From Lamellibrachia columna (lineage: Eukaryota > Annelida > Polychaeta > Sabellida > Siboglinidae): a stretch of DNA of 64,000 bases. The notes beneath the pieces are model-generated. The model was not told the origin of the DNA. It saw only the letters and a program-made list of their open reading frames with translations, and made no database searches. The DNA is taken from the NCBI GenBank assembly GCA_963662155.1, contig OY759271.1, positions 14,860,584 through 14,924,583 on the forward strand, given 5' to 3'. The translations under genes and the position numbers were made by a program. Shown piece by piece: positions 1 through 64,000 of this stretch. Each line of letters opens with the position of its first letter. The first letter of the stretch is position 1.

Positions 1-43
1 AAAAACAATAAAAATTATTGATTTGACCCATATATATTTTTAG

Positions 44-125
44 GTACATGTGATATAGAAAATGTATGCGGTCAGGAGACTCCTGTTAAGGCATTTAAAT
101 GTCAATGCCAAGAAAGCGACTGTAG
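44..125 (+). CDS. Candidate internal exon of an unidentified cysteine-rich (EGF-like) protein
   Basis: An 82-nt segment is preceded by a pyrimidine-rich tract ending in TTTTTAG and followed by GTAATA, so it has both splice borders. Only one of the three forward frames is open. It reads TCDIENVCGQE, then a short linker, then FKCQCQESDCR. The spacing C-x5-C, C-x-C-x4-C resembles part of an EGF-like module, but 27 residues are too few for a firm family call. It ends two bases into a codon, whereas the receptor exon at 1397 needs one preceding base, so the two cannot be joined directly. It probably belongs to a gene lying mostly to the left. A chance open stretch is possible. Confidence 0.35.
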
Positions 126-1396
126 GTAATATTGAAAACTTCAGTGCAATTAAAACACAGCTGATAGTAGCAAACAAACTAGCTAATACTACCAAAAAAT
201 TACGTTTTCTCTTTTTTCTGCAAGCTTTTGAGTAGCCACATCAGAGACTAAGTCTTCTGCTCTCGGTTATCTTCACAACATTTGATAAATGTGCATTTTT
301 ATACAGCAATTAATTCATCCTCTAGGATGGGTTTTACACTTCACCCCCTGTTCAGCCACGCTGTAATTATTACACATAAAACTATTCGTTCACATAATTT
401 TTGCAAATATCTATAGCCAGGTACAGTAGTCCCCTCTTATAAGACCACCCCTTCTGCAAAGGTACGCTGGTCATATAAGAGAGGTAGCTTATTGGACAGC
501 CTTATTTTCTGCCTCTGGTGAGGGGGTGGCCTCTCATGAGGGGGGCTCTAATAAGCGGGTGACCCCTGTGTTAATTTATACAGCTTTGAACTGGGGAAGT
601 ATGCATGAAAGAAATTGCCGAGGCGAGATACGTATACTGATTCTGTTGATGATCTGATGTTCGACCTGTGTAACTCTGCCTCTTTGTTCATCTCAGTCAC
701 TTGGTCCAAGCTGTCAGCTCAGTGTACATTTAACCTGAGCTAGTGAACAAACACTGAACATTCTAAAGCCCTCCAAAGCGTCACAGTCTGCCGAATTTGT
801 ACGGCAAGGATTGTTGTCATACTTGAAGTATTGCACATTGCACTATTGCAATACTCAATGTTTTTGTAGTGCAAAGTATTTGGAATACTTTTAGAAATTT
901 TCAGTTTTGTAAATATTTGCAATATTTTCAAAAGTATTGCAGTATAATGATATGTCTGGGTTAATTTTTCAATATAGTTTAAAAACAATGCTCTGGTTTG
1001 TTCAACATAAGAAGTCATAATACCACTAAAACAGTATTAAGTATATATGTTGAATATGCATTCAACAATACTTTTTGTAACACTGTCTTATTATTTTTTC
1101 ATATTTCAATATATACACCTGTACTACATTAATACTTTTAGGAAAAAGCAAAATGAATTGCAAATGTGTGTAATCATTTTCAGGAGGGATCATCCTTGTT
1201 AAATGATGGAACTGTTTAATGTTTCTGCATCAAGGGATGGCTTCATGCAGGAATAACAATGTTCGTTTCCATTCATAAGTAAAAGGTAAGCCAACATGTC
1301 CATAGGTAGTAGGACGTCTACTATTCTCAATACAGTGTATACAAAAGTCGGAATGCAAACATCAGTTTCCTATCTCGCTTTCCTAACATTCTTTAG
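126..1396. other. Noncoding stretch, mostly without recognisable content
   Basis: AT-rich sequence with scattered stops on both strands. Apart from the small MITE-like element at 423-549 I see no gene. The part just before 1397 ends in the pyrimidine-rich acceptor of the receptor exon. Confidence 0.5.
423..549. mobile_element. Small MITE-like inverted repeat
   Basis: The left end (about 426-450) reads AGTCCCCTCTTATAAGACCA. The right end (about 525-549) is an imperfect reverse complement, containing GGTGGCCTCTCATGAGGGG. The 'CCCCTCTTATAAGACCACC' type of end is common in short nonautonomous Tc1/mariner-like elements of many animals. Ends are approximate and no target-site duplication was established. 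Confidence 0.4.
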
Positions 1397-1621
1397 ATTC
1401 GCGCCACGAGATGTTCATCATCATGTCGCACAAGGCCTTCAATCATGAGCTTGGACTAGTGACATTCTTCTGGGGCAAGACGATGGACATCCAGAAGCTG
1501 AGCACCCTCCATAGCGAGGAGCTCATCCATGCGTTGTTCACTGTGTCCTCGCGCATCCAGAAGTTGAAGCTCTGTCAGACGGAGACAGTTATTCTATCCT
1601 GCATCTCCCTCTTCTTCCCAG
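1397..1621 (+). CDS. Nuclear receptor, penultimate exon (ligand-binding domain, middle part)
   Basis: This internal exon of an NR1-type nuclear receptor runs from acceptor TTCTTTAG to donor CCCAG|GTACAT. It encodes about 75 residues of the ligand-binding domain: SRHEMFIIMSHKAFN, a loop, then LHSEELIHALFTVSSRIQKL, then LCQTETVILSCISLFFP. These fit helices 5 to 9 of the fold, where NR1 receptors (ROR, E75, LXR) carry similar 'EELxxAxFxFxxxLxxLxLxxxE' text. The exon enters one base into a codon and leaves one base into the next. That last G plus AT of the next exon makes the Asp of the family's F-x-P-D-R motif, which confirms the junction. The DNA-binding domain and helices 1-4 are outside the window. 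Assignment to a precise NR1 group is not possible here. Confidence 0.85.
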
Positions 1622-1635
1622 GTACATGCTTAGGG

Positions 1636-1857
1636 ATGTCGTAGTGTTGAAACTCACTCCATGTCGTAGTGTTGAAACTCACTCCATGTCGTAGTGTTGA
1701 AACTCACTCCATGTCGTACTGTTGAAACTCACTCCATGTCGTACTGTTGAAACTCACTCCATGTCGTAGTGTTGAAACTCACTCCATGTCGGAGTGTTGA
1801 AACTCACTCCATGTTGTAGTGTTGAAACTCACTCCATGTCATAGTGTTGAAACTCCA
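1636..1857. repeat. 25-bp minisatellite, 9 units, just inside the receptor intron
   Basis: Nine near-identical copies of a 25-bp unit (ATGTCGTAGTG followed by TTGAAACTCACTCC). The first unit begins 14 bases after the donor GT at 1622. The last copy decays directly into the left arm of the fold-back element that starts near 1857. Confidence 0.95.
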
Positions 1858-2235
1858 TTTAGTCCATCGTGAATCAGATTTGTTGATATTAAAATTTGTA
1901 GTGTGTGAATAGTTTAAGTAATATGCGCACTAGTCACACAGTCGGTTTAATAAAACAGTGCGTACTTTTGTTAGAATCATTGAAAGAATTTACTTTCATC
2001 ATAAGATAGGGTAACTTGCAAACATTTTAGTACAGTATATGGAGCCAATTCAATCAAACCACATTTACCTTTTTTCATCGAATTTTGACCAGATCCAGTC
2101 AATAATAATTTAATAGTTTGTCCGATGATTTCGTCATAACTAAATAACATATTTGCACATATGAGCTAGCATGTTGTAGTGTATGCTAAATAGGTTAATT
2201 TTGTGTGAAATGAATCTCAAATGAGACAAGCAAAA
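1857..2235. mobile_element. Left arm of a fold-back (long inverted repeat) element
   Basis: This segment is the same family as the left arm of the compact fold-back copy at 23717-24494: both contain 'AATTTTGACCA', 'ATAGTTTGTCCGATGATTTC' and a 'CTAGCAT...TAGTG' block in the same order. Its reverse complement reappears at 3825-4025 and 5385-5580, beyond the receptor's last exon. Confidence 0.6.
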
Positions 2236-2849
2236 AATAAAATTTAGGAAAGACCTTTAATTCAGCAGCTGTCTGTTTAAAAGCAAATCACAAATCTGCA
2301 AATGTTAGCAAAAGCAGCATAATGTTTAGTACATTATGCCGCTTTTGCTAACATTTGCATTCATGCCTAATATTAGATACCGGTAATATTCCATCGCTCT
2401 TGATAAACTGCCTGGAACTTATGTAGTGTCGTTATCAGTTTCTCTTTTTTGTGGCCGATGCAAAACTTTGAACATTTTCAACATTTGTAGATAAAATTGA
2501 CTATAAAAGATTTATTGTGCACATTCTGATAGTAATTGTTTTTACTTCCATCAATATAGAAGGTATAGTTATATGAAATAACCACAACTTTTAAATATAA
2601 CTTGACAGTTATCTGTTTAATTTGAATGTTTCACCCCAAATATCATGTTTAATTTGCATGCTGAATGGCTAGGTCGATATTCATTAAACAGTTAATGGTG
2701 AATTTATATTTTTTAAATGTGGTTCATGAAATGAAACTCAGTTGATCGGTCAAATATAGTTTATACTACACTATATATGATATGGTTTTATAATAAAAAT
2801 GACCAGATTTCATACCTTTAGAAGAACTGACCTTGGGCTGACCTTTCAG

Positions 2850-3094
2850 ATCGCTGTGAGTTGAAGTGTCCAGAGAAAGTGGAGGAGAGCCAACATCTGA
2901 TGATAGAGACATTCTCCTACCTTCTGGAGAAGATGCACCCTGAAGATCCCCATCGTCTAGCCCAGTGCCTCCTCCTCTTCCCTGAGCTGCGTTCCCTTTC
3001 CATGCTGTTCTCGAAGGAAGAGGAGAACTTCACGATGACGTGGAATGACAAGGTCGAATTACCACCACTGTTATGTGAATTGTGGTCAGCATGA
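2850..3094 (+). CDS. Nuclear receptor, last exon (ligand-binding domain end and AF-2 helix)
   Basis: Terminal exon following acceptor CCTTTCAG at 2849. It encodes 80 complete codons ending in TGA at 3092-3094. The text runs DRCELKCPEKVEESQHLM, FSYLLEKMHPEDPHRL, FPELRSLSMLFSKEEE and finally VELPPLLCELWSA. The last part matches the AF-2 core consensus (hydrophobic-hydrophobic-x-Glu-hydrophobic-hydrophobic; here LLCELW), the coactivator-binding helix 12 of ligand-activated receptors, and resembles the ends of LXR (LPPLLSEIW) and FXR (LLCEIW). An intact helix 12 argues for a ligand-switchable activator. The product is nuclear and regulates transcription. The exon lies between the two arms of a fold-back element. 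Confidence 0.88.
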
Positions 3095-3824
3095 TTGACA
3101 TGTGTCAATCAATGCTGAAGGTACCGAGTGTTTTTTACATATCATTTACACATATTTACATGAAACTGTGATAGCTATTATACAAATACAGGCCATAAGA
3201 TATTTCCGATTTAATTACATGTCAGACAGATCTTGCCTACATTGCAGAGGCTGGTTAGATTAACTGATTCAAATACACGTTCCAGGTAGAACCCCGGGGA
3301 GGCCACTCGATTCATCGCCAGTGTACCATCCTTGAGACAAATTCCCCGTTTTATGGATATGTCTTTTGTGCCAATGCACGTTCACGCACGCAACATGTTT
3401 AGGTAATTAAAGGTATATATTTAGAACAAAGAGCTGTGATTTGGGGAGTCAGTGAGAGAAATTCTGAAAGGTAGCATACTGGCAACGTATTGAGTGCCTC
3501 CCCCCCCCCCCCCCGGGTAGAACATCATGCAATAAGGAATGAGATATCATTCACTTTTGCCATTGACGGTCATCATAGCCTGTCTGTCCAATAATTTTCT
3601 CTAAACTTTCACAGCACATGAACTGATTTTTTGTGTGAAATGCATGAAAATGACATCCCCCGGTAACTCATTTTAAAAAATACCCAAAGCTGATGCCCCT
3701 CAATTCTGAAATCTTGGTGTGCTTGGCAAAATAGCTACTGTGTTGATAGCTGATACATGCGCGATCAGCGTGTGCTCGTTGCCATTGAAGGTTGAAAGAT
3801 CTAATGCAATAGTAAAGAAAACGT
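3095..3824. other. 3' flank of the receptor gene
   Basis: Contains the 3' untranslated region and downstream DNA. A C homopolymer lies at 3500-3514. I found no clear polyadenylation signal close to the stop codon and no further open exon. Confidence 0.4.
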
Positions 3825-4109
3825 TAAAGGTCCGTCCTCAATTTTATTTTTTCACTAGTTTCATTTCAAATTAATTTTTCAAAAAATCAAACCTACCTGG
3901 TATCCACTGCAACATGCTAACCCGTTTGTACATCTTTTATATGTAGCTTTTGAAAAATCATCAAACTATTAAATTACTTAATGTTTGATCAAACGTTAAG
4001 TCAAGCAAAATGGAAATGCTGAAAACTCTTTTTTTTACTTTTCATAACTTGTGATTGGTGAGAGGATTGATGTTACGCCCATGATTCAGGCCTGTAGCGA
4101 GGAGGTCAG

Positions 4110-4500
4110 GGGATTCACATGAACCCCCCCTTTTTGTGACCCCCTTTTCTAAAAAATATGAACCCCCTTTAAAAAAAGTGAACCCCTTATCGTGAACCCC
4201 CCTCTCAAAAGCATGAACCTCCAATAATATGAAAATAATATTATTTTTGTATTATTGGTGGGTTAATGTTTTTTAAGAGGCGGGTTCACACTATAGAGAG
4301 GAGGTTTCACGCTTTTGAGTAGGGGGTTCACATTTTTGGAAACGCAGGTTCACTTTATGAAAAATACTAAATAATATTGAGGGAGGGATTCACACTTTTG
4401 AGAAGCGGGTTCACATTTATTGAAAAAGGGGGGTTCACATTTATAAAAAAATTATAATATTATCTTCATATTATACGCTTTTTTGAGGGGAGTTCAAATA
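4110..4500. repeat. Quasi-palindromic GGGTTCAC/GTGAACCC block
   Basis: The first half carries many 'TGAACCCCC' words and the second half many 'GGGGGTTCAC' words, centred near 4235. A long imperfect hairpin could form. It lies within the segment that splits the fold-back right arm and may be a transposon of its own. Confidence 0.5.
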
Positions 4501-5015
4501 AAATAATTATATATTATCCAACTATCTGATTTGTTTGAAACATAATCTTATTCCTACTATAAATATGTTACGAAGTCACCTTACGTGTGGTCAGTTGGTA
4601 ACAGCCAGAGAGCAGTAGACAATGTACAGACAGAACGATATAAACGCTTTTCTAAAGTACATGTGTGGCACATATGCGAGAAATTTAACTGTCTAAAGTA
4701 TGAAGAGAAAGCGATCGTCCTCTCTAGCACCCACGCACATACACTACGATATCCCAATGGATGTAGACAACACTGTGGGCTTGTTTGCTGCCAAGTTTCC
4801 TTACTTGAGTTGAAGAATATGATCTTCTCATGATGACATATGATATGTCCTTGTGTCATCTCTGGATTCACCCTGCATGTTGTTATGTATTCAATGTGTA
4901 TGCATATTAAGTATTGCAAATGGCATTATGCTGTTTTTATATTTTAGCTGTTGGTGCAGGTCATCCAACAAGTTGGGTGACATTCACAATATTGATGAAA
5001 TATTATATATATTTA

Positions 5016-5020
<5 letters not shown>

Positions 5021-5080
<60 letters not shown>

Positions 5081-5105
5081 TATATATATATATATAATAT
5101 AATAT
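5021..5105. repeat. (TA)n microsatellite
   Basis: About 80 bp of nearly pure TA dinucleotides. Open frames crossing it encode only Ile-Tyr repeats and are not genes. Confidence 0.95.
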
Positions 5106-5599
5106 ATCCACATGTAAATGCTTTCTTTCAATTTCAATGCACATTTAAAGGAATTAATCACTGTTTTATTTTTGTCTTATTTTATGAAACGATTGAATAT
5201 GTAGACAATGCTTTGTGCACAGTACTTATGGCACCCTCTGTGTTGAGAAAATATGACCCCATGTGAACTTGTAGTGCCCCTGGAGTCTGTTTGGGAACAT
5301 ATGACCCCATGTAAATTAGTGGCATCCCCTGTAGTCTGTATTGAGAAAAATTACCCCCCCCCCATGAAAAGCTGCGATTGATATTAACCCGCACAGTGTT
5401 TACTATTTTGGATATCGACTATTTTTAGCCTTGCCAGATCTAACAACTGAAGTCAGTCCTTTTGATCATTTGAACAAAAATAAAAAAAATTTCATTAAAT
5501 TGACTGCGGATGTCACATAGACTATTCACACACTACATATTTGGACATCAACGAACCAGATTTACGGTAGGTTAAATCAGTTTAGGATGAAGTTTTAGC

Positions 5600-6700
5600 T
5601 TTATTTACTTATCTGATGCAAACATGCTAAAAAAATTCACACATCACATGCAATCGCCACTTTCCTATGAACTCTTTGTGGGTAAGGCTTGATGAATCCT
5701 GACTGTGGTCTGGGCCCATAAGAAGCTATTCGCTGCACTGATTGGTCAATACTGTGGTGGTGAATGTGGCACCACCTGTTGACCAAGATAATTTCAATGC
5801 ATTACTAAATATATTAGCATTATTTTCTTGCCAGAAATAGTAGTCTGCACGACTCTGCAGTGATCGACACAGCACTTTAGCATAGTAATGTACATTGTAT
5901 GTGAATTGTATGTCACAAAACCAAAAGATGTATTTTGCATGTAATATCAGAGATTATGTTTGTGTATGTTGTAACCATGTGTCACTTCTTACAATTTTTT
6001 ACATGGATTATTGGTCATTACAGGGTAACGTGTTGTTCACAAGTACTGCTAGTTTATGAAAAGGTTACTTATATAAGTATATTTTATGGAAGTTGTTTAT
6101 GCACATTTATATTCAAGTTGAAATATTATTTAAAGTAATGTACAAAGTTGTTATCTCTAGGTTATTGCAGAACTTGCACAAGTTGTGTTGATAACCATTG
6201 TGTATAATGTTTCTGTATACAATTATTGTTTCATCCACTTCAGAACATAATATTATACTGGTGGAGTTCAAGTGTGAAATGATATGCAATAAAAGTACAA
6301 TTTTTATGGCAAAAAAAACTTTTGTTTATGAAATTACATTTATTGTAAAAAGCAAACATGCATGCGCATATTATATTTTTTCCAGTTTACAACCTTTATT
6401 CTAGAGAAGCATTAGTTATTTCATGTTTTACTTACATTCTTTAACTTTGATAAAAATAGTTCTATAAATATCTTCATAACAGTTTAATATTTAGATTTCA
6501 CATGAGTCGCCTCTCTGGTTTCTAATGTAGTCAACTGATCGATATAGTTCATAGTTCTGAAGTCTTTGTGTCCTCCATTTCTTCTGCCTTCCCTGGGATG
6601 TGTTATTCTGACTGCATTTATCGACATAGTTCACCTTTTTATTCGTAATATGCCTGAGATTACAGTAATGATTGAAATGGTTTAAATTTTAGGAAGTATC
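5600..6700. other. Intergenic AT-rich sequence, nothing recognised
   Basis: No coherent exon, RNA gene or repeat was seen in this 1.1 kb on either strand. Confidence 0.4.
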
Positions 6701-6832
6701 TATTTGTTAATGCGCTAACTTTGGGGTCATTCTGGCAGTGTCTCCTCCCACGCCATGACGGCCACTCGGCCCTTGCTATGTTCCTCCGCCTCCTTAGACC
6801 AATGGCCTCTGATCTACCAATTGGCGATGTAT
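6680..6832 (+). other. GC-rich exon-like segment of unknown nature
   Basis: An island of clearly higher GC than its surroundings. One forward frame is open for about 48 codons before TAA (LTLGSFWQCLLPRHDGHS, then ALAMFLRLLRPMASDL). I do not recognise the peptide and no clear acceptor defines its left edge. It directly abuts the 32-bp array at 6842. It could be a terminal exon or relic, or a chance open frame. Confidence 0.2.
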
Positions 6833-6841
6833 TTTAAAAAC

Positions 6842-7130
6842 TTTTGTAGTTATTTAGAGTTATCTACCAATGTGTTTGTAGTTACTTAGAGTTATCTACC
6901 AATGTGTTTGTAGTTATTTAGAGTTATCTACCAATGTGTTTGTAGTTATTTAGAGTTATCTACCAATGTGTTTGTAGTTATTTAGAGTTATCTACCAATG
7001 TGTTTGTAGTTATTTAGAGTTATCTACCAATGTGTTTGTAGTTATTTAGAGTTATCTATCAATGTGTTTGTAGTTATTTAGAGTTATCTACCAATGTGTT
7101 TGTAGTTATTTAGAGTTATCTACCAATGTG
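6842..7130. repeat. 32-bp minisatellite, about 9 units
   Basis: Unit: TTTGTAGTTATTTAGAG followed by TTATCTACCAATGTG, nearly perfect throughout. Its 'ATCTACCAA' word also occurs at the end of the preceding GC-rich segment, so the array may have grown from that edge. Confidence 0.95.
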
Positions 7131-7489
7131 ATTGCTGCTCGCCCGATATGCTTTTCTATCTGTTGGAAACAATGAGCAAATTGAGTGGTGGGCCATTCTC
7201 CAGAGGGCGTCACCATGGCTTCTTTATCGGAAAATATTTGTTGTGTCGATTGAGTGTTGGGTAATAACTGCTGTGCTTGGTTTGTTGCTCCGTGAACAGG
7301 TGTAGGCTAGTTAATACCATCAATATAATAACAAATTAATGTTTTTTAAACTTCAGTTTGGTCTCGTAATCTCATTGTCAGTTGATGGGTACCAATGCCA
7401 TTTTTTATAGTGTTCTAGCAAATATGCACGTGTGGCGTATCACTGTAATAATTATTAGGTGTTGCTAGGTTTTTAGTATCTTGACACTA

Positions 7490-7738
7490 AACTACAATTT
7501 GCATACACTTGAAAAGAATAGGAAGCAACAGTTTGTACACAAATTAGAAAGAATAGGAAACCACAGTTTGTATACAATTGGAAAGAATAGGAAGCTAGTT
7601 TGTATGCAATTAAAAAGAATAGGAAACCACAATTTGCATACAATTGAAAAGAATGGGAAGCCATAGTTTGTATACAATTGGAAAGAATAGGAAGCCATAG
7701 TTTGTATACAATTGGAAAGAATAGGAAGCCCATCTGTA
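7490..7738. repeat. About 34-bp minisatellite, 7 degenerate units
   Basis: Seven copies of a unit built from ACAATTGGAAAGAATAGG and AAGCCATAGTTTGTAT, with substitutions and small indels. The apparent open frames on both strands are products of the repeat. Confidence 0.9.
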
Positions 7739-7871
7739 GCCTTACATGTTAGTATTTGACAGGCTGGAAAAGTAACAAAATAATGTTGACAGAGGATGAT
7801 TGATTCCGCACCTGTCAACTCTCACGCAACTCATCAGCCACAAGAGTCACGAAAACAAAAAGGAGAATAGA

Positions 7872-8146
7872 GGGGCGGATCTAGGCTTGTTAACGGGAGT
7901 CTCAGTCAGAAATAGCCATATGTCGTTCTACTTATGAAATGGGGAGACGACGTGTCATTCTACTTACAGAAGGGTTAATATTAGCAGACTGCTAATATTT
8001 CAGTCTTTCCGTTGACACTAGTTTCTATGTAGGTCTATATACGTTGCCCTTTACCGTAACGTTTGTCAGGGGGGTCTAAGACCCTCCCCCTCCATGGCCT
8101 AGAGGGGGTCTTGATAACCCTAGGACCCATCCTGGATCCGCTGCTG
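7872..8146. mobile_element. MITE-like element with GGCGGATC / GATCCGC ends
   Basis: Left end GGGGCGGATCTAGGCTTG and right end CATCCTGGATCCGCTGCT are imperfect inverted repeats about 255 bp apart. Short elements with 'GGCGGATCCAGG' ends are widespread in animals. It is noncoding. Confidence 0.45.
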
Positions 8147-9021
8147 GAATATATTTGTGTGTGTCGCAAGCAAAAGACCAGTAATTTTACTGGTAATATC
8201 TGCCTTTAACTGAGTAACGTGTGAAACATGGTCAGTGATTGGTCAACAGCTGAGCATGTGTTGAAGATGAGCTTTACTTTACCTTTGGAATAAAAAGTGT
8301 CCTCACCGGTCTCCAAATGGTCTTGGAATTAACAAAGGTCCCTGGGTTGGGGTAATTCACTGGACAATTTCTCATATCTAAGAACCCAGCAATGTGATTC
8401 CAAAGTCAATTGGTTCCAAGTCAATGACAAAACATTGTTATGGATTAAAAAAATGTCAGTAGTTTTCTTTCTTGAAATGTTCGATTTCTGAATGACAAAC
8501 ATTATTCTTTTTATACAATTGCTACAATATCCCAGATTTATTTATTATGGAAGTGCCAACTGACTTGTCCACCTGACCATGTTCAAGGTACATGAACACA
8601 ACAATTATAACAACAAAGTTTTCACCACTGATTTATTCACAGGACACTGCATTCAGCAGCACTGTTATAGATACTGGCTCTGGTTGAAAATACTGTACAG
8701 TAATAGTAGGTTTATATATACATAAATACAAGTCCTAGTCATTAGAAACTAACGTTGGTATTCCTAGATGTCTTGACAATACACAAGGTCTGCTTGAAGA
8801 CAACAAACAACAAGTAAGTAACCATGCCAACTGGTAATGAATATTTAAATGTCCATTTATGAATATATAAATTCCCTTGATATATTTACAGTGGTGCATT
8901 TATTTAATATTATAAATTTACTTCAAGAATATGAGTTTTTTTAATTAGGCCATTCATACGACACATCATTCGTGTAGGAAATGGATTATTATGTAAGTCC
9001 ATCTTGCATATTTTACACAAC

Positions 9022-9056
<35 letters not shown>

Positions 9057-10400
9057 ATGTGGATTGACCTGGTAATTGTAATTTTTAGCAAATATCTATG
9101 AACTAAATTTCAAGTATATTACATCATGTGACACTTTACACAACAATATTAAGGTGTCACATGGATTGTAAAGGTAACAAAGTGTCACATGGGTTTCCAT
9201 GGCAACAACAGTTTCATGTGTCAAGACACCCTCAGAAACACCAGCACCAAAGAGCAGTCAGTTATCCACATATTCTAACCCATTGTCAATGCTTTCATCA
9301 ATATTAATCTAGTATAGCCTGCACAAAAAGTTACTTCCATAGTTAACAAAACCTGTTTGGGTTATGTTTGGTGTCAGGAGTGATTTCCAAACACAAAAAA
9401 ACAAAACGTTCCCCGGAAAGAATTTTTTACAAAAGTAATTTTTTGTGCAGGGTGTTGTTTGTTACTATGTACAATAAAATAACATGGTAGCATGTCGTCC
9501 CGTAACATTCCTAAAACAAGTAACGTCTTGGATAGACGTCACTCAATGCCCTACAAAGCCGTCCCTACAAGATATGACCTTGTCACAACAATTACCGCCC
9601 CAAAATCTAAACGCGATGGATGCAGACTTTAAGTAACAGGTTCACTGGTTTGTCGCATAAATACAATCCAGCAGTCTAAAAGATATACAACAGCTTAAAT
9701 GTTGTCTAAGTGTGGTGAGTTGATCACGCCTGCTATAATACAGGAATGCTGAGGCACGCAAACGATTCACCCCAGAATCATGAAATCTGTAATATTTTCA
9801 AGATTCTGTCCTATTTTTCTAAATAAATTATTTCGTTCAAGTGCACCACCACAATGTACAATATACGCCATTAAAATCACGATATTTAGAATAAATAGGA
9901 AAAGTAATATATATATATATAAATAAACAAACATTATGTATACAAACCAAATGTCTCAGTAGCAACTGCTGTGGTGTGTGCGTGTGTGTAATCATTTTGT
10001 GCGAACTTAGATACTACGTATGGGCATATGTTATAAAAATGATCAACGACAGACATTACTTGTGATTTCACATGTCCAGTAACATATCCAGTGACATTTC
10101 TGGCCAGCACAATTTTAGCCTAACGCAATACGCCTGCCATATTTCTGTCGGTTTTTCAAACAACTGTGGCACACCCATGTACAATAAAAACAGGATTGTC
10201 AGAATTCTATAGACATCTGATAGTCCTTTCATTCCCTGGTTCCGTTTACTATCAACATTTGCAACAATAAATAATTTGTGCGCATCAGTGGCCTGTGAAC
10301 CATCGGACAGCAACAAGGAGCAACAAGGCACGCCACCCAAGCAACAAACAGGGCAACTAGAATACTCCAGGAATATCTGTCAAAACCAATGCCACAACTT
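8147..10400. other. Intergenic sequence with microsatellites
   Basis: Contains a (TA)n(TG)n run at 9022-9056, a short (TA)n near 9908, and a cluster of 'GTGTCACATG' words around 9120-9230. No gene seen. Confidence 0.4.
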
Positions 10401-10404
10401 CGGC

Positions 10405-10705
10405 TAAGGCCAGTTTACACAAGTGATTTTTGTCCAATTAGTCGGCCAACCCGGTGTTGTGCATTATCACAGGGTATGAATCAGTCATGTAAACACAATT
10501 TTACCAACTGTTGGTGGCGATTTTGAAGCTGTGGCAAATCAGCGACTGACAACAGGGGCATCCGTTGTGACCTTTCATCAAAGCTCAAGTTGGGATTTGT
10601 GCGAGTCAATATGTTGCACTCAGTGTCTAGACATAATAGCTGTACATTATCATGTGACACATCCAATTGGGGCACAAATTGCTCATGTAAACCAGTGTCA
10701 GATGG
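10405..10705. mobile_element. MITE-like element with GGCCAGTTTACAC-type ends
   Basis: The left end reads GGCCAGTTTACACAAGTGAT. The right end contains GCACAAATTGCTCATGTAAA, whose reverse complement (TTTACATGAGCAATTTGTGC) matches the left end. The inside shows no intact transposase. Confidence 0.4.
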
Positions 10706-10827
10706 TATTTTGATCCGCGTAGTAAAACGACCTGGGGATCAATATACCATAATAGTATAGTGATTCACTGTATGGGAAAGTGACCACCCTGTTATTTAGT
10801 TTGTCTTGTGTTTTCTTCATATCTAAG

Positions 10828-10833
10828 TTTATT
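10828..10833 (-). promoter_or_regulatory. Possible polyadenylation signal for the lipase gene
   Basis: AATAAA on the minus strand about 860 nt downstream of the PNPLA2 stop codon. I saw no copy of the hexamer closer to the stop. Weak evidence, since the word is common in AT-rich DNA. Confidence 0.2.
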
Positions 10834-11317
10834 AATCACATCCACTATATAGTTTAGGCAATATTTATAATGAATTTAACTTAATAATTGAGTACTACAC
10901 TTTTAAATGAAGGTTAGCCTGGGGGTCATTTCCCCATGGCATATATTGACCCGGGTCATTTCCCCATGGCATGATATATTCACCCAGGTCACGTTATAAA
11001 AATTCAACCTGCCAATATAATGAAAACAAACATAAATGTGTTCTTGATGTACATAATTGTTAGTTATGTTAATTTATGTTAATTTAAAAGTAATGTGAAC
11101 ACACTGTTCCTAATAAGGAATAATCAATTTAAGTAAAAAAATCAAATTGGTGGATGTATTACTTTTTCATGTGAAATTGTTAGGGGTAACCTGTAGCATC
11201 ACGTTGCAACAAGAAAACAAAACTATTCTAGTACTTTAAACAGGTTGGGAGGGAGAGGTCGTTTTCCTACAGGGTGGGTCACTTTCCCATAGGGGAATAC
11301 CTGCAGTAGTGACCTGC

Positions 11318-11347
11318 GGGTCAAAATACTATATAGTATTTTGACCC
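11318..11347. repeat. Perfect 30-bp palindrome
   Basis: The half-site GGGTCAAAATACTAT is followed without spacer by its exact reverse complement. It lies in the right arm of the TIR element and can form a perfect cruciform or hairpin. Confidence 0.95.
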
Positions 11348-11691
11348 CCCAGGTCACTTTACCCCCGGTCAAAATACCACGACACCAGCCTTAAAACTGA
11401 ACATTTAGTAGAATACTCAAAAAAAAGGTTGCAGAACACCTGGATGTAGAAGAGTAGATGCCTGCACCAGAACACAAGACAGAGGTTCCACTCGTTTATC
11501 CATATTCGCAGAATCAGGCGGTTGGCGATGAATGGTGCATGTGTGAATCTACTAGCAATTCGCCTCAAACATGATGCAGCAACCAATGCTGTTGAACTGC
11601 GCAAATCCATTCAGTACATCCACAAATGTAGCACCATTCTCGCCTATGACACAGGGTATTCACTCGTTACATTATCCTCCACCTCGAGTCA

Positions 11692-12337
11692 TCACATAGC
11701 ATCATAGAGCGGGGTGGCGTACGTCGCTGCCCGTTTCATTCCCATATTGGGCTGGACCGTGTCAGGCTGCGGCACAGGGACAGCAATGTCCGTTCCCGAG
11801 CCCTTGTGCGGCGGTCCTAACCCTTTCCTCTCCGACACAGGCACGGGAACGTACCCCGGGTGGGCAGGTGGCTCCCCCCTGAGGGGGAAGATCTCCATAA
11901 CTTTCATGGTGTTTGGATCATCCTCTTCGCTGTAATAATACGACAATATAGAATCCATTTGGTTGGAGACATAGAGGCAATCTTCGAAAGTGTCGAACGA
12001 TGACATGTCGTACAAACTTCCCGCTGGCGAATCGTTTTTCTTCATCTTCCCGCCCTCTTGGGCAGCTTCAGGCAGAGGTTTTATGTCGAGCGGAATGTCG
12101 CCCAAGTCAACATCGTGATCAAGAATCCGATGGCGTACCTCCTCGACTGAGCGCAGCGGGTTCTTGTAGTGGGTTTGGAAGTCAACGGAGAAGCCAACGT
12201 TTAGCTGTGAGTTTGACAGTTCTGGCGCTGTGTGCTCGATAGAGGGCCGCCGGTGCATGATGGGCTTGCTGACGGCCAACGATGCAGGCTTGACATCAAT
12301 TAGTGGGGCATCAATGATCGCCAGTTGACAGGTGAAC
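11692..12337 (-). CDS. PNPLA2: PNPLA2 exon 8 (terminal)
   Basis: Begins after acceptor TGCCCACAG and enters two bases into a codon (AG|G = Arg). It encodes 214 residues and ends in TGA at 11694-11692. Text such as [17 protein letters not shown] and [18 protein letters not shown] gives way to a Pro/Ser/Glu-rich tail ([29 protein letters not shown]). The tail is poorly conserved in the family and may be a regulatory or adaptor-binding region, as the ATGL C-terminus is in mammals. Confidence 0.88.
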
Positions 12338-14759
12338 CTGTGGGCAAGCAACATCTGGTCAATATGCAGACAAACAAAGAGGATCTAAAAGTCTGATCGA
12401 TTTGATCTGAAAGAACAATGTGTATTTTACAGTCACAGTTCATAGGGGCGCTGACATAAGGGTGCTAACATAAGGGTGCTGACAAAGACGTTGTGCATAG
12501 CCAATGGGAGAGAAACAAAAAGTGTGTCACCCAAAGACAACCTGGCAAAACAAATGTAGAAAAACAAAAACAAGAACCGGGGTGGAATGAAGCGGAACAG
12601 GCAGCCAAACCCAGAGTGAGCTGGACAGAGTGTACTGCAGCTTTACGGGTCACAAAACCCAAAGGGGATGTGAATGGAGGACATGAGGTAGAGTGAGGCA
12701 TGTGTACCTCGCACTGTATCTGTGTCTGTTTGTCTGGATCATCTCGTAGAGCTCCTTTGTGATGATGCCCAGTTCTCCAATGAGCGGCATTACGCTCACT
12801 GACTGGTATATTCTGCAACAAACACCAACGAGGAGGTTTGTAAACACAGTTGTCTGACATTTTTACATGCTACATTTTACTGATTTAACCAATGGCCACC
12901 AAACTTCTGCTAGCATATCTGTAGCACATAGACACATGTTATTTAAGGACAAAATCAACTTTAAATTACATCAAATCGAGATTATTAAAACATACTGAAA
13001 GGTCAAAGTTGTCATGCAAGAACCCGGTATAGCAATCGCAATATTTTGTAGCGATCCTCATGCAACAACTTCAATGAATCACCACAAAATGTTTACTAAA
13101 ATCTGTGTGTTTAATTCAAATTAATGGTCATTTTTAACAGAAAATGTGTCATCTTGGGGAGAACTGCTATTGAGCTTAGCACATTTGTGCTTGCCTAGAT
13201 GTCGACACAAATATTTTTGATGACAGATACTGTCAAAATATATCACATAGCCAAAGATGCAGCATTTGCATTCACATAAATTAAAACAAATTTAAGCAAT
13301 CACTCTTTGTTTAGTTTTGATGAAATCATCAGACAAACTATTAAATTATTTTTGACTGGGCCCAATCAGAATTTGGCAAAAAAAGGCAAATGTAGATCCG
13401 CCTATATATACTATGATATATGGCTATTTACACTTTCGCAAGCTAGCTGATCTAACAAGAAAAGAAAATTTTCAATGAAAGGACAGTATTCGACCTAGTA
13501 TGCATCCAGTACGCTTGAAAAAAATTTGGCCATGGAAAAATGTAAATGAGCATACACCAAAATTGGTTTATGTAGACAATAAGGTAACTGTTTAACACTA
13601 GTGGTGACATTTGGTAACTAATGTAGTAGAACAATTGAAAAGTTGGCTAACACCATATGGCGACACGTTTCAGTTGTCCCACACTAGTCAAATTACAATT
13701 ATGGATCCTGCTGATTAAAAAGGGGGTGTACGCTAATTAGGGCATGTATGCTTAATAGGTCGAGTAGGGTAACCTAATTTGTGATGGGCTAAATGAACAA
13801 AGGATGGAGTTTTAATCAGGTGAGCTTTGCCTCAGGTTACCATTCATGATAATCCATGTACTGCATTTAAAATTCAGGCCACAAGGCATAATTGTTACCG
13901 TTACCCCTTTACTGAGACATCAGTGACTTACTTTCTAGCGAGAACATAGGTGACCTCTAGTGGGAGAATCACAGGGGCGAAGAGAAGTGAAGCCATCCGG
14001 AACACCTGTAGGTTGTACAGTGGTGCCAATATGTGCCCATTCACCGAGTCGCATGCTGCCTGAAGCTCTGAAACATGCGACTTGGACAGTGAATGCTGAG
14101 TACATCCATGGCTTAGCACACTCGACATAGCAAGATTAATTTTATCACGTGCCTTCTTGCCCAAGTGACAAATTGAGAATGATGATTTAAATTGCAAAGG
14201 AAATTATTTTATGAAAACCTGAATACCGCATTCAACCTAATAAGCCTACAGTATGTTATAAAAAAAATTTGGCCATGAAAAAATGTCAAGGAATCTATTC
14301 TTATAAGTGTACACCAAAATGTGTTTCTCTAGACAATAAGGTAACTGCTTAAAACTAGTGGTGTCATTTGGTGACTAGTGTAAAACAATTGAAAAGTGGT
14401 TCGAACCGTTTAACCCCAGATGGCGACACTTTTTTAATTGTTCCACGCTAGTCCAATTACAATAATTATGGATCCTGCAGATAAAAAAGGGGGTGTATGC
14501 TAATTAGGGCATGTACGCTTAATAGGTCAAATATAGTACCAATTCTTTTAGCAGTATAAGTCGCGACAAAATATGTATGACAGACTCAATTCAGAGAAAA
14601 ACTTTGATGGGGAAATGCTAGCGTATCAGGGAGAAAGGGAAATGTTTTAAAATTTCCTGAGATGAATGAACCCACATTGGCATAGACAGGTATGCGATTG
14701 TCTGGAGCGCAAGGCAAAATAATCATGGGACTACTGTAGGCCCTTCACCACAATCAATG

Positions 14760-14804
<45 letters not shown>

Positions 14805-17800
14805 TGAAGTACGTTCGAGGAACTGGGTTGCTGGGTGGCGCCATCTGGGTACTCCAAAGTTTCCCATTGGGAATATCCTAACATGAAGAGCCTCTGGTGG
14901 GAATTTTGAAATGTAATTAAGTATAGCAGCAAAAATGCACATCCTCCGGATGGGAAAACTTGGTAGTTTGTATGTGACTATAAAATGTCAGGATGCACAA
15001 CGTTATCACATAAATATCCACCAATGCCTTGGTACATGGTGCAGCCAGTCAATATCTTGATGGCTTCTTGAATTTGATTATGTCAAATGTTAATTGTATG
15101 TAACTGTTTGCATAGCATTGTGGACAATTGTACATAATAACTACAAAGGGTAGTTATTACATGGATAGATGAACCCCTGAAAGTGTGGGACCCGAGAATC
15201 AAAGCATCTAGGAGGAGTAGCGTAACATACAGACACTTGCTGGATTATAGCATTGATCAATTTAGATTGCTCTCAGGCGCTTTACATACATAGTAATATT
15301 TTATAGGCCGTAAGTTGCTAAGACTATAATTCTACTAAGAATAATCTACACAAATGTTCAACATTAAAAAAAATGCTAACAATAAACATGTTCAAATATT
15401 CTATAACATCACCTTAAATATAATTAGTAGTAAAAGTAGAAGTAAGAAAATTATCATGAAACTGCTAATAAAATTAATTATATTAAAAATTCTAAAAACT
15501 ACTTTAAATATATTCATTTATACAAGTAAGACTAAGAATGTTTACAGTTTAGTGAGTTGACTCACCTTGAACAACTTGCGGTGGCAGGCTGTCAAGGAGA
15601 GCCAGGTGGCGTCGGTGTTTGCACTCGTAGCAACATTCGTCCTCGCACTCCTCCTCGCTGCTGCCGAGACTGTCCGTCTCCTCACTCAAGTCATAGTCAT
15701 CCTCGAACAACAGATTCTCATCTTCATCATCCTCTTCCTCTTCTATGGGCACCGCCGCCCGGATGCTGGAGTAGATGTTCAAATGACGAGTGCAGCCAAT
15801 CAAATCTACAACGTGAAACCACAAGTTGAGACTAATACACTCTGTGTCCTGCTCAGTGGAATGTTAGAAATATTGTGCAGGCATTTTTTTGTAACCAGTA
15901 ATAAATACATCGCTTTGTTCACTCCAGTTTTGTTTAAACTAATACAATGCAGCTTTACTTGGTTGCACATACAGACGGCATAATTATTACAGTTGATTGC
16001 TATTACAGTAAATTTTAAATTGCAGTGTAACTGCAGAGATTATATTGAGAACCACCCTGGGTACAAATAATTGTTATCAAGTAAAGTAAAGTGAAGAGAG
16101 CAGTACAGCAAAGTACAGTAAAGTGAGCAACAAGCTGCCTTCGCACATCGACTTACTGTTGCGCTGGAGATAGCGGAGGGCATCATCGAAGCCTTGCTGA
16201 CACATATTACTAAGCACCTCGGGGTTGGGGGGAAAGAGGGCGTGTGCCACCCTGTACATGTTGCTTGACGTGAACTGTATACTGGTGCCGGCGAGGTAGA
16301 TGTGTACGAAGTTTGACGAGTTGTCGTCGGGACAAATGTCGCTCTCTCCAGCGAATGGCGACACAGTGATTGTGTTCTTGTCCAGGATCGGAATGTTGTT
16401 GGTGATGCCGCCATCAACGTAGTACTGTGGGGTAAAGCGGACAATCTTACTATCAATCTAACCAGGACTGCACGGTAAAATGCACAATCTTACTACAGGT
16501 CTACCATCGACATAGTACACTGTACTGTGGGGTAAAGCGGACAATCTTACTATCAATCTAACTAGTACTGCATGGTAAAATGCACAATCTTACTATGGGT
16601 CTACCATCGACATAGTACTGTGGGGTAAAATGCACAATCTTACTATTTGTCTAAGCAGAGTTGTAAAAATGGCTTATATACTGGGAAATATTATGTTAAA
16701 TCAAATCAAATCTACATACATACCACCAAGATCAAACTTTATCTACTTCTGTTTTCCTATGTTTACTGCACAACTTTGGTAGCATAAAGAGAAGGCCTTG
16801 TTGTCATTCCTTAATAAGCATAAACCTGGTATTTTGCTTAGAAAAAATCAGGAAATAATATTTTTGGTTATTGCCATTCTTCCATATAACATTTAAAATG
16901 TATCTCTCATATAAAAATCCACTAAAGAAAAATAGTGTACACAAATTTTTATTCTGTATTTTGCAAATTTATGCAAACCATTATTTAACAAGATTTAACA
17001 AGATTTGCCATCCAAGCCAAAGGCCCAGATGGCAAGTGGACAAGGAAGCCATTGGCTTATCGAGAGTCCAACAATGTTCACCTACTTATAACCCGCCCTC
17101 CTGATATATGTGTCAACCTTGTTTTTAAACATATTCACGCTGCTAGCAGTTACACAATCTGTAGACAGTTTGTTCCATTCATTTATTGTCCTCTGTGAGA
17201 ACGAGTGCTTCCTGATGTCCAATCTACATTGATCCTTTACTAATTTTACCTCATGTCCTCTAGTTCTGCTATCCTTCTTGAGTGAGAAAAACATATTTCT
17301 ATCAATATTTTCATACCCATTCAATATCTTAAAAACTTCAATCTGATCTCCTCTTAACCTCCTTGTCTCTAGAGTTGTTAAACCACATTCTTTCAGGCGT
17401 TCTTCATAACTAAGGTCTCTAAGTTCTGGAATCATTTTAGTTGCTCTCCTTTGTATGCGTTCAAGCGTATCTATATCCTTCTTACGATATGGTCTCCATG
17501 CTTGTATACAGTATTCTAAATGAGGTCTAACTATTGCTTTATAAAGAGGTATAATTAACTTTTTTCCCTTATATGTTATGTTTCTTCTAATCAATCCAAG
17601 AATTTGATTACCCTTTGAAGCTGCAATACCAATACATATACATATCATGTTAGGTTTATGGTTGAGTTAATAATTATAATTGTATAATTTAATAGTTATT
17701 AAACAGAATAGAATTATTAGCCAGCAAACATCATGCACAAAATAAGAACTCTGAAGACTGTAAGAATGCTGTGTTTGAGTAACTTACCACTCCGTGGTAT

Positions 17801-19338
17801 TTGGGCGGAACAAGGCCAGAGTAGAATGGTACGAAGGCACTGCACGTGAGGGCCTGTAGACAAAGGAAACAAGTGAGGGCCTGTAGACAAAGGAAACAAG
17901 TGAGGGCCTGTAGACAAAGGAAACAAGTGAGGGCCTGTAGACAAAGGAAACAAGTGAGGGCCTGTAGACAAAGGAAACAAGTGAGGGCCTGTAGACAAAG
18001 GAAACAAGTGAGGGCCTGTAGACAAAGGAAACAAGTGAGGGCCTGTAGACAAAGGAAACAAGTGAGGGCCTGTAGACAAAGGAAACAAGTGAGGGCCTGT
18101 AGACAAAGGAAACAAGTGAGGGCCTGTAGACAAAGGAAACAAGTGAGGGCCTGTAGACAAAGGAAACAAGTGAGGGCCTGTAGACAAAGGAAACAAACAC
18201 AGGTTATATTTAACAGAATCATAATTTTGCACATGGTGGAATTGCCGGTGATAGAACTGATACAAAGATAAATCCATGAGATCTTGATGCATGTGCCAGA
18301 AGTGGTTTTCCAAAATTTTCGTTAATTCTGAGGAAAACTTTCAATTTCTATACCAATATTTTCTTCTCAATTTTGAAAATGCCCTCCATGGCCTCCATTT
18401 CAAGTATACTTACACATAAAATAAAGCCTGAAACATCACATTAAAATGAATATTTTATAAAGCAAATGTTCAGCTATTTGGGGATATCGTGAAAAAGCCA
18501 GTATTTGGGTGTCTGTTTGCGTCCATATGAAATTTTTACAAGCTGAGATCTACACCTCATGTCCACCTATATTTTTTTTTGGCAGGTGTGTTGAACCATC
18601 TAGTCTTCCTTTAGGGACAGCATGGTATTCTTGGGTAATATTAAAAAATCTGTGAAGTCCCCCCCGAGATGTAGACCGCCACAAACATCCTGGTAGCAGC
18701 TGCACAGTAACTGTACAGTGTCCAGGCAATTGGTCAGTTTGATCACTGGTCAAGTCCACTGTGTCCAGGCATTGAAATTAAGCCATCGATGACATCATGA
18801 CCCAATGACTACCCGACCTCATATTGATTACAACGTTCATGCTAATTTATGCATGTAAGCTGCACCCAGCAACACTGCCGGCTGCCACTTATTTTCGCAC
18901 ATAACTTAGCATCAAAATGCACTGGTCGATAAATTTTACCACTGGTCAGTGGTCAGTTGTTGCAAGGAGTTGCAGTTGGACCAAACTAATATTAGTGTGG
19001 AGCCATTAGCTGGCAGTCTCTACAGTTTGTCCAGTATTGTATGTCTTTGTTGCATTGTGCCAACGCTGGCTGTTCGCTGGTCAGTGTTTATGTTCAGCCG
19101 ACACTGATCCACATCTTTTTGTCCAGGGATTGTGGATACGGACCATTCCAGGACAACTATACTCTCCCTCTTAGAAACTGCATCAGGCATGAAATAATTG
19201 TGCCAACACAATATTGCATTGTTTGCATATAATTATAACTGTAGTCTGAGTATATAACTGTAGTTTGAATATATAACTGTAGTCTGAGTATATAACTGTA
19301 GTTTGAATATATAACTGTAGTCTGAGTATATAATTGTA

Positions 19339-19394
<56 letters not shown>

Positions 19395-22300
19395 GTAGTC
19401 CACATATATAGCTATTGTTTGCATATATAACTGTAATATGCATATATGGTATCAGTTTGAGGAAAATCAAACAGTTTAACAGTTTGAAGATGCACGCATG
19501 CTTGCATGCCTAGCACACATAAACACATGTATGCACATGCATGCTCACGCACGCATGCACACGCATGTCTTTTTGAAAACTTAATAAATGGTTACTCTCA
19601 AATGTCCAAAAGCAAAGGCACCATTTACAAATTTCTTCAAGCAGCAATTTAACACACAATTAATGCATATTACATCAACTTGATATCGTTCACAATAATA
19701 ATACTATATAATATATAATATATTATTATTGCACCTCCTTGTAATTTGCAAGGGAGTTAAATCATAAACAATCCTTACTTGGATAAGATCATCCTTGGAG
19801 TTAAATCATAAACAATTCTTACCTGGATAAGATCATCCTTGGAGTTAAATCATAAACAATCCTTACCTGGATAAGATCATCCTTGGAGTCGAAATGTGAA
19901 ATGAGAATGTTTTTCCGGTCGGAAACTCGGGTGAGGGAAACGAAGAGATGACCGGTGGCGATCTCGTGAGCATTGTCAGGGAGGAAGTCATAGAGTCCGT
20001 CCCGCAAGTACTTGACCAGATTGAAGCTAGGGTGCATAGGACCAAGGGCGCGCGACCTCGCCTTCACAGCGATATTGAGAACATAGCTCGTGCATTCACC
20101 TGTGGAACAGGAAAGCAGTTTGTTGTTTGAGAAATAATGTATTTCGTCAAGAATTAACGCACCTGCACACGACACTAAGCAGTGTGTATGAACCACAGAA
20201 CTGAATAACTCTTCTGCAGACGATATTTATTTTATATTATTTATCATTATATTATTTATTATATATTTTTTATTATTTATTATTATTAAATAATCCATTT
20301 ATTTATCTTAAATTAATAGAATTTTTTACTATAACTACTTGTGATACTTATGATTGTGTGTGTGCATGCATACGTGTGTGCATGCATACATGTGTGCATG
20401 CATGCATTTATGATTTTTACATGCCTACGAATTGGCTGGTCCTGGATATAATATGGTGCTTTACAAATTTAAGTAAATAATAATTTAATAGAGATAAAAT
20501 ACATTTGTTGTCTACAGATTTTAAGAGAACCCATTACCTTACAAAAATCCAGTTTTGTTTATTGACATTGAGTGTATACACTGCTAAAGTTACAGAGATC
20601 AAACAGGAACATAATGTGCTTGTTCACTGATAATTCAGCTTCGAGATAATAACATGGCAGATGTGACGAGAATGAATATTCAATATTGTCATCAGGCCTG
20701 CTCAACTAATGAGGCTGTCACAACTTTGTCCTCTGTCAAAGTGCCGGGGTCATCCGCAGGTCAGACCCTAACAGAGAATGTTCTACACGGTCCAATCTGT
20801 AGTTTATTGATTGTTATACACTGTATGTCTGGTAGGACCATAGAGTGGGTATACAACTCTCAATTGGCCAGTTGTTGGCCTGGCTAGTGGCTCTTCAATC
20901 AATTTTAGTAGCCTTTACTTCACTGTTGGGTCTAATTATGTACCTGTAATTGATTACAATGCTGTACCTGTAATTGATTCTGGTTCTGAAATTAATTGTA
21001 ATTCATTTAGTTTGTGTAATCAGTTAATTGATTAATTATGGTATTTTTTCGTACAACAAAATTCACCTGAAAACGCTATCAAAAGTGCTGTTTCACACGG
21101 GCTGAAAATCAACACTTAATTACAAAACCTGCTTACGTAATCAAAGGAATATTTGTAACAAGTTCACCAGAAAAATACCTTTCTTTTAGGCAATACTTAA
21201 TTGAAATATTGAATAAATCGCTGGTCCCATATGATAATTCACCTGCAATTGTAATTGGAAGGGTGTAATTGTAACTGATTTGAAAGTTTTACAAGCATAA
21301 TTAAAATTGAAATGAAAATGTTAATTTATCTGATTTTGTGTAGTTAAACCAACCCTGACTGTTACCAATGGAACTACTGCCTGGTTTGATGATTGTTAAT
21401 CAAAATATTATATCCACAGATTTAAATGGATATTTATAGCACTCAGAATATTTATAGTATAGCATGCATTCAACATTCTTGTATAATGCAGAGACAGCTC
21501 ACATAGTTTATCAGGCAGGTAAATAATACACTGCGACACTGTAGATTCAATATCTACATTAATTATGCCCAAACATGTTTCTAGCACAAAACTTTATAGG
21601 CCTTGCTGATGTGTTCATGAGCACTGATGTGTTCATGAGCACTGATGTGTTCATGAGCACTGATGTGTTCATGAGCACTGTTGTGTTCATGAGCACTGTT
21701 GTGTGATTATCACAATAAAGTCAATAAAACAGTTCAACAACAAGATAGGAAGACTTGTATTAATCTAATTGATTAACAATCATCATGATAGTATTTGTTA
21801 ATAGATAAGATGGTTGATGAAATGATGAACAGGGCTGTCCACAATGTTTTGAATACAATAACACTTATGGTATGTAAAGCTGGATACTCCTCAAGTTTAT
21901 ACAATCACAACAGTGCTATTCCGTGAACCTTGTGCATTTCTAAACATTTAATGAAGGTTGATAAAGGTACGCTCTTATATACCATGGTATCCACTCCTTG
22001 GGACTGCTCAAAGTGCTTTACACTTTACTCCTGGCAGACCTGTTCATTCCAACACCAACTCGACTTCTCTGGGAATTATTCAGCCACATTGCAATTACTG
22101 CAAGAAGACTATTCATTCACAAATGCATCTCTGCCTGTAGCCAGATGCTCATTTATACAGCTGAGTGAACTGTGGCAACGCGGTGTGAACAAAATTGCAA
22201 AGCTTTGAAACGGCAGCAGGAGGATTCGAGTCCTGGTCCTCTCGATCGAGTCTTACGTTTTAATCACTACACCACCGCGCCCCACACTACATGCAAGACA

Positions 22301-25300
22301 TGGTTAACTGGATCCATCTAATGTTTATCCCAAAGCCATTACATTAAATTAATATCTTATGGTTAGGTTCGGAGATTGCATTTTGCTTTTGTTAGAAAAA
22401 TCATCAAAAGGATGAAAATTTTTTATTTTAGTGACATACATCTGTCTTGGCTGAAATATCTTAGACCAGACTGAAATAACAAAATATGAAATGTCCACTG
22501 GGCAGATCGTGTAGACATAAATCAAATCATAGAATTGATAAGGCACCGCCATGGTTGCTCATGGCACTGTACAAAATATTATAATAATAAACATTAACAA
22601 AGCCATACTAAGTAATAAACATTGTTATTTATTGAAGAAGATAATGGCTTAAAAAGAACAAGATCTGAAAAACACATTGGAATATAGGAAAAGCAAGGAG
22701 CACAGAGAAGATCATTGGAGGTCTGGAAACATCTGAGCAGACACTAAATGAATAGCATGGAAATGGTTTACAATGGGAAGACTATGGTGAAATACAGAAC
22801 ATAGGAAAGACCTTGAAATATCTGGAAAAGCAAGATAAATGAGCACCTATTATTATGAAGTGCAAGGGTCAGATCACAGGAAAGACCGTGTAAGATCTGG
22901 AAGTCCGCTGAAAGAAATGTTAAACAGAACATATGGAGAGCAAGGCTTATAAATAAATGTTCCACAAAAGAGAAGCTACCAAGGGTACAGATCACATGGA
23001 ACACCACACAAGATACGACAGAATAGTGCACATGGATATTTAAGCTACGCGAAATACACAGACCACTGTGGGTTTTAAAGAGTCAGTCTGGTGCATTTGT
23101 GATGCTACAAAGCCACCATTCAGTGCTAACTTGGTTCCTTTTGAAGCTCAAGTTGCAGGAAAAAGCACTTGATTGTAGTTGATTCATTCAGCCAAAGATC
23201 AACAGCATCAATGACTTACAATGTTTGCCTCTACAGGATAATTTGCCTGCCAGGCTTAGGCCACCAGGTACATGCATACTCGGCTGGGTCATGCTCCACT
23301 ACTCACAACACCTTAGACAAAGTATGGTACTCCAACTGAAACCAATTCAATAGGCCCTACACCTGCCGCATCATAATAAATACTTGGATTCCAGCAGTTG
23401 GAATAGCCTTATTGAAAACATTCAGCATTCAATACCAACCATACAGGCACTGATCAACAAAACCTAGATACTGTATATAATTACATATTAAAATTTTTAT
23501 TTAAATGTTAATAAATTTTATTAAAAAGTTGTGCATCCCATAAACATGTTTACTATGTTGTTTAGATGAGGAATTGAAATGCAAAGTACTGGCAATGAAT
23601 GTTTGGTGCAGTAGTTAGCAATGAGTGCAATCCCACTACCACAACTTAATATAAATCAAAAGGAAATTTCCTTTTGTTACCACATGATAAGACAAGCTAA
23701 AACTCCTCCTTTATTCATTTAGCCCACTGCGAATCAGGTTCATTGATGCTCATTCTTTTTGACCAATTTTGACCAAACATGGTAAAAAATTATTTAAATA
23801 GTTTGTCCGATGATTTCACCAAAAATAAATCACAAATTTGTATAAATGTACTAGCATATTTTAGTGGATACTACGTAGGTTTGATTTGTCATGAAATGAT
23901 TGTAAAACAAGAATTGTGTGGAGGTAGTTTTAACAGAGTTGTGTGACATCAACAAATGTAATGGGGCATTACTATCGGGGAGTTCATGTAAAATTCGGGT
24001 AGGATCAAAGGTCCCTCCTCAATTCGATTTTTTCACTAGTCTCATTTCAAATTCATTTTTTAAAAATCAAACCTACCTAGTATCCACTGCAACATGCTAG
24101 CTTGTTTGTAACATTTTTTTTTTTAGATTTTTGTGTGAAATCATCACACAAACTATTAAATTAATGTTTCGCCCAACATGAAGTGAAGCGAAAATGGAAA
24201 CACTGAAAACTCATGACATGAATTTTACCCTTGGTGAAATTTCGTAACTTTGTCATGCGATAGATGATAAGATGGAAGTCACATCCCATAATCGGCATTG
24301 ACCCGCACAGTGTATTCCACTTTGAATATTCACTTACTTAAACCTTACCAGATCTAACAACTGACGTCAATTCTTTTGATGATTTGAAAAAAATAGGCAC
24401 TTTTTATTGAATCAACAATGGATGTTATATACACTACATGTTTAGATACACACTACATGTTTGGATATCAACAAACTGGATTTGCCATAGTTAATTCAAG
24501 CAGTGTTAATTCTCTCTCACTAGCAGCATCAATATGTTTAGGGATAAAATTGACAGATATCTGATAAGGGCAGCCTATACATAGATGAAACAGGTTCCAA
24601 GGACTGGAGTCTAGATAAGCCAATGGTTTCCTTGACCATCTGGAGCTTATTTATTTGGATGGCAATCTTGTTAAATCTACTTGCATTCAACAGCGGCATG
24701 AGTGTTATTGTATTTGTTGTTGAGTAGATTTTATTTGTTTGTATGTTGCATACAACTGTATGTTGTCGATGTAGAGAAATGTTAATGCAATCTTAGTAGG
24801 TAACTTAAGATACTAAATTCATGATATTATATTCTGCCCTTTTATTTTGTCCCCAAAAGTGACTATTCTCTATTTTATTCCTGTATAAACATGGAAGTAA
24901 CAAGACAAAGTGTGCAGAAAATAAAAAGGTTTTTTACAACTCTAACTTCATTTAGTTGGGTCTGATGTAAGGCTATAATGTAAGGATGGCAAATTTCAAC
25001 TGTCAAAATGGTTGATTTTATATTAAGCCGGAAAGGCCTATCAAGACTATTAACCGGAAAGGCCTATCAAGACTTCTCTATTCGAGCCTTGCCACCTGTT
25101 GGCAATATCAGCCAAGTCTAATTAATTACTTCCTACTCAACAGCTCGGCTAGTAAATATCAAAGATGATAGTAAAGTCAGTCACTTATTTAAAATGGTCA
25201 ATTTGGATTTTATTTAAAATAATTACAGGAAAGCAAGTGTCCACATATGAACACCGACTGACCAGTGGAAAGTTCAACCTGGGGTCACCAAACAACTAGT

Positions 25301-26944
25301 GGTGACTGATGATCACTGTTTGTGGTAACTGGGGATGTAAAAATAATTTTTTTTAATTAGTTGGATAAGATTGTGTTGCTACATTTAATCTATTTGGACC
25401 GATTCAATAGAAAATTCTACTGGCACTGATACACAATGGGAATAGTTTGACTGATTGGTTAGTCATTTTAAACGTTTTAACCTGCATGTTGCTTGATCTA
25501 GTGTCAGAAAACTGACTGCCCCATTGACCTCATAGGCAGTAACACAGCTGACCCAAAAACATGTCTGACCCAAAAAGAGTTCATGAGTGACAGTTTAATG
25601 ACATCTATTGGAGAACATTACATGTGCCAATATAGCCACCTGGTATTGCCTACATAAGCTGTGCATTTTCTTGGTGCAACTAATTAAAATGTATTAAGAC
25701 AACAACATTTGATAGTTATCGTGCATTTTCCCTGTGAAAAATGGCAAGTTAATTGTGTTTGAGCAATAACTTGTATGGGTCTTGTGTATGTCATGTACAT
25801 AACTGATACACTGAAATAACTTGTATGGGTCTTGTGTATGTCATGTACACAACTGATACACTGAAATAACTTGTATGGGTCTTGTGTGTGTCATGTACAC
25901 AACTGATACACTGAAATAACTTGTATGGGTCTTGTGTATGTCATGTACACAACTGATACACTGAAATAACTTGTATGGGTCTTGTGTATGTCATGTACAC
26001 AACTGATACACTGAAATAACTTGTATGGGTCTTGTGTGTGTCATGTACACAACTGATACACTGAAATAACTTGTATGGGTCTTGTGTATGTCATGTACAC
26101 AACTGATACACTGAAATAACTTGTATGGGTCTTGTGTATGTCATGTACACAACTGATACACTGAAATAAATACAATTTATGACTCGCTCAGATTGTCGGC
26201 CATCATTTTGGGGTTATGTGTTTCTGGGTCAGCTTTCAGACTGTCTTATTTACTGGACAGCCTGAGCAAATAGCCACAAAGCAAGGTTACGGTCAACGTC
26301 CATCCCATTTAAAGGCCAGACTCCAGAGAGTCTGTCTGGGCCAAATACCTGACAATCTTTGGCTGGACTTGAGGGTCTAACGTAAATCTTTATGTGATGC
26401 TCAATGTTTTGATTATGGTTTGCAAAGTTTTAGGGAAACTTTCAGGATTTCTCCTGCAGTTCATATAACAAGATAGCTAATTTTAGGGAACCAATTTCAT
26501 AATAGTAATACTGACCAGAGGTTTTGATCAATAATTATTACATAGACTAAATATAGGGTAGAATAATTTTATTCTATTAGATGGTTGAATCACTTAAGGT
26601 GCCTTTTAACACAGCAGGAATAGGGAACAATTCCACGCAGGCCAATATATTTAATTCTACTAAACAGTTAATTCTGTTATCAACAATTCTGTTAAGCAGA
26701 GCCCAATCTATCATAAATCATATTATGTATATGTTCCTACACTATTCCCACAAAAAATATTTCAGTGGCATTAAGTAAATATTTAATAAAGAAATTATAT
26801 ATTTGAGGTGCACTGTCTGGTTTATGAAAGGCTACACAACAAAAACTTAACCTTTACTAAATGTCTTAATAAGAAAAGTTACATATATAATATAATATAA
26901 TATAATATAATATAATATAATATAATATAATATAATATAATATA

Positions 26945-26995
<51 letters not shown>

Positions 26996-29900
26996 CCATG
27001 GTCTACCTGGTAGTTTAAAACTGTCTACATCAAATAGTATATGCTGGTTTATTGGTAATTTAATTAAATGTTGAAAGTTGCTGGCTATAGCCACATGAAA
27101 ATGTCACCAGTTGGCTGTGCTTTCAAACTGACCATTGAATGGACTATAATTATCTAGAGTTGCCACCCCTGCAGGGGGGGTTCTGAGTAACACAGTAATT
27201 TAGTCTGGTATATGTGTTACACAGCATGCTATGCCTGGCATATGTGTTTATTACACAGCATGCTAGGGGAGAGCCACAGCTCCAGGCCAATTTGGCATTT
27301 GCCACTGGTTACAATGACCAACTGACTCGAAATAAGGACGCCATGAGTTGGTACAATGGGTCGTAGCTTAATATAGCTGAATTTTTCCCAGAAAATTATC
27401 ATAGTCAAATAAACATGAGTGAAATTTACATAAGATGTTTAGAATGGTTCTAAGGACCATGTCTAGTTGTATAGAAAGGTTACCATAACGTTTTACAAAT
27501 AATGTGAAATATCATCCATAATTTTCTGACACGAATGAGTTGATGAAATAAATTGAGTCTGGATGTCTGTTGACATTTATTAACCTACCAATTAGAGACA
27601 TATGTATCCTTTAGGTAAGAGTCACCTTCATTATATTATGTAAGTTATTACAGTCCAGTTACCTTCATTACATTATGTAAATCACCTTTGTTACATTCTA
27701 GATTATATTGAGTGTAATCAGTTTTAATAATTAATCAATTATTGACAACTTGTGTGCATATAATCTTTGATTTGTTCTCTTTGGTGTACACTTTTGAGTT
27801 TGTAGTCCTTTGATAAGGTTTTTATTGTACCAGTAAATCTGGAGCATAATCCCACAGAACAAAATCCCTATGGACAAAATCCCACAGTGTGAAGTGTAAC
27901 AAATCCTACAATACAATATTATATATATATACAAGTGCTCCAAGTGTGCTTTCTGGTTTTGCAGACATTTGGACATTCATGCAAGACAATAATATTTCAT
28001 TAGCTTGCCATGTTGCAGCACTTGTCACCTTTTTCTTGCTATCTTGTTTGGGGTAATGAAACATAGCTGCCTTACACAAATATAAAACTAGAAAACAAAC
28101 TTAAATAATTTAAATAAATATTTTATTGTGGAATTTTGTCCACACTTGTCACATTGTGCAATTTTGTTTTGTGGGTTTTTATCCGCAGTGATTATGTCTT
28201 TTGAGATTTTGGGCAATGGGATTACCAGGTGCTTTCTCATAATTACTTGCAGTAAATCTAACTGGATGTCTTTGGAGACTTTCTCAATCTGTGCAATATT
28301 TTCTTTGTTATACAACCCAAAGTTGATTGAAGCACAACATCAACACCTTATCACCCTAGGCAAATTGCTGTGGGGAAGGGGTACATTATTAACAGGCTAG
28401 TTCCTCCATTGTGGCTGCCTCCAGTTTCTCTGGACACTTAAGCCTGTGCAATAACACACCATCTGGCAGTTCATACTGAGGACAGTCTCATTTCCTTTGT
28501 CCTCCAGCCAAACTGGACATACACATTGGACATCCACAACCACCACGATAGACCTATGCTCACCTAAACTGGAGGAATGTCCTTTCACGGCTTGGCGAAT
28601 TTGGCCTATGGCTTGAAGCAATAACTTAAGGACATCTACTGTATTGTGAGTTCTTTATCTTGAGGGTGATGATTGACACCCTGGGATGCCAATTACCAGA
28701 CCTGATGGGGAAGCTGGCAGGGTCTGCCCATTGAGCCAGGTGTGAGATACCAAAAAGGAATCCAGAACAACATCAAAGGAAAGTCAATACACAATCTAAT
28801 AAAGATGGTCAATGGTGTGCTTGGTTTGTGTCCTACACTTTTACAACAGGGGATCAAAGGAATATACAATGTTGCTACTCAAAGAACTATATTTAATGTA
28901 TCTTGGGGCGCAGTAGCGCAGTGGTTAGAACGTTGGACTCTCAATCTAGGGGACAAAGGTTCGACTCCTCTTGCTTCTGCTTCGAAGCTGGGGCAATTTT
29001 GTTCACTCCACACTGCCTCAGTTCACTCAGCTGTATAAATAAACACCTCATTACAGACTGTGATGAATATATGTGATCAAACAGTCTTTGCACAGTAATT
29101 GCAGTCAAACTGGAGTTGGAATGAACAGGTCTGAAGTCAGGGGCTGAAGTATAAAATGCTTTGAGCCATCCTATGGACTGGATACCATGCTGTATTAGAC
29201 CTTATATTTATTAAAAATCATCAAAACTGTTTTGTACAAATGCAATCAAGATGAACCCTCAACTGATAACAGCATGTGTCCAGAATTAGGCCCACCCGGT
29301 GGTAGAGTTTCCTTTAACAAATAAGTCTACAAAGAATACATGAACTTGACCATCCAATGACCATGGGTCAATGCCTGCAATCTGAGATTTCAGACATCTG
29401 ACCTTGCCAGACAGATTCTTATTGTCAGAAAAGCAACTGATAAACTGCTGAGTCATTGTCCTCATTTCTGGATAGACACTGTTTGTCAGTGCTGACATAA
29501 GCAACCAATATGGACATGCGGAGGATATGTCTAAAAATATATGTGTTGGTTTCTTAAAGGATCAAAACATTTAATGTGTGGTCAATCACAATACATTCTG
29601 CCAACTTAATCTGAGTGTCCCAAAATATGGACAAAGATTAATGTAATGTATAAATCATCATTAAAAGGGTCTGTTTGACACAGACACATGTTCTCCTGTT
29701 TGTTTAAAACATATGCAGGTTTGAGTAAATGTACAATAATAAACCATAATAGTTGTCATGACAACATCTGATTAAGTTACAAGTCCTTCAGGGGCAGTTC
29801 AAATGAGGCAATGAACTTGAAGAATGTAGTTGTGTCTCACAATTTTTTTTACAATGGCATAAGATTTCAGAGGAATAATTATACAAATTAATGCTATACA

Positions 29901-31134
29901 AAATGATTTATTAAAAAAAACGAATGCCAAGTCTTTATGATAAGAAATGTTTACCTACAAAAAAATTTCAAATTTATATATTCTAAAGAGAGACTTTCAT
30001 GTGTGATGTTTCAAAAGATAGCTGGCTCTGTTTTTATGATATGGTTTGTGGTCAACAATTGAACAATCATATAAATAGAAAATAGGTCAAATGTTATAGA
30101 GAAAGTCAATAATTATGTTTGCTTCCAGAACCAGATCTGGGCTTAGAAGATAACACTGTCTCCACAGATGTCTGGCCTCTGGTTCCAGATGCTAATGATG
30201 CAATTTATTGTGAAAATAACACCACCAGTAGGCAATATGATACTAGGACTCCCCACAGGGCTTTCAGAAGGGTACCACACAAATACTGAGACTGCATGAT
30301 TTATGTTTCCTTTGTGCACAGTTTATTTAATTACTCAATAGAAATTGGTAATTACTCTATAGAAATATATAATAGAAGTATTTTATATATTATTATTATT
30401 ATATCTTCACAAACAACAGTCCAGAAGAGCATTAACCTAGATCATAGTGTGAACCAGAATCAGAATGAATCAGAATGTAATATCAGTGGACAAATTAGAT
30501 TTCATCTCTGGTTGAACTGACTGTTAAAACTGGAATGGACTGTTAGAAACCTTTGTGTCTGCAGGCACTGTCCACTGTTTCAAAAGTAGATTGGGCAGAG
30601 TCCCTGCAGTGTTTGGCATTCCTCCATACATTGGGGTAATAACCTTCAGGTCCTTGCCAATTTTTATACAGATATAGACTGAGTTATTGTCCTGGCTCTT
30701 TCCTCCAAGTTCAAGTCTTTCTCTGCCACAAACCAGAACTCTGTAATACCACTATTAATGGTCAATACACAACTCTTTGTCATGTCAGAAAGTAGGTTAT
30801 TCTGCTTAAGGCCAGACACTCTTAGGCAACTGAGCAGTTGCACAAAGACTTGGAACAAAGGGCCAGAGTGGACCTCACAGGTCAGGCAGCATTACATGGT
30901 CACTCCCGCATAAGAGAAGTCAAACCACTGTGAAATTCAAGGGGCAAACCATCATAATTAAAGCAATTGTTTTCATGCCTGAATAGGAACACTGGTTTCC
31001 TTGGGGTTCCCTATGCACCACAAGAAGACATGTATACAACAACATCATCATTAGCAGTTAAGTAAATATTTTATATATTCATGATGTAGATGCATTTTCA
31101 TGTTTAGTATGCAAATAAACAGTATGTCAAATAG

Positions 31135-31203
<69 letters not shown>

Positions 31204-31282
31204 TCACTCACTCACTCACTCACTCACTCACTCACTCACTCACTCACTCACTCACTCACTCACTCACTCACTCACTCACTCA

Positions 31283-31359
<77 letters not shown>

Positions 31360-31367
31360 ACATACAC

Positions 31368-31416
<49 letters not shown>

Positions 31417-31929
31417 GAGATAGGGGGGTTTACTGAGCCAGTGGCTTGCCACAGGTGCTAGTATAGACAACATAATTAATAGTGAAATGCCTGCAGAAGT
31501 AATTGACCTACACATCCACACAGTGACCAAAATAATGCCTCTGGACAGCATTCCTCCAAGGCAATTATGGTGTGGCTACCTCAGGTTGGGAAGGCCATTG
31601 GGATTGATGGGGGTTTACTTGGGAAGCCAGGAATACTTACACAACAAATGGTGAAAGTTGCACCGTACTAGGATTTGGTATCCAATGTCAATTACACTGT
31701 ACACTGAAAATGTGTGTACCAGCTTCTTTACAGTCATAATCTCAAGTTTTGATTTCTGTCCTTTTCACCCAAGGGAACAAGAATGGTGTGCACCTCACCC
31801 CTTTTTCTAACTGCACTATTTATAATATGCTTCATGAACTTTGATTTACTCCATACTACCATTTCGCTCACTTTTCCATTCTTTATAAATCAATAACTTT
31901 TTTCTAAGGATGGAACATATAATATACAT

Positions 31930-32014
<85 letters not shown>

Positions 32015-33283
32015 ATCAAAGGTACATACTTTCATACAGAAAGGCATTAATATTTAAAATAAAAATTTGTAAAGCAAACCTGATATACTGGTGTGATAGA
32101 ACCATAGAGTTACATCATTAATCACCCCCATATAAACAAGAGTGATAAGCCAGCTCACTGCAGTGAAGCGGGTGTGGACCACTGACCAGCATTTCATTGC
32201 AAGGCAGAAACAGTTGCATCCACTGCATGACACATAGGATAGTACTGTTTATAGTGTGAACATAGCATGTCACAAATAGTTGTCTAACATATGTAAGTAA
32301 GTAAGTGAGTAAGTAAGTTAATGTATTTCCTCCTCATCATCATCATGTACAATATAAGGCAAACAAAAGCAATGAAGATGAGGTTTTACTAACGGGTGTT
32401 CTATTTATGTCTATGGATAGAACAGAATGAGTGATAAAGCCTACCAGTACACATCAATTTATAGACACATATCTGGCCATCTGCTAAAGTAAATGGTGGT
32501 ATACTTCTGAATGGAAGAACATCTACTACCTCTGGCACAGCATCAACGTAACTTGAAATAATAATTTAATTCACCTCAAATATTCTCCATAGTATGGTTT
32601 TATTACAATAACTGAATAGTTTACAACAACAATTAATATTTACACGAACTCGCACTGTGCAGGTACCGTCATCAAAATTACCCCGCGTTGGAGAGTTAAA
32701 TACAATTATAATCGTGAGACTGAGTCATGATTGGCACATCTGACAGCTGGACTGGCAGCTTACTATGCAATTAGCCGTATTCCTGGGTTCCAACCTGACT
32801 CTAGCGAGCCAGCCTCCATTGAAACTCGCTGTTTAACAGCCTTTACCTAATGAACTTGTGTCCTTTATGCGGCACTACCATGCCGAGTTGTCAACAATTA
32901 CAATAATTACCTCACCAATCCGACACCTAGACAATTGGCCAAGCGCCAACCGAGGTCACACTCTTGGTAGTGCCTATTTAGGCTATTACCAAACAACCGA
33001 ACACCCCGCAGTCTTGACTTCAGACCCATAGCACGCTTTTGTGCTGCTTACTTTATAACAGCATATGTCCGAGTGTATTCGATTAATACAATTCGTGCGA
33101 TGTTTCCTGATTAAATCACTTACCTAGAGAGCATCCCGTCAGAAGAGCGCAAGCCGCTAGCGAACCTGCGCTCGCACCGGCAATTTTTTCATGAACCAAA
33201 TGCGGTGCATATTCCCTCAAACAGCTCGCTACGCCAACGTGATAAATGCCCAGAAATCCACATCCAGAGAACGACAAATTCAT
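11692..33283 (-). CDS. PNPLA2: Patatin-like triacylglycerol lipase, ATGL/PNPLA2 type (whole gene, 8 exons)
   Basis: The eight exons join with matching phases to 1854 nt, giving 617 residues. The N-terminal patatin domain shows the oxyanion loop GCGFLG (residues 8-12), the nucleophile motif GASAG with Ser38, and the dyad Asp157 in YVDGG. Both sit nine residues before their human positions (Ser47, Asp166), because the human N-terminus is longer. Other matches to ATGL include [49 protein letters not shown] and [11 protein letters not shown] hydrophobic stretch in exons 6-7 corresponds to the lipid-droplet-binding region of ATGL. The family hydrolyses the first ester bond of triacylglycerol on lipid droplets. 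The protein is longer than human ATGL (504) because of an acidic insert (about residues 264-303) and a long C-terminal tail. Three of its splice sites are embedded in tandem repeats. Confidence 0.93.
12338..12707 (-). other. PNPLA2 intron 7
   Basis: A short 370-bp intron with donor GTACAC and acceptor CCCACAG. It contains only a small repeat, 'CATAAGGGTGCT' twice, near 12455-12482. Confidence 0.7.
12708..12812 (-). CDS. PNPLA2: PNPLA2 exon 7
   Basis: 105 nt between acceptor TTTGTTGCAG and donor GCGAG|GTACAC. Encodes [17 protein letters not shown], then [19 protein letters not shown]. It enters and leaves two bases into a codon, matching its neighbours. It follows the hydrophobic lipid-droplet region. 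Confidence 0.85.
13518..13760. repeat. Dispersed repeat, copy 1 (left of PNPLA2 exon 6)
   Basis: About 245 bp sharing long blocks with 14258-14535: AAAATTTGGCCATG, GACAATAAGGTAACTG, TGGCGACAC, AAAAAGGGGGTGTA and GCTAATTAGGGCATGTA, in the same order and orientation. Noncoding and probably a transposon relic. Confidence 0.75.
13932..14067 (-). CDS. PNPLA2: PNPLA2 exon 6 (hydrophobic lipid-droplet region)
   Basis: 136 nt after acceptor ATGTTTCAG, leaving at AA|GTAAGT. Encodes [34 protein letters not shown] and [12 protein letters not shown]. It aligns to the human ATGL segment around 'ALLEACVEPTDLL' to 'PYTLPLESA', the hydrophobic part needed for lipid-droplet targeting in mammals. A direct repeat flanks it on each side. 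Confidence 0.87.
14258..14535. repeat. Dispersed repeat, copy 2 (right of PNPLA2 exon 6)
   Basis: Second copy of the repeat at 13518-13760, diverged by scattered substitutions and small indels. The pair is in direct orientation with exon 6 between. Confidence 0.75.
14762..14803. repeat. (CAA)14 microsatellite
   Basis: Fourteen uninterrupted CAA triplets within PNPLA2 intron 5. The rest of that intron (14536-15565) shows nothing else recognisable. Confidence 0.98.
15566..15805 (-). CDS. PNPLA2: PNPLA2 exon 5 (acidic insert)
   Basis: 240 nt from acceptor GTTGTAG to donor CAAG|GTGAGT. Starts [20 protein letters not shown] and continues into a highly acidic tract ([36 protein letters not shown]) before [18 protein letters not shown]. 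Phases match on both sides. The acidic, Cys-containing insert has no counterpart I recall in human ATGL. It lies between the patatin core and the lipid-droplet region and is probably disordered. Confidence 0.85.
16157..16424 (-). CDS. PNPLA2: PNPLA2 exon 4 (catalytic Asp)
   Basis: 268 nt. Starts in phase 0 with [15 protein letters not shown], carrying the dyad Asp157 in its fourth codon. It continues [52 protein letters not shown] and [16 protein letters not shown], all closely parallel to human ATGL. Donor A|GTAAGT. Its acceptor and first codons are duplicated upstream. Confidence 0.93.
16421..16650. repeat. Tandem triplication of the PNPLA2 exon 4 acceptor
   Basis: Three copies, spaced about 100 and 93 bp, of CCCCACAG followed by the exon's opening codons. 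The true copy reads TAC TAC GTT GAT GGC and the two extra ones contain TAC TAT GTC GAT GGT, again Tyr-Tyr-Val-Asp-Gly. Between them lie related half-units with a TGCAG-T acceptor-like word. Use of an extra copy would bring an early in-frame stop. Confidence 0.85.
16990..17660 (-). mobile_element. LINE (non-LTR retrotransposon) 3' fragment in PNPLA2 intron 3
   Basis: An open stretch at 17082-17648 encodes the C-terminal part of a reverse transcriptase polyprotein: [55 protein letters not shown] and [12 protein letters not shown]. This '[12 protein letters not shown]' text is typical of Jockey/CR1-type elements after the RT catalytic core. The copy is 5'-truncated. Its 3' tail holds a small TTGTTAAATC repeat near 16985-17000. 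It lies in the same transcriptional orientation as the host gene. Confidence 0.85.
17788..17853 (-). CDS. PNPLA2: PNPLA2 exon 3
   Basis: A 66-nt exon encoding exactly 22 residues, [20 protein letters not shown] then GV, in phase 0 at both ends. It aligns with human '[21 protein letters not shown]'. Donor GTG|GTAAGT. Its acceptor TTTCCTTTGTCTACAG|GC is the innermost of 13 tandem copies. The reading frame stays open through the whole array, so the start of this exon is ambiguous from sequence alone; homology fixes the innermost site. Confidence 0.88.
17846..18196 (-). repeat. 27-bp minisatellite of 13 tandem 3' splice sites
   Basis: Thirteen essentially identical 27-bp units. On the minus strand each reads CTCAC, then TTGTTTCCTTTGTCTACAG, then GCC. 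The unit therefore holds a branch-point-like CTCAC, a pyrimidine-rich tract and CAG, with about 20 nt from the A to the AG. The G of each AG lies at 17854 plus multiples of 27, up to 18178. Because 27 is divisible by 3 and no stop occurs, each extra unit would add FLCLQALTC to the protein. Confidence 0.97.
18197..19752. other. PNPLA2 intron 2, middle part
   Basis: Contains an 18-bp repeat (TATAACTGTAGTTTGAA and variants, 19230-19340) running into a (TA)n tract at 19348-19391. No gene seen. Open frames through the TA tract are repeat products. Confidence 0.6.
19753..19884 (-). repeat. 44-bp tandem triplication of the PNPLA2 exon 2 donor
   Basis: Three 44-bp copies on the minus strand of GATGATCTTATCCAG|GTAAG plus about 24 nt of intron start. 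Donor GTs fall at 19866 (authentic), 19822 and 19778. The outermost has CCAA|GTAAG instead of CCAG. The period is not a multiple of 3, and use of an outer donor leads to a stop in the second unit. Confidence 0.93.
19867..20099 (-). CDS. PNPLA2: PNPLA2 exon 2
   Basis: 233 nt from acceptor CTGTTCCACAG to donor CCAG|GTAAGG. With the last G of exon 1 it starts [20 protein letters not shown], then [37 protein letters not shown] and [15 protein letters not shown]. Human ATGL has [28 protein letters not shown] and SKDELIQ at the same places. Ends in phase 0. Confidence 0.93.
21608..21705. repeat. 18-bp minisatellite, 5 units
   Basis: Five copies of GATGTGTTCATGAGCACT, the last with GTT for GAT, then a partial sixth. 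Confidence 0.95.
21960..22285 (-). mobile_element. tRNA-derived SINE, copy 1
   Basis: On the minus strand a tRNA-like head begins GGGGCGCGGTGGTGTAGTG (A-box region) and has GACTCGAATCC as B box, followed by a tail with AATTTTGTTCACAC, CAGTTCACTCAGCTGTATAA and AGCACTTTGAGCAGTCC. The same body recurs at 28910, 42805 and 52866. Confidence 0.8.
23717..24494. mobile_element. Compact fold-back element with arms of about 180 and 480 bp
   Basis: The left arm (23717-23900) and right arm (24010-24494) are imperfect inverted repeats. CTAGCATATTTTAGTGGATAC on the left faces TATCCACTGCAACATGCTAG on the right, and the outer ends (TTTAGCCCACTGCGAATCAG; CTGGATTTGCCATAGTTAA) also pair. No transposase is encoded. 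The arms are related to those around the nuclear receptor exon at 1.8-5.6 kb, and a short piece recurs near 13320-13362. Confidence 0.65.
24570..24690 (+). mobile_element. LINE 3'-tail fragment
   Basis: Contains GATAAGCCAATGGTTTCCTTG and ATGGCAATCTTGTTAAATCT, matching the 3' tail of the intron 3 LINE (16990-17100) in opposite orientation. No coding part remains. Confidence 0.5.
25771..26169. repeat. 50-bp minisatellite, 8 units
   Basis: Eight head-to-tail copies starting TTGTATGGGTCTTGTGTATG and ending CTGAAATAAC, with only a few substitutions. Located in PNPLA2 intron 1, away from exons. Confidence 0.97.
26884..26994. repeat. (TATAA)n / (TA)n microsatellite
   Basis: A run of TATAA pentamers passing into pure TA. 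It encodes only Tyr-Ile type repeats. Confidence 0.95.
28909..29205 (+). mobile_element. tRNA-derived SINE, copy 2 (best-preserved head)
   Basis: The head reads GGGGCGCAGTAGCGCAGTGG (A box) and has B box GGTTCGACTCC, a near-perfect match to the RNA polymerase III consensus. The tail has AATTTTGTTCACTCC, CAGTTCACTCAGCTGTATAA and GGAATGAACAGGTCTG, and ends near GGATACCATGCTGTATTAG. Orientation is opposite to copies 1, 3 and 4. Confidence 0.85.
31135..31412. repeat. Compound microsatellite (TA)n(CA)n(CACT)n(CA)n(TA)n
   Basis: About 280 bp: TA, then about 50 bp of CA, then about 22 CACT units, again CA, then CATA and TA. The arrangement is nearly symmetric. The long Thr-His frames are products of the repeat. 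Confidence 0.97.
31930..32012. repeat. (TA)n microsatellite
   Basis: About 80 bp of uninterrupted TA in PNPLA2 intron 1. Confidence 0.97.
33124..33283 (-). CDS. PNPLA2: PNPLA2 exon 1 (start codon and catalytic Ser)
   Basis: The ATG at 33283-33281 opens [40 protein letters not shown] and [13 protein letters not shown], matching human '[30 protein letters not shown]' and 'GASAGAL'. GCGFLG is the oxyanion loop and GASAG holds the nucleophile Ser38. The start is chosen because it is the first Met before the conserved block; human ATGL has nine more residues. Donor CTAG|GTAAGT, phase 1. Because exon 1 alone carries the nucleophile, transcripts lacking it would encode a dead lipase. Confidence 0.93.
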
Positions 33284-33289
33284 ACTTTT

Positions 33290-33650
33290 CTAAATAAATC
33301 TGCTTAAGGAACGCTCACTCTGAGCTTCTCTCGACAGTACTCAACAATATTTTGGGATTACTCGCTTGAAGCGCTACGTATTTCTAATGTTTTGGTTAGC
33401 CCCGTGTACGAGATGTTCTTAGCCAGGTCACGCCTCCGAACGTCATCAGAGTACACCATCTGATTGGTTGTTATTCTTGCCCGTCACAATGAACCAATCA
33501 ACGTCGCTCTTTCGCTCACGCCGTTTTCGACGGGGAATCCGATTGGTGACCTTGCTTTGTTGGCGTTGCCTTATTTCATTTATGATACGCCGTGACTGGC
33601 AAAATATTTTATGACGGGACAGGGTCAATGTCGATGGATTGGAAAGAGTG
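33290..33650 (-). promoter_or_regulatory. Probable PNPLA2 promoter with four CCAAT boxes
   Basis: Immediately upstream of exon 1 the sequence becomes CpG- and GC-richer than the surrounding DNA. It has four CCAAT motifs in about 180 bp: ATTGG at 33463-33467, CCAAT at 33494-33498, ATTGG at 33542-33546 and 33638-33642. Clusters of CCAAT boxes typically bind NF-Y in TATA-less animal promoters. The start site was not determined. Confidence 0.5.
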
Positions 33651-34224
33651 CGTGTGTCCTAAATTTGAGCACTGCATACTTGCATAATTGTAAACTGAAC
33701 TGGCTTTGCCAATAGCCTTGCAGTTATTGAGATACACACATATAAATACAGATTAATAACATTTTATGTACGCACATAATTCATTATTTCTATAACAGCA
33801 CTGTGAAAATTTAATTATTTTTTTTTACGAACCATCATTTAATTTATTCTCAAGATACGAAGTTCAGTGTACGTTTGAAATAAGCTGTTAGTTTATGGTT
33901 ATCAACATATTGTCGTTTCGTGTACATATGCATATGCTCGTGTGTAATGTGATCACGCAACCTGGTCTAAACGTTGCATGTTGAAGTCCGAATTGGTGCA
34001 TGGTCGGCACCGGCAAACTTCGGCATCAACCAGTTTTTCTTGTCTTATCGGGAATGGGCAAATTTGTCAAAAGGCGACGCTGTACTGGCAACATATCGTA
34101 AATACGTAAATGTCTCATCAACATCATCAATATAATACATTGTTAGATCAACATTTACAATAAATTGTCATATCAACATTATACATTGATATTTCGTATT
34201 ATACCACGTACGGCTATGCAATTA

Positions 34225-34900
34225 TCATTTGGTAGGTACTATAAAAACAATTGTTCAAGAGAAGGATCTAGATGTCTGGATTTAAAATAATTTGAAATGT
34301 GAGCAACAAGTTGTCGCTGATATATATATGGTGGTTTTGCATTCAGCAAAGAGAGCATTTATTCGGTTTGACAGGGAAACGTTCAACATTGTTTATAATA
34401 CATATATTAGACCACATCTTGAATACTGCGTACAGGCATGGTCACCTTATTATGCAAAATATATTTTAATGCTTGAGAAAGTGCAGCGAGGGGTAACAAA
34501 ACTGGTAATAGGATTCAAGGAATTTATATATGAGGAAAGATTAACGCGACTAAAACTATATAAAGCCCCTGTAGTCTGGAAGAAGTGAAATTACGAGGAG
34601 ATTTAATTGAGACTTTTAAGTTGTTAACTGGGAAACCCAGATCCGTTTTTAACATTAATCTAAATAACATCAGAGGCAACAGTAAAAAATAAACAAATAA
34701 CAATGTATGTATGAAGCTATACAGGCGCTGATTTTTCAGGTCATGGAATTTATTGCCCGACAATATTATATCTTCACGCTCTACTAACATTAAAACAAAT
34801 AGAATAGATAAAAACTGGGTTAAGATATGGGCGAATTATAAAAGGCTTTTTAGTAGCCTTACATATGCCCATTACTTGTAAGTGTAGGTGTGTAAACTAC
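34225..34900 (+). mobile_element. LINE 3' fragment, frameshifted
   Basis: A forward frame encodes IVYNTYIRPHLEYCVQAW, LMLEKVQRGVTKLVIGF and FIYEERLTRLKL, the same post-RT text as the LINE at 17 kb. After about 34575 the match moves to another frame (LRGDLIETFKLLTGK, FFRSWNLLPDNII). The 22-bp word ATTTGGTAGGTACTATAAAA plus AC at its start recurs at 36072, marking another fragment. Truncated and dead. Confidence 0.8.
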
Positions 34901-36379
34901 CGTGATGCGTAAACAACAACAACATAAATAATATATAATTATTGTACTTTTGTAAGTAAGTAAGAAACGGCGCATGCCGCTAAAGTTATAATTTAATATG
35001 AACTGATTAAGCCTTGAATCAAACACAAGTCGCATTTAAAGTTTTTGCAAAAAAACAAGTACTGCCCAACTTCTGGAACAAAAATATGTGAGGTCGATAA
35101 TGTAAAACATGAGGACACTCCACATCCTCTTCAGTTGCCAATTAACGCGATCGACGTGACTTTAGCGACATTGAAATGACGTCGGTATACGACGTCATTT
35201 CAACGTTTTGCGTCCATTAGGAAATTTAAAACGCTTTTTAAAATTACGCACGCACGCGCACAAGAAGTGGCATATCTAGGCCACATGTGTAAGGGGATTT
35301 GTTTTTTCTAAATGATGGCCTGAATAACTTTGTTTATTAAGTGATTTGCTTGTTATTAATATTAATAAAATTATATAGTGTACATGCATTTTCTTCATAA
35401 TTATTATAATGTTTAGAGTAATAACAACATTTAAAAATGTACTATAATATTATTTTAAAAAGGAATACATTATTAGATACCCGTTATAAATATTAAAAAT
35501 ACAAGATATGAAAGGTGCTTTGATCCAAACACCATTGAAATGGTGGGGAATGTAACATCGATCCATCGATCCATCCATCCACCCACCCACCTACCTATCT
35601 ATCAGAGCCTCATTTTGGACCTACAGACAATTTTTTTTCTTTTTGTAACCTAATTTTAGGTTTACCGTACATTTCGCGCGTTTTAAGCAACAGGGCGTAA
35701 ATGCCCCTTTAGCGGTAATCAAACGCGCGACGTCCATGTTCGGTGGAAGTAAGTCCTCACAAGTTCTGGGTTTACTTAACGATCTTAAGTCATAATGCTT
35801 ACGCATATGATGTTTAATATAGTTAACGAGGTTAGAAGCAGAACAATGCATCGGAAGTTAACATAAATGGTTCGCGTCAACGACGTGAAATGTCCGTTGG
35901 ACATTGTTGACGTGCACGATGTGTGCGATAATACAGTAATCTAACACGAATTGCACCAATAAACGAGAATACACAGACACAGTGCGTGCGCGCAGTGTAT
36001 GCCACATCAGATATCATATTAATTGTGCAATTGCACAGATATAGCATCCGCTTTCACATGTGTCCAGAATACATTTGGTAGGTACTATAAAAACTGCATT
36101 GCCATTGACATTTGTGGCATTGAGTGACAATTCAATTTCAAACGTCACTTAGCTTAGCTTTAGGCTTAGCCTAGCCCTTGGGCTAGGCTATGGCTAGGCT
36201 GGTATGATAAATTACAGCATATTGTCATATTACTGGTCGGTGTAGTTTTCAACCTACTTATAGAATATGCCATTTAAAAAAATCTGAAGAAACATTTTGT
36301 GCAAGAGATCGATATACCAAATCACTAACAGCTACTTCATCTATTCAATGCAAACAAATTATTAACCATTTCTGTCTTG

Positions 36380-38655
36380 TCTTGTCTTGTAGTATTACTG
36401 GCCAACACTCCTATGGAGTCAAATGGTCAGGGTTGGGTGCGCATGCTATTTAGTCATGTTTGTTTGGGACTAAGTGTGTGAGCGCTTGCTTAAATTGCTG
36501 TGGTTCTGTGATGTTAGCTGTTGCATCTGGTAATGAATTCCAATCTTTTATTGTTCGGGGAAAATAAGAAAATTTGTAACAGTTCTTGCTCGCGTGTATG
36601 GTATTGAAGGCTTTGCTATTTAGATGCCGTGAGTGGCGTTTGATGGAGGAGGTTTGCGACAGGCAATGATAGATGACTGTGGATGGCTTTGTGAAATATG
36701 GTGAGCCGTCTGTTTGTTCTCCTGGTTGTTAGTAGCTCTAGGTGTTATTTTTTAATCATTTTTGACACACACCCAGATTCTCTGGATGTGTAGTCGTTGT
36801 GGCAAAAGCGAGCCACTCGTCTTTGTACCATCTCTATTTTGTTAATGAGAACCTGGGTGTGTGGGTCCCATACGGATGATGAATATTCTAGGAGTGGGCG
36901 AACAAGGGTTGTGTAGGCGGTTGTTTTGATGTTTTTGGGGCATGAGTAGAGATTCCGTATGACGAATGCAAGTGTGCGGTTAGCTGAGGCAGTGATCTGA
37001 TGGATGTGTTTGTTCCAGGTGAGATCTTTGGTGATACAGACTCCTAGATAGGGATGACTGTCAGTTTCTTGTAGTGTTGAATCTCCTAGCATGTAATTGT
37101 AGTGTTTTATATGTCTTGCGTGTGTAATTCTCATGACGAAGCATTTTTGGGTATTGAAATGCATTTGCCAGTCATGTTCCCATTGTGCCAGCCTGTTTAG
37201 ATCTTTCTGGAGTTCGTGTGAGTCAAACTCATTTTTTATTTCTCTATAGAGGACACAGTCATCTGCAAACAGACGGACTGTGGAGTGAATATTGTCAGGT
37301 AGGTCAATGATGTATATGAGGAAAAGTAACGGTCCCAGTCCCGTGCCCTGGGGTACACCCGAAACAACGTTGGTCCAGGTCGAGTGTTCTCCACCGACAA
37401 CAACTCTTTGTTTGCGACATTTAAGGAAGTTTGCGATCCAGGTGTGTGTATTATTGTGGATGCCATATCTGTTTAATTGATTTAGAAGCCGGTTGTGGGG
37501 GACGGTGTCAAATGCTTTTGAGAAGTCCATTATTATCATGTCAGTCTGGGATTTATTATTTAAAGAATTAGCTAGATCGTGTGTGGTGAGTATTAATTAA
37601 GATTCTGTGGAGTGTTTTCTGCGGAAGCCATGTTGTCTGTCTGTTAAGATTGCGTATTGGTCAAAGTGGTTCATGATGTTAGAGAATACAATGTGTTCAA
37701 GGATTTTGCAACATATCGATGTTAAGGAGATGGGACGATAGTTTAATGCAAGGGACCGGTCTCCCTTCTTGAATATGGGGGTGATGTTGGCCCATAACCA
37801 AGAGAGTGGGAGTTCCCCTGTGCTGAGTGATTTCTGGAAGATTAGACTGAGGGCTGGAGCCAATTCGTTGGCGGCAAGTTGGAGGATTTTGGCGGGCACC
37901 TCGTCGGGTCCTGTTGCCTTGTTTGGATTTAAGTCGTGAAGTAGTTTAGCAACCCCTTCTGTTGTGATGATGATGTCTGGCATGGCTGGTATGTTTGTGT
38001 TTGGTTCTTGTGGTAGGTTGGTGTTTTCGCTTGTGAAGACTGACTTGAACTGGTTATTCAGAATTTCGTCTTTCAGTTTGTTATCTGACTCTAACCTGTT
38101 GTCTTTGGTTAAGGTTGGTATACCGATTGTATCAACTTTCAGGCTTTTGATGTAGGACCAGAATCGTTTGGGCGAGACAGAACAAATGGACGAGATATAT
38201 CTTCTATGTGCAGTTCTTGTCTCTTCGTGTGTGCTCTTACGTGCTTTACGAAAAATTTCATAACTGGTTTGATTTTTCGGTTGTTTGTGCGTGTTGAAAG
38301 CTCTTTGTTTACGTTTGTGTAATCGTTTGATTCGCCTGTTGATCCAAGGTGTTTGGTTATGCTTAGATATTATTTTGGTTGGTATGTGAGAGTTCATTAT
38401 TGATTCAAGAACAGTTTGGAATTCCGTGTACATTTCATTGATTGTGTTCATGGATGTATCCCTTGATGTGAATTCGTTATTCCATTTGAGTAGTTCTTCT
38501 TTCAGAGCCTGTATGTTAGCTTTGGGGTACATGTATATTTTGCGCGGTTTTTGTTTGATAACCCTGGGCTTGCAGCTGTTTATGATTACTGGGATGCCGT
38601 CATGGGCAGTACTACAGCCCTGATATGCTGTGAGCACTGAATACTGCATTCCCAG
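36380..38655 (-). mobile_element. Jockey/CR1-type LINE, 5'-truncated, nearly intact reverse transcriptase
   Basis: A minus-strand frame runs from 38649 to 36745 with one internal stop. It has the RT motifs TGPDEVPAKIL, NITPIFKKGDRSLALNYRPI, DRQHGFRRKHSTES, MDFSKAFDTVPHNRLL, SGVPQGTGLGPLLFLIYI and LFADDCVLY (FADD as catalytic box), then QWEHDWQMHFNTQKC and YLGVCITKDLTWNKHI. Its first residues look like the end of an APE-type endonuclease, so most of the 5' half is missing. TAA at 37599-37597 replaces a codon in an otherwise uninterrupted frame. Homologous text with stops continues to about 36380. Confidence 0.92.
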
Positions 38656-39114
38656 TGAATATGCAAGAAAATCAATTGCATCACTTCAAGTCAAGATTTC
38701 AGCAACAAAACGCATTTTATGAATAGGAATATTATATTTATTCTGAAAGTACGATAATCAGCGTGTAAAATGAGCCATATCATTTTACATTTCGTCGTCA
38801 TGGTAACCAGCAATCCAAGATGGCCACCACGATTTCAACGTTTTTGCAGTTGCTGAACGCAGTTGTATGCCAATGTACATATTTAATGTAAACTACTGAT
38901 GTTGATCATGCTACAGGAGTGTACTATGATATAAAATACAATATAAAATACATTTTGTAGAGTATGAGAAAGTGAAAAACGAGTTATCTGTATTTTAAAC
39001 ATATGACAGAAGTGTTCATTTGTATATTTGCATTCATCGCTACTGGACCGATTCCAATCAAACTTTGCATGTTGACGGATTCACAGACACCTTTTTCTTC
39101 TAACAAAAATGAAA

Positions 39115-39372
39115 CTACGCATCATCCAGCATTGATAGTACAGTGCGCAGCTCTTCCTCAGCGTTTACACTGTCACATTCATCATCACTGACGTCCGAGT
39201 AGCCATCGAAAATACTCCCGCTGTCATTATATGTTTTGCCTCCGGCTCGGTCACTAAGTTCGCCAACATCATTGTTCTTTCGATCGTCAACTTCCAACAA
39301 AGATTCATCGCTAAAACTATCAAATAATCCGTCCAAAACTAAATCGTCAGTTGAAGTAAAGCCGTCTGCCAT
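39115..39372 (-). pseudogene. Acidic 85-residue open frame, possible transposase N-terminus
   Basis: From ATG at 39372 to a stop at 39115 the frame encodes MADGFTSTDDLVLDGLFDSF, then a Ser/Asp/Glu-rich sequence ending LRTVLSMLDDA. Such acidic beginnings occur in piggyBac-type transposases, and the nearby repeated 'CCGGCCTGTC' words (39533-39590) are also suggestive. No catalytic core is visible. It may be a relic, or a first exon of an unknown gene. Confidence 0.2.
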
Positions 39373-40671
39373 TAAAAATCTCCGTAAAATTATATTGAGC
39401 GATACTAAATGATTGCCGCTACCGAATAGCTAATTCATTCGCCGTGACAACCGTATATAACAAGTGGCTCCACTTAGTGGATAATTATGAGTAAAAGCGA
39501 TTTAAATGGTGAACGTAGCCAATGCTGGTGTACCGGCCTGTCGTACTGTAACGTCACCCACCGCAAGGCCAGTATACCGGCCTGTCATACTGAAATGGTT
39601 AAAACAGTCATTTTTAGTGAAAACTTACGAATATTGAACACTCAAACCATGTCACGCGAGACAAGGAAACTGGCGGAATTCAACCTATATATATGGCAAG
39701 CCATACAGACATTCTTTTTTTATTTTACTACTTTTTTCATTTTACTACTGTTCCAATTATTTCAACTTTTTATAATAATCAGCTTTGTGATAGTGCGTTT
39801 TGAAACACACACATATACTTGTATTAGATGTGTAAATTAATGTAGTAAATTTTTTCTCGTATATTTCACATTTTAATTATTCCTTCTTTTATGACAAGAC
39901 TGGCTTGCCATACATCTACCACAAAAAAGGCGATTGTCATGTGGCCAAGAACAAGACATGCTTCAGTAGACGCTCAATAATAATATCTGGTAAGCATGCA
40001 AAGTCATTTTTTATCAATGTATGCAGATCATAAAAGTGTTCCATGTTATATTATATATCAAAATATATTTTGCTCAGACAAGACTCTGTATCGTTATTGT
40101 CGTAAACAGACGCTGTGACGTCTCTAACGCGATATCAAGCGAGATTTCAATGGGTTGAAAACTGCAATGGTAACTATACTTGCTACTGCCAGTGCCTGGT
40201 ATATTAATGTAAATACTAATTAACTATCGCATGGCTGTTATGCTAATTATGCAGTAGAGCAGGTTATCCTAGATATATAGTGCATCACTAAAGTTATTTG
40301 ACAATTTAACCATGTATAAATATAAAATTATGACCTTTTTATAATAAAAAAATGCAACATCACATTCATGCAGTATGGCGGCGGGTGATTACGAACTATA
40401 TTCAATAATACAACTTACAATAAGTTGTTTTGGAGCTTATTTCTTCATTAGTATGTCACAGAATTCATATGTAGCGACATTAGTATGTGTCGGGTTTAAA
40501 TTATAGGTTATTAGTTCTGATTCAGCTCTGTATAGCAGTTGTTAAATAAGAACCCCCCCCAGCAGGACTAGAAATTAAGTTTTGTGGGCAGCAAGCCCTT
40601 AGCCAGATATAAAATTTTGCCTGTTTTGAACATTCTAAAAGGTGTAACCTTAAATGCACGAACGGCTTCCA

Positions 40672-40880
40672 CGTGACAGCCATTATTGGCCCAAATAATT
40701 TTTTGTTCGCTGGCAAGCCAATGCTGGTTGACATAATGACAGCCATTATTGGCCCGTTTGGTTTTTCTACTGGTAAGCCAATGCAAGTTGGGCAAATGTC
40801 AAAAGACAGCCATTGTATTGGCCGAATTAGGTTTTCTCAATGGCAGGCCAATTCCGGTTTAGTCATTATTAGCCCAGTCG
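40672..40880. repeat. About 65-bp degenerate tandem repeat, 3 units
   Basis: Units start CAGCCATTATTGGCC and contain 'GGCAAGCCAATGC' and 'GGTTTTTCTA'-like blocks. Copies are diverged. Noncoding. Confidence 0.7.
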
Positions 40881-41359
40881 AGTCTTACTAGCTGTGCAGC
40901 GAGGTTGGTATTATCACCTGCACAGTAATACTAACAGAGGAAGAGCAAACACATGAAGGTTCGTGAAAAAGTAACTTGAAACTCTATTTTAAATATATAA
41001 ACATGGAAGTACTATTTGAAGCATGTTTGAAGTCTGTTTGAAGACTAAGTACATGCATGCAAATACTAATGAACTAATATGATTACAATCACACTAAAAA
41101 CCAAATGTTTGACACTAAAAGTAAAGCAATACAACAAATAAAAATAGAAGATATAGCACTGAATAATACAATTGGTTTTGAAAGTAATACATTGAAACAC
41201 TACTTCTTTGATAAAACAACAATCATCCAGATTCAGTATTGCCTGTTGCACAAAAACAATATGAATTTACTATACTAGACTGAGCACAGCCTAATCATTC
41301 GTGGTTTTCCTGCCGTATGAGTTTTCTTTCAGCAACCGGGAAACTGCTGTTGATAGTAG

Positions 41360-41830
41360 GGCCTACACGCTGATTATATATGTGAATTGGAGCCCGAGCC
41401 AGGCTAAATTTCGAAGTCGACCGTGATCGCGCTTTGCCACTGCAAAGAGTGCCAGTGGTGGACGACAGTAAAGTACAGTATCTCCATTACTAGCGGCTGG
41501 CTCATCAACATTATGGACCTCCATAAACGTAACAAATGATGCTGACTCGGACTGTTCATGGACAATCGCATGAACGCTGCTTTTATTCACATTTACGAAA
41601 AGGCATCGATTGTCATGAACTTTGACATTGACATATCACATCTTTTCACTCGTTGGCAGGTGCCATTTTGAACTCGCCCCACGACATCCGGGTCGCGGAA
41701 TTGTTTCTTCAAATGAGAGCGCCAATGGATAGGCACTGAGAAAGGCCATAGAAACGTGTTTCCCAACCAATGACATACACGATTACAATAAATAGAGATA
41801 AACCGCAGTATCATTGTTTTGTTTTGTCAA
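41360..41830. promoter_or_regulatory. CpG-richer segment with CCAAT boxes, possible promoter
   Basis: GC- and CpG-content rise above the surrounding sequence and CCAAT words occur near 41731 and 41763. Short open frames on the minus strand (for example MNKSSVHAIVHEQSESASF) have no recognised homologue. It could be the promoter and first noncoding exon of SAAL1 or of an unseen gene. Confidence 0.2.
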
Positions 41831-42804
41831 GGTTAAAAATATGTAGTCTTAGCGGTATTCGCTGTTCTGCCGCCAACAACATTATCGAATCACGATTGCG
41901 TGTGCTAAAAGTCACTAAGAAAGTTCAAAAAAATGTATTATGAAAAACATATCTTGTAAAAGAAAAACCTGTGCTAAGGGCCTGGTGGGCAGTGGACCAC
42001 AAAACCACTAGTGATGGAAATCTGGTGGTCCTACCAAACTTCTGGTTGTCAGGTCAGGATTTAGTGAACTGAAGGTAACTTTCTTTCTCACAAAACTAGG
42101 ATGACAGCATATGGGGGGGGTACTGCCAGTAAAACATGTTTTTTATTTATTATTAAGGCTAATGATGCATATTCAGTTAGCATTTGTAAATATTGTAACA
42201 AAGTATCTTTTCCTCAGCGTTATATTTGATAAGTGAATGATCTCTGTTGAACTCGGACTCAGCTAGCACTGCTGATTGTCCATTGCAATATAGTAGAACA
42301 ATTTGTTACATAAATGAAATAGTTAAACTGTTTTTGTAATCTTTCCTGTTTAATTAAAATGCTCCATCCTTGTTGTTTTACTGGAGTGAAATAAATTAAC
42401 ATATTCAAATGTTGAGTGCATTGCTCTGGTCAGAATGCGCAAGTAGGTGATCAGAAATGTTTTGTGTGGTTTTCCTTAGCATATCCATCCATCCATCTGT
42501 TGACAACCTTGTATACCAATTGTTACATTGCCTAACCCTGTGGTTTTTGTGCGCCTTTGAGTTCAGTTGTCTGAGGATGTGTGTGCATGCTTGTGTGCGT
42601 GCGTGCATGCGTGCGTGCGTGCGTGTGTCTGTAAGGGGTGATCTCAAACACTGATGTACGACACTACACAGAATTCATTGGGGTGGGGGGTTAGCTGCTG
42701 TTTTGCTAAGTGTTGTACATCGATACATTTTTCCCAGAAGTATAATTTTTTCTGAACAAGTTCATAAAGGTGCTGACTTTGAGTGCATGTGTGCAATCTT
42801 GCAT

Positions 42805-43145
42805 TACAAAGGTACATTCTTATATAGCGCGGTATCCAGTCCTTGGAATTGTTCAAAGTGCCTTACACTTCACTCCCTGGCATACAAGTTCATTTCAGCT
42901 GTATTTTGACTTCTCTGGGAAGCATTCAGCAATGCTGCAATTTAATACTGCGCGAAGACTGTTTGTTCAAATATCCATCTCTGTCTGTAACCAGGTACTT
43001 ATTTATACAACTGAGAGAACTGTATCAATGTGTGATGAACGAAATTGCCAAAGCTTCAAAACGGCAACAAGAAGATTAGAGACTGGCTTCTCTCAATTGA
43101 GAGCTCGATGTTCTTACCACTATGCTACGACAATGGCTGATGAGC
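42805..43145 (-). mobile_element. tRNA-derived SINE, copy 3
   Basis: Same body as copies 1 and 2 (CAGTCCTTGGAATTG, AAAGTGCCTTACACTTCAC, ACTTCTCTGGGAAGCATTC, TTTATACAACTGAGAGAACT). The tRNA-like head at the right end is more decayed. Confidence 0.75.
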
Positions 43146-43681
43146 CACAGGCCTGACAATCATGGAGTTGCACACAGGTCGATGTAATTCAAAGTGTCAT
43201 GTAGCGAGGCTTGTTTTGTATGGTGTTGTCATCTCAAAGTGCACATACTCCAATTATGACTGGCCCCATTATTTGTCTAATAATGTTCATTTCAGCATGA
43301 CAGTGCAAACATCATATTTCACCAGTCGCTATCAAATAGCAAGGTTATATGTTAAAACTTAAATGATTTGAGGTCTATACATACATTATAGTATTGGCGA
43401 CTTTATTATTTATTGCACTTTTGTTAAGGTGTACCAGAATAATGTGTTTCTTGTTACACGACTGAGTAACGGACTGACCCTATTAAATGTAGCCGCCCCT
43501 AGAAGTTCTCACACATCGCACATACAAGGAAAATATGTCATTTATTTGCAATCTTGTATACATGCACAAGGGAAAACTTGAATATCTAGCTGTTAAAAAC
43601 CCAGAAATATGTTTTCCCATATCAGTCTGAAGAAATTGTGGGTGACATCTGCCTACTGTTGTGAATGTCTAAAGTGATGTA

Positions 43682-44400
43682 CAGGGTGTTCCTAAATTAT
43701 CTGACCTATTTTGAATATAGATAAAAAGAATAACTAATAGACATAGGAAACTGTAGTTTGCACCATCTTGTTGCCCGACTCAATGAATTTATACTGACAG
43801 TTTTCTTTTTAGGTGTTCTTCAGTGAGTGCAGTAAACTTGAAAATCAAAATGGCGACCATGCAAGAAAATATTCAGTGCATTGTGTGGCTTGCAGAGACC
43901 AAGTGAAAGCCTTGCGCTGCAGTCTGCCATTTCGCAGCAGCCTGCCATTTCACTGCAGTGCCTGTCCCAACAACAGTTTGTAGGCATACATATGAAGCCA
44001 TTTGTGAATGATACGGTGCAAGGTTGTTGCATCTCCTCATTGCTGTAGCACACTGCCAGTCCCCAAGAACCACTCCCAGATATTTGGTTCCGGCAGTGGT
44101 TCCTTCTTGTATTGCCATCTGTAATTACACCGCACCACAGTCACTGAGTTGGTCTATGCAAGCCACACAATACATTGAGCCTTCTCTTTCACGGTCGCCA
44201 TTTTGTTTTTTGAGGTTACTGTACTAACTGGATACTAGTGGATAGACACCTAAAAAGAAAACTGTCAGTAAAAACTTGTTTGTTGGCTCCTGGTTGGGCT
44301 ACAAGACGGTACAAACTACATGATTCTATGTCAATTAGTTATTTTTTAATTTACATTAAAAAATAAGTGAGATAATTTAGGAATTGGTGTATATTGGAAC
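43682..44400. mobile_element. DNA transposon derivative with TIRs of about 230 bp
   Basis: The left arm (43682-43910) and right arm (44150-44400) are inverted repeats containing TTCCTAAATTATCT, ACTGACAGTTTTCTTTTTAG, AAAATGGCGACC and ATTGTGTGGCTTGCAGAGACC. The arm text encodes a start such as MATMQENIQCIVWLAETK, like the helix-turn-helix beginning of mariner/IS630-type transposases, on both arms. The centre is short and lacks a DDE core, so the element is nonautonomous. Confidence 0.7.
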
Positions 44401-46726
44401 ACTACAATCAAGACAGTATTACAAGTAGAATGCTATTCATGATCATATATCAGGTAGACCAGAGGTAGAGTACTATTGTAATTGTTATTAACTATTTTAT
44501 TTTTGGAGAGGTACGTTGCATACACAGTGAACGTTTCGATGGTAGATGATGATGGACTAACAATAAATATTCAGATGTGCTAGAAAAAGATGAGAAAGCA
44601 GGCAGTTTGTGTCCCTAACAAAATAGAAATGAATTTATATGGATCAAAGACAGTAGACTATTCTACTTTCTTTGTGTGAATTCACACAGTTGCAAGCTAG
44701 TCATTAAAAAACACTTTATTTTACATATAAATAACAAAGTACCACCTTATTGCAAAATGCCCATGAGAATAAACACGAAATAACAAATTTGCAAAAGGTT
44801 GGTCACCTGTCATACAACCATGTTGGTAGATGGTAACTCAGTCAACCTTGGAAACAAATACGCAGTTTTCTTTCAAGACTTAAAAACAAAATATCTGCAG
44901 AAGTCAATCAGGATCTGTGTATAAATTGGTAATCAGTAAGAACCTGTGTAATTTTCTAACATATACCCCAGATAACAACTTTGTAAACAAGTCACTTGGA
45001 TCTGTGGTTGTGCCTATATGGAATGGCTTACTATTGGGCCATACCATTGTCCTGGACTGACCAGCTGCTGTGTCCACTGTTAGTGACCTACCCCTGACCT
45101 TGCAGTGTGTATGTTATGTAACACTGTCATGTTCTAGGATCGAGCGATATACACTGGCTGACCCCACACACTCTTCTTATTATATGCTACCAGGTGTCTA
45201 TGCCAGGGAAAGTGAAAGATTCCACACAGGAAAATGGAAAAACATGTTGTGGAATCATTACTAACTCTAGAGAAGGAAAACTCTGAAATGCTTCCATCCA
45301 CACTAGACCGCCCCAACCCCCACCCCCGCCCACAGGTTTCAGAGTAGACCATAACCTCCCTGGGGGGAGGTTGTAGACTTGTCTGTTTCTTCCCCCTCTG
45401 ACTAGAACTTCCCCCTTCATCCGCAACATTTGCCACTTTATAAAATATTTCTACAGAACTTCATTCAGCATAATGAGTACAGCCAAACAGGATAGTTATG
45501 TATAATCTTTGTATTTTTGGGATTATTTATTTCAGACAAGTTATCCATAGAAATAAAGAATTCACATTACACTACGTACCTACACTTCACCTTTTTTCTG
45601 CAGCAAAATGTCTGTTTGGTATTATTCTTATCACAACCATGTTTAAGTCAGTATAATGTAAAAACACAATTTTTGTACTTTTTGTGATGCAATTAATATC
45701 AGTGTGTAACATAGTATTGCTGGAAAAGTCCCCAAAATAAAAAAAAATTATGTTTTAGATCAGCTACCAATGCACATATTTGTGTACTGCTTGATTTGTT
45801 TGATAGACAATTATGTGCCTTAAAGTTCTGTGAATGAGCATTTCAATAGGTTGTGTAGGTGGTAATTTTGAACTTATCAATCAGTTTTTAATAAGGTAAT
45901 ATATATATTTATATATATATATATATCCTAAAGAGATGCTTTTTAAAGGGTAGAGTCTGTACACGGATGTTGACGTTTGATAAACATATTGACAGATAAC
46001 GTAGAAACAACTTGCTAATCACGTTTTTACATTATAGTTAATGATGTCCTAAATGTGCATGCAGTGTCTGCATTTTGACTTTGGAGAAATGAGGTGTTGG
46101 TTTAGACTGCCCAGGCCCCACTGTGCAGCTAGGGCATATGACAATAGGGTAGTTTTGGGCCATTCTTTGGGGGGTTGCCTACAAGGCACATTCCATGTCA
46201 TATGGCTGGGAAACTGATTGATATGAAGAGAAGCAAATAATGTTTATTTACTGGTTCAGTGTGAAAGAGCTGAGCTGTTGGTGGTTTAGATAATTTATTG
46301 GTATCGTGGCATGTGAGGGACAGAACAATAACAATGTTCAGGTGCGAGTATCTGTTTGTCAACAACCACTCAGTGGGGGGGGGTAGTTTAATCTCTTGAG
46401 TTCACAAGAGTGCTCTCAATTTTGTCTGTTCCCCCATCAGGTCAAACTAGAATCAACAGCTGATCAGCTGTGCATGTGTTGTGAGTGCGACTGTGCATTT
46501 GTGTGCACAAGCCTATGTAAATGTAACTGTTTATTCGAAATTGCATTTCCACCCAAAATCCTCTGCCGTCCCTCTCTCTGATGATGACTTGCGTATCCCT
46601 GTTCATGATCAAAGTTATAATTGCTTAATGATTCTGGTTGGTTGCACCTTTGAGCTCGGGTTCCTTTAGGTGCTACAGAAGTTTAGTATTATTATGTAAT
46701 TGTGTGTGCTTGCATATATGTGTTCA

Positions 46727-46800
46727 CATACATACATACATACATACATACATACATACATACATACATACATACATACATGCATATATATATATATATG
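46727..46800. repeat. (CATA)n/(TA)n microsatellite
   Basis: About 14 CATA units followed by TA. Smaller GT/GC-rich runs occur at 47058-47092 and 48239-48276. Confidence 0.95.
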
Positions 46801-48344
46801 CATATATGTAATGTATACATGTGCACATATGTGTAGGTACATTAGAAGACAGGCTGATGTACGAACTTTGATGATAAAATTCTATCCACTGTAAAAACTA
46901 TTGCCCTAATGATAATTATCAAAGTAATCATTGACTATAAACTTGCTAATAGAGTCATCATAAAATATTACAAGTTTCTTGATTAGCTTAATTCATATTT
47001 GGTGATATTAGTAAATCTATTACTAAATGGTATACAGTTAGTACAGTGCATAATGGTAGTGCGTGCGTGCGTGTGTGTGTGTGCGTGCATGTATTGTCAA
47101 TTTATGCATTGTGGTCAACATTGAATAACCTGTTTCTAGCAAGTCAATTATCTTGCTGATGTCAAGGGCAGTCAAGGTTGAATAATCATGTCAAATAAAT
47201 AGTTATGAACGTTGACATTTTCAATCGATATTCCGGATAGTGCTGACGTAGAAACAGGTCTTTTGGCAGCCTTGTACTAGAAATATTTCTGGCCAGAAAT
47301 CAGAGTCACGTATGTTGTAAAGCATGATTCAAGTCATGAGTCTGGTTGTAGGTTAACTAGGCTTATGACGTGTTTATTGACATTTGATCATTCACTGGGT
47401 CGACTGGCTTTCACACGTTGCGTAGACAACCGTGCGTTTACAATGCAACATTGGATACGTGTTCTTGCAGAGTGCATAACGTGTTATTGCAACTCAGATT
47501 TTCACATTTTTAATACATCAGGATGTAAGCATGTTGTAAAAGGCCTTCTACCATACTACTGACAAAATAAAAAATATGTCTAAAAATTCTTGTAGCGACT
47601 TCCCATATATTTCTACAGAGACAGGGCCACAACTGTAAGATATGCTGGGACCTACTGTTCAGTTTCAGCGTACTCTCTTGGACAACTCTCTCTGTCTGTA
47701 CCAATGTGAATATATCTTCCTTGACGCATTATGTACATTGCAATCTTTTTTGCCAATACTGGAAGTAACATAGCTCTGAGCTTAGTTTATCCTCCTATGA
47801 ATACACGAATTAGTGACATAAATCTTCTCCTTTTGCATGCGTCTTTTAATTGTTATTTCCCATGTGCAAATTTATGATTTTTCCTGTGCAAGAATATTCT
47901 GTGGTTGTCTGTATAACAAATGTGTGCTGAATCCATCTGGTGGAGTGCACCTGTTCACCTCTGTATCTCAGTCTACTGCACCGATTGACCCCCACCAGGA
48001 TTCTCCAACACACAAACAACATCTACGCAATATCAGCTTGATTTCTTGACTTTTCTGCCAACTTAATGACAGAGAGTATGACCTGGGGCCAACCCAGTGA
48101 CATTGACCTGCTTGCATAAATTAACCCAGTAAGCGATTGCGCTAGTTTCCCACTGGTGTTGTTGGATCTTACAGCAAGCATCCAGGCACACCTATTGCCA
48201 CATCAACAGATAAACACATTGCACTTATAATGACCATTAGGTGTGTGTGTGTGCATGCGTGCGTGCATGCATGCGTGTATGGGGGGTATTCAGTTGTGCC
48301 AGATTTGTTAAAATCTACAGCTGGTTACATGTTTTATTTATAAA

Positions 48345-48640
48345 AAAAATATTTGCCTTGGTTTCTCAGTGATGTCATACCATAAATTTGGTGGTAGAAG
48401 TTAACATTTTTGAAAATGCATTTTAAATATATATATATTTGAGTTTTTTCAGATGTTAGAGCAGGTGTATATTTTTTATTGTTGAAATCCAGGGCCATGA
48501 ATTGTTTTCTTAAAAAACAGCCCTCATAAGGTCTAAAGGTTGTTCCTTCTCTGATTGGCTGGTCCATCTGTTTATTTTGGTTCTGTGCTGGTTAGATCCA
48601 GATAGAAAAAACCTGTATTTAGTACACAAATCCTTTCTCT
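48345..48640. repeat. Dispersed repeat, copy A
   Basis: Shares ordered blocks with 49035-49240: ATTTGCC-TG-TTTCTCAGT, AATTGTTTTCT, ACAGCCC-ATAAG-TCTAA, CTGTTTATTTT and TAGATCCAGAT. Family not recognised. Confidence 0.65.
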
Positions 48641-49034
48641 GACACTCTCTGACTGTCTTTCGTAAATTCGCTGAGAAAAGAGTTTGGCCACAGACATTTT
48701 GTGTAGCGTTCCTGTGAAGCACCTGCAGCCAATCGGCATCATTATCGAGATGCTACACTAAATTTTTTTTGTCTGATTTAAATTTTCTGTCGCATGTTTT
48801 TTGTCTGATTTAACTTTTCAGTCTGATTGTTGTATCAATGTAATCAAAGCTTAAAGTTAATTCGAATTGCATTGTATAAACTGAAAAAAATTTACTCTTA
48901 TTTTATGAATTCAACAAATGCCCGAATGACATCGTAATTAACTAATTATGGCATGGCTCCAGAGCTGTCTATAGAAAGCACTGGCAAAGTTTAGGCAGAA
49001 TTTTTTTATCTAGACTAGATTATTTTATTTGTTA

Positions 49035-49240
49035 ATAGATATTTGCCCTGATTTTTCAGTAAGTTTCTCTCGTGATATTATACATTAAATTGAGAGTCAA
49101 TTTAGGATCACAAATTGTTTTCTAAATTAAACAGCCCCTATAAGATCTAATGATTGCTCCCTTTCTGAATGGCAGGTCCTGTCTGTTTATTTTTGTTGTG
49201 TGCTGGGTAGATCCAGATCCAGAAGAAAAACAGTGTTTAT
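49035..49240. repeat. Dispersed repeat, copy B
   Basis: Second copy of the family at 48345-48640, in the same orientation and lacking an internal segment present in copy A. Confidence 0.65.
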
Positions 49241-51058
49241 TTACGGCACTGACCTGTTTACCCACATATTTACTGCACTGCTTGCCTTGACACATTCCCT
49301 CAGCGTTGTTTATGGAAGCACTGGCAAGGACTCGATATATTAGAAATACTTGTATATGAAAGGACAGCTGAGCACTTAAACATTTAATGGTTGGATATTG
49401 TTAAGCACCTCTACATTTTTAATGTAGATCCTGTCAACTAGTAATTAGACAAAGGGATTAAATTGGTAGAGGGATTAAGTAACAAAATTAATGTTGAATA
49501 AGTGCAACGTTTTGTTTTTTATTGGACTCCATCCAGGGTTGGGTTTTTCTGGGGAAAATGGTTTCTTCTGGGATGGTGGAAAAACCTAGTTTGTTCCATT
49601 TACTTCTACACTAGAAGAAACTGGACAACATCCTATTTTGTTTGTGAAAACGCTGGTCAAAAGTGGAATACCTAGTAGAGGGTTGACATTAATATCATAT
49701 ATGATGATCTGATTGGTGTTTGCATGATATTTGAGAAAGGCGAGGTGTATCCTGTAATGCAAAAAGACACCAAACCACATTGACTATCTCTATGCCTGTC
49801 AGTTTGCACCTATGACCTAGGGACACACATAATGCGTACATTAAAATGTCATACTGAACAACTATCCACTAAATCAGTGTGACCAATGACATATCGTAAC
49901 AATATTACTGTAATAATGAGACTGCCTTCAATACATACTCAGCAGATTTATGTAGTTTAATCTTCTTTTATTGTTTTATTTTGTTTCACTCCACGTTTGG
50001 TGCCCCGTGATTGAAATGCACAAGCGTATTTTCCCTCTCTTCCCTGGCTTAGGCTGATTCCCTTGGGTGCAAGAAAAGGGTTCTTTGGGTTGTTATGGTA
50101 GCAATGCCATTGTGTGTTCTCGTAAACTCACTGCAAAATGCCAGTTTGCTGCTCATAAAAGACCAATTACAACAGCCCTCATATAGAACTGCAGTTATCA
50201 CTGACCATTTGACCAGAAAATAGCTCACCCAGCAGAAACTGGAATGAACTGGTTTCACAGTTATGCTGTTACACGTGAACGGGCTGTTCAAGTACCATGG
50301 TGAATCTCTTGCGCTTGCTCTGCATAATTCGTGCAACACTGTTGTGGGATAAATGCTTATGGTGCCACTGAAAGTGATATAGAAAATTAAAAAGAAATTA
50401 GGTAAAGATGCCAGATTGGTGTTTCAAATAAAATGTGGCAGAATGAATTTTAAAGTGAAAGGTAAAACATTGTTAAAACTTAATCACCCCCCCCCCCGAG
50501 GTAAGTGACTTTCTGTCACAGATATTTAATTACACCTGCCAATTATGTGGTAATTATATACTGCATTAGAACCAACTAAGACTGCCATATTCTGTTTTCC
50601 AGTGTTAATTGGATAAAATTCAGTTAATATGTGAAGTTGACCAAGGCAGACATATAGAGGTCGGGTTCCGCAGTCATGGTGTCCAGTGACGCAGTGGTGT
50701 GGTTCAGTAATACAGCCACGTGTGTAATTGACCCGGCCAATTGGATACATATTGACCAGCTGGGATTGGTCAGATTCACCTCTGGCTGAACTTGACAAAA
50801 ATTAAAATCAAGGGAAATTAGTTCTTATGCACCTATCAATGTGTGCGTTGTCTGTAGTGACACTGACCTCTCACTAACATGGATTTGGTCATTTAGCCAT
50901 TAGGCTAATGTGATTGTCTTTTCTTAGCCAACTTACTTTTTCATAGCCAAATTGGCGACTGTTCTTCCATTTTTAGCTAAACTGAATATGTTTTATCCAT
51001 TAGTGAATGGTTAGCATGAGCTTAGTACGTGATATAATTATGTACACACCTGTTTGTA

Positions 51059-51304
51059 GGGATATAATTGTCATTATTTACACACTTATCAATGTTAGTG
51101 TATAGGGATGTCATTATTTACACACCTGTCAATATTAATGTGTAGGGATGTCATTATTTAAACACCTATCAATGTTAGTGTGTAGGGATGTCATTATTTA
51201 CACACCTATCAATGTTAGTGTGTAGGGATGTCATTATTTACATACCTATCAATGTTAGTGTGTAGTGATGTCACTATTTACACACCTATCAATGTTAGTG
51301 TGTA
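51059..51304. repeat. 40-bp minisatellite, about 6 units
   Basis: Unit GGGATGTCATTATTTACACA plus CCTATCAATGTTAGTGTGTA. The first unit carries a 6-bp insertion and later ones substitutions. Confidence 0.95.
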
Positions 51305-52132
51305 GGATGTAATTAGTTATGCATCAAGCAATGTATGTCTCTAGGTATATAATCATTGATGCATCTATTGCCATATATCCCTGTTTGTTGTGACAGGCCA
51401 ATGCTTGCCCTGTGATACAGTGGACTGGGGGGCATTGAATTTATGTTGGGGGTGAAAATTTAGACAAAACGAGACCATGTGACATAAAACACTGCTGTTT
51501 GTTCACACTCTGAAAAGAATTAATTGTTGCGTTGAATTATGACAAATTACCTAATCTCTGAGATGTCTGTCTTCCCACTGGCTGGTGGGAAGTATGCCTG
51601 CCTGCATGCATGGCATTATATTCCAGATTCAAACATATGCCAATTTGTATTTATGAAATGTTGACAAGCTCTTGACTAGCATAAATATTTATCAGATCTT
51701 GAAAGGGAATATAATGATGGACTTCACACCTCAAGGATGTTCACTGCTAGTCCATCGGATGAGTGCAATTTAACTTTTACATATCCAAACACATAATAAT
51801 ACTTGTCCAAAATTACTGGGTATTATCAACATTAATTTTGAATTTGGTACTTGCCTTACCATGCATGTGTGTAGTTGCAAATGTTTTATTTACAGGAAAG
51901 GAAAATAATATGTTTTGTGCATGGAATGCAGGCTGAAAAAATTAATGATATGCAAAATATTGCTGTAATTTATGACATAATTATGCTAATGTAATTACAG
52001 TGGATGTCTTGATCAGACTAGCAAGCAATTTATTGCATTAGTAATATATAACTTTATTATTACTGCATACTATGGCAGAATTATGTTAATATAATTAATG
52101 TTAAATAATTGTTCACTGTTTCTATTATCTAG

Positions 52133-52412
52133 CACAAAAACACAAATGACTGACGTGGTGACTAGTACCAGTAGCAGCCACCAGGAGCAGCACACAGATG
52201 AAACAAGTCGTGGGGCAGATGGCACCACTGACACGACTCAGTCGGAGAGTGATGGGGAGAACGCCGACAGAGGGATTCAGGGGGAATTGAAAGATCGAAA
52301 TCCCGAGCCTCCCCCAGAGCTACTGAAGGAGAGGATTCTTGACGCAGATAACATTGGAGGCACGGTCTTCAGCAAACACTGGCTCTTCACCACCCTCATG
52401 AAGCTTATACAG
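52133..52412 (+). CDS. SAAL1: SAAL1 coding exon 1
   Basis: Acceptor TCTATTATCTAG at 52131-52132 shows that a noncoding exon lies upstream. The start is taken as ATG 52146-52148, the first Met inside the exon. It encodes 89 residues: [19 protein letters not shown] and a Ser/Thr/Asp-rich disordered leader, then [16 protein letters not shown] and [20 protein letters not shown]. The human protein starts near 'MDRNPSPPPP', so the leader is an extension or the start is further in. Donor CAG|GTGAGA, phase 0. Confidence 0.9.
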
Positions 52413-55400
52413 GTGAGAGGGGCACCAGACTTTTGGTCGAGGGACTGGGGTTTGATACTACACGTTGCCTGTTTAAAAAAATTAAATTAAAATATGTTGT
52501 GGACTCAGTAACTCTGAAACAAACCGCCAGTCCTGTTACTGGATCCAAGGACCTGTTGGAACTGAAACAAACCATCAGTCCTGTTACTGGATCCGAGGAC
52601 CTGTTGGAACTGAAACAAACCATCAGTCCTGTTACTGGGTCCGAGGACTTGCTGGAACTGACACAAACCATCAGTCCTGTTACTGGGTCCGAGGACCTGT
52701 TGGAAGTAAAAGAAACCGTCAGTCCTGTTACTGGGTCCGAGGACCTGTTGGAACTAAGACAAACCATCAGTCCTGTTACTGGGTCCGAGGACTTGTTGGA
52801 ACTTAGATAAATACACAAGCAATACCCTTTCGAGGTAACTTATTTTGTGCAGCATCCATTGCCCAGCGCAGTATCCAGTCCATGGGACTGCACAAAGTGC
52901 ATTACACTCCACCCCCTGGCAGACCTTACACTCCACCCCCAGGCAGACCTTACACCCCACCCCCTGGCAGACCTTACACTCCACCCCCTGACAGACCTTA
53001 CACTCCACCCCGTGGCAGACCTTGCACCCCACCCCCTGGCAGACCTTGCACCCCACCCCCTGGCAGACCTTGCACTCCACCCCCTGGCAGACCTTACACC
53101 CCACCCCCTGGCAGACCTTGCACTCCACCCCCTGGCAGACCTTACACCCCACCCCCTGGCAGACCTTGCACCCCACCCCCTGGCAGACCTTGCACCCCAC
53201 CCCCTGACAGACCTTACACCCCACCCCCTGGCAGACCTTACACTCCACCCCCTGACAGACCTTACACCCCACCCCCTGGCAGACCTTGCACCCCACCCCC
53301 TGGCAGACCTTGCACCCCACCCCCTGGCAGACCTGTTCATCCCATCACCAACTTAACTTCAGCCAAGCTGCAATTACTGCATGAAAGCTATTCATTCATT
53401 TGTGTAGCTACCTCAGTCCACAGCCAGATACTCGTACAGTTGAGTGAACTGGAGCAATGTGGAGTGAACAAAATTGCCCAAACTTCGAGATGGCAGTTAC
53501 CCATGCCCCATATAACATTGGATTAATGAGGTACCAGCGATCTATCCCGAGGGTTTTGAGGGTCATAAAGGGGGATGGTAGAGCAAGGAAGTTGGAATAG
53601 TTTACGTCAATGTCTTTAAAGATGCATAGTAAAAACACTTCTATTATATTTATTTGTAACCTTCAGATTTCTGTTGACTTTTCAACTGTGAATAACTAAG
53701 ACAATATGTCCTGATATCGAGGCAGATAACTTGAGATCAGTTGATCAGTCGATATACGTTGATCGGCTGACTTAATAAAGATAATCATGATGAGAGATGT
53801 TACATCCACAGGCTGTAGACAGTGAGAACGAGAGCAAGGATGCGAAGCCAACCTCTGACAGTGGCCTTGACCTTGAGGACAGTCTCCAGGACGAGCTGTG
53901 CAACTTGTGGGACATGTCGATGAACCCGGTAAGTGTCGACTATGTGATTCGTTCAGTTCTTCCTCGAGTTTATCTATGAAGGCAGTTTGATTATGGTCGG
54001 TGAATTAGGTTTTGAGATTATGCTGAAGTTATCAGTTAGGATGTCTGGAAACTAGGGCAGAAACTGCTGATTGTAGAAACAAGGCTACAAAAATACAACA
54101 CATATTAACCCTCTGGAATATGAAAGTATTTTTTTACATTTTAATTACAACATTATAAATAAGTTAATTATTATTATAATGTTGTTTGCCCAACTTTCCT
54201 AGATGCCCATTGCTTCCACATTTGACATTGTGTGGATTTCAATCGTTAATGCCTTGAAGTAGAAGTCGTACCACTTGTGTCCATTTTCATGACATGTAAT
54301 GTGTCCATGTTCATGAAATGTCGATGTTCATGAAATGTCACTGTGTCGTCACTTTCAGGAAGTCGTCAGTTTCCTGCAAGACTTCAAGGCCGTTGACATT
54401 CTGACGGGGGTCATTGCCAAGTCACGTGCTCCCAGGGCTACAGTGAGTGCCAGTGGGGTAGGGTGGGGTGGGGTACAGGGTGAAGGTGGGTTGATGGGGT
54501 AGGGTGGGCGAGGTACAGGGATATAGGGTGAAGGTGGGTTGAAGGGGTAAGGTGGGTTGATGGGGTAGGGTGGGTGAGGTACAGGAATATAGGGTGAAGG
54601 TGGGTTAAAGGGGTAGGGTGAGTTGATGGGGTAGGGTGGTGTTGGTACAAGGATTAAGGGTGAAGGTGGGGTAGAGTGGGTTGATGGGGTAGGGTGGGGT
54701 GGAATGTACAGTGAATTTGGGTTGGTGGGGTACAGGGATATAGGGTGAAGGTAGGTTGAAGGGGTAGGGTGAGTTGATGGGGTATGATCGGTGGGGTACA
54801 GGGTGAAAGTGGTTGAAGGGGTAAGGTGGGTTGATGGGGTAGGGTTGGTGAGGTACAGGGATATAGGGTGAAGGTGAAGGGGTAGGGTGAGTTGATGGGG
54901 TAGGGTGGGGTGGGGTACAGGGATATAGGGTGAAGTTGGGTTGATGGGGTAGCGTGGTGTTGGTACAAGGATTAAGGTTGAAGGTCTGCTGATGGGGTAG
55001 GGTGGGGTGGAATGTTACAGTGAAGTTGGGTTGGTGGGTAGTGTGGGTTGATGAGGTAGAGTAGGTTGATGGGGTAGGGTGGGGTGGAATGTTACAGTGA
55101 AGTTGGGTTGGTGGGGTTGTTGGGGTAGAGTGGGTTGATGAGGTAAGCTGGGTGGGGTACAGGGATATAAGATGAAGGTGGGTTGATGGGGTAGAGTGGG
55201 TTGATGAGGTAGGGTGGATTGATGGTGTAGGGTGTGGTGGGATACAGGGATATAGGATGATTAAGTTATATATATATATATTGAGGAACAAATTTAGTTA
55301 CATAACATAATGATAACAAATTCACTCCCTTAAAAGAAGCTTGTTTATTAATTTTTTTTAAAAGATGTGGAAACAAGGAACTCATTTAGCATGAATATAG

Positions 55401-58400
55401 TAAATGGTTGATTCATGAAAATGTTGATTTTTGCTTCAGGAAATATGTGTGGGCATCCTAGGCAACATGGCTTGTAACGAGCAGGCCTGCAGAGAGATCT
55501 CAGCACATGAGCGACTCGTGTAGGTATATCATATATCATACAGTGGTTTAGTACTCATCTCGGAGGTACTTGGTTCTTGGTGATGGCCCACCCAGAAGTT
55601 GCACACAAATTGGGTGCAACTGGACAACATATTTAGCACCTGGACATGAAGCTGGAAATTTATGAGACACTGAAAGCCATACATCCCTTCTAATTGGTGT
55701 CTGCGCCAGGGTATATAAAATATATATTGTAAGGACTACAGCCTCACAGTGATGCCTCCAGGGAAACCAGTGTTGTATGCCAATGGGTACACCTGCATAT
55801 GAATGAAGATGAATAAATAAAATATTCATTGGCAAATACACAATAAAAACCACCAATTTCAGGTCAGTATAAGGTTCAGTTATTGTGCATGTGCTCAGGT
55901 TTGACTTGAAGTGATGTAATTAAATGTTTTTGCAACACCATAATATAATTGCACATTTATGCTTATGTTGATCAGATGTTTGCGTTTAATTTCCAGTGAA
56001 CTTCTCTTGATGTTGTTGGAATCTCCTGATGCCCCTACCCTGATTGAACTGACAAGGTAAGCACCCTCCAGTGGGTATAGAATGGCAGTAGGAGGGTAGG
56101 ACAGGTCTTCCATAGGGGGAATTGCTGTAGTTGTAGTTGGGGATAAAAGTAGTGGGAGCCTGTCTTGTCCTTGTTGTCTCTTCGTTAGTGATGTCCCTAT
56201 AAGTGAACCAGCGCAATCATGTTTATACCATTTTCTGTTTTATACTGTTTGCCACAGTGACCTGAACATACTTGATGATGCTGTTCTTATTTATGTTTGC
56301 TTGTTCCGTTCGTCTGACTATTGACGAGGTGTGCATGTGGATGAAAAATATTTGTTGTTTTTGCCCCATCATTACTGGTATTTGTTGTGTAGGAAGAATT
56401 ATGGTAAACGTTGCACATTAGTTTGATGTGGGCACTGGTTTTCTTTAGTCTTTTGCATCCTGTAATTATTTATCATTCTCACTAAGTGTTATTGGGGTGT
56501 AAATGTTCGTTCTAGACTGCTGCGGGTGTGTGTCTCCATGGACGCTGCAGTCAAGACATGGACGACTGCCATCAAAAAGACGGACTCTGTCTTCACCAGC
56601 ATTCTATTTATACTGCAGAGTTCCACCAACAGTACGTGGCGTTACACCAGTGAATTGGCCTGAACTGTTAGAGTGCTACAGAATATGTGCGTGGAAGGAT
56701 ACATATTGCATGTGTTATGCATATATTACATCCAATGTAAAGATGATTTTAATGTTTCATTCGGTTCACTGAATGAAAATCAGTTATATAACTGTGTGAC
56801 AATAAATGACAACTCAGTGACAATAAATGACATGATTCAGTGACAGTAAATATAAACGTTAAATAAATCTTCATAACAGTTATTGGTAAACATCTATGAA
56901 TTGGTCTGTGGAATTAGGGATGTGACTGATGTGGATTTTATGCATATGAATTTAGTTGTCTAACATCCCTGGAATAATTCCATTCTAACTGTAAAGACCT
57001 TCTTTTGAAAGATGTGACTTTTGCACCCCATTTTATATGCATGGTTTATTATAAAATGTCTAATGACAACATTGATAGCAACATCAACAGTAATGATAGC
57101 GTTAATAGTGACCCTGAATTCAACAGTAACAACAACACTGACAGTGACACAGAAGTCGACAGTAACAACAACATTGACAGTGACACTGAAGTTGACAGTA
57201 ACAACAACACAGACAGTGACACTGAAGTCGATGGTAGCAACAATGCTGACAGTGACACTGAAGTCGACAGTAACAACAACACTGACAGTGACACTGAAGT
57301 CAACAGTAACAACAACATTGACAGTGATACTGAAGTCGACAGTAACAACCCTGACAGTGACGTTGAAGTCGACAGTAACACTATGATTGACAGGAGTAGC
57401 ACTAATAATGACAATGGGTATGCTGACACCTGCTTCACTGTCGGCTGTATATATGTGAACTATATATACTTAATAAACATATTTGTGTATTTCAGATGAT
57501 CTACTACGTAACTTGGCTGAGTTTGTTGACAAAGTGATGGATATAGATGAGGAAGTCGTTGAGTTGTGGGGGACACCGGAACTGGTCCAGGCCTTACTGG
57601 AGGCCATTAAACAAGTCAGGTAGGACTAGAGGAGGTAGTAGAGTTGTGGGGGATGTCAGAACTGGTCCAGGCCTTACTGGAAGCTGTCAAACAAGTCAGG
57701 TAGGACTAGAGGAGGTAGTAGAGTTGTTGGGGGATGTCAGAACTGGTCCAGGCCTTACTGGAAGCTGTCAAACAAGTCAGGTAGGACTAGAGGAGGTAGT
57801 AGAGTTGTGGGGAATGTCAGAACTGGTCCAGGCCTTACTGGAAGCTGTCAAACAAGTCAGGTAGGACTAGAGGAGGTAGTAGAGTTGTGGGGGGAGTCAG
57901 AACTGGTGCAGGCCTTACTGGAAGCTGTCAAACAAGTCAGGTAGGACTAGATGAGGTAGTAGAATTGTGGGGGATGTCGGAACTGGTCAAGGCCTTACTG
58001 GAAGCTGTCAAACAAGTCAGGTAGGACTAGAGGAGGTAGTAGAGTTGTGGGAGGAGTCAGAACTGGTCCAGACCTTACTGGAAGCTGTCAAACAAGTCAG
58101 GTAGGACTAGAGGAGGTAGTAGAGTTGTGGGAGGAGTCAGAACTGGTCCAGACCTTACTGGAAGCTGTCAAACAAGTCAGGCAGGACTAGAGGAGGTAGT
58201 AGAGTTGTGGGGGATGTCAGAACTGGTCAAGGCCTTACTGGAAGCTGTCAAACAAGTCAGGTAGGACTAGAGGAGGTAGTAGAGTTGTGGGAGGAGTCAG
58301 AACTGGTCCAGACCTTACTGGAAGCTGTCAAACAAGTCAGGTAGGACTAGAGGAGGTAGTAGAGTTGTGGGAGGAGTCAACTGGTCCAGGCCTTACTGGA

Positions 58401-61400
58401 AGCTGTCAAACAAGTCAGGTAGGACTAGATGAGGTAGTAGAGTTGTGGGGGGTGTCAGAACTGGTCAAGGCCTTACTGGAAGCTGTCAAAAAAGTCAGGT
58501 AGGACTAGAGGAGGTAGTAGAGTTGTGGGAGGAGTCAGAACTGGTCCAGACCTTACTGGAAGCTGTCAAACAAGTCAGGTAGGACTAGAGGAGGTAGTAG
58601 AGTTGTGGGGGATGTCAGAACTGGTCAAGGCCTTACTGGAAGCTGTCAAACAAGTCAGGTAGGACTAGAGGAGGTAGTAGAGTTGTGGGAGGAGTCAGAA
58701 CTGGTCCAGGCCTTACTGGAAGCTGTCAAACAAGTCAGGTAGGACTAGAGGAGGTAGTAGAGTTGTGGGAGGAGTCAGAACTGGTCCAGACCTTACTGGA
58801 AGCTGTCAAACAAGTCAGGTAGGACTAGAGGAGGTAGTAGAGTTGTGGGGGATGTCAGAACTGGTGCAGGCCTTACTGGAAGCTGTCAAACAAGTCAGGT
58901 AGGACTAGATGAGGTAGTAGAGTTGTGGGGGATGTCAGAACTGGTGCAGGCCTTACTGGAAGCTGTCAAACAAGTCAGGTAGGACTAGATGAGGTAGTAG
59001 AGTTGTGGGAGGAGTCAGAACTGGTCCAGACCTTACTGGAAGCTGTCAAACAAGTCAGGTAGGACTAGAGGAGGTAGTAGAGTTGTGGGAGGAGTCAGAA
59101 CTGGTCCAGACCTTACTGGAAGCTGTCAAACAAGTCAGGTAGGACTAGATGAGGTAGTAGAGTTGTGGGGGGTGTCAGAACTGGTGCAGGCCTTACTGGA
59201 AGCTGTCAAACAAGTCAGGGAGGACTAGAGGAGGTAGTAGAGTTGTGGGGGTAGGCAGAACTGGTCCAGGCCTTACTGGAAGCTGTCAAACAAGTCAGGT
59301 AGGACTAGATGAGGTAGTAGAGTTGTGGGGGATGTCAGAACTGGTGCAGGCCTTACTGGAAGCTGTCAAACAAATCAGGTAGGACTAGAGGAGGTAGTAG
59401 AGTTGTGGGGGATGTCAGAACTGGTGCAGGCCTTACTGGAAGCTGTCAAACAAGTCAGGTAGGACTAGAGGAGGTAGTAGAGTTGTGGGGGTAGGCAGAA
59501 CTGGTCCAGGCCTTACTGGAAGCTGTCAAACAAGTCAGGTAGGACTAGAGGAGGTAGTAGAGTTGTGGGGGGGAGTCAGAATTGGTCCAGGCCTTACTGG
59601 AAGCTGTCAAACAAGTCAGGTAGGACTAGAGGAGGTAGTAGAGTTGTGGGGGTAGGCAGAACTGGTCCAGGCCTTACTGGAAGCTGTCAAACAAGTCAGG
59701 TAGGACTAGAGGAGGTAGTAGAGTTGTGGGGGTAGGCAGAACTGGTCCAGGCCTTACTGGAAGCTGTCAAACAAGTCAGGTAGGACTAGAGGAGGTAGTA
59801 GAGTTGTGGGGGAGTCAGAACTGGTCCAGGCCTTACTGGAAGCTGTCAAACAAGTCAGGTAGGACTAGAGGAGGTAGTAGAGTTGTGGGGGATGTCAGAA
59901 CTGGTACAGGCCTTACTGGAAGCTGTCAAACAAGTCAGGTAGGACTAGAGGAGGTAGTAGAGTTGTGGGGGATGTCAGAACTGGTCCAGGCCTTACTGGA
60001 AGCTGTCAAACAAGTCAGGTAGGACTAGAGGAGGTAGTAGAGTTGTTGGGGGAGTCAGAACTGGTGCAGGCCTTACTGGAAGCTGTCAAACAAGTCAGGT
60101 AGGACTAGATGAAGTAGTAGAGTTGTGGGGGGTGTCAGAACTGGTGCAGGCCTTACTGGAAGCTGTCAAACAAGTCAGGTAGGACTAGAGGAGGTAGTAG
60201 AGTTGTTGGGGGAGTCAGAACTGGTGCAGGCCTTACTGGAAGCTGTCAAACAAGTCAGGTAGGACTAGAGGAGGTAGTAAAGTTGTGGGGGGTGTCAGAA
60301 CTGGTCCAGGCCTTACTGGAAGCTGTCAAACAAGTCAGGTAGGACTAGATGAAGTAGTAGAGTTGTGGGGGATGTCAGAACTGGTGCAGGCCTTACTGGA
60401 AGCTGTCAAACAAGTCAGGTAGGACTAGATGAAGTAGTAGAGTTGTGGGGGATGTCAGAACTGGTGCAGGCCTTACTGGAAGCTGTCAAACAAGTCAGGT
60501 AGGACTAGATGAAGTAGTAGAGTTGTGGGGGATGTCAGAACTGGTCCAGGCCTTACTGGAAGCTGTCAAACAAGTCAGGTAGGACTAGATGAAGTAGTAG
60601 AGTTGTGGGGGATGTCAGAACTGGTGCAGGCCTTAATGGGGGCTGTTAAGCTTTCTTGCATTAAATGATCTACGGGTTCACCCAAACCATGTCTTGTTTT
60701 CTACTTATAATTATATGCTCTCCTGCCGTCATGAAGTATATGTATCTATATGAATATTATATATTATAAATTTTATGCATTGGCATATGTAAGATCAACT
60801 TCCTCTCTCCGTGTATGTATCTGTACATTAGACGTTTTATGCATATCAGCCGGTAGTATATAATCAAGTCACGTAGGGTGGGGTAAAGATAACATATTAA
60901 TGTGTAGAACATTTCCTGGTTGTTTAAAGTGGAGCTTTAAAATATTGAAATAAAATGCAATAATTCTAGGTGTTGTTATAATATTTTTAAACATGAAATG
61001 TGCATGTAAATCAGTAACCAACTGTGGGACGTGGCGACTGTATGGAGGAGTGGAGGATTTTCGGTCGAGGGGATCGGGATTCAAAACCACTTGCTGCCAT
61101 TTTGAAACTGCAATTTCGTTCACTGCACTTTGTCTGTGTCTTTTGGAAGAGACACTTAACCCATTAGGCCCCAGGATTTTATTAAAACATGCTCCCCTGT
61201 TCCCAGGATTTCTGGCAATTTTCGAGTGATTTTACCTCCTTGTGTTAAAAAATCTGTAGAAAAAACTATTCAATATTGACAATTATTTTGAAGAGTAGTA
61301 ATTTCTCCACATGCATGTATACATAGAAATAGGATATATTAATAAAATGTTGACATTTGGTCACAATTTGCAAAGACAAAATACTAAGTTTGTTAAAACT

Positions 61401-64000
61401 TTCTACCTTGCGACTGATATTTGACAAATGATCCCATGCTATAACCTTACGCAACCCAGCGAAGAAAATGTAGCTACCCTGTATATGTGTTAGCTTTGCA
61501 CCACTGAAAACATTATCAAATTCTGACGGTTATTTTTCAGGTTACACCATATTTTATCATGACAAATATAGAAATGAAAATGTTCGAGATAGCATGAACA
61601 AAACCGATGAAAATCAAGATTTCCGAAAGGGCAACACATGCACGTAACGAGCTGTTGTTGTTGCAAAATGTATCCGCTAGGGTGTGGCAAAATTTGGTAG
61701 CGTTTAGGTCAGTAGTTATTTGCCAGCATTTTTTTTAATAGAGGGTCCTGTATGCAGCCGGCGGTGGCCATTCCAGGACTGCACAGAGCGGCCGGCCGCG
61801 GCCGTTGTGGGGTCTAATGGGTTAAAGCCATTGGACCTTTCTATCCGGTGCCTGTAACAGGGGAAGTAAAAGACATCTATGGCATAAGACATATTCATAT
61901 TCATTAAATGACTAACACCATAATCATAACATGATATCATGCTTAAGGATTCAGGTTTGTTGTGCATCGTGTCTCTGAATACTTAGGTGCTACTGAAGGG
62001 TTATTATCATTGTCTCATGCTCATTGTACAAACTTATGTGATATTAGTTAATGTCGTTGAATTATGTGGAAATGACAGTGATTAACGTGTGACATGTCTG
62101 TTGAGCAGGACACAAGCTGGGGGCACATTTGACATGTTTCTACACATCCTACAACTGGTGTCTACTTGCGAGGCTGGCATCCACGCAGTAGGTATGTGTC
62201 TCACAGTGGAACTCTCTAAATACACCAGCTTTGTATCTCACCGTGGACCCCTGTAAATACACCAGCTTTGTGTCTAACCAAGGACCCCTCTAAATACACC
62301 AGCTTTTTGTCTCACCAAGGACCCCTCTAAATACACTAGCTTTGCGTCTTACCAAGGACCCCTCTAAATACACTAGCTTTGTGTCTCACCAAGGACCCCT
62401 CTAAATACACCAGCTTTGTGTCTCACCAAGGACCCCTCTAAATACACCAGCTTTTTGTCTCACCAAGAACCCCTCTAAATACACCAGCTTTGTGTCTCAC
62501 CATGGACCCCTCTAAATACACCAGCTTTTTGTCTCACCAAGGACCCCTCTAAATACCCCAGCTTTGTGTCTTACCAAGGACCCCTCTAAATACACTAGCT
62601 TTGTGTCTCACCAAGGACCCCTCTAAATACACCAGCTTTGTGTCTTACCAAGGACCCCTCTAAATACACCAGCTTTGTGTCTCACCATGGACCCCTCTAA
62701 ATACACCAGCTTTGTGTCTCACCATGGACCCCTCTAAATACACCAGCTTTGTGTCTCACCAAGGACCCCTCTAAATACACCAGCTTTGTGTCTTACCAAG
62801 GACCCCTCTAAATACACTAGCTTTGTGTCTCACCATGGACCCCTCTAAACACACCAGCTTTGTGTCTCACCATGGACCCCTCTAAATACACCAGCTTTTT
62901 GTCTCACCAAGGACCCCTCTAAATACACCAGCTTTGTGTCTTACCAAGGACCCCTCTAAATACACTAGCTTTGTGTCTCACCAAGGACCCCTCTAAATAC
63001 ACCAGCTTTGTGTCTTACCAAGGACCCCTCTAAATACACCAGCTTTGTGTCTCACCATGGACCCCTCTAAATACACCAGCTTTGTGTCTCACCATGGACC
63101 CCTCTAAATACACCAGCTTTGTGTCTCACCAAGGACCCCTCTAAATACACCAGCTTTGTGTCTCACCAAGGACCCCTCTAAATACACTAGGTTTGTGTCT
63201 CACCATGGACCACTCTAAACACATTAGCTTTGTGGCTCACCATGGACCCCTCTAAATACACCAGTTTTGTATCTCACCATGGACCCCTCTAAACACACTA
63301 GCTTTGTATCTCACCATGGACCCCTCTAAACACATCAGCTTTGTGTCTCACCATGGACCCCTCTAAATACACCAGCTTTTGGCAGCTGACATTTGTATCA
63401 AAGGCCCGCCATCCACCCAGTCCTGTAACAGACTGGCTACAACTTGCCTACTTTAACTCCTGGCATATTGAAAATGTGTCTTTCAGACGAGAATTGAAGA
63501 GCTTTAGGTCCTGTCTGCCTGGTGGCTATGCCAGGGTAAGTAAAGTAATGGGGTAAATGTGTAACCTGCTCTACTATCAAATACATTTCAACAACTTTCA
63601 AATACATTTCAACAACTGACTTGTAAGTCCCATGTGAACATGTCTTCCACCTAAATATATAGAAAAATGCTGTTTTTGGTCTTGGGCTATCAATTAATAA
63701 TAATATGTCCATTCTACCTTGTGGTTATGATGGGGATCCCTCACCTGCTGAGAACTCATGGAGTGGTGGTCGCTATCAAACCCCAAAAACTAGTCACAAC
63801 AGACGTAAAAATAGGTGACTGATTTGAATAACCTATTGACACTCTGCCGTTGATGTATGTTTCAGTTGACTATGCTGGCATGCTTTGTGACATCACACAG
63901 CAGTACCTGGTGACTTTATGCTCTGATGACGTCCTCGTGGTGCGTGGACGTGAGAGAGGCATCGGCTCAGCGATCTCCATTCTCTGCGCAGTCTTCTCTG
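52133..64000 (+). CDS. SAAL1: SAAL1 (serum amyloid A-like 1) orthologue, 5' nine coding exons
   Basis: Nine coding exons with consistent phases give about 355 residues before the window ends; human SAAL1 has 474, so roughly the last third is outside. Diagnostic matches to human include [103 protein letters not shown] and [25 protein letters not shown]1 is an armadillo/HEAT-like helical protein linked in mammals to synovial fibroblast proliferation (also called SPACIA1). Its molecular role is poorly known. Introns 1, 3, 6, 7 and 8 contain minisatellites, several of them on the donor site. Confidence 0.92.
52420..52485 (+). mobile_element. tRNA-like SINE head fragment
   Basis: GGCACCAGACTTTTGGTCGAG and GACTGGGGTTTGATACTA resemble the anticodon and B-box region of tRNA-derived SINEs and closely match 61050-61090 (TTTTCGGTCGAGGGGATCGG). 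It begins eight bases after the exon 1 donor. Confidence 0.5.
52515..52806. repeat. 48-bp minisatellite, 6 units, in SAAL1 intron 1
   Basis: Six copies built of ACAAACCATCAGTCCTGTTA, CTGGGTCCGAGGACCTG and TTGGAACTGA. One frame is open through all copies and encodes a 16-residue repeat ([16 protein letters not shown]). It is not in frame with a read-through from exon 1, which meets a stop before the array. Most likely noncoding. Confidence 0.93.
52866..53500 (-). mobile_element. tRNA-derived SINE, copy 4, inflated by an internal 24-bp array
   Basis: Left part (CAGTATCCAGTCCATGGGAC, CAAAGTGCATTACACTCCAC) and right part (CTGTTCATCCCATC, AAGCTGCAATTACTGCA, ACAGTTGAGTGAACTGGAG, AACAAAATTGCCCAAACTTC) align with copies 1 and 3. 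The motif ACTCCACCCCCTGGCAGACC, present once in the others, is tandemly repeated here. The tRNA head is lost or decayed. Confidence 0.85.
52900..53334. repeat. 24-bp minisatellite, 18 units, inside the SINE
   Basis: Unit CAGACCTTRCAYYCCACCCC followed by CTGG, 18 copies. C/T and A/G variants alternate in patches, as expected from unequal exchange. Long Pro-rich or Cys-rich frames on both strands are repeat products. Confidence 0.97.
53812..53928 (+). CDS. SAAL1: SAAL1 coding exon 2
   Basis: 117 nt, 39 residues, phase 0 both ends: acceptor TCCACAG, donor [27 protein letters not shown], then [19 protein letters not shown], matching human 'ELDEEMENEICRVWDMSMD'. The Asp/Glu-rich start is presumably flexible. 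Confidence 0.92.
54359..54442 (+). CDS. SAAL1: SAAL1 coding exon 3
   Basis: 84 nt, 28 residues: [20 protein letters not shown] then KSRAPRAT; human has '[27 protein letters not shown]'. Donor ACA|GTGAGT. The G-rich array begins 12 bases into the intron. Confidence 0.92.
54455..55262. repeat. G-rich degenerate minisatellite filling SAAL1 intron 3
   Basis: About 800 bp of words such as GGGGTAGGGTGGG, TTGAT, GGTACAGGGATATAGGGTG and AAGGTGGG in irregular order. The first block at 54455-54473 (GGGGTAGGGTGGGGTGGGG) fits the G-quadruplex pattern of four runs of at least three G with loops of one or two bases. The coding strand carries the G's, so a pre-mRNA quadruplex is possible. Confidence 0.9.
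55440..55519 (+). CDS. SAAL1: SAAL1 coding exon 4
   Basis: 80 nt: acceptor [29 protein letters not shown] then SAHERL and the first two bases of Val. The first 12 residues are identical to human. The donor GT|GTAGGTAT was chosen over the downstream TAG|GTATAT because only it keeps the frame and gives VELLLMLL across the junction. Confidence 0.88.
55540..55865 (+). mobile_element. Possible SINE in SAAL1 intron 4
   Basis: GTGGTTTAGTACTCATCTCGG and ACTTGGTTCTTGGTG resemble A- and B-box spacing. The far end (AATGAAGATGAATAAATAAA) is tail-like. I found no second copy in the window to confirm it. Confidence 0.25.
55997..56056 (+). CDS. SAAL1: SAAL1 coding exon 5
   Basis: 60 nt between TTTCCAG and AAG|GTAAGC, entering and leaving two bases into a codon. 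[19 protein letters not shown], aligned with human 'VLLHCLYDSDPPTLLETSR'. Confidence 0.88.
56516..56631 (+). CDS. SAAL1: SAAL1 coding exon 6
   Basis: 116 nt after acceptor [27 protein letters not shown], then [19 protein letters not shown]; human 'RLLLTCLSQAEVASVWVNTL...ICFIMSSSTN'. Donor A|GTACGT, phase 1. Confidence 0.9.
57062..57385. repeat. 36-bp minisatellite, about 9 units, in SAAL1 intron 6
   Basis: Units of GACAGTGACACTGAAGTCGA plus CAGTAACAACAACAYT. One forward frame (57005-57499) is open through all of them and encodes a 12-residue repeat [12 protein letters not shown]. The array ends about 110 bases before exon 7. No clear splice borders make it an exon, so I treat it as intronic. 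Confidence 0.9.
57496..57619 (+). CDS. SAAL1: SAAL1 coding exon 7 (source of the 80-bp array)
   Basis: 124 nt from acceptor GTATTTCAG to donor [30 protein letters not shown], then [20 protein letters not shown] and VR. Human has 'NVDLLVKVGEVVDKLFDLDEKL' and 'LEAAKQVR'. Phase 2 at the end joins AG|G = Arg in exon 8. The last 71 nt and the donor are the template of the downstream array. Confidence 0.92.
57629..60650 (+). repeat. 80-bp minisatellite of about 37 copies of an exon end plus 5' splice site
   Basis: Each unit equals the last 71 nt of exon 7 (from GAG GAA GTC GTT in the exon; GAG GAG GTA GTA in the array) plus nine intron bases GTAGGACTA. Nearly all units keep TCAG|GTAGGACTAG; one has GC (near 58181) and one has GG (near 59220) at the donor. 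Units encode [20 protein letters not shown] then KQVR and a stop TAG. Variants (GGGGATGTCAG, GAGGAGTCAG, GGTAGGCAG) recur in patches. The final unit is truncated near 60645. Confidence 0.97.
61020..61865 (+). mobile_element. SINE-like element split by a TTAA-flanked insertion
   Basis: The tRNA-like part (GTGGCGACTGTATGGAGGAG, TTTTCGGTCGAGGGGATCGG, GATTCAAAACC as a weak B box) is followed by CACTTTGTCTGTGTCTTTTG and GAAGAGACACTTAA. It resumes after the insertion with AGCCATTGGACCTTTCTATC and CGGTGCCTGTAAC. Similar tails occur in several animal SINEs. Confidence 0.5.
61160..61821. mobile_element. piggyBac-type MITE (TTAA target duplication)
   Basis: 662 bp bounded by CCCATTAGGCCCC and GGGGTCTAATGGG, a 13-bp terminal inverted repeat with one mismatch. 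TTAA stands immediately outside on both sides (61156-61159 and 61822-61825), the hallmark target duplication of the piggyBac superfamily. No transposase inside. The right end contains the GC-rich word CGGCCGGCCGCGGCCG. Confidence 0.8.
62109..62191 (+). CDS. SAAL1: SAAL1 coding exon 8
   Basis: 83 nt after acceptor [27 protein letters not shown] then CEAGIHAV; human 'YMHILQLLTTVDDGIQAI'. Donor GTAG|GTATGT, phase 1. The 38-bp array starts on this donor. Confidence 0.9.
62192..63385. repeat. 38-bp minisatellite, about 31 units, starting at the exon 8 donor
   Basis: Unit CTCTAAATACACCAGCTTTG plus TGTCTCACCAAGGACCCC. The first intron bases, GTATGTGTCTCACAGTGGA, already belong to the pattern, so the donor lies inside or at the edge of the first unit. 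Variants (CCATGG/CCAAGG, CACTAG/CACCAG) are shared between non-adjacent units, indicating repeated exchange. Confidence 0.97.
63866..64000 (+). CDS. SAAL1: SAAL1 coding exon 9 (cut by the window edge)
   Basis: After acceptor TGTTTCAG the frame reads [40 protein letters not shown] and CAVFS to the last base. It parallels human '...[38 protein letters not shown]' loosely, strongest at the end. Phase 1 fits exon 8. An additional small exon inside the preceding array cannot be excluded. Confidence 0.8.

Follow-up and report, generated by a model that had tools for sequence, protein, structure and literature searches.

How is an intron spliced when it begins with three dozen copies of its own 5' splice site, and do the copies serve any purpose? 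This question is raised by the SAAL1 gene in a 64,000-nucleotide stretch of Lamellibrachia columna DNA (the window), where the end of exon 7 and its donor are repeated into intron 7. Repeats over an exon-intron boundary are known from amphioxus as mirage minisatellites, and that term is used here, the additional copies being called decoys. A slash in a motif marks the splice site.

The host gene

The gene takes its name from the database names of its homologues; Pfam gave only a below-cutoff ARM match. With the introns placed by hand, the model has eight GT-AG introns and a single open frame. The features around the array are as follows.

52146-64000, forward strand: SAAL1 coding exons 1-9, from the gene model and protein matches; exon 9 extends beyond the window end
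57496-57619, forward strand: exon 7, GT-AG model with a single open frame; 57549-57619 is the exonic part of array unit 1
57549-60646, forward strand: donor-side mirage array, 80 bp x 38.7, from TRF and a unit-by-unit listing
57620-57628, forward strand: authentic exon 7 donor, CAG/GTAGGACTA, the first of 36 identical donor sites
57620-62108, forward strand: intron 7, 4489 nt, from the gene model
62109-62191, forward strand: exon 8, in frame with exon 7 via the first donor, from the model and protein alignment

The closest database proteins are a Ridgeia piscesae homologue (77% identity over 100% of the query) and the Lamellibrachia satsuma saal1 protein (99% identity over 51% of the query), which mark the host as a vestimentiferan annelid, Lamellibrachia or a close ally. 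The L. satsuma protein reads beyond exon 6 and stops inside intron 6, before exon 7. Most simply, the L. satsuma gene model is broken at this point through a fault of annotation; alternatively, the protein could reflect a truncated transcript. For exon 7, nine relatives were aligned, eight of which cover the exon. When exons 7 and 8 are joined via the first donor, the frame aligns with the relatives across the junction, and the Ridgeia protein as annotated is joined there too. This conservation of the protein points to use of the first exon 7 donor.

Structure of the array

The array forms a single TRF row with a period of 80, 38.7 copies, 95% matches and a score of 5400, in good agreement with the initial annotation, which had placed about 37 copies at 57549-60650. 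It comprises 39 units, the first being the exon itself, followed by 37 complete decoys and a final unit of about 60 nt. Given the limits of exon 7 (57496-57619) and the start of the unit at 57549, each unit consists of 71 exon nt and 9 intron nt, exactly the composition first proposed. The left edge is slightly ambiguous in that some units carry GATGAAG, which would also fit an alignment beginning a few bases earlier in the exon. There are 25 unit types among the 37, with variants interspersed, and units of 78, 79 and 81 nt are present. When the 80-bp unit was searched for in the 880-Mb assembly (30 contigs), all 39 reported matches lay inside the SAAL1 array. The reported matches thus give no sign of a dispersed, introner-like element.

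Decoy donors and their predicted consequences

The sequence TCAG/GTAGGA is intact at 36 of the 38 donor positions, that is, in 35 of 37 decoys, the count given originally. The two lost donors are those of unit 8, where GT has become GC, and unit 21, where it has become GG. The predicted U1 duplex has an energy of -10.7 kcal/mol for the authentic donor and the 35 intact decoys alike. By predicted U1 pairing the exon 7 donor ranks third among the eight donors of SAAL1, and sites of at least its strength number 36 in the array versus 9 on the forward strand of the window's remaining 61 kb.

In computed transcripts spliced from donors 2-6, translation ends at codon 284 in each case, and at least 79 nt separate this stop from the exon junction downstream. 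Donors beyond the sixth have the same first extension and would therefore reach the same stop, so that the earlier expectation of a stop after any donor but the first is borne out. In classical experiments with duplicated donors, the intron-proximal site was often favoured. The unit was also considered as a recursive-splice (ratchet) site; this reading was dropped because the CAG/GT of the unit lacks a preceding pyrimidine-rich tract.

Evolution of the array

The array units share a mean identity of 95% with each other (spacings 1-12) versus 81-86% with the exon unit, showing that the array homogenises separately from the exon, as the initial annotation had recognised. In the peptide encoded by the array, M, E or V, then mostly S, and V replace the T, P and I of the exon. 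Ridgeia has the T, P and I of exon 7 at these positions. The replacing residues are each present in one or another more distant relative (M in P0010, S in P0004, V in P0006), suggesting that the substitutions are not clearly damaging. The peptide had been described as preserved. There is no evident constraint on it: 8 of the 37 peptides are broken, four by an in-frame TAG and four by frame-shifting indels, and selection on the array peptide is therefore unsupported.

Variant cells in the donor 9-mer amount to 2 of 333, versus 101 of 2664 in the other columns. Singletons, which are inflated less by copying than variant cells, were preferred for comparison; they number 2 in the 9 donor columns versus 13 in the 72 other columns, a contrast of low power as it depends on two changes. 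In this weak test on 37 units the singleton density of the donor 9-mer is not clearly below that of the other columns, and selection on the decoy donors is unsupported by it at such low power. Both donor changes fall on the essential +2 base. The survival of 35 of 37 decoy donors is also the outcome expected under weak selection.

Comparison with known systems

The amphioxus mirages, in the available portion of PMC3087553, are tandem repeats over exon-intron boundaries on either side of the exon, many of whose units carry splice signals. They occur in the globin genes BflGb6 and BflGb9, in Adh3 and in others. The units of a cluster evolve in concert with the boundary copies excluded, and RT-PCR together with the Adh3 data suggest that regular splicing is undisturbed (PMC3087553). 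The SAAL1 array resembles them in its boundary-spanning unit, its copies of a splice signal and the exclusion of its boundary copy from homogenisation; it differs in belonging to an annelid, not a cephalochordate, and in having about 38 copies, compared with 6 and 3 units in two BflGb6 haplotypes (PMC3087553). Similar boundary repeats are described for lancelet PGBD5, again from a partial text, with 2-7 copies depending on the assembly version, unlike the approximately 38 of SAAL1; part of one repeat set there is annotated as exon (PMC3902484). Among annelids, the minisatellites in intron 1 of earthworm metallothionein genes are likewise intronic arrays. Their mean monomer is about 180 bp, and exon ends or splice sites are not described in the accessible part of that account (PMC12783039).

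With a unit of 71 + 9 nt, GTAGGA at 36 of 38 positions and identities of 95% versus 81-86%, the SAAL1 array shows the structural features of a mirage. By structure it fits a mirage minisatellite, and its host gene may be spliced normally, in line with the conserved frame and the Ridgeia join. As far as an incomplete search of the literature goes, this is a mirage in a new phylum, and its copy number exceeds those of the globin examples compared.

Mirages at other exons

A PNPLA2-like gene on the reverse strand of the same window has mirages at three consecutive exons, one on the donor side and two on the acceptor side. The gene is named after its homologues, its fragments having no matches in Pfam or the PDB. 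Exons A, B and C join into one open frame.

19753-19889, reverse strand: donor-side mirage of exon A, 44 bp x 3.1, from TRF; the exon end AAGGATGATCTTATCCAG/GTAAGG is repeated
17846-18196, reverse strand: acceptor-side mirage of exon B (17853-17788), 27-bp unit, from TRF and exon joining
about 16422-16646, reverse strand: acceptor-side mirage of exon C (16424-16157), with pyrimidine tract and CAG repeated upstream as four decoys

The exon A array has three copies. In the exon B unit, 19 intron nt, TTGTTTCCTTTGTCTACAG, with CTACAG at their end, precede 8 exon nt, and the 13 identical copies of the unit give 12 perfect decoy acceptors. Splicing to these decoys would add 9 residues for each unit and meet no stop, as the frame is open over 17731-18321.

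Elsewhere in the genome, kinase exons were hand-picked from 136 matches, the scoring having covered 130 of 1043 first-look candidates. The picks were stop-free matches ending inside the domain and are a non-random sample. Donor sides were examined for 39 exons (20 + 19) and acceptor sides for the first 20. Using TRF and repeated 12-13-mers, strict mirages containing exon sequence were found at one of 39 donor sides (L073) and one of 20 acceptor sides (L059).

The L073 mirage, on contig C9, has a 35-bp unit, with 31 nt from the exon and 4 nt from the intron, and contains nine AAG/GTACC donors, which are weak, with a predicted U1 pairing of -5.6. The next exon is 68 nt long. The intron following it is occupied by a repeat of 52 bp in which the pyrimidine tract, the AG and the exon start are copied, and the array ends in the true exon, forming an acceptor mirage with 51 decoys. 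The three exons of this gene, when joined, run continuously through the kinase domain with 90.6 bits; the uninterrupted domain supports the splice sites chosen. L059 was recognised as an acceptor mirage by reading of the sequence, and its array continues past the examined stretch, so that its decoys number at least 10. At another kinase exon (L034) a 16-bp x 8.2 array starts at intron position +1 with GTATGT in most units; it adjoins the donor and contains no exon sequence.

The decoy donors retain GT in 35/37 (SAAL1), 8/8 (kinase) and 2/2 (PNPLA2-like) cases. The decoy acceptors retain AG in 12/12 and 4/4 cases at PNPLA2-like exons B and C, in 7/10 counted decoys at L059, and in 9/51 in the 52-bp kinase array. 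The last figure hinted that decoy acceptors are tolerated less than decoy donors, but the PNPLA2-like counts contradict this.

Tandem-array background

Tandem arrays with a period of at least 15 occupy 20% of twenty 10-kb stretches taken on an even grid from the first 10 Mb of the 51.8-Mb contig, or about 13% of 18 stretches when two that are almost wholly or mostly satellite are set aside. Against so tandem-rich a background, boundary-spanning arrays require tolerance and no special targeting. Two further arrays lie close to SAAL1 donors.

62195-63379, forward strand: 37 bp x 32 array, from TRF; begins 3 nt into intron 8, adjoins the donor and contains no exon sequence
54478-55240, forward strand: G-rich tandem arrays, from TRF; the first long row lies 35 nt past the exon 3 donor

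In all, three donors and two acceptors (exons 3 and 6) of SAAL1 are overlapped by an array or have one no more than 35 nt away, and among 20 kinase exons 2 donors and 3 acceptors lie about 30 nt or less from an array. A bias of arrays towards the 5' ends of introns was rejected because acceptors are affected as well in both sets.

A general enrichment of donor motifs in arrays was likewise considered. Of 141 arrays in the window and L009-L030, 8 contain a looser donor motif, compared with a mean of 3.3 and maximum of 8 in 300 resamplings, and a mean of 2.4 and maximum of 7 in 100 sets of genomic segments; the strict motif occurs in 2 of 141 arrays versus 0.8 expected. This excess is nominal, since two repeats account for five of the eight looser-motif rows, as adjacent or overlapping segments, and the window, which had been chosen for its array, contributes four of the eight. 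Enrichment was therefore not accepted.

Explanation of the array

The SAAL1 array is probably a neutral mirage minisatellite, which the gene would tolerate by splicing from the exon-proximal donor. It would have started as a short tandem duplicate straddling the exon 7/intron 7 boundary, and slippage or unequal exchange may then have expanded it to about 38 copies, the array homogenising on its own within the intron. The exon-proximal donor would presumably be picked by exon definition, through the exon 7 acceptor and the unique 5' part of the exon, and the decoys would be excised together with intron 7, having little or no function. On this explanation the array persists because the real exon retains the exon-proximal donor. 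Structure, homogenisation, the absence of evident constraint on peptide and donors, recurrence at other exons and a conserved frame over the first donor were observed. The mechanism of growth, use of the first donor and neutrality are what we infer from them. Counting against this explanation are the predicted U1 pairing of the intact decoys, which is as strong as that of the real donor, and the preference for intron-proximal sites often seen with duplicated donors.

Of the three roles suggested in the initial annotation, neutrality fits best, while donor variation and recurrence elsewhere leave the U1 sink and the splicing rheostat unsupported. In a rheostat, a fraction of transcripts would use decoys and so acquire stops, undergo nonsense-mediated decay (NMD) and lower SAAL1 output. 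The stop at codon 284 reached from all of donors 2-6, at least 79 nt before the junction, and the equal predicted U1 pairing of the intact decoys suit such a role. It is nevertheless unlikely, as comparable arrays are found at the donor and the acceptor ends of exons in unrelated genes, the donor bases show no clear protection (in a weak test), and the published amphioxus cases, in the portions available, are suggested to splice normally (PMC3087553, PMC3902484). Even less probable is an array that, by offering 36 U1 sites over 3 kb, shields a long intron from early polyadenylation. The 36 sites, versus 9 in the other 61 kb, are what a U1 sink would need, but any copied donor yields a high density of sites, protection of the donor bases was not seen in the weak singleton comparison, and in the kinase mirage the copied donors are predicted to pair weakly with U1 (-5.6).

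It is also very improbable that assembly has inflated a short repeat. Long tandem arrays are difficult to assemble, but the 25 interspersed unit types among 37 and the units of 78, 79 and 81 nt argue for a genuine array, as does a boundary array of similar length in another gene on another contig.

Implications

A gene curiosity of amphioxus, as far as the available text of PMC3087553 describes it, is hereby extended to another phylum, with copy numbers far above those of the globin cases compared. The protein recorded for L. satsuma SAAL1, which enters intron 6 and ends before exon 7, is a warning for annotation. It is possible, if still doubtful, that mirages are widespread among the genes of siboglinid tubeworms, at donor and acceptor ends alike and with up to about 50 copies, and that they are spliced by an exon-proximal rule, taking the first of many equal donors and the last of many equal acceptors. 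If this is true, the genome would offer a natural set of tests in which exon definition has to contend with dozens of perfect decoys. One intron that begins with 36 donors of the same predicted strength makes it possible to test whether the first, the strongest or the last is chosen. The value of the finding lies in this natural experiment and in the frequency of the pattern within the small share of the genome that was examined.

Splice-site arrays in other genes

The PNPLA2-like gene has three consecutive exons each carrying a mirage, that is, a tandem repeat spanning an exon-intron boundary in which the splice signal is copied as decoys. One of these is donor-side and two are acceptor-side.

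19753-19889, minus strand: donor-side mirage
17846-18196, minus strand: acceptor-side mirage, the middle of the three
16422-16646, minus strand: acceptor-side mirage

The middle array contains 12 identical decoy acceptors spaced 27 bp apart, and their use would leave the reading frame open.

Outside the window, a kinase gene on contig C9 of the assembly, which we take to be STK36/fused-like, has a 9-copy donor mirage. In the intron that follows, the mirage is on the acceptor side, and AG is intact in 9 of its 51 decoys.

C9, about 2956134-2960334, minus strand: stretches L073, L091 and L092 of the kinase gene

Of two further kinase exons, one (L059) has a 36-bp array of 10.8 copies that, on reading of its sequence, appears to be an acceptor-side mirage. 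The other (L034) is followed by a 16-bp array of 8.2 copies, whose first base is exactly intron position +1 and most of whose units contain GTATGT. At L090 (C8, 1007700-1008900) the same kinase-domain exon occurs twice, as diverged copies separated by 541 bp; the pair is a candidate for mutually exclusive exons.

Repeat background

62195-63379: minisatellite, 37 bp x 32, starting 3 nt inside SAAL1 intron 8
36745-37596, minus strand: retrotransposon reverse-transcriptase frame (RVT_1, 81.1 bits)

Two of the 20 10-kb grid stretches from the first 10 Mb of the window's contig are tandem satellite, L015 almost wholly (99.5%) and L028 mostly (80%).
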